DNA from: Streptomyces sp. GS7
GTDB taxonomy: Bacteria > Actinomycetota > Actinomycetes > Streptomycetales > Streptomycetaceae
Length of the DNA stretch: 64,000 nucleotides
Direction: 5' to 3'
Assembly: GCF_009834125.1 (NCBI RefSeq)
Contig: NZ_CP047146.1
Location: 5,573,501-5,637,500, forward strand
The position numbers and the translations under genes were made by a program. Below are positions 1 to 64,000 of the stretch, in pieces. Below the pieces are notes generated by a model. It searched no databases. It was not told where the DNA came from and was given only the letters and a program-made list of their open reading frames with translations. Numbering within the stretch: the first letter of the stretch is position 1; the number at the start of each line of letters is the position of its first letter.

Positions 1-1058
1 CGTTCGAGGCGGGTGGGTGAGTCCTGGAGGTAGCCGTGACGCAGGCCGAGGGCGGTGACCAGGTCGTCGACGGCGGCGTGGCACTCCTCGGCGGCGGTGA
101 TCTTGAGCGCGTTGAGCTGGAGCTGCCGCGCGGGGACGGAGAGGTCCTGGCCCGACTCCAGTGTCCTCAGGGTCTGTTGGAGGAGTGCGTGGACGGTGTC
201 CAGCCGCTTCCGGGACCGGGAGAGGCGGGTGAGCAGCAGTTCGGAGGAGAGGTCGAAGCGCTCCCGGCCGGAGGGGCTGCGCAGCAGCCGCAGGACGCGG
301 GAGAGCGCCCCGGCCGCCGTGCCGAGCCAGACCGCGGACCAGCCGGTGTGGGCGAGCGGGCCGAAGACCTCGGCGGCGATGCGGTGGAACCCGCCCTGCT
401 CGCCGACCACTTGATGGGCCGGGACACGGCCGGTCAGCCGCAGGGCGACGCTGTGGCTGGCCCGCATTCCCATGGGCTGCCAGTCGCCGGAGGGGGTGAT
501 CTCGACTTGGTCGCGGTGGGCGAAGACGAGGGACACCTCGTCGGCCGTGGCGTCCTGGCTCGGACTGCGCATGGTGACGAGGAAGCCGTCCGCGTGGGTG
601 CCGCCGGTGACGATCGGGGCGAAACGGTCGAACGCCAAGGTTCCGTCGGTTTCGGCGAGTTGGGCATGGGCGCTGAGCAGGTGCCCGCCCTTGCCGGTCT
701 CGGTGGTGACGGAGGCGAGATAGAGTTCGCCGGCCGCGACCCTGGGAAGGAGTTCCTTGCGCAGCCGTGCGCCGCCGTGGTGGACCAGTGCCGCGGACTG
801 CTGGCAGTGCATGGCGAAGACCATGCCGACGGACATGTCGCTCCGGCCCAGGGCCTGTGCCGCGGTCACCAACTCCCGTACGGATCCATCGAGTCCGCCG
901 TATGCGGCGGGTACCAGCAGGCCGAGCAGGCCGGTGCGGCGCAGCGCCGCCAGGGCGTCCACCGGGAAGGCGGCGGCCCGGTCGGTGTCGGCCGCGTACC
1001 GCTCGGTGACCTCGGCGACCTCGGCCAGGCGGTCGGCCAGGGCGAGCGGGCCGCTCAT
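1..1058 (-). CDS. Acyl-CoA dehydrogenase family protein, C-terminus cut by window edge
   Basis: About 352 residues are visible, read from ATG at 1058-1056; the C-terminus lies beyond base 1. The protein has the acyl-CoA dehydrogenase layout: a helical N-terminal domain with a YGGLDGSVRELV stretch, a middle domain with FAMHCQQSAALVHHGG and SVTTETGKGGHLLSA, and a helical C-terminal domain. These flavoenzymes introduce alpha,beta double bonds into acyl thioesters. The start overlaps the stop of the acyl carrier protein gene (ATGA), so the two are translationally coupled. I infer that its substrate is an acyl or aminoacyl group on that carrier protein, as for prolyl-carrier dehydrogenases, and not free acyl-CoA. 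Confidence 0.85.
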   Translation of the reverse strand, partial: MSGPLALADRLAEVAEVTERYAADTDRAAAFPVDALAALRRTGLLGLLVPAAYGGLDGSVRELVTAAQALGRSDMSVGMVFAMHCQQSAALVHHGGARLRKELLPRVAAGELYLASVTTETGKGGHLLSAHAQLAETDGTLAFDRFAPIVTGGTHADGFLVTMRSPSQDATADEVSLVFAHRDQVEITPSGDWQPMGMRASHSVALRLTGRVPAHQVVGEQGGFHRIAAEVFGPLAHTGWSAVWLGTAAGALSRVLRLLRSPSGRERFDLSSELLLTRLSRSRKRLDTVHALLQQTLRTLESGQDLSVPARQLQLNALKITAAEECHAAVDDLVTALGLRHGYLQDSPTRLE

Positions 1059-1309
1059 GCGGAGACCTTGTCGGGGAGCTGGTCGGCGATCACGCGCCAC
1101 AGGCTGCCGGCGGTGGCGAAGGTGGTGTCGTTGAGTTCGTCGTCCGGCAGGGAGATGCCGAACGTGTCCTCTATGGCGAAGAGCAGCTCGATCGCCTGCA
1201 TGGAGTCGACGCCGAGCCGGCGCAGGTCGGTTTCGGGGGTGAGGGCGGCCTCGCCGGGGCCGGCGTGCTTGAGGAAGGGGCGGAGGAGTGCGGTGAAGCG
1301 GGGGTCCAT
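1055..1309 (-). CDS. Free-standing acyl carrier protein
   Basis: An 84-residue phosphopantetheine carrier of normal ACP length. The attachment motif is LGVDSMQAIELLFAIED, with Ser36 as the predicted phosphopantetheine site, followed by FGISLPDDEL, typical of ACP helix 3. An AGGAGA ribosome site precedes the ATG. It sits between the BtrH-like/carrier fusion gene (30 bases upstream) and the acyl-CoA dehydrogenase (ATGA overlap). It probably holds the acyl or aminoacyl intermediate while cluster enzymes modify it. Confidence 0.92.
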   Translation of the reverse strand: MDPRFTALLRPFLKHAGPGEAALTPETDLRRLGVDSMQAIELLFAIEDTFGISLPDDELNDTTFATAGSLWRVIADQLPDKVSA

Positions 1310-1338
1310 GGGGGTGCGTCTCCTGTTCGGGGAGGGGC

Positions 1339-2472
1339 TCAGCGGGCGATACGGCAGAGGTCGTCGACGCGGCGGAGGTTCTCCGGGATCAGTTCGTCGG
1401 CGTCGAGTTCCCGGCCCAGCGCGCTCTCCAGCTGCTCGATGATCTCGACCAGCCGGAAGGAGCTGAAGGAGGGGAAGGAGTCGAACGGCGCTCCGGCGAG
1501 GAGTTCTGACGGGGCGACACCGAGCACCGCGCCGGCGACGGCGGCCACCTGCCGGCGCAGCTCGTCGTCGGGGGCGGGGGCGGCCGCCCGTTCCGGTACC
1601 ACGCCGAAGACCGTACGGTCGGCGGCGAGGACGGCGCGCAACCGGTCGACGACGCCAGGGGGTTCGGCCCGGCCGCGGGAGACCCGGCGGTGGGCGAGGT
1701 AGGTCTGCTCGACGACCTTGTCCCAGGCGCGCAGGTGTTCCGCCTCCGGGCCGGGTCCGGGCCCGTCGACCCGGCCGGAGAACAGGGCGCGGTAGGTGGC
1801 GTGCAGCTTGCGCGTACGGGCCAGCAGCCAGGTCTCCACGGTGAGTTGCCCGATGGCGCGGGCGCGGTCCGGGCAGCGGTCGTAGGCGTCGAGGTAGGCG
1901 TCGACGGCCGTCCCGTCCAAGGTCGGCGCGGGCGGCAGCGCGGCGATCGGGGGCGGCTCCGCCGGGGCCAGCTCGACGACTTCGGCCGCCGCGATACCCG
2001 CGAGGTCCGACGCGGACAGCAGCCAGTGGCCGGGGGTGGCCGGGCCCCAGGGGGTCTCGTTGCGGTAGCCGTCGGTGACCCGCCAGCCTTCGGGGTCCGC
2101 GGCGAGCAGGAAGCTGTGCTCCATGTGCGCCTGGCCGTGATACGGCAGCCAGGGCAGATGGTAGGAGTCCGCGACGACGTAGCGGGTGCCGCCGTCGGCG
2201 GTGAGGGCGGCGAGCGGTTCGGTACGCGGCAGGCGGGCGCGCCGGACGACTCGGAGTCCCAGGAGGCCGGGCAGGGTGGCCAGTTGCCGCGTCAGCGGCG
2301 GGTCGACGGTCGGCAGGCCGTCGTCGGCGCGCCGCCAGGCGCGAAAGCCCAGGGACGAGCCGAGGCGCAGGTGGGTGCCCGGGCCGTGGTGGTGGTCGGC
2401 CAGTACCGCCAGGTTGACCTGGATGCAGTCCAGCAGACCGGTACGGACCGAACCGAGTTCGAGGTGCGCCAT
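1339..2472 (-). CDS. BtrH-like acyltransferase fused to a C-terminal carrier domain
   Basis: 377 residues from ATG 2472, chosen because GGAAGAAAG lies upstream; a GTG at 2529 overlapping the previous stop is the alternative. The N-terminal part resembles the BtrH N-terminal domain (butirosin acyl-ACP:aminoglycoside acyltransferase), a papain-like fold. A plausible triad is Cys16 in LLDCIQVNL, His in HMEHSFLL and Asp in RVTDGYRN. The last 75 or so residues look like a second carrier domain, with FDSFPSFSSFRLVEIIEQLE in place of the usual DSL motif. By family analogy it moves an acyl group from a carrier to an amine. The acceptor is unknown, and the self-contained carrier is odd because BtrH itself lacks one. 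Confidence 0.7.
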   Translation of the reverse strand: MAHLELGSVRTGLLDCIQVNLAVLADHHHGPGTHLRLGSSLGFRAWRRADDGLPTVDPPLTRQLATLPGLLGLRVVRRARLPRTEPLAALTADGGTRYVVADSYHLPWLPYHGQAHMEHSFLLAADPEGWRVTDGYRNETPWGPATPGHWLLSASDLAGIAAAEVVELAPAEPPPIAALPPAPTLDGTAVDAYLDAYDRCPDRARAIGQLTVETWLLARTRKLHATYRALFSGRVDGPGPGPEAEHLRAWDKVVEQTYLAHRRVSRGRAEPPGVVDRLRAVLAADRTVFGVVPERAAAPAPDDELRRQVAAVAGAVLGVAPSELLAGAPFDSFPSFSSFRLVEIIEQLESALGRELDADELIPENLRRVDDLCRIAR

Positions 2473-2525
2473 TCGGGAATCGCTTTCTTCCGGTCGGGGG
2501 GTGGCGGCGTTCGCGGGGGCCGGGG

Positions 2526-3242
2526 TCACAGCCAGGGCGGCAGTACGGGCAGTTGCCCGGTGGTCGAGTGGAGGCCGGTACCGCCGGTCCGGCCGGCCAG
2601 CCAGCCGAGGGCGTCGGCGGGGGTGCCGGTGACGGCCGGGCCGCCGGTCCCGAACCGGGCCAGCACCGCTCCCCCGTGGTCGCGCAGGGTGAAGTCCGGT
2701 ACCCCGTCGGCCTCGGCGTAGTAGCCCAGGACGTCGGCGAGGATGATCCGCCGGGCGGATGCGGGGATGTCGGCGACCTCGTAGCCGATGGCGAGGTCGA
2801 CGTGGTGCAGTTCGAGTTCCCGGACGCGGATCGCCAACACCCGCTGGGGCGTGCAGAGTTCGCCGGTGAAGGGCCGGATGGTCGCCTGCCAGGCGGGCGC
2901 CGGGAGCGCTTCGGCGGTGCGCTGGAAGTGGGCCGCGGTGGCCCGGACGTCCGCGGCCAGGGCCGCCGCGGGGCGGTGTGCGCCCGCCTCGATCTCGGCG
3001 TCACGGGTCGCCCGGTCCGGGTACTGGGGCGTGACGACTCCGGTACGGGCCCATTCCAGCAGCCGTTCCAGGGCCGGGGCCTGCCGGGCGAGGTGGCACA
3101 GGACATGGCCGCGGGTCCAGCCGGGCAGCCTGGACGGCACCGGGATGTCGGCGTCGGTGAGGCCCTCGATGCCGGTGAGCAGCCGATCAGCGGCGGCGGC
3201 GATCTCCCGGAAGGATTCCGGGGTGGGGGGTATTTCCTTCAC
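2526..3242 (-). CDS. Maleylpyruvate isomerase family (mycothiol-dependent/DinB-like) enzyme
   Basis: 238 residues. The start is GTG 3242, overlapping the aminotransferase stop (GTGA); the longer upstream reading is Arg/Pro-rich and unlikely. The N-terminal MDMPI-type helical bundle shows metal-ligand candidates in GHVLCHLARQ and in VRELELHHVDLAIGYE. The C-terminal segment with LADVLGYY, TPADALGWLAGR and TGQLPVLPPWL matches the family tail. Members are mycothiol S-transferases or isomerases, and many have no known substrate. Inside a tightly coupled operon it may carry out a thiol-dependent step or detoxify an electrophilic intermediate. Family assignment is firm, role is not. Confidence 0.75.
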   Translation of the reverse strand: MKEIPPTPESFREIAAAADRLLTGIEGLTDADIPVPSRLPGWTRGHVLCHLARQAPALERLLEWARTGVVTPQYPDRATRDAEIEAGAHRPAAALAADVRATAAHFQRTAEALPAPAWQATIRPFTGELCTPQRVLAIRVRELELHHVDLAIGYEVADIPASARRIILADVLGYYAEADGVPDFTLRDHGGAVLARFGTGGPAVTGTPADALGWLAGRTGGTGLHSTTGQLPVLPPWL

Positions 3243-4537
3243 GGTGCTTCCTCCGGTCGGCGGTGCGGGGCGGCGAGCCGGCCGAACCCGTCGGCGATTC
3301 GGGCCAACTCGCCAGCGATGTGGGGTAGTTGTGTGGGGTCGTCGGCGCACAGCGCCTCCGCCTGCTGCCGCTCGTCGCCGTAGAGCAGGCTGGTGGCGGC
3401 CTTGAAGCGGAGCGCCTGGGGGTCGTCGCCCAGGAGGTGGCCGGCGAGGACGACGATGCCGGAGTCGTCGAGGAGGGCCGACGCGAGGGACGCCGAGTCG
3501 GTGATGCCGCGGGCGGCCAGCCGGTCGCGGAGCGGTGCGAAGTCAGGGTAGACGTAGAACCCGCCGGTGGGCGGGCGGCAGCGGGCCCCGGCGTCGACGG
3601 CGATCCGGTGGACGGCCCGGGCCACCGCGCCGTGCAGCCGGGCGGCGGCCCGCACCCGTGCCACGATCTCCGGCGGCTCGGCGTAGGCGTACTCGGCGAC
3701 GTGCTGCATCGGGCCGGCCAGAGTGGACCACAGCTCACTGGCGGCGGCGACGACCGCGTCCCGCAGCAGTTCCCCGGTGTCGCCCTCGGGGAACCGCGCC
3801 ACGCCGATCCGCCAGCCGCCGAGGCCGAGGGACTTGGACAGCCCGCTGGTGACGACGGTGCGTTCCGGGGCGGCCTCGGCGGGGCTGAGGAAGGGGGTGG
3901 CGTCCGGGTCGTGGACGATGTCGCGGTAGATCTCGTCGGCGACGATCAGCAGCTCCTCCTCCCGTGCCAGCGCGCCGAGTTCGCGGATCAGCGCGGGCGG
4001 GGCGAGGGTGCCGGTGGGGTTGTCGGGGAGGGTGAGGATCAGCAGGCGGGGGTCGGCGCCGGTGGCCCGGGCCCGGTGCAGGGCGGTGCGCAGCGCACCG
4101 GGCTCGGGGACGCCGCCGCAGTCGGCGGGGATCGGGACGCCGAAGGCCCGCTTGCCGGCGTAGGCCGCCTGGGGTGCGTAGGTGTTCCAGGCGGGGCGGG
4201 GCAGCAGCACATCGCCGGGGATGACGAGTTGCAGGGCCATCAGCAGCGGTTTGCTGCCGGGGGCGACCACGATCCGGTCGGGGGTGGTGGGCAGCCGGCG
4301 GCGGGTGAAGTAGCCGGCGACCGCGGTGCGTACGCCCTCGCCGCCGGCCACCGGCCCGTACGCGGCACGGGTCGCGCCGGCGGCGAGCCGGTCGGCGAGC
4401 TGCGGCAGGACCGGCAACCGGGCCTCGCCGAAGGCGAGATGGACCAGGGAGTCGCCGCGGGCCCGGCGCCGGTCGACGAGCTGGTTGAGGGCGAGGTTCG
4501 GTGAGGGCGCGGGCGGCGCGGCGGTGCCGGCGGTCAT
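3239..4537 (-). CDS. PLP-dependent class I/II aminotransferase
   Basis: 432 residues of fold-type I aminotransferase. Visible motifs in order are AAYGPVAGGEGVR, VVAPGSKPLLMAL, LPDNPTGTLAPPALIREL, VADEIYRDI and TSGLSKSLGLGGWRIGVARF, where the Lys forms the PLP Schiff base and the Arg binds the cofactor phosphate. Its start overlaps the stop of the aminomutase gene (ATGA). It probably removes or adds an amino group on the building block handled by the aminomutase; the substrate cannot be read from sequence. Confidence 0.9.
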   Translation of the reverse strand: MTAGTAAPPAPSPNLALNQLVDRRRARGDSLVHLAFGEARLPVLPQLADRLAAGATRAAYGPVAGGEGVRTAVAGYFTRRRLPTTPDRIVVAPGSKPLLMALQLVIPGDVLLPRPAWNTYAPQAAYAGKRAFGVPIPADCGGVPEPGALRTALHRARATGADPRLLILTLPDNPTGTLAPPALIRELGALAREEELLIVADEIYRDIVHDPDATPFLSPAEAAPERTVVTSGLSKSLGLGGWRIGVARFPEGDTGELLRDAVVAAASELWSTLAGPMQHVAEYAYAEPPEIVARVRAAARLHGAVARAVHRIAVDAGARCRPPTGGFYVYPDFAPLRDRLAARGITDSASLASALLDDSGIVVLAGHLLGDDPQALRFKAATSLLYGDERQQAEALCADDPTQLPHIAGELARIADGFGRLAAPHRRPEEAP

Positions 4538-5880
4538 CGCGGGTTCCCTTCGGTGTGCGCGGCGTCGCCGCGTACGGCTGCCGCGAGGTCGGCGGGCGTG
4601 GCGGGGTCCAGGTCGAGTTCGTCGAGCCAGGCGGCGGTGGCCGAGTAGCGGGCCCGGAACGGCCGGCCCACCAGATCCGGCTGCCGCGCCTGGAGCATCC
4701 GCAGCTGGAAGAAGGCGCCTTCGGGGGTGTGCTCGACCCCGTCCACCGCGACCTTGCCGGGGGTCGCGGACATGACCGGGCCGCGGACCGTGCGGGCGAG
4801 TCCGGGCAGCGTGCGGTAGGCGTCGGCGAAGATCTCCGCGGCCCTGGCCAGCGGCACCTTGAAGTAGTCGTACGGTCCGGTGTCCCGCTCCACGAACAGG
4901 TAGTACGGCACGGCACCGGCGGCGAGTTCGGCCCGCCACAGCTCGCTCCACACCCGGGCGTCGTCGTTGACGTGGGCGATCAGCGGCGCCTGGCAGTAGA
5001 CCACCGCACCGGTGGCGCGGATCCGGGCCAGGGCGCGCCGGGCGAGGTCGGTGGCGAGTTCGCGGGGGTGGCTGAAGTGGGCCATCACCGCCAGCTGCCG
5101 CCCGGAGGCCGCGATCCGCTCGAAGAGCCGCAGCACGTCGTCGGCGTCCGGGTCGGTGACGTAGCGCTGCGGCCAGTACGCCACGGACTTGGTGCCGATC
5201 CGGATCGTACGGACCGCGTCGACGCGGAGCAGCGGCTCCAGGTGGGCGCGCAGCCGCTCGGTGGACATCACCATCGGGTCGCCGCCGGTGACCAGGACGT
5301 CGTGGACCTCGGGGTGCGCGCCGAGGTAGTCGATCAGTCCGCCCGGGTCGGGGACGGCGAAGCGCAGATCGGCGTCCCCGATGAACTGGGCCCAGCGGAA
5401 GCAGTAGGTGCAGTAGGCGTGGCAGGTCTGGCCCTGGCCGGGGAAGTAGAGGACGGTCTCGCGGTATTTGTGCTGGAGGCCGGGGAGTTCGGCGCCGTCC
5501 CGGCGGGGTACGTTGAGTCGCTGCTGGCCGGAGGGGTGCGGGTTGAGCCGGCCGCGGATCTCCTGGACGGCCTCGCGCAGCAGTGGTGTGTCGGCGGGGT
5601 CGGCGGAGAGTTTGGCGAGCCGGTCCTCGTCGTCCCGGGACAGCATGCCGCGCTGCGGGAAGGTCAGTTGGAACATCGGGTCGCCGGGTACGTCGTCCCA
5701 GTCGATCAGCTCGTCCAGGACGTACTCGTTGACGCGGAAGGGCAGCACCAGCGACACCCGGCGGACGGTCTCCCGGATCTCCTCGGGCAGTCCGTGGCGG
5801 GCGGCGATGGCATCGATGTGGCGGGGGCCGTAGGCGCGGAAGCGGGGCGGGGCGGCCGAAGCCGACGGCTCGGCCGTCAT
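4534..5880 (-). CDS. KamA-family radical SAM aminomutase
   Basis: 448 residues. The radical SAM cluster motif is CHAYCTYCF (CxxxCxxC). LVTGGDPMVMS binds S-adenosylmethionine and GPVMSATPGKVAVDG carries the candidate PLP lysine near the end. KamA enzymes move an alpha-amino group to the beta carbon: lysine, glutamate or arginine 2,3-aminomutase. This predicts a beta-amino acid unit in the product. Substrate specificity is not assignable by eye. The gene overlaps the carbamoyltransferase stop and the aminotransferase start, so the three are translationally coupled. Confidence 0.88.
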   Translation of the reverse strand: MTAEPSASAAPPRFRAYGPRHIDAIAARHGLPEEIRETVRRVSLVLPFRVNEYVLDELIDWDDVPGDPMFQLTFPQRGMLSRDDEDRLAKLSADPADTPLLREAVQEIRGRLNPHPSGQQRLNVPRRDGAELPGLQHKYRETVLYFPGQGQTCHAYCTYCFRWAQFIGDADLRFAVPDPGGLIDYLGAHPEVHDVLVTGGDPMVMSTERLRAHLEPLLRVDAVRTIRIGTKSVAYWPQRYVTDPDADDVLRLFERIAASGRQLAVMAHFSHPRELATDLARRALARIRATGAVVYCQAPLIAHVNDDARVWSELWRAELAAGAVPYYLFVERDTGPYDYFKVPLARAAEIFADAYRTLPGLARTVRGPVMSATPGKVAVDGVEHTPEGAFFQLRMLQARQPDLVGRPFRARYSATAAWLDELDLDPATPADLAAAVRGDAAHTEGNPR

Positions 5881-7556
5881 CGGCGGGCACCCCCGGTCCG
5901 GTCGCTCTTGCGGTAGAGGTCGTCGCCGAGGACGAGGAAGTCCAGGTCCATGGCGCGGAAGGCGGTGAGCGCGTCGGCGGCGGTGTTGACGATGGGTTCG
6001 CCCTTGCCGTTGAAGGACGTGTTGAGCAGCACCGGTGGTGCGCCCTGCGTGCGGAGGGCGTCCAGGGCGGCGCCGACGGCCGGGGCCTCGTCGCCGTGCA
6101 GGACCTGCGGGCGGGTGGTGCCGTCGATGTGCACGACGCCGGGGGCGACCTGCCGGCCCAGCGCGGTGGCCCGGGCGGCGCCGAGCATGTAGCGGCTCAA
6201 GTGCTCCTGTTGCTCCCAGAGTTCGGCGCCGTAGTCGGGCCTGGTGACACCGGCGAAGGGGCGCCACTGCTCGCGGTTCTTGAGGGTGTTGACCCGTACG
6301 GTGACGCCCGCGGTGTCCGGTACGGCGATGATGGAGCGGCGGCACAGCGCGCGCGGGCCGACCTCGGCGCGGCCCTGGGCGACCGCGCCGATCCGGCCGT
6401 CCAGGAGGAGGGCGGCGAGGTCGTCGGTGTCCAGGTCGGTGCGGACCAGGTCCGAGGTGTCGAGCGCGGCCCGCCGTCGGGCGGAGTCGGGGCCGTGGAT
6501 GTCGGTACCCAGGTAGGGGCTGAGCGGGGTGGTGTGCCGCCGGGGCGGGCGGACGGTCCAGGCGGCGCCGAGCGCGACCCCGGCGTCGTGCGGCACCGGC
6601 GGGACGTAGAGCGGTCCGGGCAGGGTGCCGTTGGTGCTGCAGTTGAGGGCGACGCCGCCGCTGAGGCAGAGCTCTTCGACACCGGCGGCCTTGCGGGTGA
6701 GCGAGGCGAGGTGGCGGACGGTCTCCTCGATGACGCGCTGAGCGGTGTAGGCGACGAGGACGGCGTTCGGGTCGTCGGTGAGGCTGCCCTCCGGCGCGCT
6801 CGGGCCGTCGGCCCCGGCGATTCGGGAGTAGCGGTCCCGCCAGCGGCCGACGACGGTGTCGTACTGCTCCTTGATCTCGTCGGCGGTGGCGCTCCCCCGG
6901 TTCTCGGTGAGCGGTGCGACGGCCGGCCGGAAGTCGTCGGCGGTGAGGTCGACGAGGGGTTCCACCTCGATGCCGGCGGCGCGCCCGTAGGCGGCCAGGC
7001 CCATGGTCTTGCCGGCGTTGAGGAAGGAGAAGCCGAGCCAGGTGGAGGCGGCGTCGTAGGCGTAGCCGAGGGAGGCGGTGCGCTGCCAGCTGCGCTCCAG
7101 GCGGGGTGCGGCGCCGTCCTCGTAGGTCCAGATGGTCGAGGACTCGTTCTCGCCGTGGCCGTCGACGACCAGGACGCCGGCCTTGGTGAACGGCGAGGCG
7201 TAGAAGGCGGAGGCGGCGTGCGCCTGGTGGTGGGGGACGCGGACGACCTCGGGGGTGCGGTCGCCGAAGTCCAGGCCGACGGCGTAGGCGAGGAAGTCGG
7301 CGTCGGTGGCGAAGCGGCGCGGGTAGAGCTGTTCGCTGTCCCAGCCGAGGGCGACCACGTCGACGTCGGCCGGGGAGATGCCGGCCTGGTGGAGCACGTA
7401 GCGGGCGGCGCCGAGGGGCTTGCGGTAGAGGGAGTGGCGGTGGCGGTTGCAGCGCTCCTCCTCGGAGAAGGCGATGATCTCGCCGTGTTCGTCGATGAGG
7501 CAGGCGGCGCTGTCGTGCCAGCCGGTGGGCGGTGCGTTGACGCCAAGGATCCACAT
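5877..7556 (-). CDS. NodU/TobZ-family O- or N-carbamoyltransferase
   Basis: 559 residues, the usual length of two-domain carbamoyltransferases. It begins MWILGVNAPPTGWHDSAACL, the family opening. The Kae1-like domain has the metal-binding HHQAHAASAFYASPF, DGHGENESSTIW and LSGGVALNCSTNG. The YrdC-like C-terminal part has AEVGPRALCRRSI and LNTSFNGKGEPIVNTAADA. The reaction moves carbamoyl from carbamoyl phosphate, through carbamoyl-adenylate, onto a hydroxyl or amine. This predicts a carbamoylated product, as in tobramycin or novobiocin tailoring. The ATG is preceded by a GAGAG-like site; the gene lies 47 bases after the ATP-grasp gene. Confidence 0.93.
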   Translation of the reverse strand: MWILGVNAPPTGWHDSAACLIDEHGEIIAFSEEERCNRHRHSLYRKPLGAARYVLHQAGISPADVDVVALGWDSEQLYPRRFATDADFLAYAVGLDFGDRTPEVVRVPHHQAHAASAFYASPFTKAGVLVVDGHGENESSTIWTYEDGAAPRLERSWQRTASLGYAYDAASTWLGFSFLNAGKTMGLAAYGRAAGIEVEPLVDLTADDFRPAVAPLTENRGSATADEIKEQYDTVVGRWRDRYSRIAGADGPSAPEGSLTDDPNAVLVAYTAQRVIEETVRHLASLTRKAAGVEELCLSGGVALNCSTNGTLPGPLYVPPVPHDAGVALGAAWTVRPPRRHTTPLSPYLGTDIHGPDSARRRAALDTSDLVRTDLDTDDLAALLLDGRIGAVAQGRAEVGPRALCRRSIIAVPDTAGVTVRVNTLKNREQWRPFAGVTRPDYGAELWEQQEHLSRYMLGAARATALGRQVAPGVVHIDGTTRPQVLHGDEAPAVGAALDALRTQGAPPVLLNTSFNGKGEPIVNTAADALTAFRAMDLDFLVLGDDLYRKSDRTGGARR

Positions 7557-7603
7557 GACGCGTTTCTCTCTTCGTAGGCGGGTGGTGGAGGGAGGGGCCC
7601 GGG

Positions 7604-10036
7604 TCACCGGAGGGGGGTGAGGGAGTACCGCACGGCGTGCCGGGCGCGGTCGAGGGCCGCCGCGCAGTCCTCGGGGGTCGCGCCGACGGCCAGGAGGGCG
7701 GCCAGGCGCGGGACGACGCCGTGCGGAGGCAGCCGGAGCACGGTGCCGGGGGCGGCGAGCGGCACGGCCTCGGCGATGCCGGGCTCGGCGGCGGCGGCGC
7801 GCACGTCGAGGGACCGCACGGTGCCGTCGTGTTCGGGGTAGAGGAAGCGGACCTCGGCGCAGCGGTCGCGGGCGGGGGTGAGGTCGGGGGTCCGGCCGAG
7901 GGCGAGGTCCGCGGCGGCGGCGACCGGGTCGACGCCGGTGGCGAGGGTGCCGAGGAGCGGGATGAAGTCGCCGCCGAGCCGGCCGTTGACCTCGACGATG
8001 CGCGGGCCGGTGGCGGTCAGCCGCAGTTCGGTGTGGGTGAGGCCGGTGCGGATGCCGAGGACGGCGTGCGCCTCGGCGACCACGGTCCGCGTCTCGTCGG
8101 CCCACGGCTCGTGCCGCCAGGGGGCGACGAGATGGCCGGTCTCCTCGAAGTACGGGGCGAATCCGAGGCGTTTGCGCGCCACGTTGACGATCCGTACCGC
8201 TCCGTCGGCGACCGCGCAGTCCACGCTGATCTCCGGTCCGGACAGGTATTCCTCCACGATCACCCCGTCGAGCGCGCCGAGTCCGGGGAAGGCGGCGGAC
8301 ACCGCCTGCGCGTAGGCGCGGGCGACGGCGCCGGGGTCGGCGGCGAGGGTGACGCCGATGCTGCCGGCCAGGGCGCGCGGTTTGACCACGACCGGGAGCC
8401 CCAGCTCGCGGGCCGCTTCCTGGGCCTGCGCGCCGCTGTGCGCGTGGTGGAAGCGGGCGGAGGGCACGCCCGCGGCGGCCAGCAGCCGGCGGGTGGTGAG
8501 CTTGTCGCGGCAGCGGCGGACCGCCTCCGGGCTCATGTGCGGCAGGTGCAGCCGTCGGGCGACCTCCGCGGTGGTCTCCAACAGCGCCTCGTCCCAGGTC
8601 AGTACGGCTCCGGGGCCCGGGTGCGCGGCCAGCAGCGCGGCGGCGGCCCGGGTGGTGGCCGCGGGGTCGGCGGTGTCCGCGGCCCGGAACCGGTCCGCGA
8701 CGTAGCGCCGCTGCCAGTCGATGTCCGCGGACTGGACGAGTGCGGTGCGGGCGCGTTCGGAGACGGTGCGCAGCGCGTATCCGCGGTAGGGCGGGTTGCC
8801 GCAGCCGATGACGACGAGCTGCGGGGCCCCTTCGGGGTCGACGGGCGTGCAGTCCAGGACGGCGCCGCGCATCGTGCGGCGGACGGCGGCGGCCACCTCG
8901 GCGCTGCTGCCGCCGCGGAAGCGGAACCGGGCCCCGGCGTGCTCGTAGCCGCCGCCGGTCAGCAACGCGCCGACCTCGGGGAGGACGTGGGCGTAGGCTC
9001 CGCCCTCCTCGTACGGGGGATGGGCGCGCACCCGGCAGGGCATCGGCACCGTCGGCGGCACCAGCAGCCAGCCCGCCACCGCGCCGGGGGCGGGGGCCGA
9101 CCCGGCGGAGCGGTCGTCGGTGCCCGCCTGGTGCGCGAACGCCGCCGCCATCAGGTCGATGCCGTGCACCTCCCGCCAGACGAAGGGCACTTCGGCGCCG
9201 CCGGGCCGGGCCCCGATCTCCAGGACCGTGAGCGCCCCGCGCTCGCTCGCGAAGAGCTCCAGGTGGAAGACGGACGGGCCGGTGAACAGCGCGCCGGCCG
9301 TGGCGGCGGTGATCTCCTCGATACGGGCGAGGAGTTGAGGATCGTCGATCTCGACCGAGGCGAGCGCGGTGCCGCTGGTGAAGTCCAGACAGGTCGTCAG
9401 ATAGCGGGCGGCCCGCCAGGCGCCGAGGCCGTCCCCGGTGAACACGCCGTCCACGTGCAGCACCTGGTCCGGCAGCCAGGACTGGACCAGCATGCCGCCG
9501 TCGCGGGGGATCTCGCAGGCGGCGAGCCGGTCCGCGGAGTCCAGCCGGGTGATCCCGGCGCTGGCGGTGCCGCGGCGCGGTTTGAGCAGCACCGGCCAGC
9601 CGTGCCGGGCGGCGAAGGCGGCCACCGCGGCACGGTCGGGGGCGGCGGCGGTGGGCGGTACGGCGATGCCCGCGGCGGCCAGCTTCCGGGCCATCAGCAG
9701 TTTGTCGCGCAGCGGCTCCAGGTCGGCGGCGCGCTGCCCGGGCAGGTCGAACTCGCCGCGCAGATCGGCCGCCAGGTCGAGGTCGGTCTCCTGGAGCGCG
9801 ACGATCCGGGTCACCGGCCCGACCCGCTCCACCAGCGTGTCGATCGCCTCCCGGACCGCCTTCACGTTCTCCGTGCTGTCCACGATCCGTACGCCGGCGG
9901 CCTGTTCGGCCGGCAGGTGGCGGGTGGCGCGTTCGGTGGTGACGTAGCTGACGCGGTGCGCGGCGTGGTCGAGGTAGGCGGCGTAGTCGGCGTAGCGGTC
10001 GGTCCAACGGTGGATGATGATCACGTGTTCGGGCAC
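7604..10036 (-). CDS. Tandem ATP-grasp ligase with two complete domains
   Basis: 810 residues from GTG 10036, fixed by AGGAG eight bases upstream. Two ATP-grasp units lie in one chain. The first has RDKLLMARKL, VLLKPRRGTASAGI, FHLELF and LEIGARPGGAEVPF. The second, after a linker with a Rossmann-like LVVIGCGNPP, has CRDKLTTRRLLAAAGVP, VVVKPRALAGSIGV, VEEYLSGPEISVD and IVEVNGRLGGDFI. Both keep nucleotide-binding lysines and acidic metal ligands, so both may be active, although in the first domain the metal Asn is replaced by Gly. ATP-grasp enzymes join carboxylates to amines through acyl phosphates. Two amide bonds, or amino acid loading onto the carrier as by BtrJ, are possible roles. Confidence 0.85.
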   Translation of the reverse strand: MPEHVIIIHRWTDRYADYAAYLDHAAHRVSYVTTERATRHLPAEQAAGVRIVDSTENVKAVREAIDTLVERVGPVTRIVALQETDLDLAADLRGEFDLPGQRAADLEPLRDKLLMARKLAAAGIAVPPTAAAPDRAAVAAFAARHGWPVLLKPRRGTASAGITRLDSADRLAACEIPRDGGMLVQSWLPDQVLHVDGVFTGDGLGAWRAARYLTTCLDFTSGTALASVEIDDPQLLARIEEITAATAGALFTGPSVFHLELFASERGALTVLEIGARPGGAEVPFVWREVHGIDLMAAAFAHQAGTDDRSAGSAPAPGAVAGWLLVPPTVPMPCRVRAHPPYEEGGAYAHVLPEVGALLTGGGYEHAGARFRFRGGSSAEVAAAVRRTMRGAVLDCTPVDPEGAPQLVVIGCGNPPYRGYALRTVSERARTALVQSADIDWQRRYVADRFRAADTADPAATTRAAAALLAAHPGPGAVLTWDEALLETTAEVARRLHLPHMSPEAVRRCRDKLTTRRLLAAAGVPSARFHHAHSGAQAQEAARELGLPVVVKPRALAGSIGVTLAADPGAVARAYAQAVSAAFPGLGALDGVIVEEYLSGPEISVDCAVADGAVRIVNVARKRLGFAPYFEETGHLVAPWRHEPWADETRTVVAEAHAVLGIRTGLTHTELRLTATGPRIVEVNGRLGGDFIPLLGTLATGVDPVAAAADLALGRTPDLTPARDRCAEVRFLYPEHDGTVRSLDVRAAAAEPGIAEAVPLAAPGTVLRLPPHGVVPRLAALLAVGATPEDCAAALDRARHAVRYSLTPLR

Positions 10037-10257
10037 CGGAGGGCTCCTGGGGCGCGGTCGGGCACGGGGATGCAGGGGGCCGGGGGCGGGCAGACCGGAC
10101 ACCGGGCGGGCGCCGGTGCACGGGGAGCGGAGGAGGGCACGGAGGCGGCGGGATGAACTCCGCCCACTCGGCCGACTCGCCATGCGTGAAGCGGTGTTGG
10201 AGAGTCACGGGGCGGGCGGGTGCGCGCCGGGTTCCGGCGGTCCGGGCCGCCGCCGGG

Positions 10258-11514
10258 TCAGTTCCCGCGGGCGGCGGTCAGCAGGGCCTCGTGCGTGTCC
10301 CACAGCAGTGCGGCGCACCGGTCGCGGCCGAGGTCCTTGGCGGTCAGCCGGATGGACAGGGCGCGGTCGGTCTCCAGCGCGCGGGCGTAACATCGCGGGC
10401 CGATGGTGGTGAAGGGCTCCTCCCAGGTGAGGGCGGGCGCCCCGGCGGAGGCCGGAAGGACCGGCACATCGGGGGCCGAACTCTCCGGTACTGCAACGTA
10501 GTTGAAGGCACAGGCCGGTTCGGGAGCCGCCGGCATACGGGCCCGGAGCGCGGCCACGGCGGTGACGTCGTGCATACCGTGCCGGAAGGCACCGAGGCCG
10601 CTCCAGTGGACGGCGTCGGCCAGTTTGACCAGGTCGTCGCCGCGGGCGTGCTCGATCAGCGCCGGGACCCACTGGTTCATGGAGGTCACCACGTTCCGCC
10701 AGCGGCCGGCGAAGCGGTTGGCACTCATCAGCTGCACCAGCAGCGTGTCCGCGCCGCACATCCGGGCCACGCTGCGGGCGTAGGCCGCGAGGACGACGCT
10801 GGCGACGGAGACCCGGGCGCGCTCGGCGACGGTGTGCGCGGCCGGGCGGGCAGGGGCGGAGCGCAGGGTGCCCTGGACGACCCGGCCTTCGGCGGCGGCG
10901 TCGCGCGGCAGGGCCGCGGACGGGGCGCGATCCAGGAGTTGGGCCCAGTGGTCGAGGGCCTGCGCCTGGCGCCGGAGCCCGGCGGGGGTGTGCTGTGCGG
11001 CGGCGAGGTCGGCGGGACCGGGCGGGGTGGTGCCCAGTCCTGCCGGGTGGGTGAGCGCCCGGCGGAATTCCTGGTGGAGGAGTTCCTGGGCCCAGGCGTC
11101 CGCGGCGATGTGGTGCTTGACGAACAGCAGATGGGAGGCGATGCCTCGGCGGGTCAGTAAACGGGCCCGCCAGCCGTGCTGCCGGCCCAGGTCGAAGGGC
11201 TCGGCGGCCAGCCGCGCGGCGAGCTCGTCGGGGCCGGTGCCGTCGTCCTCGACGACCGGCAGGCGGTCGCCGGTGGGCTCGTCGGGCGGCAACTGGCGCG
11301 GGGCGTCGGCGTCGTGGACGTCGTAGCGCGTCCGCAGTGACGGGTGCCGGGTGACGGTCACGCGCAGCGCCGTACGGGCCGCTTCCACGGTCGCTCCGGG
11401 CGGCAGCGGCCAGGCCGCCGCGTTGTTCGGCTCGTGCCGGCGGGAGGCCGGCAGGCCCCGGATGTCGTGCCACACCGAGAGCTGACCCAGCGAAAGCGGT
11501 CCTGCCTCGGACAT
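10258..11514 (-). CDS. Free-standing condensation-domain protein
   Basis: 418 residues starting at ATG 11514 after a GGGGGA site; the reading frame is open further upstream but that part is intergenic in character. It opens with PLSLGQLSVWHDIRGLP, a C1-like core of NRPS condensation domains. The catalytic HHIAADAW corresponds to HHxxxDG with the final Gly changed to Ala. STSTIGP-like and later core motifs are loose. Such enzymes form amide or ester bonds from a carrier-bound acyl donor. It is first in the minus-strand gene run and divergent from the adenylation enzyme, a natural partner. Confidence 0.8.
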   Translation of the reverse strand: MSEAGPLSLGQLSVWHDIRGLPASRRHEPNNAAAWPLPPGATVEAARTALRVTVTRHPSLRTRYDVHDADAPRQLPPDEPTGDRLPVVEDDGTGPDELAARLAAEPFDLGRQHGWRARLLTRRGIASHLLFVKHHIAADAWAQELLHQEFRRALTHPAGLGTTPPGPADLAAAQHTPAGLRRQAQALDHWAQLLDRAPSAALPRDAAAEGRVVQGTLRSAPARPAAHTVAERARVSVASVVLAAYARSVARMCGADTLLVQLMSANRFAGRWRNVVTSMNQWVPALIEHARGDDLVKLADAVHWSGLGAFRHGMHDVTAVAALRARMPAAPEPACAFNYVAVPESSAPDVPVLPASAGAPALTWEEPFTTIGPRCYARALETDRALSIRLTAKDLGRDRCAALLWDTHEALLTAARGN

Positions 11515-11821
11515 ACAATTCCCCCATGTCACATTTCCATTATGCGGAAGTTGAATTCCACGCAAGGGTGACGCTGCCACAATCCATCGACCGCCGCAAG
11601 GAGTTGCCGAAGCGGCGAGGTGATCCACCTCACACGTCGACGCCGTCGCGGACATGAGAGCCTGATTGCCGCCTGCCGGAATCATCTTTCCAAATCCTGG
11701 AAAATCGAGGCAGTATTTCTCCGCGCTTCCCGCCCTTCGCCACGTCATCGCACTCCCATCGCACTCCATCCGCTTTCGCGCCAACTCTCCGTTCCCGAAG
11801 GCCACAAGGGGGCTTTGCCAC
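11515..11821. promoter_or_regulatory. Divergent promoter region of the biosynthetic cluster
   Basis: This 307-base gap lies between the condensation gene (minus) and the adenylation gene (plus) and is more AT-rich than its surroundings. On the minus strand a CATAAT hexamer at 11544-11539 sits 15 bases from TTGCGT at 11565-11560, a possible but short-spaced promoter. TTCC/GGAA around 11535-11549 forms a small palindrome that could bind a regulator. No pathway-specific regulator gene is seen inside the window, so control may come from a gene to the left. Confidence 0.4.
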
Positions 11822-13447
11822 GTGAGTCAGCAGCAGCCCACCCCCGTCGACACCGCCGGGGGCATCCGCCATGACTTCCTGCACGACTTCCTTCTCGACC
11901 CGGCCCGGCACTCCCCCGGCGACCCCGCGGTCATCGCATCGCCGCAGGCCGGCCACACCGCGGTGACGACCTACGCCGAACTCACCGCCCTGGTGGGCGA
12001 ATACGCCGCTGAACTGCGCGCGCTGGGCGTCGAACCCGGCGCCCGGGTCATCCTGGAGGCGGACACCACCGCCCCGGCCGTCGCGATGCTGCTCGCCTGT
12101 TCGCGGGCCGGCCTCACCTTCGTCCCGGTGAGCCCGGAAACGCCGCGCCGGCGCCTGGAATCCATCGTCGATGCCGTTCAACCCGCCCTGCATCTCCAGG
12201 AGTTGGCCGGGCAGCGGGCGGATCTCCCGCCGTCCGTGGGGACCGCGCGGTTCGGTCCGGGCGGGCTGGCCGTCGACCGCGCCCCGGTACGCCGCCCGCC
12301 GCGGCGCACCGCGCCCTGTGTCACCGACCCGGCGTACGTCATCTTCACCTCCGGCACCACCGGCCGCCCCAAGGGCGTGGTGATGAGCCACCGCGCGGTG
12401 GTCGCCTTCTACCGGGGCATGCTGGCGCACCGGATCGCCGGCCCCGAGGACCGGATCGCCAGCACCTCACCGCTCCAGTTCGACTTCTCGCTGCTCAACA
12501 TCGGGCTGGCGCTGGGCAGCGGCGCGTCCGTGGTGCCGGTCCCACCGCGGCTGGTGCGCTGGCCCCGGCATCTGCTGCGGGTGCTGCGCGAGACCGGGGC
12601 CACCCAGGTCAACGGCGTCCCGTCGATCTGGCGGCAGGCGCTGCGCCACGAGCCACGGCGGCTGGCCGCGCTCGACCGGCTGCGCGGCGTCCTGTTCTGC
12701 GGCGAGGAGTTCCCGCTGCCCGAACTCCGCCGCCTCCAGGAGCTGTTGCCGACGGCCCGGATCATCAACTGCTACGGCGCGACGGAGTCCATGGCCTGCT
12801 CCTTCGAGGACGTGCCCCGCCCGCTGCCCGCGACCTGCGAGCGGCTCTCGATCGGCATCGCCCACCCCGGCGCCGAGATGCTCCTCGTCGACGAGGCCGG
12901 CGCGGTCGTCGACGCACCCGGTGTGGTCGGCGAGATCCATCTGCGCAGCCCGGCGCTGTTCTCCGGCTACTGGGACGACCCCGAGGCCACCCGCGCGGCG
13001 CTGGTCCCCGACCCGCTGTGCCCGCAGTCCGGCCAGTACGTCCTGCGGACCGGGGACCTGGCCCTGCGCGGCCCGGGCGGCGAGTTCTACTTCGCCGGAC
13101 GGACCGATTCCCAGGTGCAGATCAACGGCAACCGCGTCGAACTGGCCGAGGTGGAACGGCGGTTGACGGAGCATCCGGGCGCGGCGGCGGCCACCGCGCT
13201 GCCCCTGCCGCTGCCCGGTGGCGGACAGCGGCTGGCCGCGTTCGTCGTCCCGGCCGCCGGTCACGACCTCGGCGACACGGGCGCGCTCCGGGAGTTCTGC
13301 GCCCGGACGCTGCCCCCGTACATGGTCCCCCAGGAGATCCGGCTGCTGGACCGGCTGCCCACGACCGCGCACGGCAAGGTCGACCGGACGGCGCTGGCGG
13401 CGGGGGCGGTGCCGGCCGCGGCGGGGGCCGCCGGAGGCGCCCGGTGA
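11822..13447 (+). CDS. Free-standing amino acid adenylation enzyme
   Basis: 541 residues from GTG 11822, about 12 bases after AAGGGGG. Adenylation cores in order: YVIFTSGTTGRPKGVVMSHR (A3), FDFSLLNIG (A4), NCYGATESMA (A5), GEIHLRSPALFSGYWDD (A6), LRTGDLA (A7), TDSQVQINGNRVELAEVE (A8) and PTTAHGKVDRTAL (A10) with the catalytic Lys. The Asp in FDFS occupies the position that binds an alpha-amino group, which suggests an amino acid substrate. It probably activates and loads the free or fused carrier domain. The MFS gene start overlaps its stop. Confidence 0.92.
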   Translation: MSQQQPTPVDTAGGIRHDFLHDFLLDPARHSPGDPAVIASPQAGHTAVTTYAELTALVGEYAAELRALGVEPGARVILEADTTAPAVAMLLACSRAGLTFVPVSPETPRRRLESIVDAVQPALHLQELAGQRADLPPSVGTARFGPGGLAVDRAPVRRPPRRTAPCVTDPAYVIFTSGTTGRPKGVVMSHRAVVAFYRGMLAHRIAGPEDRIASTSPLQFDFSLLNIGLALGSGASVVPVPPRLVRWPRHLLRVLRETGATQVNGVPSIWRQALRHEPRRLAALDRLRGVLFCGEEFPLPELRRLQELLPTARIINCYGATESMACSFEDVPRPLPATCERLSIGIAHPGAEMLLVDEAGAVVDAPGVVGEIHLRSPALFSGYWDDPEATRAALVPDPLCPQSGQYVLRTGDLALRGPGGEFYFAGRTDSQVQINGNRVELAEVERRLTEHPGAAAATALPLPLPGGGQRLAAFVVPAAGHDLGDTGALREFCARTLPPYMVPQEIRLLDRLPTTAHGKVDRTALAAGAVPAAAGAAGGAR

Positions 13448-14682
13448 GCCGGCTCGACGAGCCCGGCCCGGTGGCCGGCGGGGTCGCCCGGGACGGCCGG
13501 CTGCGGGCGTTCGTCCGGGTGCGGGCCGGCGGACTGCCGGGGGCGTTCTGGGTGCTGTGGGGCGGATCTCTGGTCAACCGCCTGGGGGCGATGGTCAATC
13601 CGTTCCTGAGCCTCTACCTCACCGGTATCCGGCACGTCCCGATCGCCACCACCGGCATCGTCCTCGCGGTCGGCGGCGTCGGCTCGGTGATCTCCCAGCC
13701 GCTCGGCGGGTTCCTCGCCGACCGCTTCGGCCGCCGGGTGGCGCTGACCGGCGGGATGCTGGCGAACGGCGCCACGCTGCTCGTCCTCGGGCACGCCCGG
13801 AGCCTGGCGGTGCTGGTCGCTGCCTGCTTCGTCCTCGGCATCACCCTCGACCTGTTCCGGCCCGCCGCCCAGGCCCTGGTCGCCGACGCGGTGCCCGCCG
13901 CGGACCGGACCCGGGCGTACGGGCTGCTGCTGTGGGCGATCAACCTCGGCTTCTCGGTCGCCATGGTGATCGGCGGCTATCTCGCCGGCCACGGCTACGC
14001 ATTGCTGTTCTGGCTGGACGCGGGGGCCTGCACGGCCTTCGGGGTGCTGGTGTGGCTGGCCGTCCCGGAGACCCGGCCGGCCGCCCGGGAGCGCACCGGC
14101 GGCGGCTTCGGCACCGTCGTACGGGACCGGGTGATGCTCGCGTTCGCCGGCATCATCGTGGTCTACGCCGTCGTCTTCCAGCAGGCGTTCGCCACCCTGC
14201 CGCTGGCGATGCGGAGCACCGCGATGTCCAGCGGCGCCTACGGCATGGTGATGGGCGTCAACGGACTCGTCGTCATCGCGGCGCAGCCGCTGATCGGCCA
14301 CCGGCTCGCCGACCTCGACAAGAGCCGGGTGCTGGCCACCGGCTTCGCCGTCGCCGCCGTCGGCAACGCGGTGGCCGCCACGGCCCAGGCCGCGGTGGTC
14401 TACGGCATCGCGGTCGCGGTGTCGACGCTCGGCGAGATCCTGGTCTTCGCGGTCACCGCGGCCGTGGTCGCCGACCTCGCGCCCGCCGCGCTGCGCGGCC
14501 GGTACAACGGGCTGATCGGGATGGCCTGGGGAACCGGCTTCCTGATCGCCCCCGTCGCCGGCACCCGGCTGCTGGTCGTCGGCACCACCACCCTCTGGCT
14601 GAGCTGTACGGCGCTGTGCCTGCTGGCGGCGCTGGGCCAGTTGGCGCTGGGCCCGGCGCTGCGGCGTCGGGCGGGCCGGTGA
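13444..14682 (+). CDS. MFS transporter, probable exporter of the cluster product
   Basis: 412 residues with about 12 predicted membrane helices. The MFS loop motif is GGFLADRFGRRVALTGG between helices 2 and 3, with TGIVLAVGGVGSVISQPL before it. GTG 13444 overlaps the stop of the adenylation gene (GTGA), so they are coupled. Single-operon placement with a biosynthetic enzyme argues for export of, or self-resistance to, the product. The next 217 bases hold no convincing gene. Confidence 0.9.
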   Translation: MSRLDEPGPVAGGVARDGRLRAFVRVRAGGLPGAFWVLWGGSLVNRLGAMVNPFLSLYLTGIRHVPIATTGIVLAVGGVGSVISQPLGGFLADRFGRRVALTGGMLANGATLLVLGHARSLAVLVAACFVLGITLDLFRPAAQALVADAVPAADRTRAYGLLLWAINLGFSVAMVIGGYLAGHGYALLFWLDAGACTAFGVLVWLAVPETRPAARERTGGGFGTVVRDRVMLAFAGIIVVYAVVFQQAFATLPLAMRSTAMSSGAYGMVMGVNGLVVIAAQPLIGHRLADLDKSRVLATGFAVAAVGNAVAATAQAAVVYGIAVAVSTLGEILVFAVTAAVVADLAPAALRGRYNGLIGMAWGTGFLIAPVAGTRLLVVGTTTLWLSCTALCLLAALGQLALGPALRRRAGR

Positions 14683-14899
14683 CCACGCCGCCCGGCCGTC
14701 CGCCCCATCGGACCCAACCCCGTGGTGCGGGTCGGCCACGTCGTGCCGCGGGCCGACACCGCAGCCGAGGTCGACCGGGCCGCGGACGCGGCGATGCGCT
14801 CGGTCACGGTCGAGTTGGCCACCCGCCGGCAGGACTGCCGCGCCCCCGGGAGCGGCGTAACGTCAGCACTGTGCCGTGGTGGCTGCGGGCAGGTGCGAC

Positions 14900-16990
14900 A
14901 TGACGGCCCATGGGACCGGTGACTCAGCCCTGGGCCGCGCACTGCTGCGGTCGATGCACGAGACCGGGGCCTCCTCCGGCGTGGTCTACGAGCTCGCGGC
15001 CGACGAGCCGGTGCTGCACCTGGCCGCCATGAGCGGCATCCCGCCGCCGGTGCTGGACCCGTGGACCAGGATCGCGCTCGCCGCGCCCATCCCGGTCGCC
15101 ATCGCGGCGCGCTGCGGGCGCCGGGTGTGGGCATCCGGGCAGCAGCAGCTGGCCCGGGACTTCCCGCGCACGGCGGTGGCGCTGCCCTACGACTTCGCCC
15201 TCGGCGCGGCCCCCCTCAACGACGGGACGGTGTGCCGGGGTGCGGTGGTGCTGCTGTGGCCGGCCGGCCACGCTCCGGAGCTGTCCGGGGCGGAGTCCAC
15301 GGCACTGGACGCCGCCTGCCGCCGGCTGACCGCGCTGCTGCCGACGCAGGACACCGCCGACGGCCCGGCCGTGGTGCTGCCGCCCCCGGCCCGGACGGCG
15401 GGGCCGCGGGAGGCGCAGGCCGCGGTGGACTTCGCGGAACGGCTGCCCGGCGGCTGCTTCGCGGTCGATCTGGAGGGCCGGATCACCGCGCTGACCACCG
15501 GCGCGGCGGAACTGCTGGACGCCCCGGAGTCCCGGCTGCTCGGCGCCCGGCCGTGGGACGTGCTGCCGTGGCTGGCCGACCCGGTCTTCGAGGACCGCTG
15601 CCGGGCCGCGGTCATCAGCCGCCGGCCGACCTCGTTCCACGCCTGCCGCCCGCCGCACCAGTGGCTGGCGTTCCGGCTGTTCCCGGACGGGCGGGGGGTG
15701 AGCGTCTGGGTCCGGGCCACGGTCCGCGCGGGGACCCCGGTGATCCAGTACCCCACCGACGACGTCACACCACTGCGGGCCGCGCAGATGTACCACGTGC
15801 TGCACCTCGCCGCCGGGCTCACCGAGGCGGTCAGCGTGCACGACGTCACCGAGCTTTTCGCCGAGGAGATCGTGCCGGCGTTCGGCGCCCAGGGCATGCT
15901 GATGTACGTGGCCGAGGCCGGCCGGCTGCGGACCGTCGGCCAGCGCGGCTATCCGCCGGAGGCCGTCGAGGCGTACGAGGGCAGCCTCCTGAGCACCGCG
16001 AACAGCCCCACCGTGCGCGCGCTGGCCACCGGCGAGCCCGGCTTCTTCACCTCCGCCGAGCAGACCGAGCGCCAGTTCCCGGGGCTGGCCGGGCTGACCG
16101 GGATGGCGGCGCGGGCGGTGCTGCCGCTGATCGTCTCCGGCCGCCCGGTCGGCTGCTGCGTCCTTGCGTACACCCGTCCCCGGACGTTCAGTCCCGAGGA
16201 GCGCCAGGTACTGACCTCGCTCGCGGGGCTGATCGCCCAGGCGCTGGACCGGGCGTCGCTCTACGACACCACACAGCAGCTGGCCCATGACCTCCAGGCC
16301 GGTCTGCTGCCGCGCAGCCTGCCGGAGACCCCCGGGCTGTCCGTCGCCGCCCGCTACCTGCCGGCGACCCGCGGGATGGACATCGGCGGCGACTTCTACG
16401 ATCTGATCCGGCTCGACGCGCACCGGGTGGCCGCGGTCATCGGCGATGTGCAGGGCCACAACGCCGCGGCGGCGGCGCTGATGGGCCAGGCCCGGACGGC
16501 CGTGCACGCGCATGCGACGGCGGGGGTGGCGCCCGACGAGGTGCTGGCCCGCACCAACCGGCTGCTCACCGACCTGGATCCGGACCTGTTCACCAGCTGC
16601 CTGTACGTCCTGATCGATCTGCGCACCCACGAGGCGTGCCTGGCCGGCGCCGGCCATCCGCCGCCGGTCCTGCGCCACCCCGACGGCCGCACCGGCGTGC
16701 TGCGGATGCCTCCCGGGCTGCTGCTGGGTGTCGCACCGGACGCCCGGTACCACGCCACGACGATCGCGCTGCCGCCGCAGGCGGTGCTGGCCCTCTACAC
16801 CGACGGCCTGGTGGAGCGGCCGGGCGCCGACCTCGAAGAGGGCATCGCCGGACTGGCCGCCGACCTCGCGGACGCGCCGTACGGGGACCCGGACGCGGTC
16901 GCCGACACCGTCCTCAAGCGGCGCGGCGCCCACGCGGAACGGCTGGACGACGTGGCGCTGCTGCTCCTGGCGCCGACCGGCGGGGACTGA
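14900..16990 (+). CDS. GAF/PAS-SpoIIE family serine phosphatase
   Basis: 696 residues from ATG 14900; an in-frame GTG at 14876 is an alternative, and neither has a strong ribosome site. An N-terminal GAF-like region (about 1-150) is followed by a PAS-like segment with GCFAVDLEGRITALTTGAAE, a second GAF around 300-460, and a SpoIIE/PP2C phosphatase with LQAGLLPRSLPE, GMDIGGDFYDL, GDVQGHNAAAAALMG, LAGAGHPPPVL and LALYTDGLVE. Acidic residues for two metals are present. These proteins dephosphorylate anti-sigma-factor antagonists. It lacks the C-terminal ATPase domain seen in the 17,866 gene. Confidence 0.9.
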   Translation: MTAHGTGDSALGRALLRSMHETGASSGVVYELAADEPVLHLAAMSGIPPPVLDPWTRIALAAPIPVAIAARCGRRVWASGQQQLARDFPRTAVALPYDFALGAAPLNDGTVCRGAVVLLWPAGHAPELSGAESTALDAACRRLTALLPTQDTADGPAVVLPPPARTAGPREAQAAVDFAERLPGGCFAVDLEGRITALTTGAAELLDAPESRLLGARPWDVLPWLADPVFEDRCRAAVISRRPTSFHACRPPHQWLAFRLFPDGRGVSVWVRATVRAGTPVIQYPTDDVTPLRAAQMYHVLHLAAGLTEAVSVHDVTELFAEEIVPAFGAQGMLMYVAEAGRLRTVGQRGYPPEAVEAYEGSLLSTANSPTVRALATGEPGFFTSAEQTERQFPGLAGLTGMAARAVLPLIVSGRPVGCCVLAYTRPRTFSPEERQVLTSLAGLIAQALDRASLYDTTQQLAHDLQAGLLPRSLPETPGLSVAARYLPATRGMDIGGDFYDLIRLDAHRVAAVIGDVQGHNAAAAALMGQARTAVHAHATAGVAPDEVLARTNRLLTDLDPDLFTSCLYVLIDLRTHEACLAGAGHPPPVLRHPDGRTGVLRMPPGLLLGVAPDARYHATTIALPPQAVLALYTDGLVERPGADLEEGIAGLAADLADAPYGDPDAVADTVLKRRGAHAERLDDVALLLLAPTGGD

Positions 16991-17006
16991 CCGTGGCGGG
17001 CCGCGG

Positions 17007-17798
17007 ATGAGCGCCCCGGCCGAGCCGCCGCCGGGCAGCGGCGAGCACGGTTTTCCGGCCCATCAGGCGCCGCGCTGCACGGGGTTGGCGGCGCTCGATG
17101 CCGCCGTGGTGGGCTGTCGGGCCTGCCCCCGGCTGGTGGCCTGGCGGGAGCAGGTGGGGGCGGCCCGGCGGGCGGCGTTCCGGGACTGGGACTACTGGGC
17201 GAAGCCGGTGCCCGGGTTCGGCCCGCCGGACGCCGCGCTGGTCGTCGTCGGGCTGGCACCCGCCGCGCACGGCGCCAACCGCACCGGCCGGATGTTCACC
17301 GGCGACGCCTCGGGGGACTTCCTGTTCGCCGGGCTGCACGCGGTGGGCCTGGCCAGCCGGCCCACCGCGACGCACCGCGGCGACGGGCTGGAGCTGTACG
17401 GCGTACGGGTCACCGCGCCGGTGCGCTGCGCCCCGCCGGCGAACCGGCCCACCCCGGCCGAGCGGGACACCTGCCGCCCCTGGCTGGTGGCCGAGCTGGG
17501 GCTGCTCTCCCCGGGGCTGAAGGCGGTGGTGGCGCTCGGCGGGTTCGGCTGGCGGGCGCTGCTGCCGGCGCTCGGGGCGGCGGGCTGGCCGCTTCCGCGC
17601 CCCCGGCCCGCGTTCGGCCATGGCGCGGAGCTGACGTTGCCGGCCGCCGGCGGTCGCCCGGAGCTGCGGGTTCTCGGCTGCTACCACCCCAGCCGGCGCA
17701 ACACCTTCACCGGCCGGCTGACCTTCGCGATGCTCGTCGAGCTGCTCACTCGGGCCCGTGAACTCGCCGGGCTGCCCGCCGGGCCGAAAGGCCCGTGA
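17007..17798 (+). CDS. Family 5 (UDGb-type) uracil-DNA glycosylase
   Basis: 263 residues. It has the Fe-S cysteines starting at VGCRACPRLV and later RCAPPANRPTP and LGCYHPSRRNTF, and the family 5 active site GLAPAAHGANRTGRMFTGD, with Ala where family 4 has an acidic residue. The closing HPSRRNTFTGRLT is diagnostic. It removes uracil, and in this family also hypoxanthine-type lesions, from DNA. The gene starts 17 bases after the phosphatase stop and is probably co-transcribed with it. Confidence 0.93.
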   Translation: MSAPAEPPPGSGEHGFPAHQAPRCTGLAALDAAVVGCRACPRLVAWREQVGAARRAAFRDWDYWAKPVPGFGPPDAALVVVGLAPAAHGANRTGRMFTGDASGDFLFAGLHAVGLASRPTATHRGDGLELYGVRVTAPVRCAPPANRPTPAERDTCRPWLVAELGLLSPGLKAVVALGGFGWRALLPALGAAGWPLPRPRPAFGHGAELTLPAAGGRPELRVLGCYHPSRRNTFTGRLTFAMLVELLTRARELAGLPAGPKGP

Positions 17799-17865
17799 CC
17801 AGTACCCTCAGGAGGGGTAAATCGCGCATATAACACATTCGGTCGGCAGAGACGGAACGGCTCAG

Positions 17866-20310
17866 ATGGTGGAGTGCGAGGAGAACGGCCACTACGGGCG
17901 GCGGGCGCCGTTCGACATCGCCGACGCCGCCCTGGTGCTGTGCGACGCGCACGGCCGGGTCGAGAGCTGGCCCGAAGGCGCCGAGCGGCTGCTCGGCCAC
18001 CCCGCCGCGGACGTCGTGGGACGGTCCGTCACGGCGCTGCTGGTGCCCGAGGACGCGGCCCGGGTGCCCGCGCTCGCCGAGGAGTGCCGCGGCCGCGGCG
18101 GCTGGAGCGGACCGCTGACCGCCCGCCGCAAGGACGGCGGCCTGGTCGGCGTCGTGGCGCAGCTGGTCCTGGTGTCGGACGGCGCCGGCGAGCCGCACTG
18201 GCTGGTGGGGGCGGTCGAGGCGCTGCCCCTCCAGGGCTGGACGATGAGCCGCCCGGTGATGGAGCGGATGCTGATGCAGAACCCGGTCGGGATGGCCGTG
18301 GTGGACACCGATCTGCGCTTCGTCTGGTCGAACAGGGCGCTGGAGCGGTTCGGCGGCGGCCCGGCACAGCAGCGGATCGGGCGGCGGCTCGGGGAGATCC
18401 AACCCGGCCTGGACTCCGAGGCGTTGGAAGCGAAGATGCGGCAGGTCCTGGAGACCGGCGAGCCGGTGCTCGGCCACGAGCACATCGGCCGCCCCCGCTC
18501 GGAACCCGAGCAGGTGCGCGCCCACGCCATGTCCTTCGTACGGCTGGAGGACGGCAACGGCAGCCCCTTCGGCGTCTGTTACACCGTCATCGACATCACC
18601 GAGCGGTACCGCAACCGCCAGCGGCTGCTGCTGCTCGACCGGGCCGGCAAGGACATCGGCCGCACCCTCGACGTGATGCGGACCGCCCAGGAGCTGGCGG
18701 ACGTCGCGGTGCCGGACCTCGCCGACTTCGTCGCGGTGGACCTGCTGGACTCGGTGATCCAGGGCGGCGAACCGCTCACCGGGCCGCGCGGCGACGCGGA
18801 GATGGTGGCACTGCGCCGCGGCGGCCAGCAGTCCGTACGGGAGGGCATCCCCGAAGCCGTCATCGGGGTCGGGGACCTGGCGTCGTATCACTCCTGGTCG
18901 CCGCCCATCCGGGCGCTGGCCGACGGCAAGTCCTGGCGGGTGGAGTGGCTGGACCCGCTCGGCGCGGAGTGGGCCGCCGACATCCCCGGCGGCCGGCGGG
19001 CGCGGATGCGGGCGATGGGACTGCACACCGCGATGGTGGTGCCGATCCGGGCGCGCGGCACGACGATGGGCGTCACCAGCTTCTTCCGCAGCGAGCAGGG
19101 CGAACCGTTCGGCGAGGACGACCTGCGGCTGGCCGAGGAGTTCGTCGCGCGGGCCGCGCTCTGCGTGGACAACGCCCGCCGCTACACCCGGGAACGCGAG
19201 GCGGCGCTCACGCTCCAGCGCAGCCTGCTCCCGCACGGCGTCCTGGAGCAGAGCGCGCTGTCCCTGGCGACCTGCTACCGGCCGGCCGACGAACTGGCCG
19301 GCGTGGGCGGCGACTGGTTCGACGTGATCCCCCTGTCCGGGGCGCGGCTGGCGCTGGTGGTGGGCGAGGTGCGCGGGCACGGCATCGGCGCGATCGCCAC
19401 GATGGGGCGGCTGCGCACCGCGGTGCAGACGCTCGCCGCCCTGGACCTGCGCCCCGAGGAACTCCTCGCCCATCTCGACGACTTGGTGAGCCGGGTGTCG
19501 GAGGAGGGCAGCGAGCCGCCCGGCGCCGACACCGGGGTCCTCGGCACCAGCTGCCTTTACGCGGTCTACGACCCGGTCGGCCGGTCCTTCACGGCGGCCA
19601 GCGCGGGGCACCCGGCCCCCGCCGTGGTCGCGCCGGACGGCACCGCGTCCTTCGCCGAGGTGCCGATCGGGCCCCAACTGGGCGTCAGCGGAATGCCGTT
19701 CGAGGCCGTCGAGGTGCCGGTGAAGGAGGGCAGCGTGCTCGCGCTCTACACGGACGGGTTGCTGGCCGGCGTGGACCGCGGCGGTCCGCGCGGTCCGGCG
19801 CGGCAGCGGCTGCTGGAGGCGCTGACCGCGCCGGGCGACGCGCTGGACGCGCTGTGCGAGTCGGTCATCGGCACGCTCGTACCGGAGCGGCCGTTCGACG
19901 ACGTCACCCTGCTGCTGGCCCGGACCCGGGGCCTGGACCCGGACCGGTTCGCCTCGTGGGAGCTGGCCCCCGACCCCGCCGTGGTGGGCCGGGCCCGCGA
20001 GATGGCCGCCGCGCAGCTCGCCGAATGGGGCCTGGCGGAACTGGAGTTCACCACCGAGCTGGTGGTCAGCGAACTGGTCACCAACGCGATCCGGTACGGC
20101 TCCGGGCCGATCCGGCTGCGGCTGATCCTGGAGCACACCCTGATCTGCGAGGTGTGCGACGGCAGCAGCACCTCGCCGTATCTGCGGCATCCGCGCACGA
20201 CCGACGAGGGCGGCCGGGGGCTCTTCCTGATCTCGCAGTTCACCCACCGCTGGGGCACCCGGTACACCACCGACGGAAAGATCATCTGGGCCGAGCAGCT
20301 CCTCGGCTGA
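17866..20310 (+). CDS. PAS-PAS-GAF-SpoIIE-HATPase signalling protein
   Basis: 814 residues. Two PAS domains (about 15-115 and 135-245, the second with PVGMAVVDTDLRFVWSNRAL), a GAF domain (about 265-450), a PP2C/SpoIIE phosphatase (about 465-680, with GVGGDWFDVIPL, GHGIGAIATMGRL and LALYTDGLL) and a C-terminal GHKL ATPase of the RsbW type (ELVTNAIRYGSGPIRL and TTDEGGRGLFLISQF). This architecture combines an anti-sigma kinase and its antagonist phosphatase in one chain and is common in Streptomyces. It starts 67 bases after the glycosylase. Confidence 0.93.
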   Translation: MVECEENGHYGRRAPFDIADAALVLCDAHGRVESWPEGAERLLGHPAADVVGRSVTALLVPEDAARVPALAEECRGRGGWSGPLTARRKDGGLVGVVAQLVLVSDGAGEPHWLVGAVEALPLQGWTMSRPVMERMLMQNPVGMAVVDTDLRFVWSNRALERFGGGPAQQRIGRRLGEIQPGLDSEALEAKMRQVLETGEPVLGHEHIGRPRSEPEQVRAHAMSFVRLEDGNGSPFGVCYTVIDITERYRNRQRLLLLDRAGKDIGRTLDVMRTAQELADVAVPDLADFVAVDLLDSVIQGGEPLTGPRGDAEMVALRRGGQQSVREGIPEAVIGVGDLASYHSWSPPIRALADGKSWRVEWLDPLGAEWAADIPGGRRARMRAMGLHTAMVVPIRARGTTMGVTSFFRSEQGEPFGEDDLRLAEEFVARAALCVDNARRYTREREAALTLQRSLLPHGVLEQSALSLATCYRPADELAGVGGDWFDVIPLSGARLALVVGEVRGHGIGAIATMGRLRTAVQTLAALDLRPEELLAHLDDLVSRVSEEGSEPPGADTGVLGTSCLYAVYDPVGRSFTAASAGHPAPAVVAPDGTASFAEVPIGPQLGVSGMPFEAVEVPVKEGSVLALYTDGLLAGVDRGGPRGPARQRLLEALTAPGDALDALCESVIGTLVPERPFDDVTLLLARTRGLDPDRFASWELAPDPAVVGRAREMAAAQLAEWGLAELEFTTELVVSELVTNAIRYGSGPIRLRLILEHTLICEVCDGSSTSPYLRHPRTTDEGGRGLFLISQFTHRWGTRYTTDGKIIWAEQLLG

Positions 20311-20369
20311 TCCGTGCACCACCGCACCGGCCGGCCCCGCGACAGCGCCCGCATCGCCCGACAAGCGAG

Positions 20370-20406
20370 TAGACACCGTCTACGCCCTCCTGGTAGACAC
20401 TGTCTA
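20370..20406. promoter_or_regulatory. Twin TetR operators overlapping the tetR promoter and start codon
   Basis: Two 13-base palindromes, TAGACACCGTCTA (20370-20382) and TAGACACTGTCTA (20394-20406), differ at one base and are spaced 24 bases centre to centre. The last base of the second is the A of the tetR ATG. The left half-sites TAGACA fall at about -36 and -12 relative to that A, 18 bases apart, so they could also be the -35 and -10 hexamers of a leaderless transcript. Repressor binding would then block RNA polymerase directly. Confidence 0.85.
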
Positions 20407-21044
20407 TGAGCTCTGCGAACCCTCCATCCGACGCCTCCCTCCGGGAGCGGCTGATCGACGTCGGCGTCGATCTCGTGACGACCGACGGACCCGCCGCGCT
20501 GGGACTGCGCGAGATCGCCCGGCGCGCGGGCGTCTCGCACGGCGCGCCGCGGCGGTACTTCCCCACGCACCGGGCCCTGTTGTCGGCGATCGCCCGCCGG
20601 GGGTTCGCGGAACTCGGGGAGCGGATCGCGGACGGGGCCGGCGCGGCGGGTCCGCCGCGCGAGCAGCTGGCGGCGCTGGCGCGGGCCTATGTCGGGTTCG
20701 CACTGGAGCGGCGCGGCATGTTCGAGCTGATGTTCCGGCACGACCTGCTCAACAGCGAGGGCGAGGAAGAGGCGGCGGACGGGCCGCAACTGCGGGAGTC
20801 GACGGTGCCGCTGTTCGGGATGCTGGTGGAACGCGTGGCCCGGTGCGGCGGGTCCGAGGCGCCGGGGGTGACGGCCGCCGCGCTCTGGGCGAACCTGCAC
20901 GGGATCGCGCAGCTGTGGCGGTGGGGCAGTCTCCAGCTGGCGATGGGCGCCCCGGCGGCGGGCGGCGGCACGCCGGACGCGGAGCTGCTGGACCGGCTGG
21001 TGGCCGCGGCGCTGGACGCCCATCTGGGGCCGGTGGCGCGGTGA
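20406..21044 (+). CDS. TetR-family repressor of the downstream MFS pump
   Basis: 212 residues. The N-terminal helix-turn-helix is ALGLREIARRAGVSHGAPRRYFPTHRALLSAIA (read in parts), followed by a ligand-binding C-terminal domain with a WANLHGIAQLWRWGSL segment typical of TetR_C_33-like pump regulators. There is no leader: the ATG directly abuts the operator. The MFS gene overlaps its stop (GTGA), so repressor and pump are one autoregulated operon, induced presumably by a pump substrate. Confidence 0.93.
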   Translation: MSSANPPSDASLRERLIDVGVDLVTTDGPAALGLREIARRAGVSHGAPRRYFPTHRALLSAIARRGFAELGERIADGAGAAGPPREQLAALARAYVGFALERRGMFELMFRHDLLNSEGEEEAADGPQLRESTVPLFGMLVERVARCGGSEAPGVTAAALWANLHGIAQLWRWGSLQLAMGAPAAGGGTPDAELLDRLVAAALDAHLGPVAR

Positions 21045-22441
21045 GCGCGGGGATACGGGAGCGGCTGGCGCTGGTGGTCAGCGTGGCCGGGGCGATGCTG
21101 GTGGCGCTGGACGGCACGGTGCTGATGGTGGCGCAGCCGGGACTGCGGCGCGATCTCGGCGCGAGCGTGGCGCAGGTGCAGTGGACCAGTACGGGGTACC
21201 TGGTCGCGGTGGCATCGCTGCTGGTGATCGCCGGCCGGCTGGGCGACCGGTACGGCCACCGGCGGCTGCTGCTCGCCGGCGTCGCCGGCTTCGGCCTGGC
21301 CTCGGGCGGGATCGCGCTGGCCCCCGGGATCGGCTGGGTGGTCGGACTGCGGGTGGCACAGGGGGTGTTCGGGGCACTCCTGCAACCGGCGACGCTCGCC
21401 CTGCTGCGGCTGGCGTACCCGGCGGACCGGCTCGGTACGGCGGTCGCGGTGCGGACCGCCGCGATCGGGGTGGCCGCGGCGGCCGGGCCGGTACTGGGCG
21501 GGGTGCTGGTCGCGCAGTGGGGGTGGCGGTCGGTGTTCTGGGTGAACGTGCCCGTCGCGCTGCTGCTCGCGCTGCTGGTCCTCGCGGTGCGGGTGCCGGC
21601 CGCGGCACCCGCGGGGGACGGGCGGCTCGATCTGGTGGGGGCGGGTCTGCTGGCGCTGGCACTGGGGGTGTGCGTCGGAACGCTGAGCGGGGTGCCGGAA
21701 CGCGGCTGGGCCTCCGTGCCGACGGTGTGCGGGCTGACCGCGGCGGCGGGCCTCGCGGGGGCGCTCGTCGTACAGGAACGCCGCAGCGCACAGCCGATCG
21801 TGCCGTCCGTCGTGGCCGGGTCCCGGTCGGTCACGGCGTCGATGGCGATGCTGCTGCTCGTCAGCGGCGGGATGTTCGGCGCGCTGTTCGCGGCCACCTT
21901 CCTCCTCCAGGACGTGGCCGGGCTGGGGCCGTTCGCCAGTGCCGTCCGGGTGCTGCCGCTGACCGCGCTGATGGTGCTCGGCGCGCCGGTCGCCGGTGCC
22001 GCGCTGCGGCGGTACGGCCCGCGCCGGGTCGCGCTGGCCGGTGTCGCCCTCGTCGTGCTCGGGCTGGTGGGGTTGTCGGGACTCGGCACGCACTGCGCGT
22101 GGGCGGTGACCGGGGCCGCGTTCGCCGGGCTGGGCGCCGGGTTCGCCACAGTGATGGTGACCGCCACCGGGACCGTCGTGGGCGACGCGCCACCCGGGTA
22201 CGCCGGGGTCGTCGGCGGGCTCAAGCAGACCGCGGTGAACGTGGGGCCGGCCTTCGGGATCGCCGTCGCGGCGAGCATGATGTTCCTCAAGTCGGCGGCG
22301 GGCGGCCCCGGTTCGGCGTCGGACGGGTCCGCGGCGGCGACCGGTGGCACGCTGCTGGTGCTGGCCGCTGTCGCGGCGCTCGCGCTGCTGCCGGCGGGGC
22401 TGCTGCCGGGGCGGCCGGTTCCGGCCGCCGTCGGCGGGTGA
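21041..22441 (+). CDS. 14-TM MFS drug efflux transporter (EmrB/QacA type)
   Basis: 466 residues from GTG 21041 overlapping the tetR stop. Motifs are ALDGTVLMVAQPGLRRDLG in helix 1, GRLGDRYGHRRLLLAG in the first loop, and GPVLGGVLVAQWGWRSVFWVN, the antiporter motif of DHA2 pumps. The helix count is about 14. It is likely to export small toxic molecules, controlled by the upstream TetR. Confidence 0.93.
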   Translation: MSAGIRERLALVVSVAGAMLVALDGTVLMVAQPGLRRDLGASVAQVQWTSTGYLVAVASLLVIAGRLGDRYGHRRLLLAGVAGFGLASGGIALAPGIGWVVGLRVAQGVFGALLQPATLALLRLAYPADRLGTAVAVRTAAIGVAAAAGPVLGGVLVAQWGWRSVFWVNVPVALLLALLVLAVRVPAAAPAGDGRLDLVGAGLLALALGVCVGTLSGVPERGWASVPTVCGLTAAAGLAGALVVQERRSAQPIVPSVVAGSRSVTASMAMLLLVSGGMFGALFAATFLLQDVAGLGPFASAVRVLPLTALMVLGAPVAGAALRRYGPRRVALAGVALVVLGLVGLSGLGTHCAWAVTGAAFAGLGAGFATVMVTATGTVVGDAPPGYAGVVGGLKQTAVNVGPAFGIAVAASMMFLKSAAGGPGSASDGSAAATGGTLLVLAAVAALALLPAGLLPGRPVPAAVGG

Positions 22442-22444
22442 CAC

Positions 22445-22477
22445 CGCCGTGCCGGCCGGGCCGCGGCCGGCACGGCG
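22445..22477. terminator. Bidirectional terminator hairpin
   Basis: A perfect 14-bp stem (22445-22458 with 22464-22477) and a 5-base loop lie in the 78-base gap between the convergent MFS and TPR genes. There is no U tract, as is usual in high-GC actinobacteria. Confidence 0.75.
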
Positions 22478-22519
22478 CGCCGCCCCGTACCGCGCACACC
22501 GTCCCGGACAGATGTCGTC

Positions 22520-23917
22520 TCAGGCGGTCACCGCCTGGGCGGCGGCCCGCTTCCGGGCGGCTTCCGCCCGGTCCGGAGCGCCGAGCCGGTCCTCCAGGCG
22601 GGCCTTGGCCGACCAGTTGTACGGGCAGATCGGGCGGAGTTGGATGCGTTCGCTCAGCAGGGTACGGGCGAGTCCGGGCCGGTCGGCGCGGAGCGCGGCC
22701 TCGACCAGGGTGCGCTGCACGGCGTCGCGTTGGGCGTGGCTGCCGCCGAACTCGTGGACCCGGTGCCGGATGGGCAGCAGCAGGTCGGCGGCGCCGGCGT
22801 AGTCCCGGCAGCCGTAGGCGATCAGGGCGCGGCAGACGGGCAGGCCGATCTCGGCGGTCATGGCGCGGTTGGCGCCGGCGGGTTCCGCTGCCAGCCAGCT
22901 CTCGCGGTCCCGGACGAGGCACCGGGCCCGGTCGATGCGGCCGGCGCCGACGTACGCCATCACCGCGTGGGCGTCGTTGAAGGCGTAGTGGGGACCGTCG
23001 GCGCGGCGCTCCCAGGCGTCGGCGAGGGCGGTCCAGCGGGTGCTCTGGTCGTCCTCGGCCAGGTAGAGCCGCCAGAGGAGGGCGGCGGCGTCCAGGAGTT
23101 CCATGGCCACGCCCGCCGAGCGGTCGTGGTGCAGGGCGGAGTCGTAGATGCCCAGGACGCGGGCGGTGTCGCCGGACTCCAGGGCGTAGAGGGCGTAGTG
23201 CCACCAGTTGTGGACGGTCAGCAGGGTGCCGCTCGACCAGTGGGCGGTACGGGCGTCGAGGAAGCGGATGCCGTCGGCGAACCGGCCGCGCATCTCGTAG
23301 GTGTGCACGACGCCGTGGATGGCCCACACGTCGTGCGGATGGCGGTCGAGGGCGGCCCGGCCGACCTGCTCGGCGTGCTCGTAGTGCCCGGTCTCCTCCA
23401 GGCCGAAGGCGTACATGCCGAGCAGCGGGGCGCGGTGCGGATCGTCCTCGTCCCAGGCGTCCAGCGCGCCGCCGACCCGGTCGCGCAGGCGCTGGGCATC
23501 GCCGGTGAGGAAGTCGTGGTGGTGCCCGGCGAACAGGGCCAGCAGGTCGCGGGGGTGGGCGACGCTGATCTCGCCGAGGACGCGGCCCGCGGTGCGGTAG
23601 TCGCCGTCGAGCCAGGCGGTCGCGGCGGCGATGTGCATGCGTTCGCGCGGGGTGAGGCGGTCGGCGTCCAGGCCCGCGCGAAAGCGGCTGAACCGCTGGT
23701 GGGCCTCGGCCGCGCCCTTCTCCTCGGTGCCCAGGACGCCGAGGTACGCGGCGAGGGCCTGGCCCATGGGCGCGCGGGGCGCGGCGGCCAGCAGCGCCAG
23801 TGTGGTGTCGGTGATCGCGGGGCGGAAGAACAGCAGGTCGTCCAGGGCCTGTTCGTAGTGGCGCAGGGCCTCGGCGCCGGTATCGGTCATGGCGTGTCCG
23901 TGCCGGTCCACGGTCAT
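22520..23917 (-). CDS. Tetratricopeptide repeat protein, TTC38-like
   Basis: 465 residues, starting at ATG 23917 after AGGAG. Helical repeats run through the chain, with landmarks LALFAGHHHDFLTGDAQRL, HPHDVWAIHGVVHTYEMRGR, LLTVHNWWHYALYALESGD and GGSHAQRDAVQRTLVEAALR, all characteristic of the TTC38 family. The molecular function of the family is unknown; it is usually cytoplasmic. It is divergent from the CoA-transferase gene, with about 158 bases between them for two promoters. Confidence 0.88.
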   Translation of the reverse strand: MTVDRHGHAMTDTGAEALRHYEQALDDLLFFRPAITDTTLALLAAAPRAPMGQALAAYLGVLGTEEKGAAEAHQRFSRFRAGLDADRLTPRERMHIAAATAWLDGDYRTAGRVLGEISVAHPRDLLALFAGHHHDFLTGDAQRLRDRVGGALDAWDEDDPHRAPLLGMYAFGLEETGHYEHAEQVGRAALDRHPHDVWAIHGVVHTYEMRGRFADGIRFLDARTAHWSSGTLLTVHNWWHYALYALESGDTARVLGIYDSALHHDRSAGVAMELLDAAALLWRLYLAEDDQSTRWTALADAWERRADGPHYAFNDAHAVMAYVGAGRIDRARCLVRDRESWLAAEPAGANRAMTAEIGLPVCRALIAYGCRDYAGAADLLLPIRHRVHEFGGSHAQRDAVQRTLVEAALRADRPGLARTLLSERIQLRPICPYNWSAKARLEDRLGAPDRAEAARKRAAAQAVTA

Positions 23918-24075
23918 GGTGACTCCTGCGGGGTGCGGGGGGCGCGGGCGAGCGGACCGCGCGATCCCGCCTGGTGGACGGGTGGGGTTCGATGGGGCGG
24001 CAGGTGCGGATCCATGGAGGCATAGGTACCCCGCTCCTCGCGTCCACGCCCCGGTTCTCTCGGAAAGGTCCTCAT

Positions 24076-25239
24076 ATGCTCCCTCTGGACGGCATCACCG
24101 TGGTCTCCGTCGAGCAGGCGGTGGCGGCACCGTTCGCCACCCGCCAGCTCGCCGACCTCGGCGCCCGGGTCATCAAGGTGGAACGCCCCGGCGCCGGCGA
24201 CTTCGCCCGCTCCTACGACGAGACGGTGCGCGGGATGTCCAGCCACTTCGTCTGGCTGAACCGCAACAAAGAGTCGATCGCGCTCGACATGAAGGACGCC
24301 GCGGACGCCGAGGTGCTGCGGCGGCTCGTCGCGCGGGCCGACGTCTTCGTGCAGAACCTCGCGCCGGGGGCGGCGGAGCGGCTGGGGCTGGACGCCGCCA
24401 CGCTGTGCCAGGGCGATCCGCGGCTGGTGGTGTGCGGCATCTCCGGTTACGGGTCCGGCGGGCCGTACGAGCACAAGAAGGCGTACGACCTGCTGGTGCA
24501 GTGCGAGGCCGGGGTGATGTCGCTGACCGGTACGGAGGAGGCCCCGGCCAAGATCGGGATCGCGGTGGCCGACATCGCCGCCGGGATGTACGCCTACAGC
24601 GGGATTCTCACGGCCCTCTACGAGCGCGAACGCACCGGGCGGGGCGGCTCCTTCGAGGTGTCGATGCTGGAGGCGCTGGGCGAATGGATGGGGTACCCGC
24701 ACTACTTCACCCGCTACGGCGGCAGCCAGCCACCCCGCTCGGGCGCCGAGCACGCCGCCATCGCCCCGTACGGGCCGTACCGGGCGGCGGCCGGGGCGCA
24801 GGTCTTCCTGAGCATCCAGAACGAGCGGGAGTGGGCGGAGTTCTGCACCCGGGTGCTGGACCTGCCGGAGCTGGCGGCCGATCCGCGGTTCGCCCGGAAC
24901 TCCGTACGGGTGGCGAACCGGGAGGTCCTGCGGGAGCGGATCGAGGAGCGGTTCGGCACGATGACGGCCGAGGAGGTCGAGCAGCGGCTGGAAGCGGCGC
25001 GGATCGCGCACGGTCGGCTGCGCGACGTCGCCGGGTTCGCGGCGCATCCGCAGCTCGCCGCGCGGGACCGCTGGCGGACCGTGGACTCCCCCGTGGGCCC
25101 GCTGGACGCGCTGCTGCCGCCGGTCACCGTCGCCGGACGGGAGCCCAGGATGGACAGGGTGCCGGCGCTCGACGAGGACCGGGCGCGCATTCTGGCGGAA
25201 CTCCACGGGACGGCACGGGAAACGGGAGGGGAACGATGA
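24076..25239 (+). CDS. CaiB/BaiF family CoA-transferase
   Basis: 387 residues from ATG 24076, after GGAAAGG. Family features: LPLDGITVVSVEQAVAAPFATRQLADLGARVIKVERPGAGDFAR (read in parts), where the conserved Asp nucleophile region appears later as GVADIAAGMYAYSGIL, and LGEWMGYPHYF. Family III CoA transferases exchange CoA between carboxylic acids through enzyme-bound anhydrides. Donor and acceptor are not predictable. The gene stands alone and is not obviously linked to the steroid genes further right. Confidence 0.9.
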   Translation: MLPLDGITVVSVEQAVAAPFATRQLADLGARVIKVERPGAGDFARSYDETVRGMSSHFVWLNRNKESIALDMKDAADAEVLRRLVARADVFVQNLAPGAAERLGLDAATLCQGDPRLVVCGISGYGSGGPYEHKKAYDLLVQCEAGVMSLTGTEEAPAKIGIAVADIAAGMYAYSGILTALYERERTGRGGSFEVSMLEALGEWMGYPHYFTRYGGSQPPRSGAEHAAIAPYGPYRAAAGAQVFLSIQNEREWAEFCTRVLDLPELAADPRFARNSVRVANREVLRERIEERFGTMTAEEVEQRLEAARIAHGRLRDVAGFAAHPQLAARDRWRTVDSPVGPLDALLPPVTVAGREPRMDRVPALDEDRARILAELHGTARETGGER

Positions 25240-25248
25240 CGCCCCTCT

Positions 25249-25321
25249 GGTCAGCCGCCGTTCGCCGTACGACCATGTCGGCTGACCACCCTGTCAGTTG
25301 ACCCCCGGGTCGGCTGACCAC
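25249..25321. repeat. Three copies of a CGGCTGACC motif, one inverted
   Basis: TCGGCTGACCAC occurs at 25278-25289 and 25310-25321, 32 bases apart, with an inverted TGGTCAGCCG at 25249-25258 and a degenerate GTCAGTTGACC between. The group lies in the promoter region 100-180 bases ahead of the secreted protease gene, where it may be an operator array. Confidence 0.45.
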
Positions 25322-25424
25322 GTGTCGGCCCGCCTCGGCTCCTCGCACCTCGCCCCGTCTCGCGCAGCCTCTCGTTCGTTCCTCGCCGTACGCCGTATGA
25401 CGTGACCTCGAAAGGAACACGACC

Positions 25425-26384
25425 ATGGGCAGACCCCTTCCCGCGCCCGGCCGCCTCGCGCGGCTGCTGCTCGCCGCGCTGCTGCTCGTCCTGCCGCTGA
25501 CCGCCCTGCCGGCACCGCTCGCGCACGCCGCCGGCGATCCCGGCTCCCCCGCGTCGACGGACGACCGCTACTGGACCGCACACCGCATGGAGGCCGCCGA
25601 ACCCGTTGCGACGAAGGGGAGTTCCCCCACCCCGAAGGCCGCCGGCACGCCGGTGCCGCCCAGCCATCCCTTCGACGGGCTCCCGCAGGTGGGCACGTTC
25701 TTCTGGACGGACGGCCACAACATCGGCCGCTTCTGCGGCGGTACGGTCGTCCGCAGCCCGCACCGCAACCTCGTCGTCACCGCCGGGCACTGCCTGCTCT
25801 CCCCCGACCCGAAGAAGTACCTGTCGTTCGTGCCGCAGTACCACGACGGACTCAAGCCGCACGGCATCTACCCCGTCGAGCGGATCTACCTCGACCAGCA
25901 CCTCTACGACCTGGGGACGGACGGGGGCGCCCGCTGGGACTACGCGGTCGTCCAGGTCGGCCCGCGTGAGGACGGCGCCGAGGTCCAGGAGGTGACCGGC
26001 GGCTTCGACCTGCTGCCCTACCCCGGCTACGTCCACCACGACGTACGGCTCATCGGCTACCCGGGCAGCAGCGACGCCACCTACCCCAAGCCGCTGGACT
26101 GCTCCTCCGCCACCCACCGCTACACCAGCACCGACCCGGCCGCCCCGGGCGACTTCCTGGAGATCCCCTGCGCCGGCTACATCGGCGGCACCTCCGGCGG
26201 GCCCTTCCTCGTACCGGACTTCCGCGGCTACGCCCTGATCGGTGTCATCGGCGGCTACCACACGGGCGGCGACACGCCGGACATCTCCTACAGCGCGTAC
26301 TTCACCTTCGACACGGCGCTGCTGTACCTGCACGCGGTGCGGGGCGACACGCCGGCCGCACCGCGCCCCAAGCCCACGGCCTGA
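25425..26384 (+). CDS. Secreted trypsin-like serine protease
   Basis: 319 residues. A Sec signal peptide ends near AHAAG (about residue 36), followed by a pro-region. The catalytic triad is visible as His in VVTAGHCL, Asp in RWDYAVVQV and Ser in GGTSGGPFLV. This is the chymotrypsin-fold S1 pattern of secreted actinobacterial proteases of the V8-like group. The ribosome site GAAAGGA precedes the ATG. Exported, with presumed function in protein digestion outside the cell. Confidence 0.92.
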   Translation: MGRPLPAPGRLARLLLAALLLVLPLTALPAPLAHAAGDPGSPASTDDRYWTAHRMEAAEPVATKGSSPTPKAAGTPVPPSHPFDGLPQVGTFFWTDGHNIGRFCGGTVVRSPHRNLVVTAGHCLLSPDPKKYLSFVPQYHDGLKPHGIYPVERIYLDQHLYDLGTDGGARWDYAVVQVGPREDGAEVQEVTGGFDLLPYPGYVHHDVRLIGYPGSSDATYPKPLDCSSATHRYTSTDPAAPGDFLEIPCAGYIGGTSGGPFLVPDFRGYALIGVIGGYHTGGDTPDISYSAYFTFDTALLYLHAVRGDTPAAPRPKPTA

Positions 26385-26389
26385 CGCAC

Positions 26390-26430
26390 CGGACCGCCCG
26401 GCCCCGGGAACCCCGGAGCGGGGCGGTCCG
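26390..26430 (+). terminator. Terminator hairpin after the protease gene
   Basis: A 10-bp inverted repeat (26390-26399 with 26421-26430) begins six bases after the protease stop. Its 21-base loop is itself able to fold because of CCGG repeats. Confidence 0.6.
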
Positions 26431-26577
26431 CTTCCCCTCGTCAAGGGTGCCCCGCCGCCGGGGCGGAGCTGCGCCGGGGGTGACCGGAACTCCTCGGAGC
26501 GGGTGACCGGAAACGCATCAGGGTGGCCTGAATTCCCCTGTGCGGGCGGCCAGTTGGGCGGGGACCATCGTTCATCT

Positions 26578-26599
26578 GTTCGCCTTTTCTTCACCCGGC
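26578..26599 (+). promoter_or_regulatory. Possible PHO box ahead of a secreted phosphatase
   Basis: Two 11-base direct units, GTTCGCCTTTT and CTTCACCCGGC, match the PhoP pattern of Streptomyces (direct repeats near GTTCACC). They lie about 80 bases before the phosphatase start. A further GTTCATCTG at 26570 overlaps the first unit out of phase. The match is partial; phosphate control is inferred mainly from the gene product. Confidence 0.4.
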
Positions 26600-26680
26600 A
26601 GACGCGGCCGAATCCATACGTCGGCTTCTAGGGTTACCGCGCTCCCTCCCCCACTCGTCACTCCTGTCCGGAGGACAGTC

Positions 26681-27574
26681 ATGACCGCAGCCAAGGCACG
26701 CAAGCGCACCCGGCGCACCCTGACCGCGCTGGCCGGTGCGATGGCCGTCACCGCCACGTCGGCGGCTCTGTGGGCCACCACCGGCTCCACCGCGTCCGCG
26801 CAGACCGCCGGGCTCCCCTCGCCCGACCACGTGGTCGTCGTGGTGATGGAGAACCACGCCTACGGCCAGGTGATCGGCGACTCCAGCGCTCCGTACATCA
26901 ACAGCCTCAAGGCGGGCGGCGCCGACCTCACCCAGTCGTACGCGCTCACCCACCCCAGCGAGCCGAACTACTACATGCTGTTCTCCGGCGACAACCAGGG
27001 CCGCACGGACGACAGTTGCGTCGACGTCGGGTCGATGTCCGCGCCGAACCTCGCCTCCGAGCTGATAGCCGCCGGCCAGAGCTGGGCCAGCTACAACGAG
27101 TCGCTGCCGAGCCAGGGTTCGACGACCTGCAGCAGCGGAGACTACGCACAGAAGCACAACCCGTGGTTCGGCTTCTCGAACGTGCCGGCCGACACGGCCA
27201 TGACGATGGATCAGTTCCCCAGCGACTACAGCACGCTGCCCAAGGTCTCCTTCGTCATCCCGAACCTCTGCAACGACATGCACGACTGCTCGGTGTCCAC
27301 CGGCGACAGCTGGCTGAAGGACAACCTGAGCGCCTACGCGGACTGGGCCAAGAGCCACAACAGCATCCTCGCGATCACCTTCGACGAGGACAACCGGCTG
27401 TCCGGCAACCGCATTCCGACCCTGCTCTACGGCCAGCACGTCGCGCCCGGCAGCACCAGTGACACCCAGTACAACCACTACAACGTGCTCCGTACGCTGG
27501 AGGACCTGGCCGGTCTGACCACGCACGCGGGCAACGCCGCCTCGGCATCCGACATCAGCGACATCTGGAACTGA
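26681..27574 (+). CDS. Secreted phosphoesterase / acid phosphatase
   Basis: 297 residues from ATG 26681, with GGAGGA seven bases upstream. The N-terminus RKRTRRTLTALAGAM looks like a signal peptide cleaved after TASAQ (about residue 40). The phosphoesterase-family core includes DHVVVVVMENHAYGQVIG, LTHPSEPNYYMLFSGDN, VSFVIPNLCNDMHDCSV and AITFDEDN. These are the acidic and His metal ligands of the acid phosphatase/phospholipase C superfamily. Probably releases phosphate outside the cell. It precedes an MFS gene by five bases. Confidence 0.9.
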   Translation: MTAAKARKRTRRTLTALAGAMAVTATSAALWATTGSTASAQTAGLPSPDHVVVVVMENHAYGQVIGDSSAPYINSLKAGGADLTQSYALTHPSEPNYYMLFSGDNQGRTDDSCVDVGSMSAPNLASELIAAGQSWASYNESLPSQGSTTCSSGDYAQKHNPWFGFSNVPADTAMTMDQFPSDYSTLPKVSFVIPNLCNDMHDCSVSTGDSWLKDNLSAYADWAKSHNSILAITFDEDNRLSGNRIPTLLYGQHVAPGSTSDTQYNHYNVLRTLEDLAGLTTHAGNAASASDISDIWN

Positions 27575-27579
27575 GGCCC

Positions 27580-28899
27580 GTGTATCTCGCGGACTCCCGC
27601 AACGGCACCACGCGCGAGCCCTCCAGCACCGCAGCCGCCGCCCCGGGCAGCATCCGTCCGGGGCGGCGGGCTGCGGTGCCCGGGACGGTCCTGGCACTCG
27701 GCGCGGTCAGTCTGATCACCGATGTCTCGGCGGAGATGATCACCGCGGTGCTGCCGCTGTACGTCGTCACCGCACTCGGGCTGTCCCCGCTCGGCTTCGG
27801 GCTGCTGGACGGCATCAACAACGGTGTGGGCGCGCTGGTCCGGCTGGCCGGCGGCCACCTCGCGGACGGCGGCGGCCGGCGGCACAAGGTGGTGGCCGGG
27901 CTCGGCTACGGCCTGTCGGCGCTGTGCAAGCCGCTGCTGCTGGTCGCCCACGGACTGCCCGTCATCAGCGCCGTCCTGGCCGCCGACCGCACCGGCAAGG
28001 GGCTGCGCACCGCGCCCCGGGACGCGATGATCTCGCTGGCCACCCGGCCCGAGCACCGGGGCCGGGCCTTCGGCGTGCACCGCGCCATGGACACCACCGG
28101 GGCGCTGCTCGGGCCGCTGGCCGCGTTCGCCGTACTGCGGGCCACCGTCGACGGCTACGACGCGGTGTTCACGGTCAGCGGCTGCGTCGCGGTGCTGGGC
28201 GTGCTGGTGCTGGTGCTGTTCGTGCCCGGCCGGGCCGGGGGTGCGGACGCCCGGCCCGCCGCCGCGCGTCCCGCGCTGCGCGACTCGCTGGCCCTGCTGC
28301 GCCGTCCCACCCTGCGCCGGCTCACGCTGTGCGCCGCGCTGCTCGGTCTCACCACCGTCAGCGACTCCTTCCTCTACCTCCTCCTCCAGCGCGAACTGGG
28401 CGTGCCCGCCCACCTGTTCCCGCTACTGCCGCTCGGCACCGCGGCGGTGTTCCTGCTGCTCGCCGTCCCGCTGGGCGCACTCGCGGACCGGATCGGCCGC
28501 CGCCGGCTGTTCCTGGCCGGACACGGCGCGCTGCTGCTGGCCTACGGGCTGGTGCTCTCCCCGCTGGACGGCGCCCCGGCCGTGGTCGCGGTGCTGGTGC
28601 TGCACGGCGCGTTCTACGCCGCCACCGACGGGGTACTGGCCGCCGCCACCGCGGGGGCCGTCCCGGCCCGGCACCAGGGTGCCGGGCAGGCGCTGGTGGG
28701 CACCGGCCAGGCACTCGCCCGGTTCGTCTGCTCACTGGCGTTCGGCGCGGCCTGGAGCCTGTGGGACGGGCGGGCCGCGCTCGCGGTGACCGCGGCGGGA
28801 CTGGCCGTCGGCGCCGTCGTCGCGGCCCGCGTGCTGCGGACCGTCGAGGGCACGCCGGAGGAGAACGACGACGACCGACGCATCAGCGACGAGGTGTGA
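27580..28899 (+). CDS. MFS transporter
   Basis: 439 residues from GTG 27580, with about 12 helices. SLITDVSAEMITAVLPLYVVTALGLSPLGFG (read in parts) and DRTGKGLRTAPRDAMIS are typical of a bacterial MFS subgroup whose members are annotated only as transporters. The gene follows the phosphatase by five bases and precedes the TolB-like protein by two, so the three form an apparent operon. The substrate is unknown; a link to organophosphate breakdown products is only positional. Confidence 0.88.
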   Translation: MYLADSRNGTTREPSSTAAAAPGSIRPGRRAAVPGTVLALGAVSLITDVSAEMITAVLPLYVVTALGLSPLGFGLLDGINNGVGALVRLAGGHLADGGGRRHKVVAGLGYGLSALCKPLLLVAHGLPVISAVLAADRTGKGLRTAPRDAMISLATRPEHRGRAFGVHRAMDTTGALLGPLAAFAVLRATVDGYDAVFTVSGCVAVLGVLVLVLFVPGRAGGADARPAAARPALRDSLALLRRPTLRRLTLCAALLGLTTVSDSFLYLLLQRELGVPAHLFPLLPLGTAAVFLLLAVPLGALADRIGRRRLFLAGHGALLLAYGLVLSPLDGAPAVVAVLVLHGAFYAATDGVLAAATAGAVPARHQGAGQALVGTGQALARFVCSLAFGAAWSLWDGRAALAVTAAGLAVGAVVAARVLRTVEGTPEENDDDRRISDEV

Positions 28900-28901
28900 G
28901 G

Positions 28902-29924
28902 ATGACCCAAAACTCCCGTCTGGCAGTCCTGTTGGCCGCCGTGCTGCTGCTCGGGGCGGTCGGCGCCGTGGCGGTGCTGCGGGCCGCCGACCGCTCCGGC
29001 AGCCGCGACCGTCAGCAGGCCGGCGGCCCGGCCGTACACGCCGGCAGCGTCTCGCTCCGGCCGGGCACGGGCCGCCGGCTGCTGGTCCGCAACCTGGCGT
29101 GGGGACCGCACCGCGACGAGATCGCGAGCGTGCCCGCCGACCGTCCGCAGGGCCCGCGCACCGCCTCCGGCGTCAAGTGCCTGCGCTTCCACGCCGCCGC
29201 CGGGACCGCCGTCTGCCTACAGGCCGAGCACGGCGCCCTGGAGGACACCTACCGCGCCGTGGTGCTCGACGCGCACCTGCGCGAGCTGCACCGCTTCCCG
29301 GCAGCCGGGATCCCCACCCGGGCCCGGGTCTCGCCTTCCGGGCACCGGGTCGCCTGGACGGTCTTCGTCAGCGGCGACTCGTACGCGGGCACCGACTTCT
29401 CCACCCGGACCGCCATCGTCGACACCCGCACCTGGGCGATCGACGACAACCTGGAGCGGTACGCCGTCGTCAAGGACGGCCGGCCGTACCACGCCTCGGA
29501 CATCAACGTCTGGGGTGTCACCTTCGCCGACGACACCCGCTTCTACGCCACTCTGGCCACCGGCGGCCAGACCTATCTCGTACAGGGCGACGCCGCGGCC
29601 CGGACGCTGACCACCCTGCACCGCAACGTGGAATGCCCCTCCCTCTCCCCCGACGGCACCCGCATCGCCTACAAGAAGCGCGCCCCCGGCGCCTCCCCGG
29701 ACGCCCCGTGGCGGCTGTACGTCCTCGACCTGCGCACCATGGCGGAGACCGCCACCGCCGAGCACCGCAACATCGACGACCAGGCACTGTGGGCCGACGG
29801 CGCGAACCTGGTCTACGCCCTGCCCGGGGACTACGGCTCGGATCTGTGGACGGTCCCGGCGAACGGGTCAGGGGCGGCCCGCCGGATGATGACGTCGGCG
29901 GTGGCACCGGCGTACGTACGCTGA
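28902..29924 (+). CDS. Membrane-anchored TolB-like beta-propeller protein
   Basis: 340 residues. One N-terminal membrane helix (SRLAVLLAAVLLLGAVGAVA) acts as an uncleaved anchor or signal. The rest contains TolB/WD40-type blades, for example NVECPSLSPDGTRIAYKK and ALWADGANLVYALPGDYGSD. Such propellers mediate binding; no catalytic motif is seen. It starts two bases after the MFS stop and probably works outside the membrane with the operon partners. Confidence 0.85.
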   Translation: MTQNSRLAVLLAAVLLLGAVGAVAVLRAADRSGSRDRQQAGGPAVHAGSVSLRPGTGRRLLVRNLAWGPHRDEIASVPADRPQGPRTASGVKCLRFHAAAGTAVCLQAEHGALEDTYRAVVLDAHLRELHRFPAAGIPTRARVSPSGHRVAWTVFVSGDSYAGTDFSTRTAIVDTRTWAIDDNLERYAVVKDGRPYHASDINVWGVTFADDTRFYATLATGGQTYLVQGDAAARTLTTLHRNVECPSLSPDGTRIAYKKRAPGASPDAPWRLYVLDLRTMAETATAEHRNIDDQALWADGANLVYALPGDYGSDLWTVPANGSGAARRMMTSAVAPAYVR

Positions 29925-29958
29925 CGGGCGGCAGGTGCGCGGTGCCGACGGGGCCGGC

Positions 29959-30858
29959 TCAGGCGGGCGAGCCGGGCGGCGGCCCCGCGGCCTGACCGGC
30001 CGCCAGGTCCCGGGCCAGCGCTACCCGGGAGAGCATCACCGCGCCCCACAGGACCAGTCCGACGCCCAGGCCCTCCAGCAGCAGCCACCACCCCACCCGC
30101 ACCTGCTCGTCGAAGAGCGTCACCCCCAGCGACAGGCTGACCAGCGCATCGCCGAGGGTGAGGACCGGCTGGGAGGCTGTCAGCGGTCCCGACTGCATGG
30201 CGTTCTCCATGAGGAACAGCGCCAGTGCGCCGGCCAGCGCGAAGCCGTAGGTCTGCCAGGACAGGAAGAACGCGGCGGGGCCGGCGGCCTGCCAGACATG
30301 GGTGGCGTCCTTCAGCAGGGCGGCGGTCAGTGCGTACGCCACGGCCGTGGCAGCCCCGAAGCCGGCGGCGCGTACGCTGCCGGCGCCGCGGCGCAGGCCG
30401 GCACCGACGGTGGCCGCGATCACCGTGGCGCAGACGACCAGGGCGGGCACCCAGCGGCTGAGCGGGGCGTGGTCGCGGCCGACGCTGGGCGCGGCGGCGG
30501 CCAGGGCCGTCCCCAGCCCGACGACGAGCAGACCGACGCCGGCCCAGCCGGGCCGGGAGATCCGCCCGCCCAGCAGCAGACGCCCGATCAGCAGCGCCAG
30601 CGGCAGCTCCAGCACGAAGATCGGCTGCACCACCGACAGCGCGCCCAGCGACAGCGCCAGCGCCTGGAAACAGGCCGCCGGCAGCACCATCGCCATCCCG
30701 GCGAGCCATACCGCGCGGTGCAGCAGATCGGCGATCAGGCCCAGCCGCAGCCGTCCGCAGACCGGTACGCTGCGAGCCGCGCGCCGCTGGAGCACCGTGG
30801 AGAGCGCGTTGCAGGCCGCGGCGAGCAGCGCGAACAGCACGGCCGGCCATCTGGCCAC
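29959..30858 (-). CDS. DMT (EamA/NIPA-like) family membrane transporter
   Basis: 299 residues in about nine or ten hydrophobic helices in two repeats, beginning MARWPAVLFALLAAACNALS. SVVQPIFVLELPLALLIGR and SQPVLTLGDALVSLSLGV are the matching segments of the two DMT halves. The GTG start follows AGGAGGTG closely. Substrate unknown. The gene converges on the TolB-like gene with 34 bases between them. Confidence 0.85.
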   Translation of the reverse strand: MARWPAVLFALLAAACNALSTVLQRRAARSVPVCGRLRLGLIADLLHRAVWLAGMAMVLPAACFQALALSLGALSVVQPIFVLELPLALLIGRLLLGGRISRPGWAGVGLLVVGLGTALAAAAPSVGRDHAPLSRWVPALVVCATVIAATVGAGLRRGAGSVRAAGFGAATAVAYALTAALLKDATHVWQAAGPAAFFLSWQTYGFALAGALALFLMENAMQSGPLTASQPVLTLGDALVSLSLGVTLFDEQVRVGWWLLLEGLGVGLVLWGAVMLSRVALARDLAAGQAAGPPPGSPA

Positions 30859-31007
30859 GCACCCACCTCCTCGTCCCCGTCGACGCTAACGGCGGCCCGG
30901 CCGGGCCGCCCGGCTCCGTCGTGCAAGGGGACGGTCGCTGTCGTTCGTCCGCGTGACCTCCCGGCGCGTCGCTTGGACCGCGGCCGGGCCTCCTCCACCG
31001 TGACACC

Positions 31008-31220
31008 GTGAGCCGCTCTCTTGTCCTCGCCCTCGTGTCCGGTCTGCTGCTCGCCGCGACCGGCTGTGTCGCGCTCGCCCGGCCGCCGGGTCAGGGCGCC
31101 GGTTCGCGGCACCGCACGGTGGCGCCGGCGCAGCTCTCCCGGACCCTGCTGACCTGGCTGGAACGGCCGGGTGCCGGTACCGCGCCGAAGCGCCGGTGGG
31201 AGCATGCCATGGACGGGTGA
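31008..31220 (+). CDS. Small putative lipoprotein
   Basis: 70 residues starting at GTG 31008. The N-terminus SLVLALVSGLLLAATGC has a signal helix and a lipobox-like ATGC, so lipidation at Cys20 is possible. The rest is short, basic and without a recognised domain. The ribosome site is weak. It lies 34 bases ahead of the cupin gene and is divergent from the transporter. A real gene is plausible but not certain. Confidence 0.45.
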   Translation: MSRSLVLALVSGLLLAATGCVALARPPGQGAGSRHRTVAPAQLSRTLLTWLERPGAGTAPKRRWEHAMDG

Positions 31221-31254
31221 GGGCACTTGGGCCCGCACCGCGGAGAGGAGCGGC

Positions 31255-31719
31255 ATGGGGTACGACGCGTTTCATCCCGACCTCGACGGCAGCGGGGCGG
31301 ACGGCCCGGCCCCGCTGCGGGCCCGGCTGCACCACATCCGGGCGGACGCGCTGGACGGCGACACCGCGCAGACGGACGGGATGCGGCGGTTCGCCGCGAT
31401 CAGCGGGGGCGCTGTGGGATCGGAGCGGATCTGGATGGGGCAGACGCACGTCGCCCCGGGTACCGCCTCCTCGAACCACCACCACGGGGCCTCGGAGACG
31501 GCGATCTACGTCGTCAAGGGGCATCCGGAGTTCGTGTTCGCCGAGGACACCGGCGGAGCCCGGGAGGAGGTCCGGCTGCGGACCGATCCCGGGGACTATG
31601 TGTTCGTGCCGCCGTACGTGCCGCACCGGGAGGAGAACCCGAGTCCGGACGAGGAGGCGGTGGTGGTGATCGCCCGGAGCACGCAGGAGGCGATCGTGGT
31701 CAACCTGCCGGGGCTGTAA
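31255..31719 (+). CDS. Cupin-fold protein
   Basis: 154 residues from ATG 31255, after GAGAGGAG. The cupin metal motif is SNHHHGASETAIYVVKGHPEF, followed by the second motif DPGDYVFVPPYVPHREEN. The three histidines and a glutamate can bind a metal. Small single cupins act as isomerases, dioxygenases or sensors; no substrate can be named. It ends at the inverted repeat region. Confidence 0.88.
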   Translation: MGYDAFHPDLDGSGADGPAPLRARLHHIRADALDGDTAQTDGMRRFAAISGGAVGSERIWMGQTHVAPGTASSNHHHGASETAIYVVKGHPEFVFAEDTGGAREEVRLRTDPGDYVFVPPYVPHREENPSPDEEAVVVIARSTQEAIVVNLPGL

Positions 31720-31995
31720 CGATTCCGCTGCGCTTTGCCTGCTTCCCACGTTGTCGGCTGTCCCGCCGTAGGGGTTTGTCGCCGTTGCGCGGCTCCGCTG
31801 CGCTTTGCCTGCTCCCCACGTTGCCGGGTGCGGCGCCGTTTCGCCTGCGGCGGGCGGGTCCGCTGCGCGGGGCTGTCGGGTGCGGTGGCGGTCCTGCGGG
31901 GCAGGGTGTCCGGACTGCTTCGCTTTACGTCCGGACACCCTGCCCCTCCGGCCCGCCCCTCCCGTGAGTGGGTGAGAAAAGGCCGATGGGGTGCG
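31720..31995 (+). repeat. Hairpin-bearing intergenic repeat, copy 1
   Basis: This copy runs from the cupin stop and contains a perfect 18-bp stem (31898-31915 with 31929-31946) around a 13-base loop TGCTTCGCTTTAC. It also holds an internal tandem duplication: the 29-base unit at 31725-31753 recurs at 31795-31823 with one change. It is about 80 per cent alike by eye to copy 2, in opposite orientation. No coding potential beyond frame shadows. Confidence 0.85.
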
Positions 31996-32064
31996 CGTAA
32001 GTGGGACCGTGCCGGTTCACGGGTGGAGGGAAACCCTCAGCGGACCACTCGCCCCAGCCCCCAC

Positions 32065-32281
32065 CCACCGTCTTTCTTCTCCCCCCACGGGAGGGGGCGG
32101 GCCGGAGGGGGTGGTGTGCAGGACGTAAAGCGCAGCAGTCCTGCACACCACCCCCGGAGGACCACCACCGCACCCGAAAGCCCCGCGCAGCGGACAACAC
32201 CCCGCGCCGAAGGCGCAAACACGCGAACCCCCACGGCGGGAAAGCCAAAAACGTGGGAAGCCAGCCAAGCGCAGCGAAACG
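32065..32281 (-). repeat. Hairpin-bearing intergenic repeat, copy 2 (inverted)
   Basis: Reading on the minus strand, this copy repeats the order seen in copy 1 but lacks its duplicated unit. Its perfect 18-bp stem (32107-32124 with 32138-32155) differs in sequence from that of copy 1, but the differences are paired. The loop, read on the minus strand, differs by one base. It ends two bases before the SDR stop codon. Confidence 0.85.
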
Positions 32282-32282
32282 G

Positions 32283-33194
32283 TCAGGGGGCGCCGTACAC
32301 CGCCTGCGCCGGCTCCGCGGCGGCGAGCAGCTTCCGGGCGGTTTCGCCCGCCTCGGCCGGGGTCCAGCGGGCGCCCTTGTCGGCGGTGGGGCCGGGCCGC
32401 CAGCCCTCCATCACGGTGATCCGACCGGCCTCCGCCTCGAAGACCCGGCCGGTGACATGGGCGCTGTCGGCGGCGGACAGCCAGACCACCAGGGGGGAGA
32501 CGTTCTCCGGCGCCATGGCGTCGAACTCCCCCTCGGCGGGCGCCGCCATGCTGTCGGCGAAGGTCTGCTCGGTCATGCGGGTACGGGCGGCCGGGGCGAT
32601 GGCGTTGACCTGGACGCCGTAGCGGCCCAGTTCGGCGGCGGCGACGAGGGTCAGGCCGAGGATGCCGGCCTTGGCCGCGGAGTAGTTGCCCTGGCCGACG
32701 CTGCCCAACAGCCCGGCGCCGGAACTGGTGTTGACGATCCGTGCGTCGGGTGTCCGCCCGGCCTTGGCCTCGGCGCGCCAGTGGGCGGCGGCGTGCCGGA
32801 GCGGCAGGAAGTGGCCCTTGAGGTGGACGCGCAGCACGGCGTCCCAGTCGTCCTCGTCGAGGTTGACCAGCATCCGGTCGCGCAGGAAACCGGCGTTGTT
32901 GACGAGGCTGTCCAGCCGGCCGAAGGAGTCCAGGGCGGCGGCGATCAGCGAGGCGGCGCCCTCGCCGGTGGTGATGTCGCCGGTGTGCGCGACGGCCTCG
33001 CCGCCGCGGGCGCGGATCTCCTCGACGACCTGCTGGGCGGGTCCGGCCGAGGCCCCGGCGCCGTCGGCCGCCACCCCGAGGTCGTTGACCACCACTCGGG
33101 CCCCCTCGGCGGCGAGGGCGAGGGCGTGGGCGCGGCCCAGGCCGCGGCCGGCGCCGGTGACGGCGGCGACGCGTCCGGTGCAGATTCCGGTCAT
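32283..33194 (-). CDS. Short-chain dehydrogenase, steroid-ring catabolism (Rv3548c-like)
   Basis: 303 residues. A Rossmann motif TGAGRGLGRAHALALAAEGA is followed by VVVNDLG, NNAGFLRDRM and an active site YSAAKAG with upstream Ser (SSGAGL). The larger size and the NDLG element are typical of SDRs related to MFE-2 3-hydroxyacyl-CoA dehydrogenases. The neighbours and their order match mycobacterial Rv3548c-Rv3553 as I recall them, which supports a role in steroid C/D-ring breakdown. It starts one base after the stop of the next SDR gene. Confidence 0.85.
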   Translation of the reverse strand: MTGICTGRVAAVTGAGRGLGRAHALALAAEGARVVVNDLGVAADGAGASAGPAQQVVEEIRARGGEAVAHTGDITTGEGAASLIAAALDSFGRLDSLVNNAGFLRDRMLVNLDEDDWDAVLRVHLKGHFLPLRHAAAHWRAEAKAGRTPDARIVNTSSGAGLLGSVGQGNYSAAKAGILGLTLVAAAELGRYGVQVNAIAPAARTRMTEQTFADSMAAPAEGEFDAMAPENVSPLVVWLSAADSAHVTGRVFEAEAGRITVMEGWRPGPTADKGARWTPAEAGETARKLLAAAEPAQAVYGAP

Positions 33195-33195
33195 C

Positions 33196-33984
33196 TCAGG
33201 GCTCCTTGGGGTGGTTGACGGTGGCGGCGTCGAGGAAGGCGGGGCGCTCCCCGCCGCCGTGGACCAGCAGGCTGGCGCCGCTCACGTAGCGGGCGCGGTC
33301 GGAGGCGAGGAAGACGCAGGCGTCGCCGATCTCGGCGGGTTCGGCGAGCCGGCCGAGCGGTACGGTCGCGCCGACGGCGGTCAGGCCCGCCGCGTCGCCG
33401 TAGTGCAGCGCGGCGAGTTCGGTCCGCACCATGCCCAGGACGACGGTGTTGACCCGCACCGCGGGCGCCCATTCGACGGCCATCGAGCGGGCGAGGTTGT
33501 CCAGGCCCGCCTTGGCCGCGCCGTATGCGGCGGTGCCGGGCGAGGGGCGGGTGCCGCTGACGCTGCCGATCATGAGCACCGAACCGCCGTGCGGCTGGCC
33601 GCGCATCACCTCGTACGCGGCGAGCGAGGCGGTCAGCGGTGCGGTGAGGTTCAACTCCACGACGCGGGCGTGCCGTTCGGCACCGGTCTCGCCGAGCAGC
33701 CGGTAGGGGGTGCCGCCGGCGTTGTTGACCAGGCAGTCCAGCCGGCCGTGCTCGGCCGCGACGCGGGCGAAGAACTCCCGTACGGCAGGCGGGTCGCGCA
33801 GGTCGAGGGGGCGGAAGCGGGCGGTCCTGCCGTCCGCGGTGACCGGGGCGTCCGGTGGCCGGCGGGCGCAGACGACGACCTCGGCGCCGGCCTGGAGGAA
33901 GGCGCGGGCGATTCCGGCGCCGACGCCCCGGGTGCCGCCGGTGACGACGGCGACCTGTCCGGTCAGATCGAGAGTCAGGCTCAA
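33196..33984 (-). CDS. Short-chain dehydrogenase, steroid-ring catabolism (Rv3549c-like)
   Basis: 262 residues of classical SDR. TGGTRGVGAGIARAF binds NAD(P), followed by NNAGGTPYRLL, SVSGTRPS and the catalytic YGAAKAG. The end, SGASLLVHGGG, is the usual family finish. The gene is divergent from echA20, with an 80-base promoter region holding a probable KstR2 operator. Its exact substrate in HIP-CoA metabolism is unassigned. Confidence 0.85.
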   Translation of the reverse strand: MSLTLDLTGQVAVVTGGTRGVGAGIARAFLQAGAEVVVCARRPPDAPVTADGRTARFRPLDLRDPPAVREFFARVAAEHGRLDCLVNNAGGTPYRLLGETGAERHARVVELNLTAPLTASLAAYEVMRGQPHGGSVLMIGSVSGTRPSPGTAAYGAAKAGLDNLARSMAVEWAPAVRVNTVVLGMVRTELAALHYGDAAGLTAVGATVPLGRLAEPAEIGDACVFLASDRARYVSGASLLVHGGGERPAFLDAATVNHPKEP

Positions 33985-34027
33985 CGGGCACCTCCCGCAG
34001 CGTGCGATCCGCTGCTAGCTTCGCTAC

Positions 34028-34045
34028 CTAACAAACGCTTGGTGG
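34028..34045. promoter_or_regulatory. Probable KstR2 operator, site 1
   Basis: CTAACAAACGCTTGGTGG, an imperfect palindrome of the form CTAnCAAn4TTGnTAG, lies between the SDR gene and echA20, 19 bases before the echA20 start. It is identical at 14 of 18 positions to site 2 at 54,407 and fits the known mycobacterial KstR2 pattern (AnCAAGnnCTTGnT) with one mismatch. Confidence 0.75.
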
Positions 34046-34064
34046 AAAGGTAGCTGATCTGCTC

Positions 34065-34841
34065 ATGGGTGTCTCCACCTCCGGTCCGGACCGGGGCATC
34101 GCGGTCGTGACCGTGGACTTCCCTCCGGTCAACGCCCTCCCCGTACAGGGCTGGTACGACCTCGCCGACGCCGTACGGGCGGCCGGCCGCGACCCCGACG
34201 TCCGCTGCGTCGTGCTGGCCGCCGCGGGCCGCGGCTTCAACGCCGGAGTCGACATCAAGGAGATGCAGCGGGACACCGCGGCGGGCGGCCACACCGCCCT
34301 GATCGGCGCCAACCGCGGCTGCGCCGAGGCGTTCGCCGCGGTCTACGAGTGCGAGGTGCCGGTGGTCGCCGCCGTCCAGGGCTTCTGCCTGGGCGGCGGA
34401 ATCGGGCTGGCCGGCAACGCGGACGCCGTCGTGGCGAGCGAGGACGCGACCTTCGGCCTGCCGGAGCTGGACCGCGGCGCGCTGGGGGCGGCCACCCATC
34501 TGGCCCGGCTGGTCCCGCAGCATCTGATGCGGGCGCTGTACTACACCTCGCGCACCGCCACGGCCGCCGAACTGCACGCCCACGGCTCGGTCTGGAAGGT
34601 GGTCCCGCGGGACGAACTCCTCGAATCGGCTGTGGAGCTGGCCCGTGAGATCGCCCGCAAGGACGGCTCGCTGATCCGGCTCGCCAAGGCCGCCATCAAC
34701 GGCATCGACCCCGTCGACGTCCGCCGCAGCTACCGCTTCGAGCAGGGCTTCACCTTCGAGGCGAACCTCAGCGGGGTCGCCGACCGCGTCCGCGACACCT
34801 TCGGCCGGGCCCCGGAAGCAGCGGACAGCGAGGAGGACTGA
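34065..34841 (+). CDS. echA20: Enoyl-CoA hydratase/isomerase family, ring D hydrolase
   Basis: 258 residues of crotonase fold. The oxyanion-hole segments are VLAAAGRGFNAGVDIKEM and GFCLGGGIGLAGNAD. In mycobacteria EchA20 opens steroid ring D of HIEC-CoA by hydrolysis. Gene order (SDR-SDR divergent from echA20-ipdA-ipdB-ipdC) supports the assignment. The operon start carries the operator 19 bases upstream; ipdA follows three bases after the stop. Confidence 0.82.
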   Translation: MGVSTSGPDRGIAVVTVDFPPVNALPVQGWYDLADAVRAAGRDPDVRCVVLAAAGRGFNAGVDIKEMQRDTAAGGHTALIGANRGCAEAFAAVYECEVPVVAAVQGFCLGGGIGLAGNADAVVASEDATFGLPELDRGALGAATHLARLVPQHLMRALYYTSRTATAAELHAHGSVWKVVPRDELLESAVELAREIARKDGSLIRLAKAAINGIDPVDVRRSYRFEQGFTFEANLSGVADRVRDTFGRAPEAADSEED

Positions 34842-34843
34842 CC

Positions 34844-35707
34844 TTGACGGACAAGACCATGACCCCCGACGACGTGATCGCGCGGCTGCGCAGCGGGATG
34901 ACCCTCGGCATCGGCGGCTGGGGCTCGCGCCGCAAGCCGATGACGCTGGTCCGTGCACTGCTCCGATCCGAGATCACCGATCTCACCGTCGTCTCGTACG
35001 GCGGCCCGGACGTCGGCCTGCTCGCCGCCGCGGGAAAGATCCGCAAGCTGGTCGCCCCCTTCGCGACCCTCGACTCCATCCCCCTCGAACCCCATTTCCG
35101 CACGGCCCGCCAGGCCGGCGCGTTCGCCCTGGCGGAGGTCGACGAGGCGATGTTCATGTGGGGGCTGCACGCCGCCGCGAACCGGCTGCCGTTCCTCCCC
35201 GTGCGCGCCGGCCTCGGCTCCGACGTCATGCGGGTCAACCCCGGCCTGAAGACGGTCACCTCCCCGTACGAGGACGGCGAGACCTTCGTGGCCATGCCGG
35301 CGCTGCGCATGGACGCGGCACTGGTGCACCTCAACCGCGCCGACCGGCTCGGCAACGGCCAATACCTGGGCCCCGACCCGTACTTCGACGACCTCTTCTG
35401 CGAGGCGGCCGACGCGGCCTACGTCTCCTGCGAACGACTCGTGGACACCGGCGGCTTCCGGGACGCCGCACCGCAGACCCTCCTCGTCAAACGGCATGCG
35501 GTCACCGGAGTCGTGGAAACCCCGCACGGCGCCCACTTCACCTCCTGCGTCCCGGACTACGGCCGCGACGAGCCCTTCCAGAAGCTCTACGCGACCGCGC
35601 CCTGGCCGGAGTTCGCCGCACGGTTCCTGCACGGCGACGAGAAGACCTACCAGTCCGCCGTCCGGACCTGGCACGAGGAGCTGACGGCGAAGGAGGAACA
35701 GAAGTGA
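34844..35707 (+). CDS. ipdA: CoA-transferase-like ring C hydrolase, alpha subunit
   Basis: 287 residues. TTG 34844 is chosen because GAGGAGG lies eight bases upstream; an ATG five codons in is the alternative. Class I CoA-transferase fold, with GIGGWGSRRKPMTLVRALLR and VVSYGGPDVGLLAAAGK near the N-terminus. IpdAB uses this fold to hydrolyse ring C of COCHEA-CoA. Its stop overlaps the ipdB start, as expected for a two-subunit enzyme. Confidence 0.88.
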   Translation: MTDKTMTPDDVIARLRSGMTLGIGGWGSRRKPMTLVRALLRSEITDLTVVSYGGPDVGLLAAAGKIRKLVAPFATLDSIPLEPHFRTARQAGAFALAEVDEAMFMWGLHAAANRLPFLPVRAGLGSDVMRVNPGLKTVTSPYEDGETFVAMPALRMDAALVHLNRADRLGNGQYLGPDPYFDDLFCEAADAAYVSCERLVDTGGFRDAAPQTLLVKRHAVTGVVETPHGAHFTSCVPDYGRDEPFQKLYATAPWPEFAARFLHGDEKTYQSAVRTWHEELTAKEEQK

Positions 35708-36477
35708 CCACGACCAGCGGACCGGCCGCCAACGCCACCGCCACCGCCACCGCCACCCGCGCCGAATACTGCGTGATCGCCTGCGCGGACGCCTGGCGCG
35801 ACAACGGCGAGGTGCTCGCCAGCCCGATGGGCACCATCCCGTCCATCGGCGCCCGGCTCGCCAAGCGCACCTTCTCCCCCGACCTGCTGCTCACCGACGG
35901 CGAGGCGATGCTCGTCGGCCTCGACGGCGAGCCCGAGGGCTGGCTGCCGTACCGCCGGCATCTGGCCATGGTCACCGGCGGCCGGCGGCACGTGATGATG
36001 GGCGCCAGTCAGCTCGACCGCTTCGGCAACCAGAACATCTCCTGCATCGGTGACTGGCAACGGCCCGCCCGCCAGCTGCTGGGGGTGCGCGGCGCCCCCG
36101 TCAACACCCTCAACCATCCCGTCAGTTACTGGATCCCCCGGCATTCACCCCGGGTCTTCGTCGAACGGGTCGACATGATCAGCGGCGTCGGGTACGACAG
36201 CGCAGCCGCCGCCGGCCCGTCCGCGACCCGCTATCACCGCATCCCGCGGGTGGTGAGCGACCTCGGCGTCCTCGACTTCGCCACCCCGGACCACACCATG
36301 CGGCTCGCCTCCCTGCACCCCGGCGTCACGGCCGAGGAGGTCCGGCAGGCCACCGGCTTCGCGCTCACGGTCCCGGAACAGATCCCCTGCACCCGCGAGC
36401 CGACCGGCGACGAACTGCGGCTGATCCGCGAGGTCATCGACCCTCAGGGACTGCGCGACCGCGAGGTACCGTCGTGA
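35704..36477 (+). CDS. ipdB: CoA-transferase-like ring C hydrolase, beta subunit
   Basis: 257 residues from GTG 35704, coupled to ipdA by GTGA. The core includes GEVLASPMGTIPSIGARLAK, DGEAMLVG and MMGASQLDRFGNQNISCIGD. The first 18 residues contain an Ala-Thr run encoded by about four GCCACC repeats, an addition not needed for the fold. It pairs with IpdA to open ring C. ipdC overlaps its stop. Confidence 0.88.
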   Translation: MTTTSGPAANATATATATRAEYCVIACADAWRDNGEVLASPMGTIPSIGARLAKRTFSPDLLLTDGEAMLVGLDGEPEGWLPYRRHLAMVTGGRRHVMMGASQLDRFGNQNISCIGDWQRPARQLLGVRGAPVNTLNHPVSYWIPRHSPRVFVERVDMISGVGYDSAAAAGPSATRYHRIPRVVSDLGVLDFATPDHTMRLASLHPGVTAEEVRQATGFALTVPEQIPCTREPTGDELRLIREVIDPQGLRDREVPS

Positions 36478-37541
36478 GCGCCGGCACCTCACCCGCGCTC
36501 GCCACACCGCTCACCGAGCTGGTCGGCGTACGGCATCCGATCGTGCAGACCGGCATGGGCTGGGTGGCGGGCCCCCGACTGGTCTCGGCCGCCGCCGACG
36601 CGGGCGCGCTCGGCATCCTCGCCTCGGCGACCATGACGCCCGATCAGCTGCGCTCCGCGATCCGCGAGGTCAGGTCCCGCACGGAGCGGCCCTTCGGCGT
36701 CAATCTGCGGGCGGACGCGGGCGACGCGGCCGAGCGCGTCGGCATCATCGTCGCCGAGGGCGTACGCGTCGCCTCGTTCGCGTTGGCGCCCTCGAAGGAG
36801 CTGATCGCCCGGCTCAAGGACGCGGGCGTGGTCGTCATCCCCTCCATCGGGGCCCGCCGGCACGCCGAGAAGGTCGCCGCCTGGGGAGCCGACGCGGTCG
36901 TCGTCCAGGGCGGTGAGGGTGGCGGCCACACCGGCGACGTCGCCACCACCGTGCTGCTCCCCCAGGTCGTGGACGCCGTCGACATCCCGGTGATCGCCGC
37001 GGGCGGCTTCTTCGACGGCCGCGGCCTGGTCGCCGCGCTCGCCTACGGGGCGGCCGGCATCGCCATGGGCACCCGCTTCCTGCTGACGTCGGACAGCACC
37101 GTGCCGCGGGCCGTCCAGACCCGCTATCTGGAGGCGGCGGTCAAGGACGTCACCGTCACCACCAAGGTCGACGGGCTGCCGCACCGGATGCTGCGCAGCG
37201 AACTGGTCGAGTCCCTGGAGCGGTCCGGCCGCACCGCCGCGCTGCTCACCGCGGTACGCCACGCCGCGGCGTTCCGGAAGCTGTCCGGGCTGAGCTGGAC
37301 CCGGATGGTCCGCGACGGGCTGGCGATGAAGCACGGCAGGCAACTGACCTGGAGCCAGGTCCTGTTGGCGGCCAACACCCCGATGCTGCTGAAGGCGTCG
37401 ATGGTGGACGGCCGCACCGACCTCGGCGTGATGGCCGCCGGCCAGGTCGCCGGGCTGATCGAGGATCTGCCGTCCTGCGCCGAACTGATCGACCGCATCA
37501 TGACCGAGGCACACGGAACCCTGGCGGACCTGCCCCGCTGA
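36474..37541 (+). CDS. ipdC: Nitronate monooxygenase-family flavoprotein of HIP catabolism
   Basis: 355 residues, GTG start overlapping ipdB. A TIM-barrel FMN enzyme: HPIVQTGMGWVAGPRLVSAAADAGALGILAS (read in parts), VVVQGGEGGGHTGDV and VIAAGGFFDGRGLVAALAYGA bind FMN. The His of GGHTGD is in the catalytic position of the family. In mycobacteria IpdC works with IpdF to set up the unsaturated ketone that EchA20 then cleaves. Last gene of this operon. Confidence 0.87.
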   Translation: MSAGTSPALATPLTELVGVRHPIVQTGMGWVAGPRLVSAAADAGALGILASATMTPDQLRSAIREVRSRTERPFGVNLRADAGDAAERVGIIVAEGVRVASFALAPSKELIARLKDAGVVVIPSIGARRHAEKVAAWGADAVVVQGGEGGGHTGDVATTVLLPQVVDAVDIPVIAAGGFFDGRGLVAALAYGAAGIAMGTRFLLTSDSTVPRAVQTRYLEAAVKDVTVTTKVDGLPHRMLRSELVESLERSGRTAALLTAVRHAAAFRKLSGLSWTRMVRDGLAMKHGRQLTWSQVLLAANTPMLLKASMVDGRTDLGVMAAGQVAGLIEDLPSCAELIDRIMTEAHGTLADLPR

Positions 37542-38278
37542 CCGCCCACCCGCCAACCCAACTCCCCACATAGGGACCGGTGTTGTCGCTCCCCCATCCC
37601 TACACCACCCACCGGCACCGGGACTACGGCACCATCCCGGGCCACCTCACCGCCCGGCTGGGCCTGGACGCCGGGCCCCTCGCCCGGATCCGCACCCGAC
37701 CGCCGCACTGGTCCCCCCTGGCGACGTCGGCCCTGGCGATGTCCACGACGCAGGCGTCGGCCCACTCTCCCCCCAAACCAACACCATCACCCGGGTGCGG
37801 GACCGCCATGTCGGTATGGCATGCTCACGTCCAAACTTGCCCTCGGACGGGCTGCAGGCAGGCCGGACCACCGACATCCGCTACACGGCCACCGGCGACA
37901 TCCACCAGACCGGCACCGGCCCCCTGCTCCAGGCGGTCGCCGGCTCCCTCTTCGCCGCGGCCACCGCCACGGGAGGCATCGCCGTCCTGCTGCTCGCCTT
38001 CCGGCGGGTGAACCCCGCGCAGACCGACCGGCGGGGCCCGGCGCGGCAAGTGGGCGCCTTCCTCGTCCAGTTGCCGGTGCGGACGCCTGCTGCACGGCAA
38101 TGGGCCATGTCCGGTCCGGGCTTCGCGCGCGGGCGGCTGCCGACACGCACCACCGGCACGATGCAGAGGCAGCAACCGCGGGGTCGGGGCGGGGTCCGGC
38201 CCCCTTCCTGACCGCACCGAAAGGTGTCCGGCTCGGGTCGAAGTTCCCGCGGAACGAGGAGAACGAGGAGTAAGCAGC
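37542..38278. other. 737-base stretch without a convincing gene
   Basis: Several overlapping open frames exist, but none has a recognisable domain. A plus-strand frame around 37,915-38,020 encodes one hydrophobic helix (LLQAVAGSLFAAATATGGIAVLLLAF), perhaps the remnant of a membrane protein. This marks the left edge of the accessory zone. Confidence 0.4.
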
Positions 38279-38500
38279 ATGGCCAAGGGATGTAAAGGAT
38301 ATCTGGTCGGCACCTACCGATCGGTGCGCGACCCGGAAAAGCTCGCCGCGTACGGGGAGTTGGCCAAGCCCGCGCTGGAGGCGGCCGGCGGCTGGATTCT
38401 GGCCCGGGGCGGCCGGGTGACCGCGTTCGAGTCGGGCCTGCCCGAGCGCACGGTCCTGGTCGAGTTCCCCAGCTACGATGCCGCGGTCGCGGCCTACTGA
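38279..38500 (+). pseudogene. DUF1330 gene, 5-prime half, interrupted by a transposon
   Basis: 73 residues starting KGCKGYLVGTYRSV and including ALEAAGGWILARGG and SGLPERTVLVEF, the N-terminal two thirds of a DUF1330 protein (full length near 95-100). The reading ends at TGA 38498-38500, which is the first three bases of the transposon inverted repeat. The missing C-terminus is intact 3.1 kb away at 41,640. A ribosome site GAGGAG lies upstream. Confidence 0.9.
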
Positions 38501-38523
38501 GAACTCGCGCGGATAGGCGTGGG
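38498..38523 (+). repeat. Left terminal inverted repeat of the transposon
   Basis: Begins TGAGAACTCGCGCGGATAGG. It matches the reverse complement of 41614-41639 at 22 of 26 bases. The transposase stop codon lies two bases inside. Confidence 0.8.
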
Positions 38524-38524
38524 C

Positions 38525-39367
38525 TTACGGGCATCGCCTCGGACGGTTGTCCCAGCGATGGGTAGTCCAGGATCGTCGGATCAGGCTGCGGACGGTGATG
38601 ATCGTGTCCGCGAGGTCGAAGAAGGCGTCGATCACGACGGCGCGGCGTTCGTAGCAGCGGGAAAGACGGTGGAAGGCGTTCTGCCAGGCGTGGGTGCGCT
38701 CGACGTGCCACCGCTGGCTTGACTGAATCGGGGCTTTCTCGCCCTTGTGCGCTATCCGACCGTGCAGCCCGCGTTCGTCGAGCAGGGCGCGGGTCTTGTG
38801 CGAGTCGTACCCAGCGTCCAGGTGCACCGTGATGTAGTCGGGCAGCGGCCCGAGTTCCGCGAGGTGGTCCAGGGTCGGGGCCAGCAGCGGAGAGTCGTGA
38901 CAGTTCGCCCCGGCCAGAACGCGGCCGAGCGGGATTCCGTAGCCGTCTGTCATGCCGGAGCGTTTCAGGCCCTGTTTTCCCCGGTCGACCGGGGAACGCC
39001 CGGCGACCTCGCCGCCGCCGGGTGCCTTGGTGAGGGAGCCATCGATGGCGATCTGATCCAGCATCAGGCCGATGATGCGGTCGTAGGAGTCGAGCGCGAT
39101 CCGCTTCAACTGGCTGAAGATGCCCAGGCGGATCCACTCATCGCGACGGCTGCGGATGGTGCTGGCCGAGCAGGTCGTGTCAGCGATCGCCTCGTAGGGG
39201 CAGCCGAACCGCAGCAACTGCAGAAGCTTGTCAAACACGATCCGGTCACTGATGCGCGGACGGTGGCAGCGCAGAGGATGGGCCGGGTGGTGGAGCGGCC
39301 GCTGGGGCAGCAGCGCCGAGAACTGGGCCCACAGCGGTTCGGTCAGCCATGACGGAAGAACAGGCAC
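38525..39367 (-). CDS. IS5-family DDE transposase
   Basis: 280 residues from GTG 39367. An N-terminal DUF4096-like segment (LTEPLWAQFSALLP, RISDRIVFDKLLQLLRFG, CSASTIRSRRDEWI) precedes the DDE catalytic domain, with candidate acidic residues in QIAIDGSLTKA, TVHLDAGYDSHK and WHVERTHAW. The full set appears intact. The open frame extends further upstream but without matching sequence. Length suits a single-frame IS5-type enzyme. Confidence 0.92.
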   Translation of the reverse strand: MPVLPSWLTEPLWAQFSALLPQRPLHHPAHPLRCHRPRISDRIVFDKLLQLLRFGCPYEAIADTTCSASTIRSRRDEWIRLGIFSQLKRIALDSYDRIIGLMLDQIAIDGSLTKAPGGGEVAGRSPVDRGKQGLKRSGMTDGYGIPLGRVLAGANCHDSPLLAPTLDHLAELGPLPDYITVHLDAGYDSHKTRALLDERGLHGRIAHKGEKAPIQSSQRWHVERTHAWQNAFHRLSRCYERRAVVIDAFFDLADTIITVRSLIRRSWTTHRWDNRPRRCP

Positions 39368-39498
39368 AGGTCTCCCCGATGATCGCAGAGCGTCGCGCAG
39401 AAGCCGGCAGCAGCGGTCGTCTCGACTGCCTGCGTCCGACGCCCTTCCCGAGAACGTCGCCGCATCGTGGTCGCACTCCAGAGTTGACCATCCCACCC

Positions 39499-39527
39499 CA
39501 GTGCTGTCATCATCGATGACAGCACTG
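39499..39527. promoter_or_regulatory. Perfect 13-bp-arm palindrome, TetR operator
   Basis: Arms CAGTGCTGTCATC and GATGACAGCACTG are perfect reverse complements separated by ATC. The site lies 23 bases ahead of the tetR start inside the transposon, between divergent transposase and tetR genes, so the repressor may control both. Confidence 0.8.
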
Positions 39528-39550
39528 ATGATTTCGAAGGTGGGGCGGAC

Positions 39551-40237
39551 ATGGCTGTGGGCAAGGGCCGGGCGGTGCGGTTGTCGCCGGAGCTGATCGT
39601 GGAGGCGGCCGTGCGGATCGCGGCGCGGGCGGAACCGGACGGGCTGACCGGACGGGCTCTGGGGGAGGAACTGGGCGTGGACCGGTCGGCGGTGTGGCGG
39701 CATTTCGCGGACCGGGACGCGCTGCTGCTGGCGGTGGGTGACCGGCTGCTGGCAATGGCCGTGGAGCGTGTGCCCGACGGCCTGGGGCCGCGGGAGGTGC
39801 TGCAGGAGCTGGCCCGCTCCCTGGTGGAGGTCTTTGAGGCCCACCCGTACGTCGGTGCGGCCGTCGCGTGCCGGACCACCCGCGGCCCGGGCGAGTTCGC
39901 TGCGATGGAGACGATGCTCGCGGCGCTGGAGGAGATCGGTCTGGACGAGGGCAGTGTGGCCCGGTACCAACGGATGCTCGCCGATACCGTGTTGGCGTAT
40001 GCGGGCATGCGTGCCGGGTATGCCGCGCTCCCGCAGGAGGTGCGCGCCGCCGACGAGCATGCCTGGGCCGGGGCGTACGCCACCATCTCCCCCGAGCGCT
40101 ATCCGGCCATCACCACGCACCTGCCCCAACTGGCAGCGCAGGACGACGAGGCCGTCTTCCAGACGCTGATGGAGGCGTTCTGGCTGGCCGTCGACGCAAC
40201 CGCCCGCACCACTCCCAAGGACGACGCCGATGTCTGA
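39551..40237 (+). CDS. TetR-family regulator, transposon cargo
   Basis: 228 residues. The DNA-binding helix-turn-helix is LTGRALGEELGVDRSAVWRHFADRDALLLAVGDRL (read in parts). The C-terminal ligand domain is of the general TetR type with no assigned inducer. The strong palindrome upstream implies autoregulation. The serine hydrolase start overlaps its 3-prime end by eight bases, so the two are one operon. Confidence 0.92.
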   Translation: MAVGKGRAVRLSPELIVEAAVRIAARAEPDGLTGRALGEELGVDRSAVWRHFADRDALLLAVGDRLLAMAVERVPDGLGPREVLQELARSLVEVFEAHPYVGAAVACRTTRGPGEFAAMETMLAALEEIGLDEGSVARYQRMLADTVLAYAGMRAGYAALPQEVRAADEHAWAGAYATISPERYPAITTHLPQLAAQDDEAVFQTLMEAFWLAVDATARTTPKDDADV

Positions 40238-41584
40238 CCATCGCCCTGCTGTGGAAGCCGCCGACGAGGCTGACGAGGCTGTCGACACGAGCCAGAAAGC
40301 CCCCCAGGACAGCGGTCCCGAACCGGCAGCCAGCTGCCCGTCCGCTTCCGCTGCCGGTCCCACCACCCGGGCCGTGGAGCCGACCGACCGCACCGTGGCC
40401 GCCTCGCGTTCGGCAAAGCCGCGGACACGGCGCGCACTTCGGCGCACCCTCATCGCACTGCCGGTGGCGCTTGGCGTGCTGGTGGCCGGCTCCTACACGG
40501 CCACCGCGCTGCTCGACATCCCCTCCCCACCCACGCTGGTCCAACTGCTGACCACCGAGCCCTCGCGACAGGGCGGCCTGTTCGCCACCCGCACCATCCC
40601 CGCCTCCGCCACGCCGGCACACCTGCCCGTCCACGACGAGTCGCTTCCTGCGACCGTGCCATGGAAGGGCGAGCGGGTGCCGGTCGAGCAGTTCCTGACG
40701 ACCACCCACACCAACGCCTTCCTCGTCCTCAGGAACGGCCGACTGACCCACGAGTGGTACCGCAACGGGGTGGGCTCCACCACCCGCCTGTCCTCCTGGT
40801 CGGCCGCCAAGTCGGTGGTGTCCCTGCTCGCCGGGCAAGCCATCGAACAGGGCAAACTCCGCGAAGACGACCGGCTGGTCGACATCCTGCCCCAGCTGAA
40901 GACCGGCGGAGCCTACGACGCCATCACCGTGCGCGACCTGCTGGACATGACCTCGGGCGTGGACGTCCCGGAGAACTACAACGAGTACTACCCGCTGACC
41001 GGCACCGCCCGGATGTACCTCACCCGGGACCTGCCCGCCTTCGCACACGACCATCGCAACCTGCAGTTCCCGCCCGGCAGCCAAGGCGCCTACCGCAGCA
41101 TCGACACCGAACTCCTCGGACAGGCCCTGGCCAAGACCCAAGGCCGACCGCTGGCCGACCTCCTGGCGGACAACATCTGGGCACCGATGGGAGCACAGGA
41201 CAACGCCACCTGGAACCTCGACCACGACAACGGCCACGAGAAGGCGTACTGCTGCATCAACGCCACCCCCCGCGACTACGCCAAACTCGGCCAACTCGTC
41301 CTCAACAACGGCCGCGCCCAGGGCAAACAGATCATCCCCTGGCATGGATCAAGCGCATCGCCACCCCAGCACCCCACAAAGTCGACGGCTGGGGCTACTC
41401 CGCCCAGTGGTGGCATCCGCCCGGCGGCAACGGCAAGGACTACTCCGCCCTCGGCGTGTACGGGCAATACATCTACGTCGACCCCGTAAGCAGGACCGTC
41501 GTGGTCAAACTCAGCGACTACGGGGACCAGCAAGACGAACAGGAGACCTTCGACGCCCTGCGCGCCATCGCCCAGACCGGCTGA
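40230..41584 (+). pseudogene. Beta-lactamase-like serine hydrolase with a frameshift
   Basis: The first frame gives 370 good residues: a disordered N-terminus, one membrane helix (LIALPVALGVLVAGSYTATA) and a class C beta-lactamase/esterase domain with SxxK in SWSAAKSVVSLLAG, then RDLLDMTSGV. At 41336-41340 the sequence moves to another frame, which continues WIKRIATPAPHKVDGWGYS to AIAQTG and stops at 41584. Adding one C to the CCCC run restores a full protein. It may be a real inactivating mutation or a sequencing error. Cargo of the transposon, coupled to tetR. Confidence 0.85.
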
Positions 41585-41613
41585 CCTGCGCCTGCCGTGC
41601 CGTCACGGGCACC

Positions 41614-41639
41614 CCCACACCTATCTGCGCGAGCTCTTA
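41614..41639 (-). repeat. Right terminal inverted repeat of the transposon
   Basis: Read on the minus strand it begins TAAGAGCTCGCGCAGATAGG, against TGAGAACTCGCGCGGATAGG at the left end. DUF1330 coding sequence resumes at the next base. Confidence 0.8.
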
Positions 41640-41720
41640 AGCGAGGACTACCAGCAGGCCGTCGCGGTGCTGGACGACGGTGCCGACCGCGATGTACGGG
41701 TCGTGGCGGGGCTTGACTGA
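41640..41720 (+). pseudogene. DUF1330 gene, 3-prime half
   Basis: 26 codons directly after the transposon end read SEDYQQAVAVLDDGADRDVRVVAGLD and stop (given here in parts: SEDYQQAV, then RDVRVVAGLD). This is the normal C-terminus of DUF1330 proteins and continues the 5-prime half at 38,279. Together they make about 99 residues, the family length. Confidence 0.88.
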
Positions 41721-41818
41721 GCGCCCCGACACCCGTGTGGTCCCCGCCGGCAACGGCGGGGACCCTGCACGAGATCCATCCCCTGAATCGTCGAACGGTC
41801 AAGGCGACGCGTCGAGTT

Positions 41819-41872
41819 CCCATCCCCATCCCCATCCCCATCCCCATCCCCATCCCCATCCCCATCCCCATC
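41819..41872 (+). repeat. Nine tandem CCCATC repeats
   Basis: Exactly nine consecutive copies of the hexamer CCCATC, 54 bases. They fall in the degenerate stretch after the DUF1330 remnant; read in frame they give Ile-Pro on the plus strand and Gly-Met on the minus strand. The copy number is likely to vary between isolates. Confidence 0.95.
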
Positions 41873-41929
41873 CTCACTCCGCCCGTCCTGGTCCGCGTGT
41901 TGCTGCGAGCACATCGACCGCTTCGGTAT

Positions 41930-42250
41930 AGCGCCGGAGGCACCTACTTCTTCTGCGGCGAAGGCGGTGAGGAACGGCCTGTCCTGTACGCGGATTCCGA
42001 AGGAGGAGCGGCGCTGGTCGCGATCGGCCTGCCCGAACTCCCGCGGCTCCTGCTGATCGCCCCGTGGTGGCGCGACTGCCAGACGTTCACCGCCGAGGAA
42101 AGCCGTGGCCTCGCGGCCGAGTACCTGGAGGACATGCCGGACCTCTTCGCCGGACGGGACCGTGCCACCGCGGCCCTGGGCCTTGAACTCCCCACGGAAG
42201 AAGGCGCCTTGGCCCGCTTGCGGGAGGTAGCTCTCGGGGCGCTTGCGATG
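41930..42250 (+). pseudogene. Fragment of an unnamed conserved actinobacterial protein
   Basis: About 105 residues with GGTYFFCGEGGEERPVLYAD, AALVAIGLPELPRLLLIAP, WWRDCQTF and EYLEDMPDLF look like conserved protein of a kind seen in streptomycetes. There is no proper start: the frame runs back into the CCCATC tract, and downstream it runs into the opposite-strand kinase fragment. I cannot name the function. It is probably a remnant. Confidence 0.5.
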
Positions 42251-42257
42251 GGTCGCT

Positions 42258-42560
42258 TCAGGGCGGTGTGGGCGGGTGGGCCCCAGGTGGGTTTGCCGCC
42301 GGGGCGGTCGTGGATACCGGCCTCTCCGATGAGGACGCCGCGGAGGGCTTGCGATATCGCCCAGCCGCGGGCGCGGCGCAGTGTCGTGACGGCCGGGCCG
42401 GTTGGCGGGCGTCATGGAAGCGGCCGGCGGCGCCCTCCGGTAGCAGCACCCAGGAGGCGGCGAGGTCGCGGGCTGGATCGCCTGCGCAGAGGTCGCCGAA
42501 GTCGATGACGCTGCAGAAGGTGCCGTCCGCGGCTTCCGGGGAGTGGGGATGCTCGTCGCT
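42258..42560 (-). pseudogene. Fragment of an aminoglycoside phosphotransferase-like kinase
   Basis: On the minus strand DGTFCSVIDFGDLCAGDP and ARDLAASWVLLPEGAAGRF match the catalytic end of APH-family kinases, where IDFGD holds the Mg-binding Asp. The HGD loop and N-lobe are missing; upstream the frame is broken. A decayed remnant, not an active resistance gene. Confidence 0.7.
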
Positions 42561-42797
42561 CCGGAGCCCCCTCTCGGTATCGAACAGGTGCGCCCCCAGA
42601 CGGTGGACACGGTTGCGGTCCGAGGCCGGAATGCAGAAGGCTCCCATCCTTCGGGTGACGTGGCGTTAATATGCACGGCGCGGAGGAATGCCTTTCATCG
42701 AATCCACTCCGCCTCGGGGCGCTCTGATCACGACTTCACGCGTGTCATGGGTGCACACCGACGCGGCCCGCTATCGGAAAGAGAGAAAGGGGCTACC

Positions 42798-42962
42798 ATG
42801 CGGCGCCATCTCCGCATCATGACCGTCTCCGCCATGCTCACCCTGCTGACCTTCGGCCTGGCCGCGCCGGCCCAGGCCGCGGTTTCGAGCGGCAAACCCC
42901 CGCTCACGGCCGTCCTTACCAGCGTTCCCGTTGTCAGCGACCTCCTGGGGCTCGACGACTGA
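42798..42962 (+). CDS. Small secreted peptide precursor
   Basis: 54 residues from ATG 42798, after AAAGGGG. A classical Sec signal (MRRHLRIMTVSAMLTLLTFG, then LAAPAQA) leaves a predicted mature peptide of about 27 residues: GKPPLTAVLTSVPVVSDLLG is its core, ending in DD. No cysteines, no known family. Its clean signal peptide and ribosome site stand out from the decayed surroundings. Confidence 0.65.
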   Translation: MRRHLRIMTVSAMLTLLTFGLAAPAQAAVSSGKPPLTAVLTSVPVVSDLLGLDD

Positions 42963-43276
42963 ACGGCCGGGGGCGGTTGAGGAGATCGCCTCCGAACGCG
43001 GCATGTTGCGACACGTTCCGACACGGCGCACGTGTTGTGCAGGGTGTCCGTGACGGCACCAGACGGCTCTGGTGGCGTGCGTCGGTCGGAATGGGGAGTT
43101 GATCGCCAGGGCGAAGTCCTGCTTCCTGGAGCCCTACGTCGTCCCAGAGGGGACGTCTTCGCCGACTGTCCGCGAGCTTGTGACGCCGACCCGAGGCGAC
43201 ACCGCCGACAGTCTGGCGTGGGCAGGTCTTGTAGGCGCACCGCGCAACGAGTGCTCCACTTGCGAGGCACGACACG

Positions 43277-43900
43277 ATGGCCTCGGACCTCCCCGCCACC
43301 GCCACCGCCACCGCCACCGCCGAGATTTCCGCACAGGCCGCCCAGGTTCTGAGAAGGGTCGCGCTCGACGAGGAGCTGAAGGCGCGCGTTCCGCAAGACC
43401 CGGTCCTGGGCCCACTGGTCCGCAAGGTCGCCGGGCGCTACGTGGCAGGCGAAACGCTGACCGACGCGCTGGACCACGCCAAGCGCATCCGCGGCACCGG
43501 TCATCGCACGACCGTCGACTACATGGGCGAAAGCTGCCGCGCCCCGCAGCGGGCCACCGAGGCGACCGAGGTGTTCCTCGACGCCGCCGGACTCCTTGCG
43601 CCCGGCTGCTCGCTCTCTCTCGACCTGTCCCGCATCGGCCTGGTCGTCGATGAGGAACTCGCCCCGGCCAACGCCACCCGCATCGCGCACGCCACGGCCG
43701 AGACCAACCGGGAAATGATCATCTCGGCCGAGGGCTCCGACCGCCCCGACTCCGTACTGGCCCTGCACCGCTCCCTGTGCCGTCGGTTCGACCACGTCGG
43801 CGTCACCATCCAGGCGCGTCTGCACCGCACCTCCGACGATCTTCAGCAACTCCTCGCCCTCCCCGGCCGCATCCGCCTGGTCAAGGGCTCGGCCCGCACC
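43277..43900 (+). pseudogene. Proline dehydrogenase-like protein, C-terminus lost
   Basis: The first 205 residues follow the ProDH/PutA barrel: LRRVALDEELKARVPQDPVL, AGRYVAGETL, TVDYMGES, LSLDLSRIG, and ALPGRIRLVKG. After RLVKG the expected FAD-binding and catalytic half is replaced by Pro/Arg-rich sequence to the stop at 44095, so the gene seems frameshifted or truncated. The N-terminus carries about four GCCACC repeats (Ala-Thr). Proline oxidation is unlikely from this copy. Confidence 0.65.
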
Positions 43901-44112
43901 GTCCCGTCCCCCGTCCCACCGGCCGACCAGTGGCGATGCCCCGTACCCCGGCAACCGCTCCGCCAGCAGCTCCAGGTGGCCCTGGAGGCAGTGCGCACGC
44001 TGGTGGGCACGCAGCCGAGATCGGCGGCACACGCCGACGGGGAGTCGAAGGCGAGGAGGAACCCGGCCCCTCGTCCCCCGACTCCCCCTGCGTGACCAGG
44101 AGTTCGGCAGGG

Positions 44113-45216
44113 CTACCTGGCGCGAATCCTGAACGGCAACGTCCGGTAGAAGAACGACGTGTCGCCGGTACCCACCGACACACCCGCTTCGACGTCGGCC
44201 GCGGGAGCGCCTCCCGCGACCGCCAGACGCAACCGGTAGACGGCGGTGGCGCCGGGTGCCAGCGGCGACCTGGCGGTCGGGGTGAGCTCGGCGCTCATGC
44301 CCGGGTCGCAGCCGCCGGGCACCAACGGCACGCGCTGCCACCCGTGGCCGGGCACGTACTGCTGCAGCACCAGGTCCTTGGGGGCCACGGCACGGCCGCC
44401 GCTCTGACCGTAGGCGAAGTACCCGGCGTTGAGCGCCGGATAGGCCCGCTTGGTGGTGTTCCTGACCGTGAGCTCGAACTCCTTCGCCGCACCGCCGCGC
44501 ACCAGGCCGGTACCGCTCGGCCAGCCCGTGACCGTGGTGGCGGGCCGGTCGACGACGGCGCTCCGCGTGGGCGCGCGGTAGGTACGGCCGTGGCGGTCGA
44601 CGACCGAAGCGGCCACGGCCAGGCGGCCGGGACGGTCGATGGCCTGGACCCGGAGAGCCACCGTGGCGGGGCGGCCCGGGCTCGCCGCCACCGAGACGGG
44701 GAAGGAGAACCTTCCCTTGTCCGGCCGCTCGGTGCCGACCCGTTGGACGTCCAGGTCGACCCAGCGGTGACTCTTCTCGTCGTAACGCTGCATCAGCAGA
44801 GAATCGGCGATGAAGCCCTGTGTGGTGACGTCCAGGCGGACGGTGCCCTTGGAGACCGGGGTCCGCAGGGTGACGTTCGAGGACGACCAGAGGCCGATCG
44901 GCGCCTCGGGAGCGAGGCTGTACGACAGCTTCTGCGCCGCACTTCCGGTGACGGCCGTGGCCGGACTACCGGTGAAGCCCGTGTCCGGGGCCGTTTCCGT
45001 CCCCGCCGCGGCGTTCGACCGCGCCGCCGCAGCGCCGGGTGCCGTCGCTGCGGCACCGCAGTTCGGCACGGACGACCGTGCCCCCGCAGTCGCCGCGGGG
45101 ACCGCCTGCCCCGGAGCCGCCGCCCCGATCACCAAGGCCAGTCCCGCGACCACCGCTGCCGCGGAGCCGGCCGTCGCCTGCCGCGCACTCACAGGCTGTT
45201 GCGCCCTACGTGTCAT
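44113..45216 (-). CDS. Secreted protein of unknown function
   Basis: 367 residues from ATG 45216, with GTGGGGG upstream. A signal peptide (AVVAGLALVIGAAAPGQA) is followed by an Ala-rich linker with one Cys, then two beta-rich regions with GLWSSSNVTLRTPVSKGTVR, KEFELTVRNTTKRAYPALNA and GATAVYRLRLAVAGG. These resemble immunoglobulin-like secreted domains of Streptomyces. No catalytic motif is visible. It probably acts at the cell surface. Confidence 0.75.
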   Translation of the reverse strand: MTRRAQQPVSARQATAGSAAAVVAGLALVIGAAAPGQAVPAATAGARSSVPNCGAAATAPGAAAARSNAAAGTETAPDTGFTGSPATAVTGSAAQKLSYSLAPEAPIGLWSSSNVTLRTPVSKGTVRLDVTTQGFIADSLLMQRYDEKSHRWVDLDVQRVGTERPDKGRFSFPVSVAASPGRPATVALRVQAIDRPGRLAVAASVVDRHGRTYRAPTRSAVVDRPATTVTGWPSGTGLVRGGAAKEFELTVRNTTKRAYPALNAGYFAYGQSGGRAVAPKDLVLQQYVPGHGWQRVPLVPGGCDPGMSAELTPTARSPLAPGATAVYRLRLAVAGGAPAADVEAGVSVGTGDTSFFYRTLPFRIRAR

Positions 45217-45460
45217 ACTGCCCCCACTTCGTACCGGACGCACCGGTGTGCGTCTCTGCGAATGAGGAGTCGACTCTCCAGTACAGGGTTCCCGCAAGCT
45301 CCCGAATTGACGCATTTCAATGGGAAACGATGCGGGGCGGGGTCGGCAGCGTGATCCCGATCGGGACTGTGGGGCCATGTGAAGTCCGCATAGGCAAGGT
45401 GGGTTGGTCGTCCCGCAGTGGTGGGGCGAGCTGCCGCAGCCCAGCCTCTCGGCAGACCAC

Positions 45461-46696
45461 TCAGATCAGCGGGGTGATCTGCTCCTCGATGCCGAGCAGG
45501 GCACGACCGTAGATCTCGGCCGCGATGGCGGGATTGATCATCGCGTGCCGGCTGCCGGTCCCCAGATCCCGCCAGATGCGCTGCAACGGGTTTCCGTCGG
45601 CGAAGCCCCTGGCCCCCTGCACGGTCAGCAGGATCTCCAGCGCCTCCCGTGAACGGCGGACGAGGGTGGCGACGTCCATGCGCACCCGGGCCCGGTCGGG
45701 CAGGGGCATGCACCGGCCGCTCGCCGCCCAGTTGTCCACGTCGTCGGCCGCACGCATCAGGTGCAGGGTGGCGGTGTCGATCAGTTGAGCGGCCTCTGCG
45801 AGCTGCGTCTGAGTCGCGGGCGCCTCGCGGGCTTCCTCGTAGAGGGTGTGCGAAATACCGCGCCCCTCGGCGAGGGAGGCCAGCACCAGTTCCAGTCCGC
45901 CGCGGGCGAGGCCCAGCAGCGGGCCGGCGAGCGACAGGGCGAGCGTGGGGACGAACGCGGCGCGGTACAGGGCCTCGTCGGTGAACTCGGTCGGATACTC
46001 GCCGCGCCTCGCCTTGGTCACCGACAGGATGCGGTGCGCGGGGACAAAGACGCCTTCGGCGACAAGGGTGTTGCTGCCGGTGCCACACATCCCGGCCACA
46101 TGCCAGCTGTCCTCGATCGTCAGCCGGTCCATCGGGACCAGTGCCAGCCCTTGGTCCAGCTGCTCGCCGGACGCGCCGGTCACCGGCGTACCGAGCAGTG
46201 CCCATCCGGCATGGAGGCAGCCGGACACGAAGCGCCACCGTCCGGAGATGATCTGCCCCCCGTCGGCTGCCTTGCTCGTGCCTTGGGGAGGAAGGGCGGA
46301 ACAGGCGCGGGCGCGGGGATCGGCTTCGTAGACCTCACGCTGCGTGCGTTCGGGATAGAGGCCGATGAGCCAGCCGGAGACGTTGGTCAAGCTGGTGATC
46401 CAGGCAGTGGATCCGCAACCGCGGCCGAGTTCCGAACTCACCTCGACGAGGGTGCGGATACTTGCCTGGGGGCCGCCGAGCCTCTCGGGCCTCGTGATGC
46501 CGAACAGGCCGGCCTCATCGAGCGCGGCGATGTTCTCCTCGGCGACCCGCCGGTCCTGCTCGGTGCGGGCGGCATTGCGCCGGAGCAACTCGACCAGCCC
46601 GGCGGCCCGTTCGGGTAACCCGGCCCACTCCTTGTTCGCCACCGGCCCCGTGCCGGTCGTCGGCCCGGTGGCCCGGTCCCTCGCGCTTGCCGTCAT
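45461..46696 (-). CDS. Acyl-CoA dehydrogenase-like flavin monooxygenase (HsaA-like)
   Basis: 411 residues from ATG 46696 (GGAGGGAG five bases before). LDEAGLFGITRPERLGGPQA, ELGRGCGSTAWITSL, ISGRWRFVSGCLHAGWALLG and a C-terminal SRHAMINPAIAAEIYGRALLG place it in the group D two-component monooxygenases, which share the acyl-CoA dehydrogenase fold but hydroxylate aromatics with reduced flavin. HsaA, which hydroxylates 3-HSA in steroid degradation, belongs here. No flavin reductase partner is seen nearby. A steroid role is possible given the flanking genes but unproven. Confidence 0.75.
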   Translation of the reverse strand: MTASARDRATGPTTGTGPVANKEWAGLPERAAGLVELLRRNAARTEQDRRVAEENIAALDEAGLFGITRPERLGGPQASIRTLVEVSSELGRGCGSTAWITSLTNVSGWLIGLYPERTQREVYEADPRARACSALPPQGTSKAADGGQIISGRWRFVSGCLHAGWALLGTPVTGASGEQLDQGLALVPMDRLTIEDSWHVAGMCGTGSNTLVAEGVFVPAHRILSVTKARRGEYPTEFTDEALYRAAFVPTLALSLAGPLLGLARGGLELVLASLAEGRGISHTLYEEAREAPATQTQLAEAAQLIDTATLHLMRAADDVDNWAASGRCMPLPDRARVRMDVATLVRRSREALEILLTVQGARGFADGNPLQRIWRDLGTGSRHAMINPAIAAEIYGRALLGIEEQITPLI

Positions 46697-46859
46697 GGGG
46701 GCTCCCTCCACACTCGGGTACCCCGTTCACAGATGGGGAGCACCCTGACGTGCCCCATGAAAGCATCACCAACCGCCGAACGATGGCAGAACGATGTGGG
46801 CCGCGCCCTCTCCCTCCGCACGGCATGCTCCGGCCACCCTGCCGGTGGCGGTCGAAGCG

Positions 46860-47170
46860 GCCGTAGCGGTCGCGGATCGCCCTGTTGACGATGCTGCCGC
46901 CCCAGTACGTGAGCCGATGCACGTACAGGGTGAAGTGGTGCCCCTCCCACGGGTGGTCGGGCAATTCCCGGCCCCAGAAGAACTCGGCCATTCCGTAGTC
47001 GCGCCACATGCTGTGGTCGTCAAGGGAGTTCTCGGCGAAGTCGGCGCCCAGAATCGCGGTGACCTGGTCGGGACTGTCCGCCGGCTTGGCGCCGAGCACC
47101 GTTCCGGACGCGACCGTGTCCACGGAGAACGCGAGCCACCGGGTCAGCTCGATCCCGAACGCGCACGATG
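46860..47170 (-). pseudogene. Remnant of an unidentified conserved protein
   Basis: A minus-strand frame reads FGIELTRWLAFSVDTVASG, GAKPADSPDQVTAILG, MWRDYGMAEFFWGRELPDH and GHHFTLYVHRLTYWGG, plainly evolved protein, but lacks a start: it emerges from the 3-prime end of the esterase gene and loses sense after RFDRHRQGG. I do not recognise the family. Probably fused to the esterase end by a deletion. Confidence 0.5.
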
Positions 47171-48688
47171 CCCGGCCGTCTGCCCGGGGCGCAGCGGGTC
47201 GAACCGGACGTCGCGCCACAGGGCGCGGAGCCCGGTCGTGTCGTCGCCGACCAGGTGGTCGCCGGGTACCGCCCAGGACTTGACCGGGGTGGCGGCGGCG
47301 GTGACCGCCGGCCAGCCCGGGTCACCGGTGGCCACGAAGCCGGTCCAGGAGCGGAGCATGCGGCGGGACAGGGCGCGGTCGTGGTCGTCGGGGGCACCGC
47401 CGATGAGGAAGTCGGCGCCGACGGCGTCCAGGTTGCCGAAGGCGAAGGGGATGTCCGCGGTGTGCCAGGGCCTGGCCTCTCCGCGCCTGCGGGCGAAGCG
47501 GGCCAGGTACGCCCGGCCGCCGGCCCTCGCGTGGTGCTCGGCGAGGCGGGTGGTGTACTCGCCGAACTTCGCGTCGCCGGAGATCGCGAGGTAGCGGTCC
47601 AGTACCGGAGCGTCAGGCAGCAACGCGCGGTAGCCGTCCACCAGGTGGGCCGGGAGGCGCAGGGCCTCGGCGAAGTCCGCCAGTTCCGCCTCGGTGGTCA
47701 CCTCCCGCACGGCTCCCACGGCGTGGAGGAACCAGTATTCCTCCAACGCGTGGCACACCAGCAGGTCCACCTCCCGCGCCGTCCCGGAGGCGAGCATGCG
47801 GAGTGGGTCGGCGGGCAGCACCGCGCCGTCGACGACGGGTTGGAAGACCACCGGGTCAAAGGCGTGGACCGCCGCCGCGGGGTCGGTCCCGCAGCGGGCG
47901 GCGGTTCTGTCGGAGGCGGCCACCAGCGCCTCGGGCGACACGGACAGCAGTCCCTCCGCCGTCGGGGCAACCCCCGCCTCCGCCGCGATCCGCTCCGTGA
48001 CCGCCGCTGCCAGCTCGACTGTGAAGAAGACACCGGGCACGCTGTGGGCAACGGCCCGCCGGAACAGTCCCCGTGTCTGCTCCATGCCCATCAGGCAGAC
48101 CACCGAGGCTCCTCCGGAGGACTGCCCGGCGACGGTGACGTTCCCGGGGTCGCCGCCGAAGGCCGCGATGTTCTCCCGGACCCAGCACAGCGCGGCGACC
48201 TGGTCCAGCAGCCCGCGGTTGTCGGGAAAGCCGGGCGCATGCCCGAAGCCCTCGAAGCCCACCCGGTAGTTGCAGCTGACCACGACCAACCCGGCGCGGG
48301 CCAGGGTCGTCCCGTCGAAGTCGGGCTGGGCGGAGGAGCCGAACGTGTTGGCGCCGCCGTGTATCCAGAAGAACACCGGCAGCGCGCCGCCGTCCGCACG
48401 CTCCGGCACCCACACGTTGACGGTGAGGACGTCCTCGTCCCCGGGATGCCACGCAGGCGCTCCGGGCAGCTCCGCCGACTGCGGGGCGATGGGGCCGAAG
48501 GCCGTGCAGTCCCGGACCCCGTCCCAGGCAGGAGCCGGTTGCGGCTCCCGGAACCGGCGGGCGCCGAACGGCGCGGCCGCGTACGGGATACCGAGGACGG
48601 CGGTGACGCCGTCGCCGGCCCCTCTGCCCCGCACCCGGCCACCGGCCGTCCGAAAGGCTGCTTCGACACCGCATGGTTGCTCACTCAT
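47144..48688 (-). CDS. Type B carboxylesterase
   Basis: 514 residues, usual length. N-terminal GIPYAAAPFGARRFREPQ and DVLTVNVWVPE; oxyanion hole FFWIHGGANTFGS; nucleophile elbow VAGQSSGGASVV; acid in HALEEYWF; His in ARPWHTADIPFAFGN. The full triad is present. Hydrolyses carboxylic esters; substrate unknown. Its last 25 or so bases overlap the remnant gene downstream, and the final residues look non-native. Confidence 0.9.
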   Translation of the reverse strand: MSEQPCGVEAAFRTAGGRVRGRGAGDGVTAVLGIPYAAAPFGARRFREPQPAPAWDGVRDCTAFGPIAPQSAELPGAPAWHPGDEDVLTVNVWVPERADGGALPVFFWIHGGANTFGSSAQPDFDGTTLARAGLVVVSCNYRVGFEGFGHAPGFPDNRGLLDQVAALCWVRENIAAFGGDPGNVTVAGQSSGGASVVCLMGMEQTRGLFRRAVAHSVPGVFFTVELAAAVTERIAAEAGVAPTAEGLLSVSPEALVAASDRTAARCGTDPAAAVHAFDPVVFQPVVDGAVLPADPLRMLASGTAREVDLLVCHALEEYWFLHAVGAVREVTTEAELADFAEALRLPAHLVDGYRALLPDAPVLDRYLAISGDAKFGEYTTRLAEHHARAGGRAYLARFARRRGEARPWHTADIPFAFGNLDAVGADFLIGGAPDDHDRALSRRMLRSWTGFVATGDPGWPAVTAAATPVKSWAVPGDHLVGDDTTGLRALWRDVRFDPLRPGQTAGHRARSGSS

Positions 48689-49323
48689 CGCGCGTCAGTC
48701 TCGCTCATCAACGGGCGCCCGCACGACCGGTTTTGGGCTCGACGTCCCCCGGCGATCAGCGCACCAGGAGTTCTGCCGGTCCTTGCGTGCGCAGCCCCGC
48801 TTCCAGACGGTGCAGTTGCTCCACCGCGGAAGCCACCGTCTCACTGCCCGCCGACCTCACGACGCCGTGTCGGGTGAGGGCTCAGGACCTCGATGACGCG
48901 AGCGTCTCGGAACACCCTGGACAGCGGCCCGAGAACAGTCCTGACGGCTCTCCCTCGGTGCCCTTGCCCACCCACGAAGTGCGGCCCGCGTACACGACCC
49001 GCCGCCGCCCCGACGCACGGTAGTTCGTGGAGTCGTCGGGATGAATCGTGATGGCGAGCCTGGCCCACGGTTACGCATTCCCCATCGCCGTGGAACAGCC
49101 GTACCTCCCCCGGCATCCGCTCAACCGCCAACGCGTCGAAGTGATCCCCGACTGAACCGGAGGACCGCCGGGCTGCAGGTGGGGAGTTCAGTCGCCCAGT
49201 GGCGAGCCGGTCGCAGGTCCAGCTGTCCGAACTCCGGGCGGAAAAGGCGGAACGGCCCGTCAGCGCGCGCCTCCAGGCACTCCTGATGAGGGACCGGCCC
49301 TCGTGGGTCATCTGCTCCGCTGG
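48689..49323. other. 635-base stretch, probably decayed
   Basis: No intact gene. A minus-strand frame around 49,000-49,160 (GDHFDALAVERMPGEVRLFH) looks like protein debris but has no start, end or named family. Confidence 0.4.
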
Positions 49324-49578
49324 TCAGACGAAGTAGAGGCGTTCGAGTTCGTCGCTGTCGGCGGACCTGGTGTAGAGGGTGCCGCCTTCTTGCGTGACCT
49401 TCTCCAGGTAGGCGTAGATCTGCAGGGCCCGGTTGATGGTGTCGGTCTTGGTGTCACCGGTCAGCTTGACGGCCTGGTCCAGCGCCGCGGCGGCCTTCGG
49501 GGCGAGGTTGACGGTGATGCGAGTCGGGCCGGCGCTCTGCCACTCCTGGGCAGCGGCTCCCTTACGCGAGGTGGGCAT
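49324..49578 (-). CDS. Ribbon-helix-helix DNA-binding protein
   Basis: 84 residues from ATG 49578, after GGGGAAG. TRITVNLAPKAAAALDQAVK and TGDTKTDTINRALQIYAYLE form the beta strand and two helices of a CopG/Arc-type fold. A short C-terminal tail follows. Such proteins are antitoxins or small regulators; no toxin gene is adjacent, so a stand-alone regulator is more likely. Confidence 0.85.
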   Translation of the reverse strand: MPTSRKGAAAQEWQSAGPTRITVNLAPKAAAALDQAVKLTGDTKTDTINRALQIYAYLEKVTQEGGTLYTRSADSDELERLYFV

Positions 49579-49879
49579 CTGACGGCTTCCCCTTCGTCTG
49601 GTCCATCCGCGGTCTGACCTGACCAGACCTCTACCCCATCCAAGATGCCCGATCGTCCATACGCTGTCAAGCAATCGTATGGATGATACGCACATGATGC
49701 ACGCACAAGACGTGCTTCGCGGTCGAACACCGACCGATTCCGTCACCAGTGCGTGGGTGCTGAGTAACAGTCACGTAAGGGCGGAGAAAGTAAAGTTGAT
49801 GCACCTCACGCCTGATCGCTAACGTCGGGGCGTGAGCGGTTTAGGAGACGGAGGACAGCTGAGGGGAGAAGGGTGGGAG

Positions 49880-50326
49880 ATGGCCACCAGAGATCTCGAC
49901 CTCAGCGTGGAAGAACCCAGCAACCGCGCGGACGCGGCCGTACTCAAGGAAAGCACCGGACTGACCTTCAGGTGGGAGCTCGGCCCCGCCAAAATGGAGG
50001 TCGCCACCGATGAGGCCCAGTCGATGTCGCCGTCCGCGATCGGCATCGCCATGCTGCTGCTGTCCGCCGGAAGCAGCGTGCCCGCCGTGGTCCTCGCCCT
50101 GGCCAACCAGATGCTCCACGCCCCCGCCGTGCTGATGGCCACCGGATCGATCGCACTGTTCCTGGTGGTATTCGCCACCGGCACGCTACTGATGCTGCAC
50201 GGCGGGGCAGTCGCGAAGTCCCCGCAGGCCCCCGCCGCTGGAGACCGCCCGGCCTCGGACAACGGGCGTTCGCGCGCCCGTCGACGGTTCCGGCCGCACC
50301 GCCCCGCATCGCGTCGCTCCCGCTGA
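49880..50326 (+). CDS. Small two-helix membrane protein
   Basis: 148 residues from ATG 49880; GTG 49832 is a possible earlier start. A charged N-terminus (ATRDLDLSVEEPSNRAD) is followed by two hydrophobic helices (AIGIAMLLLSAGSSVPAVVL and LMATGSIALFLVVFATGTLL) and an Arg-rich tail. No family recognised. The tail suggests both ends are cytoplasmic. A terminator hairpin follows. Confidence 0.6.
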   Translation: MATRDLDLSVEEPSNRADAAVLKESTGLTFRWELGPAKMEVATDEAQSMSPSAIGIAMLLLSAGSSVPAVVLALANQMLHAPAVLMATGSIALFLVVFATGTLLMLHGGAVAKSPQAPAAGDRPASDNGRSRARRRFRPHRPASRRSR

Positions 50327-50370
50327 TGCCACGCCGGCGCGGTGTGGACGTAGCGCTGTAGGCGAACGAC

Positions 50371-50400
50371 GCACGGGCACGCCACTCGGCGTGCCCGTGC
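50371..50400 (+). terminator. Strong terminator hairpin
   Basis: A perfect 13-bp stem (50371-50383 with 50388-50400) and a 4-base loop, 44 bases after the membrane protein stop. Confidence 0.8.
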
Positions 50401-50565
50401 GCGGGGCCGTACGCGTCAGTGGATCGAGAGGGAGCGCCGTCCGGCACACGTTCTCCACCCGGCAGGTGTCTTCCCGCCTGCGGCCCGAGGAGTCTCATGG
50501 CGGCTCAGCGGCAACGGGCGGGAAATCCAGGTGAAGTTCGCGCGCTGCGGGAGCACCATCGGCGC

Positions 50566-51333
50566 ATGGACGTGGAAGGTTTCGTACGCGACGGCTACGT
50601 GGCCGTCCGGGGCGCTTTCGATGCGGATACGGCCAGGGCATGCCGGGAGATGATCTGGGAATCGCTGGGCGAGCGGGGAGTCCGTCGGGAGGCCCCCGAC
50701 ACCTGGCGCCCGAGCGTGGAGATCCCCTGCCCTTCCGGCGAGCCGTTCACGGCAGCGGCCACGTCGCCGGTGCTGACCGCTGCATACGACGAACTGATCG
50801 GGCCGGGCAGGTGGACCCGTCGGGACCGGGTCGGCGGCGCGGTCCCCGTCCGCTTCCCGTCGGAGGAATACCCGGGGATGGGTTCCGGCTATCACGTCGA
50901 AGGCAGCTACGAAGGGCCGGACGGAGGCTTCTGGGTCAACCTGCGCTCCCGTGCAAGGGGGTTGCTCGCACTGTTCCTGTTCTCCGACACCGGCGCCGAT
51001 GACGCGCCGACCCGCCTCGTCAAAGGCTCGCACCTGCACATCCCGCCGGTCCTCAGGCCCTTTGGCGAGACCGGGGTTCCCGCCGAACAGGTCGAATCGC
51101 TGTGGCGACCGTCGGTGCTGTGCCGGGCCACCGCGCACGCCACCGGCAAGGCGGGCGATGTCTACTTGTGCCATCCCTTCATCGTGCACACCGCCACGTG
51201 GCCGCACCGGGGGACGATTCCACGGATGATGGCCCAGCCCGCCGTGCACGTACGGGAAGGGTTCATCGTCGATGGCTCCGACCCTTCTCCGGTGGCCCGG
51301 GCGATCACGGCCGGGCTGGCCATGTCCTCCTGA
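50566..51333 (+). CDS. Phytanoyl-CoA dioxygenase family protein
   Basis: 255 residues from ATG 50566; the frame is open further upstream but without family match. Fe(II)/2-oxoglutarate oxygenase fold: FVRDGYVAVRGAFDADTARA at the start, metal-binding GYHVEGSY (His-x-Glu in place of the common His-x-Asp), FLFSDTGADDAPTRLVKGSH and the distal His region HPFIVHTATWPHRG. It probably hydroxylates a small molecule. It converges on fadA6, about 110 bases away. Confidence 0.82.
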   Translation: MDVEGFVRDGYVAVRGAFDADTARACREMIWESLGERGVRREAPDTWRPSVEIPCPSGEPFTAAATSPVLTAAYDELIGPGRWTRRDRVGGAVPVRFPSEEYPGMGSGYHVEGSYEGPDGGFWVNLRSRARGLLALFLFSDTGADDAPTRLVKGSHLHIPPVLRPFGETGVPAEQVESLWRPSVLCRATAHATGKAGDVYLCHPFIVHTATWPHRGTIPRMMAQPAVHVREGFIVDGSDPSPVARAITAGLAMSS

Positions 51334-51442
51334 GCACCCGGGATGATCTGCGCGCAGCAACACCGGCAACACCACCCCCTGAGACGAAGCCGTCCGAGAC
51401 GGCAGGATCACCCGAGACGGACCGCCCGCGGCAGTGGCCGGG

Positions 51443-52600
51443 TCAGAGGCGTTCGATGATCGTGACGTTGGCCTGGCCGCCGCCCTCGCACATGGTCTGG
51501 AGGCCGAACCGCCCTCCGGTGCGCTCCAGTTCGTTCAGCAGCGTCGCCATCAGCCGGACGCCGGTCGCCCCCAGCGGATGGCCGAGGGCGATGGCGCCGC
51601 CGTTGACGTTGACCCGCTCGGGGTCGGCACCGGTCTCCTTCAGCCAGGCCAGGACGACCGGCGCGAACGCCTCGTTGATCTCGACCAGATCGATGTCCTC
51701 GATGGTCATCCCGGCCTTCTTCAGCGCGTACGCCGTGGCGGGGATCGGGGCGGAGAGCATCCGGATCGGGTCCTCGCCGCGGACCGAGAGGTGGTGGATC
51801 CGGGCACGCGGGGTGAGCCGGTGCTCGGCCACCGCCCGCTCCGAGGCGAGCAGCATCGCCGCCGCGCCGTCGGAGACCTGCGAGGAGACGGCGGCGGTCA
51901 GCCGGCCGCCCTCGACGACCGGCGCGAGGGCGGCCATCTTCTCCAGCGAGGTGGTGCGGCGCGGCCCCTCGTCGGTGGTGAACTCCCCGTAGGGGACGAT
52001 CTCGCGGTCGAAGCGGCCCTCGTCGATCGCGCGGATGGCCCGCTGGTGGGAGCGGAGCGCGAACTCCTCCATGTCCTGGCGGGAGATGTCCCACGTGGTG
52101 GCGATCAGTTCGGCACCGTGGAACTGGTTGACCGGCTGGTCACCGTAGCGGGCCCGCCAGCCCTGGGAGCCGGCGAACGGGCCCTGGGTGAGGCCCAGGG
52201 GGTCGGCGGCCTGGCGGCTGGCGAAGGCGATCGGGATCTGCGACATGTTCTGCACCCCGCCCGCCACGACCAGGTCCTGGGTGCCGGAGAGCACGCCCTG
52301 GGCGGCGAAGTGCACGGCCTGCTGCGAGGAGCCGCACTGCCGGTCGACGGTGACCCCGGGCACCTCTTCGGGCAGCCCGGCGGCCAGCCAGCAGGTCCGG
52401 GCGATGTCCCCGGCCTGCGGACCGACGGTGTCCAGGCAGCCGAAGACGACATCCTCGACGGCGGCCGGGTCGGCGCCCGTACGCGCCATCAGCGCCGTCA
52501 GCACATGGGCGCCCAGATCGGCGGGATGGACGGCCGAGAGCCCTCCGCCCTTCTTCCCCACCGGGGTGCGGACCGCATCGACGATGTACGCCTCGGGCAT
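51443..52600 (-). CDS. fadA6: Steroid-pathway acetyl-CoA acyltransferase (thiolase)
   Basis: 385 residues. Thiolase motifs: VDRQCGSSQQAVHFAAQGV with the nucleophilic Cys near residue 90, NGGAIALGHPLGATGVRL with the catalytic His, and QTMCEGGGQANVTI with the second Cys. In mycobacteria fadA6 lies beside kstR2 and cleaves the ketoacyl-CoA formed after ring opening; the same adjacency here supports the name. It lies 36 bases after kstR2. Confidence 0.85.
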   Translation of the reverse strand: MPEAYIVDAVRTPVGKKGGGLSAVHPADLGAHVLTALMARTGADPAAVEDVVFGCLDTVGPQAGDIARTCWLAAGLPEEVPGVTVDRQCGSSQQAVHFAAQGVLSGTQDLVVAGGVQNMSQIPIAFASRQAADPLGLTQGPFAGSQGWRARYGDQPVNQFHGAELIATTWDISRQDMEEFALRSHQRAIRAIDEGRFDREIVPYGEFTTDEGPRRTTSLEKMAALAPVVEGGRLTAAVSSQVSDGAAAMLLASERAVAEHRLTPRARIHHLSVRGEDPIRMLSAPIPATAYALKKAGMTIEDIDLVEINEAFAPVVLAWLKETGADPERVNVNGGAIALGHPLGATGVRLMATLLNELERTGGRFGLQTMCEGGGQANVTIIERL

Positions 52601-52636
52601 GGTGAACTCCTTGGTCTGATTCTGCGGAGGTGCCGG

Positions 52637-53221
52637 TCAGGTCCGCAAGGCGATGCCGTCCAGCACCGTCGTGAGGTACTGGCGGGCGATCTCCTCGGGG
52701 CTGTGCTGTGCGCCCGGCCGGTACCAGGAGGCGGCGACCCAGACGGTGTCGCGGACGAACCGGTACGTCAGCCGGATGTCGAGATCGGCGCGGAAGACCC
52801 CGGCGGCCACCCCGCGCTCCAGGGTGCCCAGCCAGGCCCCGGCGAACTTGTCCCGGGCGTCGGCGAGACAGCCGAACCGCGGCTGCTGGGCGGCCAGGTG
52901 GCGGGCCTCCTTCTGGTAGATCGCGACGGCCGCGCGGTGCCGGTCGATCTCCCGGAAGGACTCGGTGACCAGGGCCTCGACGGTCTCGCGGGGGCCGAGC
53001 CGCGCGGCGAGGACCGCCTCGTAGCCGGCCCGCAGCTCGTCGAGGAAGGTGGACAGGATCTCGTCGAGCATCGACTCCTTGGAGTCGAAGTGGTAGTAGA
53101 GGCTGCCCGCGAGCATTCCGGCCGCATCCGCGATCTGCCGGACGGTGGTGGCGTCGTAGCCGTGGGCGGCGAACACCTCCGCGGCGGTGGCGAGGAGTTC
53201 GCGGCGGCGCTCCTCAGGCAT
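52637..53221 (-). CDS. kstR2: TetR-family repressor of HIP catabolism
   Basis: 194 residues. N-terminal DNA-binding domain FAAHGYDATTVRQIADAAGM then AGSLYYHFDSKESMLDEIL; the C-terminal region AIYQKEARHLAAQQPRF fits the KstR2/FadR-like TetR group, whose ligand is HIP-CoA. Position between fadA6 and ipdF is the mycobacterial arrangement. Two matching palindromes in the window are likely binding sites. Its start overlaps the end of ipdF. Confidence 0.85.
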   Translation of the reverse strand: MPEERRRELLATAAEVFAAHGYDATTVRQIADAAGMLAGSLYYHFDSKESMLDEILSTFLDELRAGYEAVLAARLGPRETVEALVTESFREIDRHRAAVAIYQKEARHLAAQQPRFGCLADARDKFAGAWLGTLERGVAAGVFRADLDIRLTYRFVRDTVWVAASWYRPGAQHSPEEIARQYLTTVLDGIALRT

Positions 53222-53993
53222 GCTGGGAGCTGACGGAGACGGTCTCGCCCGTCATGTAGGAGGCGTAGTCGCCGGCCAGGAAGACGATGACATTGGCGAC
53301 CTCCCAGGGCTCGGCGTAGCGGCCGAACGCCTCCTTCGCGGTGAGCTCGGCCAGCAGTTCGGGCGTGGTGACCTTCACCAGGTGCGGGTGCATGGCGAGG
53401 CTGGGCGCGACCGCGTTGATCCGTACGCCGTGGTCGGCGGCCTCCAGCGCGGCGCAGCGGGTGAGGGCCATCACCCCGGCCTTGGCGGCGGCGTAGTGGG
53501 CCTGGCCGCGCTGGGCGCGCCAGCCGATGACGGAGGCGTTGTTGACGATCACGCCGCCGCCCGAGGTCCGCATCCGGCGGAGTGCGGCGCGGGTGCAGCG
53601 GAAGGTGCCGTTCAGCGTGACGTCGATGACCTTGCCCCACTGGGCGTCGGTCATCTCGACGAGTTCGGCGGTGCCGCCGAGCCCGGCGTTGTTGACCACG
53701 ATGTCGAGCCGGCCGTGCCGCTCCTCGGCCAGCGCCAGCAGCGCCTCGACCTGCGCCTCGTCGGTGACGTCACAGGGCAGCCCGGCGACCCGGTCCGGCC
53801 CGAACTCCGCGGCCAGCGCCGCCGCGCTCTCGGTCAGCCGCCGGGTGTGCGCGTCGCCGATGACGATCCGCGCTCCCTCCTCCAGGAACCGGCGCGCGGT
53901 GGCCCCTCCGATGCCGGCACCGGCCGCGGCGGTGATGACCGCCGTCCGCCCGCTGAGCAGATCATGACCGGGTACGTAGGGCGGTGGGGTCAT
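53214..53993 (-). CDS. ipdF: Short-chain dehydrogenase of HIP catabolism
   Basis: 259 residues. NAD-binding TAAAGAGIGGATARRFLEEGA, NNAGLGGTAELVEMT, NNASVIGWRAQRGQAHYAAAK with Ser and Tyr-x-x-x-Lys, and a close SYMTGETVSVSSQHA. It sits between kstR2 and the fadE30 remnant exactly as Rv3559c does. In mycobacteria IpdF oxidises the 5-hydroxy group of the CoA thioester intermediate. ATG overlaps the fadE30 stop. Confidence 0.85.
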   Translation of the reverse strand: MTPPPYVPGHDLLSGRTAVITAAAGAGIGGATARRFLEEGARIVIGDAHTRRLTESAAALAAEFGPDRVAGLPCDVTDEAQVEALLALAEERHGRLDIVVNNAGLGGTAELVEMTDAQWGKVIDVTLNGTFRCTRAALRRMRTSGGGVIVNNASVIGWRAQRGQAHYAAAKAGVMALTRCAALEAADHGVRINAVAPSLAMHPHLVKVTTPELLAELTAKEAFGRYAEPWEVANVIVFLAGDYASYMTGETVSVSSQHA

Positions 53994-54392
53994 GCCGGCG
54001 CCTCCTTCGGCAGGCCGAGCACCCGCTCGGCGACGATGTTCCGCTGGATCTCGTTCGAGCCTGCGTGGAGCGTGTCGGCGCGGGAGAAGAGGAACAGCCG
54101 CTGCCGGTCGTCCAGGTCGTACGGTTCCCCGGCGGCGAGCGTGCGGTCCGCGCCGCGGATGTCCATGGCGAGTTCGCCGAGCGCGCGGTGCCAGGTCGCC
54201 CAGGAGATCTTCCCGATGGACGCCTCCGGACCGGGCGCTCCGGCGGCGACGCCCTCCAGCATCCGCCGGGCGTCGAAGCGGGGCTGCCGCGGCCCCGCAG
54301 GTCCGCGAACTCCCCGGCGAAGTCGGCCCGCAGCCGGCTGCGGAACTCGGTGCGGAAGCTCGCGACGGTGGCGGGGCCTCGACGCTGCTCAT
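53990..54392 (-). pseudogene. fadE30 remnant: acyl-CoA dehydrogenase with a large internal deletion
   Basis: Two ends of an acyl-CoA dehydrogenase remain. After ATG 54392, the reading starts SSVEAPP, shifts one frame, and continues TVASFRTEFRSRLRADFAG to LRGRG; then the sequence jumps to another frame, RFDARRMLEGVAAGAPGPEA through HAGSNEIQRNIVAERVLGLP, the normal C-terminus. About 260 central residues are gone, including the FAD site. The ATGA overlap with ipdF is kept. Two frameshifts plus a deletion show real decay, not a sequencing slip. Confidence 0.85.
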
Positions 54393-54406
54393 GGCCGTAC
54401 GTTAAC

Positions 54407-54424
54407 CTACCAAACACTTGTTAG
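54407..54424. promoter_or_regulatory. Probable KstR2 operator, site 2
   Basis: CTACCAAACACTTGTTAG, palindrome of the form CTAnCAAn4TTGnTAG. It lies between the fadE30 remnant (start 14 bases away) and the enoyl-CoA hydratase gene (start 14 bases away), so one site can repress both directions. Confidence 0.78.
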
Positions 54425-54438
54425 GGAAGGAGTCGCCG

Positions 54439-55323
54439 ATGACCTCCGGCGAGGACACGTCCGTCGTGCGCTACGAGCGGCAAGGCTCGGTCGCCACCGT
54501 CACGATGAACCGCCCGGACTACCGCAACGCCCAGAATTCCGCGATGACCTACGCCCTGGACCGCGCCTTCTACCGCGCCGCCGAAGACAACGACGTCAAG
54601 GTCGTGGTGCTCGCCGGCGCGGGCCGGCACTTCTCCGCGGGCCATGACATCGGCACCCCCGAACGCGACGCCCATCTGCCCTTCGACCGCACGGCAGGGC
54701 TGTGGTGGGACCACTCGGACAAGGAGGGCGCGGAGAGCCGCTTCGCCCGCGAGTCCGAGGTCTATCTGGGGATGTGCCGCCGCTGGCGGGAGCTACCCAA
54801 ACCCGTCGTCGCGGCCGTCCAAGGGGCTTGCGTGGCAGGCGGGTTGATGCTCGCCTGGGTCTGCGATCTGATCGTCGCCTCCGAGGACGCCTTCTTCGCC
54901 GACCCGGTCGTACGGATGGGAATCCCCGGCGTGGAGTACTTCGCCCACCCGTGGGTGATGCCGCCGCGCATCGCCAGGGAGTTCCTCTACACCGGCGACC
55001 GGATGACCGCGCGGCGGGCGTACGAGGTGGGCATGGTCAACCGCGTCGTACCGCGCGACGAACTGGCCGACCGCACAACCGAGTTGGCACTGCGGATCGC
55101 CGAGATGCCCCGGCTGGGCCTGGCCCTGACCAAGCGCGCGGTCAACCAGGCCGAGGACCTTCAGGGCCTGCACACCGGAATGGACTCGGTGTTCGGACTC
55201 CACCACCTCGCGCACGCCCACAACGCGGAGACCGCCGCGGACCCGCTCGCCGGGGTGGACATCGCGGCGATGCGCCGGCACGGCGCGGACGGCTCGCCCC
55301 GCCCCCGGCAGGCGGGAGCGTAA
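54439..55323 (+). CDS. Enoyl-CoA hydratase/isomerase family protein
   Basis: 294 residues from ATG 54439, with AAGGAG upstream; an earlier in-frame start at 54418 lies inside the operator. Crotonase motifs VVLAGAGRHFSAGHDIGTPE and GACVAGGLMLAWVCDLIVAS form the oxyanion hole. It leads the plus-strand fadE operon under the probable KstR2 site. Likely hydration step in side-chain or ring fragment oxidation; exact mycobacterial counterpart not assigned. Confidence 0.85.
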   Translation: MTSGEDTSVVRYERQGSVATVTMNRPDYRNAQNSAMTYALDRAFYRAAEDNDVKVVVLAGAGRHFSAGHDIGTPERDAHLPFDRTAGLWWDHSDKEGAESRFARESEVYLGMCRRWRELPKPVVAAVQGACVAGGLMLAWVCDLIVASEDAFFADPVVRMGIPGVEYFAHPWVMPPRIAREFLYTGDRMTARRAYEVGMVNRVVPRDELADRTTELALRIAEMPRLGLALTKRAVNQAEDLQGLHTGMDSVFGLHHLAHAHNAETAADPLAGVDIAAMRRHGADGSPRPRQAGA

Positions 55324-55354
55324 TGGACCGCGAAATCATGGGAGTTGGCGTCTG

Positions 55355-56524
55355 ATGGATCTCGACTTCACCGCCGCCGAGGACGCCTTCCGGACCGCCG
55401 CACGGGCCTGGCTCACGGAGAACGTGCCCGCAACCCCCCTCCCGTCGCTGGAGACCCGCGAGGGGTTCGCCGCGCACCGCGACTGGGAACGCCGGCTCGC
55501 CGCCGACCGCTGGTCGGTGGTCTCCTGGCCCGAGGCGTACGGCGGCCGGGGCGCCTCCCTCCTCCAGTGGCTGGTCTTCGAGGAGGAGTACTACGCCGCC
55601 GGCGCACCCGGCCGGGTCGGCCAGAACGGCATCAGCCTCCTCGCGCCGACCCTCTTCGAACACGGCACGGAGGAGCAACGCGCCCGCGTTCTGGGCCCGA
55701 TGGCCACCGGCGAGGTGGTCTGGGCGCAGGCGTGGTCCGAGCCGGAGTCGGGATCGGACCTGGCGTCGCTGCGCTCCACGGCCGTACGGACCGACGGCGG
55801 CTGGCTGCTGAGCGGCCAGAAGACCTGGTCGTCCCGGGCCGCCTTCGCCGACCGCGCCTTCGGCCTGTTCCGCAGCGAGCCGGGCACCGACAAGCCGCAC
55901 CACGGCCTGACGTATCTGATGTTCCCGCTGGACGCGCCGGGTGTGACGGTGCGGCCCATCGGCCGGCTGGACGGCAAGCCGGCCTTCGCCGAACTCTTCC
56001 TCGACGAGGTGTTCGTCCCGGACGCGGACGTCATCGGCGAGCCGGGACGAGGCTGGTGGGTCGCGATGAGTACGGCCGGCAACGAACGCGGGCTGACCCT
56101 GCGCAGTCCGGGCCGCTTCACGGCCGCAGCCGACCGGCTGACCGCGCTGTGGCACGCGGCGGCCGACCCGGGCGACACCGCGCTGCGCGACCGGGTGGCC
56201 GACGCCGTGATCGGCGCCCGCGCCTACCGGCTGTTCGCCTACGCCAACGCCTCGCGCCTGGCCGCCGGTGGCACCCTGGGTGCCGAGTCCAGCCTGAACA
56301 AGGTCTTCTGGTCCGAGCTGGACATCGCCCTGCACGAGACCGCCCTCGACCTCCTCGGCCCCTACGGCACCCTCGCCGACGGCGCCGACGAGGCTCCCGC
56401 ACACGGCAGTTGGGCCGATGGCTACGTCTTCTCCCTCGCCGGCCCGATCTACGCGGGCACCAACGAGATCCAGCGGAACATCATCGCCGAGCGGCTGCTC
56501 GGCCTGCCGAAGGGACGCCGGTGA
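55355..56524 (+). CDS. Acyl-CoA dehydrogenase, FadE31-like subunit
   Basis: 389 residues, full length. WSVVSWPEAYGGRGASLLQW, AQAWSEPESGSDLASLRSTA, GQKTWSSRAAFADRAFGLF and the C-terminal FAD/dimer segment IYAGTNEIQRNIIAERLLGLP. The next gene is a shorter dehydrogenase whose ATG overlaps this stop, the pattern of heteromeric steroid dehydrogenases such as FadE31 with FadE32 or FadE33, in which this subunit supplies much of the FAD site. Confidence 0.87.
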   Translation: MDLDFTAAEDAFRTAARAWLTENVPATPLPSLETREGFAAHRDWERRLAADRWSVVSWPEAYGGRGASLLQWLVFEEEYYAAGAPGRVGQNGISLLAPTLFEHGTEEQRARVLGPMATGEVVWAQAWSEPESGSDLASLRSTAVRTDGGWLLSGQKTWSSRAAFADRAFGLFRSEPGTDKPHHGLTYLMFPLDAPGVTVRPIGRLDGKPAFAELFLDEVFVPDADVIGEPGRGWWVAMSTAGNERGLTLRSPGRFTAAADRLTALWHAAADPGDTALRDRVADAVIGARAYRLFAYANASRLAAGGTLGAESSLNKVFWSELDIALHETALDLLGPYGTLADGADEAPAHGSWADGYVFSLAGPIYAGTNEIQRNIIAERLLGLPKGRR

Positions 56525-57507
56525 TGCGGTTCCTCCTGACCGACGAGCAGCGGGAGTTCGCGCGGACGCTGGACGGTATGCTCGGCGCGTTCGGTACCCC
56601 GGCTGTCGTGCGGGCCTGGGCGGCCGGGGAGCACAAGCCGGGCCGCGACCTGTGGGCGCGGCTCGCGGAGACCGGGGTGTTCGCCCTCGCGGTCCCCGAG
56701 GCGTACGGAGGACTGGGCCCACTCCCCCTCGAACTCGCCGTCGCCTACACCGAGTTGGGCCGCCATGCGGTACCCGGCCCGCTGGTGGAGACGGCCGCCG
56801 CGGCGGCCTTCCTGGACCGTCTCGGCGAGACCGGGGCGGCGGACGCCTGGCTGCCCCGCATCGCCTCCGGTGACGCGATCGTCGGGCTGTGCGCGGACGG
56901 TGCACCGTTCGCGCTGGACGCGGACGCCGCCGACGCGGTCTTCGTCGTCCGGGGCGACACGGTGTGCCGCACGGAGGCCCACGGCCCGGTGCAGCCCTCG
57001 CTCGACCCGGCCCGCCGGCTGTCCCGCCCGCTCGGAGGCACCGTTCTCACCCGCGGCCCGGCGGTCACCGCGGCCGCCACGTACGCCACCGACACCGCCC
57101 GGCTGCTCACCGCCGCGCAGGCGCTCGGCCTGGGCCGCGCCCTGCTGGACGAGACCGTCGGCCACGTCAAACGGCGCACCCAGTTCGCGGTGCCGATCGG
57201 CTCGTTCCAGGCGGTGCAGCACCGACTGGCCGACACCCTCCTCGCCCTGGAGTTCGCGCAGCCGCTGGTCCATGCGGCGGCCCTGGCACTGGCCCGGGAC
57301 GCCGCAGGTGCCGGCCCGGATATCGCGGCGGCGAAGGTGGCGGCGGGCGAGGCATGCCATACCGCGGCGCGCACCGCGCTCCAGCTGCACGGCGCGCTCG
57401 GCTACACGGACGAGCCGGACCTCTCCCTCCGGATCCGCAAGGCCCGCCCGCTGCGGGACGCCTGGGGCACCCCGTCCGAGTGCCGCGCCCGGGTCCTGGC
57501 CGGATAG
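56524..57507 (+). CDS. Acyl-CoA dehydrogenase, FadE32/33-like partner subunit
   Basis: 327 residues, short as in the small partners of heterotetrameric dehydrogenases. [60 protein letters not shown] and [25 protein letters not shown] overlap with the upstream gene supports equal production of an alpha2-beta2 enzyme. It ends the recognisable catabolic set. Confidence 0.87.
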
Positions 57508-57699
57508 CGCCGCCCGCGCGCGCCACCGCCGCCGTACCCGTCGATCCGACCGAGGTACGGGGGCGGCTCCTTGCGCGGCACCGCCTTCAGCCGACGCGCG
57601 GAAGGTCCGTCAATCCCGGTTCCTCGGCCAGTCGCCGGCGGTGTTCGGCAGGTGCGCCGAAGAGCTGGGCGCTCCCGTGCGCGCGCTTGAAGTAGCGAT

Positions 57700-57997
57700 G
57701 GGCGTCATGCACCTGGGCCCGCACGGCGCCCCGGGGCACCCGTACGCCTCCCCGGGCATGGCCCCGGACCTCACCGGGCTGCCGCCCGCGCTCCTCGTCC
57801 TGCCCGAGTGCGACCCGCTGCGGGACGAGGGGCGCGCGTACGGACGCGCCCTGCGGCGGGCGGGCGTGGCGGTCCGCGTCGACGAATGCCGGGGGACCTT
57901 CCGCGGCTTCCTCGGCGCGGCCGGCCGACTGCCGGCGGCGGACCGGGCGCTCCGTGCGGTCGGCGACTGGCCGGCCGGCACCCTGTGTGACGGCTGA
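57700..57997 (+). pseudogene. C-terminal fragment of an alpha/beta hydrolase
   Basis: About 90 residues read [40 protein letters not shown] and [18 protein letters not shown]: the acid-residue region and His region of hormone-sensitive-lipase-type hydrolases, but the catalytic His is missing (normally HGF, here RGF) and there is no N-terminal HGG or GxSxG. A remnant in the 637-base gap after the fadE pair. Confidence 0.7.
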
Positions 57998-58144
57998 GTG
58001 ACGGGCGGATGGAGGAGGGATGGTGACACAGTGAGCGGGAGCCGTGGCGGCCTGTCGATACGGTGCGCCGCCGCACCTCAGGTGCCAGACTTGAAGCACC
58101 GCGCCCGGCGGCCGGCCGGGGCCCTTGGGACCGAGGGGAACATC

Positions 58145-58435
58145 ATGACCTGGGCATCTTGGACCACGGTGGGGATCCACGCCCGCCCCGGCGCGGTGCG
58201 CACCGAGGAGATCGGCCCGATGCAGGGCGACCTGACCATTCACACCACGTGGTCGGAGGACGAGGCGCACGTGGCCGTGCAGTACACCGGGTCGTCGGAC
58301 TGGTACACCATGGTCGGCAGCCCCGTGCCCTGCCATTCGGAAGAGGACAGCCGGACCTTCCATCAGGCCGTGGTGGAGGCGGTGCGCGGCGGCGAGAAGG
58401 CGCATGCGTCGCTGGAGGAACTCTTCCATATGTAG
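58145..58435 (+). CDS. Small conserved hypothetical protein
   Basis: 96 residues from ATG 58145, with GAGGGGA upstream. Sequence such as VGIHARPGAVRTEEIGPMQG, AHVAVQYTGSSDWYTMVGSP and HQAVVEAVRGGEKAHASLEE is acidic and folded-looking but matches no family I can name. A strong terminator follows. Confidence 0.7.
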   Translation: MTWASWTTVGIHARPGAVRTEEIGPMQGDLTIHTTWSEDEAHVAVQYTGSSDWYTMVGSPVPCHSEEDSRTFHQAVVEAVRGGEKAHASLEELFHM

Positions 58436-58462
58436 CGCCCGCGAGGGCGCCCAGGACGATCC

Positions 58463-58492
58463 GGGCCGGGACAGCAGCCGCTGTCCCGGCCC
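58463..58492 (+). terminator. Terminator hairpin
   Basis: A perfect 13-bp stem (58463-58475 with 58480-58492), 4-base loop, 27 bases after the hypothetical gene stop. Confidence 0.8.
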
Positions 58493-58559
58493 CTGCCATG
58501 CCGGGCAACCCTCGTACCGCGTCGTGCGTCCCCCCTCCCAGAACACATTTGGTCACCTT

Positions 58560-58752
58560 GTGACTACCTAAAGCTGATGAATTGTCAATTTTTGAATTCT
58601 TCGCATCGGAAATCGATCATTTTCCTTTACATGCGCATGCCAGACATACCAGGGTTTGCGCGGGGCCACACAACCCCCACGGTGCCCAACGGCACCGTGC
58701 GTACGGGCGGTTGGCGAGCCGGCCGCCCCCGCAGCCCAAAGGACCCACACCG
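58560..58752 (+). promoter_or_regulatory. AT-rich leader and promoter region of the M4 protease
   Basis: Bases 58560-58650 are far richer in A and T than anything nearby (for example CAATTTTTGAATTCTTCGC) and probably hold the promoter. From 58700 the sequence returns to high GC up to the GTG start. Confidence 0.45.
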
Positions 58753-60540
58753 GTGCGTAGACCCCACATACGCAGGTACCACCTGGCGATAGCCGTGGCC
58801 GTGACCACGGCCGCCACCCTCACCTCCGGAACCGCGGGCGCCGCCACGGCCGCCCCCGCCACCCCCTCCGCCCCCTCTTCCGCTTCCCCCTCCGTCGTCG
58901 ACGCTGCCCGCGCCGCCGCCTACGCGCACTCCGCGGCGACCGGTGTCGGCAGCCAGGACACCCTCCAGGCCACCGACACCCTGGTCGACCCCGACGGCCG
59001 GCAGCACGTGCGCTTCCTCCGCAGCCACCGCGGACTGCCGGTGCTCGGCGGCGACCTGGTCATCCACCTGGGCGCCAACTCCGCCTACGAGGGCGTCACC
59101 CGGGCCTCCCGCCATCAGGTCGACGTCACCACCACCGACCCGAAGCTCACCGGCCGGCAGGCCGCGGCCAAGGCCGCCTCCGTTGCCCAGGGCCGGGCCG
59201 GCGAGCCCCAACTGGTCGTGGACGCCCGCGAGAACCGCACGACGCTCGCCTACCGGGTGCACGTCGACGACAGCCGCACCGCCGAGTCCGGCGGCGCCCG
59301 GACCGTCGTCGTCGACGCCACCACCGGTGGCGTGCTCAGCGACATCCCGGCCGCCGACTCCTTCCTGTCGCCCTCCCTGCAGCGCACGCTCCGGCAGCGC
59401 GGCGAGCGGCTCGCGCCCGCCACCGGCCCGGCCGCCGCCGCGTCCGCCACTGCCACGCCCGGCAAGGCCGGCGGCTTCCCCGCCCCGGCGACCGGCACCG
59501 GCTCGTCCTTCTTCGTCGGCACCGTGCCGCTGTCCACCACCCAGACCGGCAAGGCCGCGTTCACCCTCAAGGACAGCACCCGCGGCAACACCGAGACCCG
59601 CGACGCCGGCGGCAGGGAACTCGACAAGTTCGCCGACGGCAAGGCGCTCACCAGCACGACCGACCACTGGGGCAACGGCACCGCCGCCGACCCGACCACC
59701 GCCGCCGTCGACGCCCAGTACGGCATCACCAGCACCCTGGACTTCTACAAGAAGACCTTCGGCCGCAAGGGCATCAAGAACGACGGCGCCGGCGCGCACG
59801 CCCTGGTGCACTTCGGCAAGAACGTCGGCAACGCCTACTGGTCCTCGGACTGCGGCTGCATGCTCTACGGCGACGGCGACGGCAAGACCTTCACCCAGCC
59901 GCTGGTCGTCCTGGACGTCACCGGCCACGAACTCACCCACGGCGTGGTCGACGCGACCGCGAAGCTCCAGCCCACCCGCGTCGACGCCGAGGGCAACCAG
60001 TTCGGCGAGCCCGGCGCGCTCAACGAGTCGCTGGCGGACATCTTCGGCACCGCGGTCGAGTTCGCCACCAACAACCCGAAGAACCCCCCGAACTACCTCA
60101 TGGGTGAAAAGCTGGGCCTCCAGCAGAAGTTCCTGCGCCGGCTCGACAAGCCCTCCCTCGACAAGCTCGAAGGCACCGTCGACTACTGGTCGAAGCAGAC
60201 CCACGACACCGAGGTGCACGCCGGCTCCGGCGTCTCCTCGCACGCCTTCTACCTGCTCGCCGAGGGCAGCGGGAAGAAGACCATCGGGGGCTTCGCCTAC
60301 GACTCCCCCACCTACGACGGCGCGAAGGTGACCGGCATCGGCCGGGACAAGGCGACGGCGATCTTCTACCGGGCACTCACCCGGTACATGGTCTCCACCA
60401 CCGACTTCCACGACGCCCGGATCGCGACCCTCAAGGCCGCCAAGGACCTCTACGGCGCGGGCAGCACCGCGTACAAGACGGTCGACCGCGCCTGGGCCGC
60501 CGTCAACGTCACCGCCGCCAACGCCCCCGGCAAGGGCTGA
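58753..60540 (+). CDS. Secreted thermolysin-type (M4) metalloprotease precursor
   Basis: 595 residues from GTG 58753, with AAAGGA upstream. Signal peptide (RRYHLAIAVAVTTAATLTSG to GAATAAPA), FTP and PepSY-type propeptide (about 40-250), then the catalytic domain. VTGHELTHGVVD carries the two zinc His and the catalytic Glu; NESLADIFG supplies the third zinc ligand; the second catalytic His is in GSGVSSHAFYLL. Exported and self-processed, presumably for nutrient proteolysis. Terminator hairpins flank the gene. Confidence 0.95.
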   Translation: MRRPHIRRYHLAIAVAVTTAATLTSGTAGAATAAPATPSAPSSASPSVVDAARAAAYAHSAATGVGSQDTLQATDTLVDPDGRQHVRFLRSHRGLPVLGGDLVIHLGANSAYEGVTRASRHQVDVTTTDPKLTGRQAAAKAASVAQGRAGEPQLVVDARENRTTLAYRVHVDDSRTAESGGARTVVVDATTGGVLSDIPAADSFLSPSLQRTLRQRGERLAPATGPAAAASATATPGKAGGFPAPATGTGSSFFVGTVPLSTTQTGKAAFTLKDSTRGNTETRDAGGRELDKFADGKALTSTTDHWGNGTAADPTTAAVDAQYGITSTLDFYKKTFGRKGIKNDGAGAHALVHFGKNVGNAYWSSDCGCMLYGDGDGKTFTQPLVVLDVTGHELTHGVVDATAKLQPTRVDAEGNQFGEPGALNESLADIFGTAVEFATNNPKNPPNYLMGEKLGLQQKFLRRLDKPSLDKLEGTVDYWSKQTHDTEVHAGSGVSSHAFYLLAEGSGKKTIGGFAYDSPTYDGAKVTGIGRDKATAIFYRALTRYMVSTTDFHDARIATLKAAKDLYGAGSTAYKTVDRAWAAVNVTAANAPGKG

Positions 60541-60561
60541 GCCGACCCGCCCCGTCCGACA

Positions 60562-60588
60562 GGTGCCCCCGCCACGCGCGGGGGCACC
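60562..60588 (+). terminator. Terminator hairpin after the M4 protease
   Basis: A perfect 11-bp stem (60562-60572 with 60578-60588) and a 5-base loop, 21 bases after the stop. Confidence 0.75.
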
Positions 60589-60834
60589 CGCGCGTGGCGG
60601 TCGACGGGTGCGGGCCCGTCCCGCGCCCGGACCTCGATCGTCGGCGGCCGGGTCCTCGTCGACCGCGGCGAGCCCCGACTTCCGGAGCCGATGGGGAAGT
60701 TGCGGGAGCACGGACGGGTGGCACGGCGCATGCAGCGGACGCAACGATAGCCGAATCGGCAACCGGCCGGCCCGCTGGGCGAGTTGGCGTTCACCGGCCC
60801 GGCCCGCGAGCCGCCCCGCGCCGCCACCCGCCCC

Positions 60835-61539
60835 TCACCGCACCGCTTCCCCCGCCCGCCACTCGGGCGCGCGCCCCAGCGCCGTAAGGATCAGCTCCAG
60901 CACACCCGCGCCCTCGGCGCCCGACAGCCCCGGCTTGAAGGAGCTGCCGGCGGCGAGCCGGGCCTCGCCGTCCGGGACCGCGCGGGCGATCGGGAGGGCC
61001 GCCGCGAGCAGTTCGGGGTCGGGGTCGTAGGCGAGGCCGAGGCTGCGGGCGACATCCCAGCCGTGGACGACGTAGTCGATGAGATGGAAGCCGATGGCCT
61101 GGATCGCGGGGAAGGTCCGGTCGGTGGTGAATTCGGGGAGGGCGAACTGCCGGCCGGGGGTGTCCACGGCCGCGAACGCGGCGATGACCTCCTCGGTGGC
61201 CGAGCGGTGGTCCGCCACCACGTCCGGGATCCGGTCGCCCGGCGGGCGGACCGCCCAGTGCGCCAGGTCCTCCCCCCGCCCCAGGGCCGCCGCCGCGAAG
61301 CCCCGGTGCTGAGCGGTCATGTGGCCGAGCAGGGCGGCGAGGTCCCACTCCGAGCAGGGCGTCGGCCGCACCAGGTCCCCGGGGGCGAGCCGGCTCACCA
61401 GCGCCGCGCTGTCGCGCACCGCGCGGGCGTTGAGCCTCCTGAGGCGGTCGAACGCCGGGCGGTCGGGCTCCGCGGAGGGCGCACCCGCGCCGTACGGGTC
61501 CGGGCTCGCGGTGTGCGGTTCGGCAGAGTTAATAGGCAT
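60835..61539 (-). CDS. TIGR03086 family metal-binding protein
   Basis: 234 residues from ATG 61539. The DinB-like helical bundle has SEWDLAALLGHMTAQHRGFA with a His ligand and GFHLIDYVVHGWDVARSLGL with two more, the TIGR03086 signature. These relate to mycothiol-dependent enzymes; most are uncharacterised. It is divergent from a marR gene 52 bases away, which probably controls it. Confidence 0.85.
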   Translation of the reverse strand: MPINSAEPHTASPDPYGAGAPSAEPDRPAFDRLRRLNARAVRDSAALVSRLAPGDLVRPTPCSEWDLAALLGHMTAQHRGFAAAALGRGEDLAHWAVRPPGDRIPDVVADHRSATEEVIAAFAAVDTPGRQFALPEFTTDRTFPAIQAIGFHLIDYVVHGWDVARSLGLAYDPDPELLAAALPIARAVPDGEARLAAGSSFKPGLSGAEGAGVLELILTALGRAPEWRAGEAVR

Positions 61540-61563
61540 GCGCTTACGATCTGCGTGAGCACA
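61539..61563. promoter_or_regulatory. Candidate MarR operator
   Basis: An inverted repeat, TGCGCTTACG (61539-61548) and CGTGAGCACA (61554-61563), pairs at 8 of 10 positions. It covers the start of the TIGR03086 gene and lies 28 bases before the marR start. Confidence 0.55.
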
Positions 61564-61591
61564 TGATCTGTCAAGGGGTATTTTCCTGTCC

Positions 61592-62086
61592 ATGGCCGAG
61601 AACGCAGCTGACCTGGACACCTCCTCCGCGGGGCGGCCGACCCGCCCCGATCTGGCCGCGATGCTGGTGCCGTTGGGCCGGGCGCTGACCGCCCTGGAGC
61701 AGCCGGTACTCGACGCGCACGGCCTGGCCATGTGGGCGTATTCGGTACTGCTGCACCTCGACGAGACCCCGATCCGCACCCAGGCCGCCCTGGCCGAGAC
61801 CATCCGGGCGGACAAGACCCGGATCATCCCGGTCCTCGACGACCTGGCGGCCCGCGGACTGATCCGCCGTCAGCCCGACCCCGGGGACCGGCGGGTCCGG
61901 CTGCTCTCCCTGACCCCCGAGGGCCGGCGGCTGCGCGACGCGGTCCAGTCGGACATCCAGCGCGGCGAGGAGCGGCTACTGGCCCGGCTGCCGGCCGCCG
62001 ACCGGGACGGTTTCCTGCGCGGCCTCCAGGCTCTGCACGCCGCCCTGCCCGAGCTGTCGCCGCGCAGGGCCGCGGACGGCCGATGA
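61592..62086 (+). CDS. MarR-family transcriptional regulator
   Basis: 164 residues. Winged helix with RTQAALAETIRADKTRIIPV as the recognition region and the wing GLIRRQPDPGDRRVRLLSLT with the DxRxxR element typical of MarR. It is likely to repress itself and the divergent TIGR03086 gene in response to a small, possibly phenolic or oxidising, ligand. Confidence 0.92.
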   Translation: MAENAADLDTSSAGRPTRPDLAAMLVPLGRALTALEQPVLDAHGLAMWAYSVLLHLDETPIRTQAALAETIRADKTRIIPVLDDLAARGLIRRQPDPGDRRVRLLSLTPEGRRLRDAVQSDIQRGEERLLARLPAADRDGFLRGLQALHAALPELSPRRAADGR

Positions 62087-62125
62087 CGTAGGGAAGGCGC
62101 CGGCAGCGGTGACGGACCGGTACCG

Positions 62126-63469
62126 TCAACTCGCCGCGTTCGGCGGCGTATTGGCCGTCGTGGCGGGCAGACACCCGGAGGGCTCGTACGGCAACCGGGA
62201 GCCGGGGCGCAATCCGAGCGCCACCAGGAGGACGGCCACCGCGAGGAACCCGGCCAGCACCGCGAAGCCGGTCAGGCTCGACCCCGTGGCATCGGTGAGC
62301 CACCCCACCAGATACGGCCCGGCGAACCCGCCCAGATTGCCCAGGGCGTTGATCAGGCCCATCGCGACCGCCACCGCCTCGAACCGCAGCAGCTGCCCCG
62401 GGATCGCCCAGAACGGGCCGTAGGGCGCGTACACCGCGGCGGCCGTGAGACACAGCAACAGCATCCGGGGCAGCGCGCCGTGCACGGCCTGCCCGAGGAG
62501 CAGGGCGGCGATCCCGACCACCAGGGGGACGGCCACCGCCTGCCGCCGCCGGCCGGTGCGGTCGGACCAGGCGGCGTTGCCGATCATCGCGACGAGCGCG
62601 ACGGTGAACGGGATCGCGGTGAGCAGCCCGACTTCCGTCGGGGAGCCGTTGTGGGTCAGCTCCTTGATGACGGAGGGCAGCCACAGGCTGAAACCGTAGA
62701 AGCCGGTGATCCAGAAGAAGTAGACACCGATGAGGACCAGGACCGGCCGCTGCCGGACCGCGTCCCGGTACGAGCCGCCGCCCGCCGGGGACTTGGCGGC
62801 CTCGTCGGCGGCGAGCGCCCGCTCCAGGTGGGCGGCCTCGGCCCGGGAGATCCAGCGCGCCTGCGCCGGCCGGTCGGCGACCGTGAACCACCACACCACC
62901 GCCCACAGCAGCGGCGGCAGCCCCTGGAGCACGAGCACCCAGCGCCAGCCCGCGTGGTCGAGCATCCAGCCGGACAAGGGCGCCATCAGGACGGAGGACA
63001 GCGGCAGGCAGGCCATCCAGAGCGCGTTGGCGCGGGCCCGTTCGCGCAGCGGGAACCACGAGGCGAGGAGGATCAGCACCGCCGGCCAGACGCCGCCCTC
63101 GAAGAAGCCGAGGACGAAGCGCGCCACGTAGAACTGGCCGCGGGTCCGGACGAGACCGGAGAGCATCGCGGACAGCCCCCAGGCGACCATGAGGATCAGC
63201 ACGGTCTTCCGGGCGCTCCAGCGCTGGGCGAGGACCGCGGCCGGGATCTGCAGGAAGACGTAGCCGACGAAGAAGATGCCGCCGGCGAGCCCCTGGTCGG
63301 CGTGCGAGAGCGCCAGATCGCCGTGCATGTAGGGGAGGATGACGGAGATGTTGTTGCGGTCCAGGTACGCCAGCATGTACATGATCGCGGCGACCGGGAT
63401 GACGTAGGCCCAGCGCCGTGCCGGAATCGGGGGCAGCGGAGCGCCGTCCGCGTGCGGTGCGTCGGTCAT
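62126..63469 (-). CDS. MFS transporter, anion:cation symporter type
   Basis: 447 residues from ATG 63469. The first helix has VIPVAAIMYMLAYLDRNNIS, the signature of the ACS group (hexuronate, phthalate, tartrate transporters); GFFEGGVWPAVLILLASWFP and WSDRTGRRRQAV follow. It is likely to import an organic anion. Convergent with marR, 39 bases apart. Confidence 0.9.
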   Translation of the reverse strand: MTDAPHADGAPLPPIPARRWAYVIPVAAIMYMLAYLDRNNISVILPYMHGDLALSHADQGLAGGIFFVGYVFLQIPAAVLAQRWSARKTVLILMVAWGLSAMLSGLVRTRGQFYVARFVLGFFEGGVWPAVLILLASWFPLRERARANALWMACLPLSSVLMAPLSGWMLDHAGWRWVLVLQGLPPLLWAVVWWFTVADRPAQARWISRAEAAHLERALAADEAAKSPAGGGSYRDAVRQRPVLVLIGVYFFWITGFYGFSLWLPSVIKELTHNGSPTEVGLLTAIPFTVALVAMIGNAAWSDRTGRRRQAVAVPLVVGIAALLLGQAVHGALPRMLLLCLTAAAVYAPYGPFWAIPGQLLRFEAVAVAMGLINALGNLGGFAGPYLVGWLTDATGSSLTGFAVLAGFLAVAVLLVALGLRPGSRLPYEPSGCLPATTANTPPNAAS

Positions 63470-63535
63470 CGCCCGACCGTCGTCCCGTAGATGCGCTTCA
63501 CGCAACGGGAGGTTAGCAGCCGGCCGCTCTGCCGA

Positions 63536-64000
63536 TCAGGGGCCGTCGGGGGCGGACTCCCCGTCGGACAGCGCCTGTTCGGTCCAGATGACCTTGCCGT
63601 CGCCGGTGTACCGGGTCCCCCACCGCTCGGCCAGCTGCGCGATCAGGAAGAGGCCGCGCCCGCCCTCGTCGGTGGTGGCCGCCTGCCGCAGATGCGGGGA
63701 GGTGCTGCTGCGGTCGGCGACCTCGCAGATCAGCGAGCGGTCCCGGATCAGCCGGACGCGGATGGGGCCGGCGGCGTAGCGGATGGCGTTGGTGACCAGC
63801 TCGCTGAGGATCAGCTCGGTGGTGAACGCCTCGTCGGCCAGCCCCCATTCGATCAGCTTGCGCACGGCGGCGGCGCGCACCTGGGCCACCGCCGAGGGGT
63901 CGGCGGGCACGTCCCAGTCGGCGATCTGCGCGGCGCCGAGCACCCGGGTGCGGGCCACGAGCAGCGCGATGTCGTCGGCCGGGCGGTCCGGCAGCAGCGC
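63536..64000 (-). CDS. SpoIIE phosphatase / anti-sigma ATPase, 5-prime part beyond window
   Basis: 155 residues of the C-terminus are visible. The first, RPADDIALLVARTRVL, is the end of a PP2C/SpoIIE domain (the DDIALL metal Asp); then a GHKL ATPase domain follows with ELILSELVTNAIRYAAGPIR and TTDEGGRGLFLIAQLAERWG. This is the same C-terminal plan as the 17,866 gene, and the two sequences are close. The rest lies right of the window. Confidence 0.9.
   Translation of the reverse strand, partial: ALLPDRPADDIALLVARTRVLGAAQIADWDVPADPSAVAQVRAAAVRKLIEWGLADEAFTTELILSELVTNAIRYAAGPIRVRLIRDRSLICEVADRSSTSPHLRQAATTDEGGRGLFLIAQLAERWGTRYTGDGKVIWTEQALSDGESAPDGP

Follow-up and report, generated by a model that had tools for sequence, protein, structure and literature searches.

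The locus raises the question of what a bacterium would build with free adenylation, condensation and carrier proteins encoded beside an aminomutase, a carbamoyltransferase and proteins of the ACAD family. We addressed this in Streptomyces sp. GS7, in a stretch of 64,000 nucleotides (NZ_CP047146.1, positions 5,573,501 to 5,637,500; the whole stretch is called the window). Its product is probably a small, peptide-like molecule that has not been described, and we moderately favour a reading in which a macrolactam starter-unit cassette underlies an assembly line of non-modular enzymes running through the nine steps set out below.

Extent and conservation of the cluster

Gene calling on the window and 20 kb of the genome's own upstream DNA (start sites are approximate), together with family profile searches, delimited a cluster of 14 genes from −3431 to 14682 in window coordinates (Table 1). 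The called genes are long and codon-biased, and most overlap or are closely spaced. The operon extends beyond the left window edge, where a second ACAD-family gene, a PPTase and a second A domain were found. The initial annotation had thus rightly described tightly coupled genes, whose order is also kept in relatives, and a cluster incomplete on the left by what proved to be three genes. Its gene families were mostly right as well, although the substrate of KamA, the 'aminotransferase' and the role of the in-window ACAD had to be changed. Family scans, which covered six right-hand and three left-hand neighbours besides the 14 genes (Pfam), agree with a carrier-protein cluster containing no modular NRPS or PKS among its genes. 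Searched against Rfam with gathering scores as thresholds, the window gave no match.

The 377-aa BtrH-like carrier protein was matched in 35 of 343 genomes of the genus; for ACADa, matches with E up to 1e-20 came from 50 of 336. Relatives were collected as 33 loci from 32 of the 34 other genomes with a match to the 377-aa protein. Six of these loci (L027, L028, L031, L032, L033 and L036) contain 14/14 genes in the same order. L030 has the cluster without the MDMPI gene; L034 has 12 genes, with an additional MFS-like gene separating C from the ATP-grasp gene, no PPTase found, and an exporter position that would fall beyond the fetched stretch; L035 runs into the end of its contig, and L029 retains a remnant. 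A whole or near-whole cluster is present in eight other genomes of the genus. Because the gene set recurs among the 33 relative loci, the cluster is more than a chance grouping. A description of the whole cluster was not found in open-licence full-text literature, in a query of which the gene set as such formed a small part.

Table 1. Genes of the cluster in window coordinates, with their predicted functions.
Gene	Position	Strand	Basis or remark
MFS exporter (predicted), right end of cluster	13444..14682	+	PF07690; adjoins A1 in relatives whose fetched stretch extends this far
A1, beta-amino-acid adenylation enzyme, IdnL1-like, predicted (S)-3-aminobutyrate	11822..13447	+	PDB matches, pocket
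C, stand-alone condensation domain	10258..11475	-	PF00668 E 1e-16; HHxxxDA motif read in sequence
ATP-grasp ligase, two ATP-grasp halves, C-terminal LAL_C2	7604..10036	-	PF13535, PF18603
Carbamoyltransferase, TobZ-like	5877..7556	-	PF02543/PF16861; best PDB match TobZ 3ven, E 3.9e-67
KamA, radical SAM 2,3-aminomutase family, predicted L-glutamate to beta-glutamate, IdnL4 type	4534..5880	-	TIGR00238, Arg332, context
PLP enzyme ('AT'), fold-type-I, class I/II, predicted beta-glutamate beta-decarboxylase, IdnL3 type	3239..4537	-	PF00155
MDMPI/DinB-family protein	2526..3242	-	PF11716, TIGR03083; absent from L030
BtrH-like transferase (weak match) fused to C-terminal carrier domain, 377 aa	1339..2472	-	PP-binding, BtrH_N in homologues
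CP, free carrier protein	1055..1309	-	PF00550; Ser36 in 62/62
ACADa, predicted flavin N-oxygenase of AlnG/ChmG kind	-105..1058 (1..1058 in window)	-	PDB matches, residues, tree
ACADb, second ACAD-family gene	-119..-1240		Outside window, left
PPTase	-1237..-1875		Outside window, left
A2, second A domain	-1872..-3431		Outside window, left

For the ATP-grasp ligase, NCBIfam matches were found in both halves, all below their cut-offs. The 377-aa protein had been named a BtrH-like acyltransferase. It is fused to a carrier domain, and Cys16, His119 and Asp134 are conserved (39, 40 and 38 of 40 homologues, partly from duplicate genomes); its identity as BtrH is weak by sequence, the window protein itself giving no match to BtrH_N and only 4/27 homologues a weak one (best E 0.012). 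A PP-binding domain was detected in 22 of the 27, and Ser338 of the carrier domain is conserved in 38/40 homologues, again partly from duplicate genomes.

The starter-unit genes

The best PDB matches of A1 are 7dq5 (which we take to be HitB), 5jjq (presumably IdnL1), 5jjp and their kin, all beta-aminoacyl-ACP synthetases or similar (E 1.7e-185 to 5e-172). Its pocket, DFLNLCCAC, equals that of 5jjq (DFLNLSCAA) at seven of nine residues and that of 7dq5 at five of nine. The PLP enzyme shares 63-70% identity with its counterpart next to KamA in the VinK loci L067 (where Pfam detected VinK_C), L069, L083, L093 and L098. The 12 named loci with a VinK homologue, putative macrolactam clusters, all encode A1, KamA, the PLP enzyme and an A2-like protein. 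KamA scored 117.8 bits against TIGR00238, below the cut-off, and Arg332 occupies the position of LAM Asp293, presumably the lysine-binding residue, in 64/64 recovered sequences.

By homology and co-occurrence, A1, KamA and the PLP enzyme appear to match the incednine starter-unit trio of 3-aminobutyrate-AMP ligase, glutamate 2,3-aminomutase and beta-glutamate decarboxylase, which supports the beta-amino acid building block proposed from the outset. Judged by Arg332 and by the trio shared with incednine, KamA is probably a 2,3-aminomutase of glutamate type; for the PLP enzyme, decarboxylation of beta-glutamate is the most likely activity. The aminomutase family of the initial annotation stands, but its link to streptothricin is not favoured, since Arg332 and the incednine trio speak against it; 'aminotransferase' is replaced by the predicted decarboxylase, in view of the identity to the VinK-locus enzymes. 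It seems very improbable that KamA instead acts as a 2,3-aminomutase on lysine or arginine, with the PLP enzyme as a genuine aminotransferase, which together would yield a beta-lysine or beta-arginine compound akin to streptothricin. The only PDB match of KamA is indeed lysine 2,3-aminomutase, it has NCBIfam matches to the lysine and arginine enzymes (far below cut-off, as is the glutamate one), and the PLP enzyme scores ~100 bits against aspartate aminotransferases, but the invariant Arg, a trio common to VinK loci and an A1 pocket of 5jjq type tell against it, and we dropped it on Arg332 and the incednine trio. The PLP enzyme as capreomycidine synthase (GntC/VioD matches; VioD at 77 bits, cut-off 391) was dropped after the macrolactam link.

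The incednine-type assignment is supported by L042 and L039/L070 (the latter two from one genome), where KamA is present with no PLP enzyme in the stretch and the A1 pocket is altered to DLFNLSSSC. Against it, L150 has an A1 (63%) with the near-standard pocket DFINLCCAC, while neither KamA nor a PLP enzyme lies within its 20 kb; a standard-like pocket is therefore not always paired with the decarboxylase. KamA and the PLP enzyme also occur with no A1 detected in the stretch (e.g., L041, L047, L050).

A2 resembles VinM and IdnL7: although gramicidin synthase entries head its PDB list, because two A-domain matches are summed there, its matches 8k4r (taken here to be VinM) and 6akd (presumably IdnL7) are the best matches of the A2-like protein in L074. 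Its pocket reads DPHNMCAVT. A plain proline-to-pyrrole route was dropped on the A1 and A2 pockets.

The two ACAD-family proteins

Glu was found at either ACAD catalytic position in 0/58 ACADa sequences, and Glu226 is retained in 42/42 of ACADb, whose best PDB match is Bmp3 (6cxt). In the tree, ACADa falls into one supported branch (97/98) with the ACADa of alanosine-type loci, in which ACADb was not found. The window ACADa shares 67-68% identity with its homologues in L142, L143 and L145, SbnA/SbnB loci with alanosine gene content. Lacking the catalytic Glu and grouping with alanosine-type ACADa, ACADa is probably an N-oxygenase; the likely dehydrogenase is ACADb, outside the window, and the in-window 'acyl-CoA dehydrogenase' is recast accordingly. 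An ordinary or accessory dehydrogenase in ACADa, giving an unsaturated carbamoylated 3-aminobutyrate amide with no N-O bond (near the first interpretation), is unlikely. ACADa and ACADb are both members of the ACAD family, ordinary ACADs top the PDB list of ACADa, a FadE16-type ACAD heads its NCBIfam matches (far below cut-off), and bolagladin forms dehydro-beta-alanine with a single ACAD; yet the residues and the tree argue otherwise, as do the matches that follow in the PDB list, DszC, KijD3 (4kcf, by our assignment) and the nitrososynthase 3mxl. A point against the favoured reading is that the window cluster contains no flavin reductase; one is present in L052.

Among the 44 loci of the genus with an ACADa at least at 40%, the A1/KamA/PLP route is represented by a gene in 18, a VinN-like A enzyme or its decarboxylase occurs in 18, SbnA/SbnB in three and none of these in five, and no locus combines two routes; hence 39/44 have a visible beta-amine source. 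ACADa might alternatively oxidise the unit supplied by A2, turning the alpha-amine of its amino acid into an oxime or nitro group, as would be needed on the way to enteromycin-like compounds. ChmG acts on the alpha-amine of a prolyl-carrier, and VinM-type enzymes would provide dipeptidyl-carriers, but L146-L148 and the SbnA/SbnB loci pair ACADa with a beta-amine source and no A2 detected within 20 kb, and we consider this alternative rather improbable. The genome's own second cluster (L140) was rejected as a plain alanosine cluster, there being no SbnA/SbnB tblastn match in L140 or L144.

Proposed pathway

Under the favoured reading, KamA would convert L-glutamate to beta-glutamate (step 1), the PLP enzyme would decarboxylate this to (S)-3-aminobutyrate (2), and A1 would adenylate the product and load it onto CP (3). 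These steps lean on homology and on genomic coupling to the incednine pathway, in which, according to PMC11284099, IdnL4, IdnL3 and IdnL1 perform the counterparts, the activity of IdnL4 itself not having been observed in vitro. ACADa would then oxygenate the beta-amine of the carrier-bound 3-aminobutyrate (4), A2 would add an alpha-amino acid to the beta-nitrogen (5), and ACADb would desaturate the alpha-beta carbons to a 3-aminocrotonyl-type or oxime-type group (6), as homology and residue checks suggest. Step 5 may precede step 4, their order being uncertain because an N-aminoacylated amine would be a poor substrate for N-oxygenation. VinM-type enzymes form dipeptidyl-carriers from Ala, Ser or Gly (PMC11284099); for alanosine, N-hydroxylation of carrier-bound Dap has been proposed as the role of the ACAD-family AlnG. 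The logic of ChmG and ChmH is a parallel for step 6, and BolQ is proposed to desaturate N-acyl-beta-alanyl-ACP, its deletion leading to dihydro products. We further infer that the BtrH-like protein may transfer the acyl group, perhaps to its own fused carrier, with C and the ATP-grasp ligase adding further amino acids (7), that the TobZ-type enzyme may carbamoylate a hydroxyl, possibly the N-OH (8), and that the MFS protein may export the product (9). The carbamoylation, unsaturation and amide formation predicted earlier from the gene families are thereby retained.

More tentatively, macrolactam starter loading could have become a stand-alone warhead pathway. Three interchangeable routes would supply the beta-aminoacyl-carriers: one from glutamate through KamA and the decarboxylase, one from an aspartate-type acid through a VinN-like A enzyme and a decarboxylase, and one from L-Dap made by SbnA/SbnB. 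A single ACAD-family clade would N-oxygenate them, and the window type would O-carbamoylate the N-OH or oxime to a reactive N-O unit such as an isoxazolone, activated oxime or azirine. Azirinomycin, by its structure, and enteromycin are speculative products; the titles and abstract openings surveyed contained no biosynthesis paper on either. Azaserine and triacsin, with carrier-bound oxidation and carrier-to-carrier transfer (PMC10445470), were kept as analogy only, hydrazine genes being absent among the genes scanned.

An overlooked cluster group is tied to a testable first block, 3-aminobutyrate, and linked to N-oxygenation on a carrier, of which few cases have been characterised. This suggests that macrolactam starter cassettes are reused outside polyketide synthesis; annotation that takes names such as KamA, 'aminotransferase' or 'acyl-CoA dehydrogenase' at face value would then be misled.

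Comparison with known systems

Other systems lie closer than streptothricin and butirosin, which parts of the cluster had called to mind in the initial annotation. The lysine 2,3-aminomutase of streptothricin probably has no equivalent here, given Arg332 instead of Asp, and no arginine hydroxylase-type gene (capreomycidine/streptolidine) was among the 20 proteins scanned. With the butirosin side-chain pathway (BtrI/J/K/H) the cluster shares a carrier-bound amino acid, an ATP-grasp enzyme and possibly BtrH-like transfer (a weak match), but it lacks an Orn/DAP-type decarboxylase, and no aminoglycoside genes were among those scanned.

The closest precedents are macrolactam starter units, alanosine, chalkophomycin and bolagladin. 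In bolagladin an ACAD (BolQ) is likewise proposed to desaturate an N-acylated beta-aminoacyl carrier, although this system is from Burkholderia, has a proposed aspartate-derived unit and feeds a modular NRPS. The N-hydroxypyrrole module of chalkophomycin (ChmG/H/I/J) shares an A enzyme, a carrier and two ACAD-family proteins, the catalytic Glu being present in one and missing from the other; its A enzyme is proline-specific, whereas, judged by proline A-domain codes, neither the 5jjq-like pocket of A1 nor DPHNMCAVT of A2 looks so, and the predicted substrate is a beta-amino acid. Alanosine (aln/ala) shares a free carrier and an ACADa that is probably AlnG-like, as judged from the tree and the surrounding genes, but has SbnA/SbnB and a nitrite source, neither of which was among the genes scanned here; ACADb, the BtrH-like protein and the carbamoyltransferase are additions of the window cluster. 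No VinK dipeptidyltransferase or modular PKS was found among the 14 genes and their scanned neighbours, nor a VinK homologue in any locus of the window type (type I). For the incednine-type cassette (IdnL4, IdnL3, IdnL1, stand-alone ACP, IdnL7/VinM) the cluster holds counterparts in KamA, the PLP enzyme, A1, CP and A2: the aminomutase, decarboxylase and A enzyme characteristic of 3-aminobutyrate macrolactams, recognised by homology and co-occurrence only, and a VinM-type second A enzyme (matches 8k4r and 6akd) with a stand-alone carrier whose Ser36 is conserved. Beyond this cassette it contains ACADa, ACADb, the BtrH-carrier fusion, the C domain, the ATP-grasp ligase and the carbamoyltransferase; the starter cassette appears to be routed to predicted N-oxygenating, desaturating and carbamoylating enzymes instead of to the start of a large-ring antibiotic.

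Extent and conservation of the cluster

Gene calling in the window plus 20 kb upstream, with families assigned by Pfam and NCBIfam, resolved a cluster on a contig of 9.07 Mb: 12 genes on the minus strand, between 11475 and -3431 (negative positions lie upstream of the window), and two divergent plus-strand genes ending at 14682. The bounds -3431 to 14682 were also adopted because exactly this block is common to the relatives. On the left, the scanned flank encodes a trypsin-co-occurring domain protein, a short-chain dehydrogenase-like protein and an alcohol dehydrogenase; on the right lie SpoIIE-type regulators, a uracil-DNA glycosylase-like protein and others.

Cluster genes past the left edge of the window (Pfam/NCBIfam)
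Gene	Position	Strand
ACADb	-119..-1240	-
PPTase	-1237..-1875	-
A2, second A domain	-1872..-3431	-

The BtrH-carrier protein has a match in 35 of 343 Streptomyces genomes, including its own, and 33 loci were fetched from 32 of the 34 others (weak matches of G122 and G183 were left out). Six fetched loci contain the complete ordered 14-gene set. L030 is of the window type without the MDMPI/DinB-family protein (MDMPI), L034 has 12 cluster genes and one additional MFS-like gene (the exporter's position is outside the stretch, in which no PPTase was found), L035 is interrupted by the end of its contig, and L029 retains a remnant at the same chromosomal site (12043-13556: a condensation-domain fragment, the BtrH-carrier gene and the exporter) with the flanking genes kept. 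The remaining fetched loci are related yet different clusters. A named-genome scan found the window type also in Streptomyces albospinus, S. inhibens and S. seoulensis, among the matches listed; the S. albospinus contig is apparently that of L027, and S. seoulensis apparently corresponds to L036. The cluster type is real and conserved.

A predicted 3-aminobutyrate cassette

In incednine biosynthesis, IdnL4 is a glutamate 2,3-aminomutase by gene disruption (in vitro activity was not seen), IdnL3 a beta-glutamate decarboxylase and IdnL1 the adenylation enzyme for 3-aminobutyrate, and a second adenylation enzyme puts Ala, Ser or Gly on the beta-amine of the carrier-bound unit (PMC11284099); the IdnL4/IdnL3-type gene pair also occurs in the producers of salinilactam, micromonolactam and lobosamide (PMC9230918). 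A KamA-alignment scan of named genomes returned at least 569 relatives among candidates, and the best 80, which were analysed, include many other clusters where the PLP enzyme comes after KamA. A Pfam match to VinK_C came from one of these (S. cirratus, L067), and VinK homologues occur in 12 named loci, among the matches listed. In addition to KamA and the PLP enzyme, all 12 carry A1 (58-62% identical) and an A2-like protein (37-44%); we take them for putative macrolactam clusters. The PLP enzyme of the window shares 63-70% identity with its counterparts in five of them.

In the window, the A1 pocket reads DFLNLCCAC; 15 further rows, with some genomes counted twice, share this reading (references: 5jjq, IdnL1, DFLNLSCAA; 7dq5, HitB, DFFHLTGAC). 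The pocket is DLFNLSSSC in L042 and in L039/L070 (apparently one genome), loci with KamA within whose stretches the PLP enzyme was not found, as would be expected if A1 follows the decarboxylase. These related clusters, with KamA and a carbamoyltransferase, perhaps use beta-glutamate undecarboxylated. However, there are counter-examples to this coupling: L150 has a near-standard A1 pocket without KamA or PLP enzyme within its 20 kb, and in several loci (e.g., L041, L047, L050) the stretch contains KamA and the PLP enzyme while A1 is missing. L048, with no PLP-enzyme match, has an A1 too short for the pocket table.

KamA proteins 53-61% identical occur, among the matches listed, in Marinobacter, Glycomyces, Planctomycetota and others (L101-L139), where the other cluster genes are mostly absent; Arg332, at the position of Asp293 in LAM, is present in all 23 recovered by motif, and these enzymes possibly form beta-glutamate.

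Alternative predicted beta-amine sources and the proposed role of ACADa

ACADa is present (at least 40% identity) in 44 of the 53 fetched genus loci: 18 carry a gene belonging to the A1/KamA/PLP route, another 18 encode a VinN-like A domain (best solved relative 3wvn) or its decarboxylase, and three have SbnA/SbnB. None combines two routes, and five have none (L140, L144 and three short stretches, L040, L045 and L152). All three routes would yield a carrier thioester aminated at its beta carbon, which is the chief ground for proposing this amine as the site of ACADa action. The ACAD-family AlnG of alanosine biosynthesis has been proposed as N-hydroxylase of carrier-bound Dap (PMC11705231, PMC7347517). 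In L142, L143 and L145, SbnA and SbnB are accompanied by an A domain, a small protein of carrier size and an ACADa sharing 67-68% identity with that of the window; L142 also has genes resembling nitrate reductase and NarK, both below NCBIfam cut-offs, and L143 an NAD_binding_9 flavoprotein that we take for CreE-like. In the tree, the ACADa proteins of these three loci, L140 and L144 share a branch (97/98) with the window and L039 types.

A second ACADa gene (65-66%) lies in the window's own genome (G000:C1, about 6363400-6377700; L140, L141). Its neighbours encode an A domain, an O-methyltransferase, an MFS protein and a protein of carrier size, and include molybdopterin oxidoreductase genes; SbnA/SbnB are absent from L140. 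This locus is a putative alanosine-like cluster.

ACADa and ACADb differ at the catalytic positions: Glu226 is kept in 42/42 ACADb rows, whereas ACADa is gapped there in 58/58, and Glu at the second ACAD position is found in 39/42 and 0/58, respectively. The best solved relative of ACADb is Bmp3 (6cxt); for ACADa, ordinary ACADs rank first in the PDB, followed by DszC, KijD3-type entries and nitrososynthases. ACADb occurs in 29 of the 53 loci, together with ACADa in all 29 and with the BtrH-like protein in 28. In chalkophomycin biosynthesis, a prolyl-carrier is N-oxygenated by ChmG and afterwards dehydrogenated by ChmH (PMC11177257), and bolagladin is a precedent for desaturation of an N-acylated beta-aminoacyl carrier (PMC7756342).

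Remaining enzymes, product and known systems

The carbamoyltransferase is nearest to TobZ, and the BtrH-like protein, a weak profile match, conserves Cys, His and Asp; the roles proposed for the condensation domain, ATP-grasp and MDMPI are guesses. Two loci on linear plasmids, L160 (NZ_CP070262.1) and L161 (NZ_CP109002.1), are core relatives that have an alanine-racemase-fold/type III PLP enzyme; the L160 plasmid was typed as mobilizable, and ectA and an aspartate-aminotransferase-family gene adjoin its core.

The predicted product is most likely small, carbamoylated and peptide-like, and would contain a 3-aminobutyrate unit that is N-oxygenated and unsaturated. IdnL4 and IdnL3 have served as probes for macrolactam clusters, and the available portion of that report mentions no cluster like the window's (PMC10662134). 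The type itself was not found described in a full-text search of openly licensed papers, and the cluster is a variation of known biosynthetic logic.
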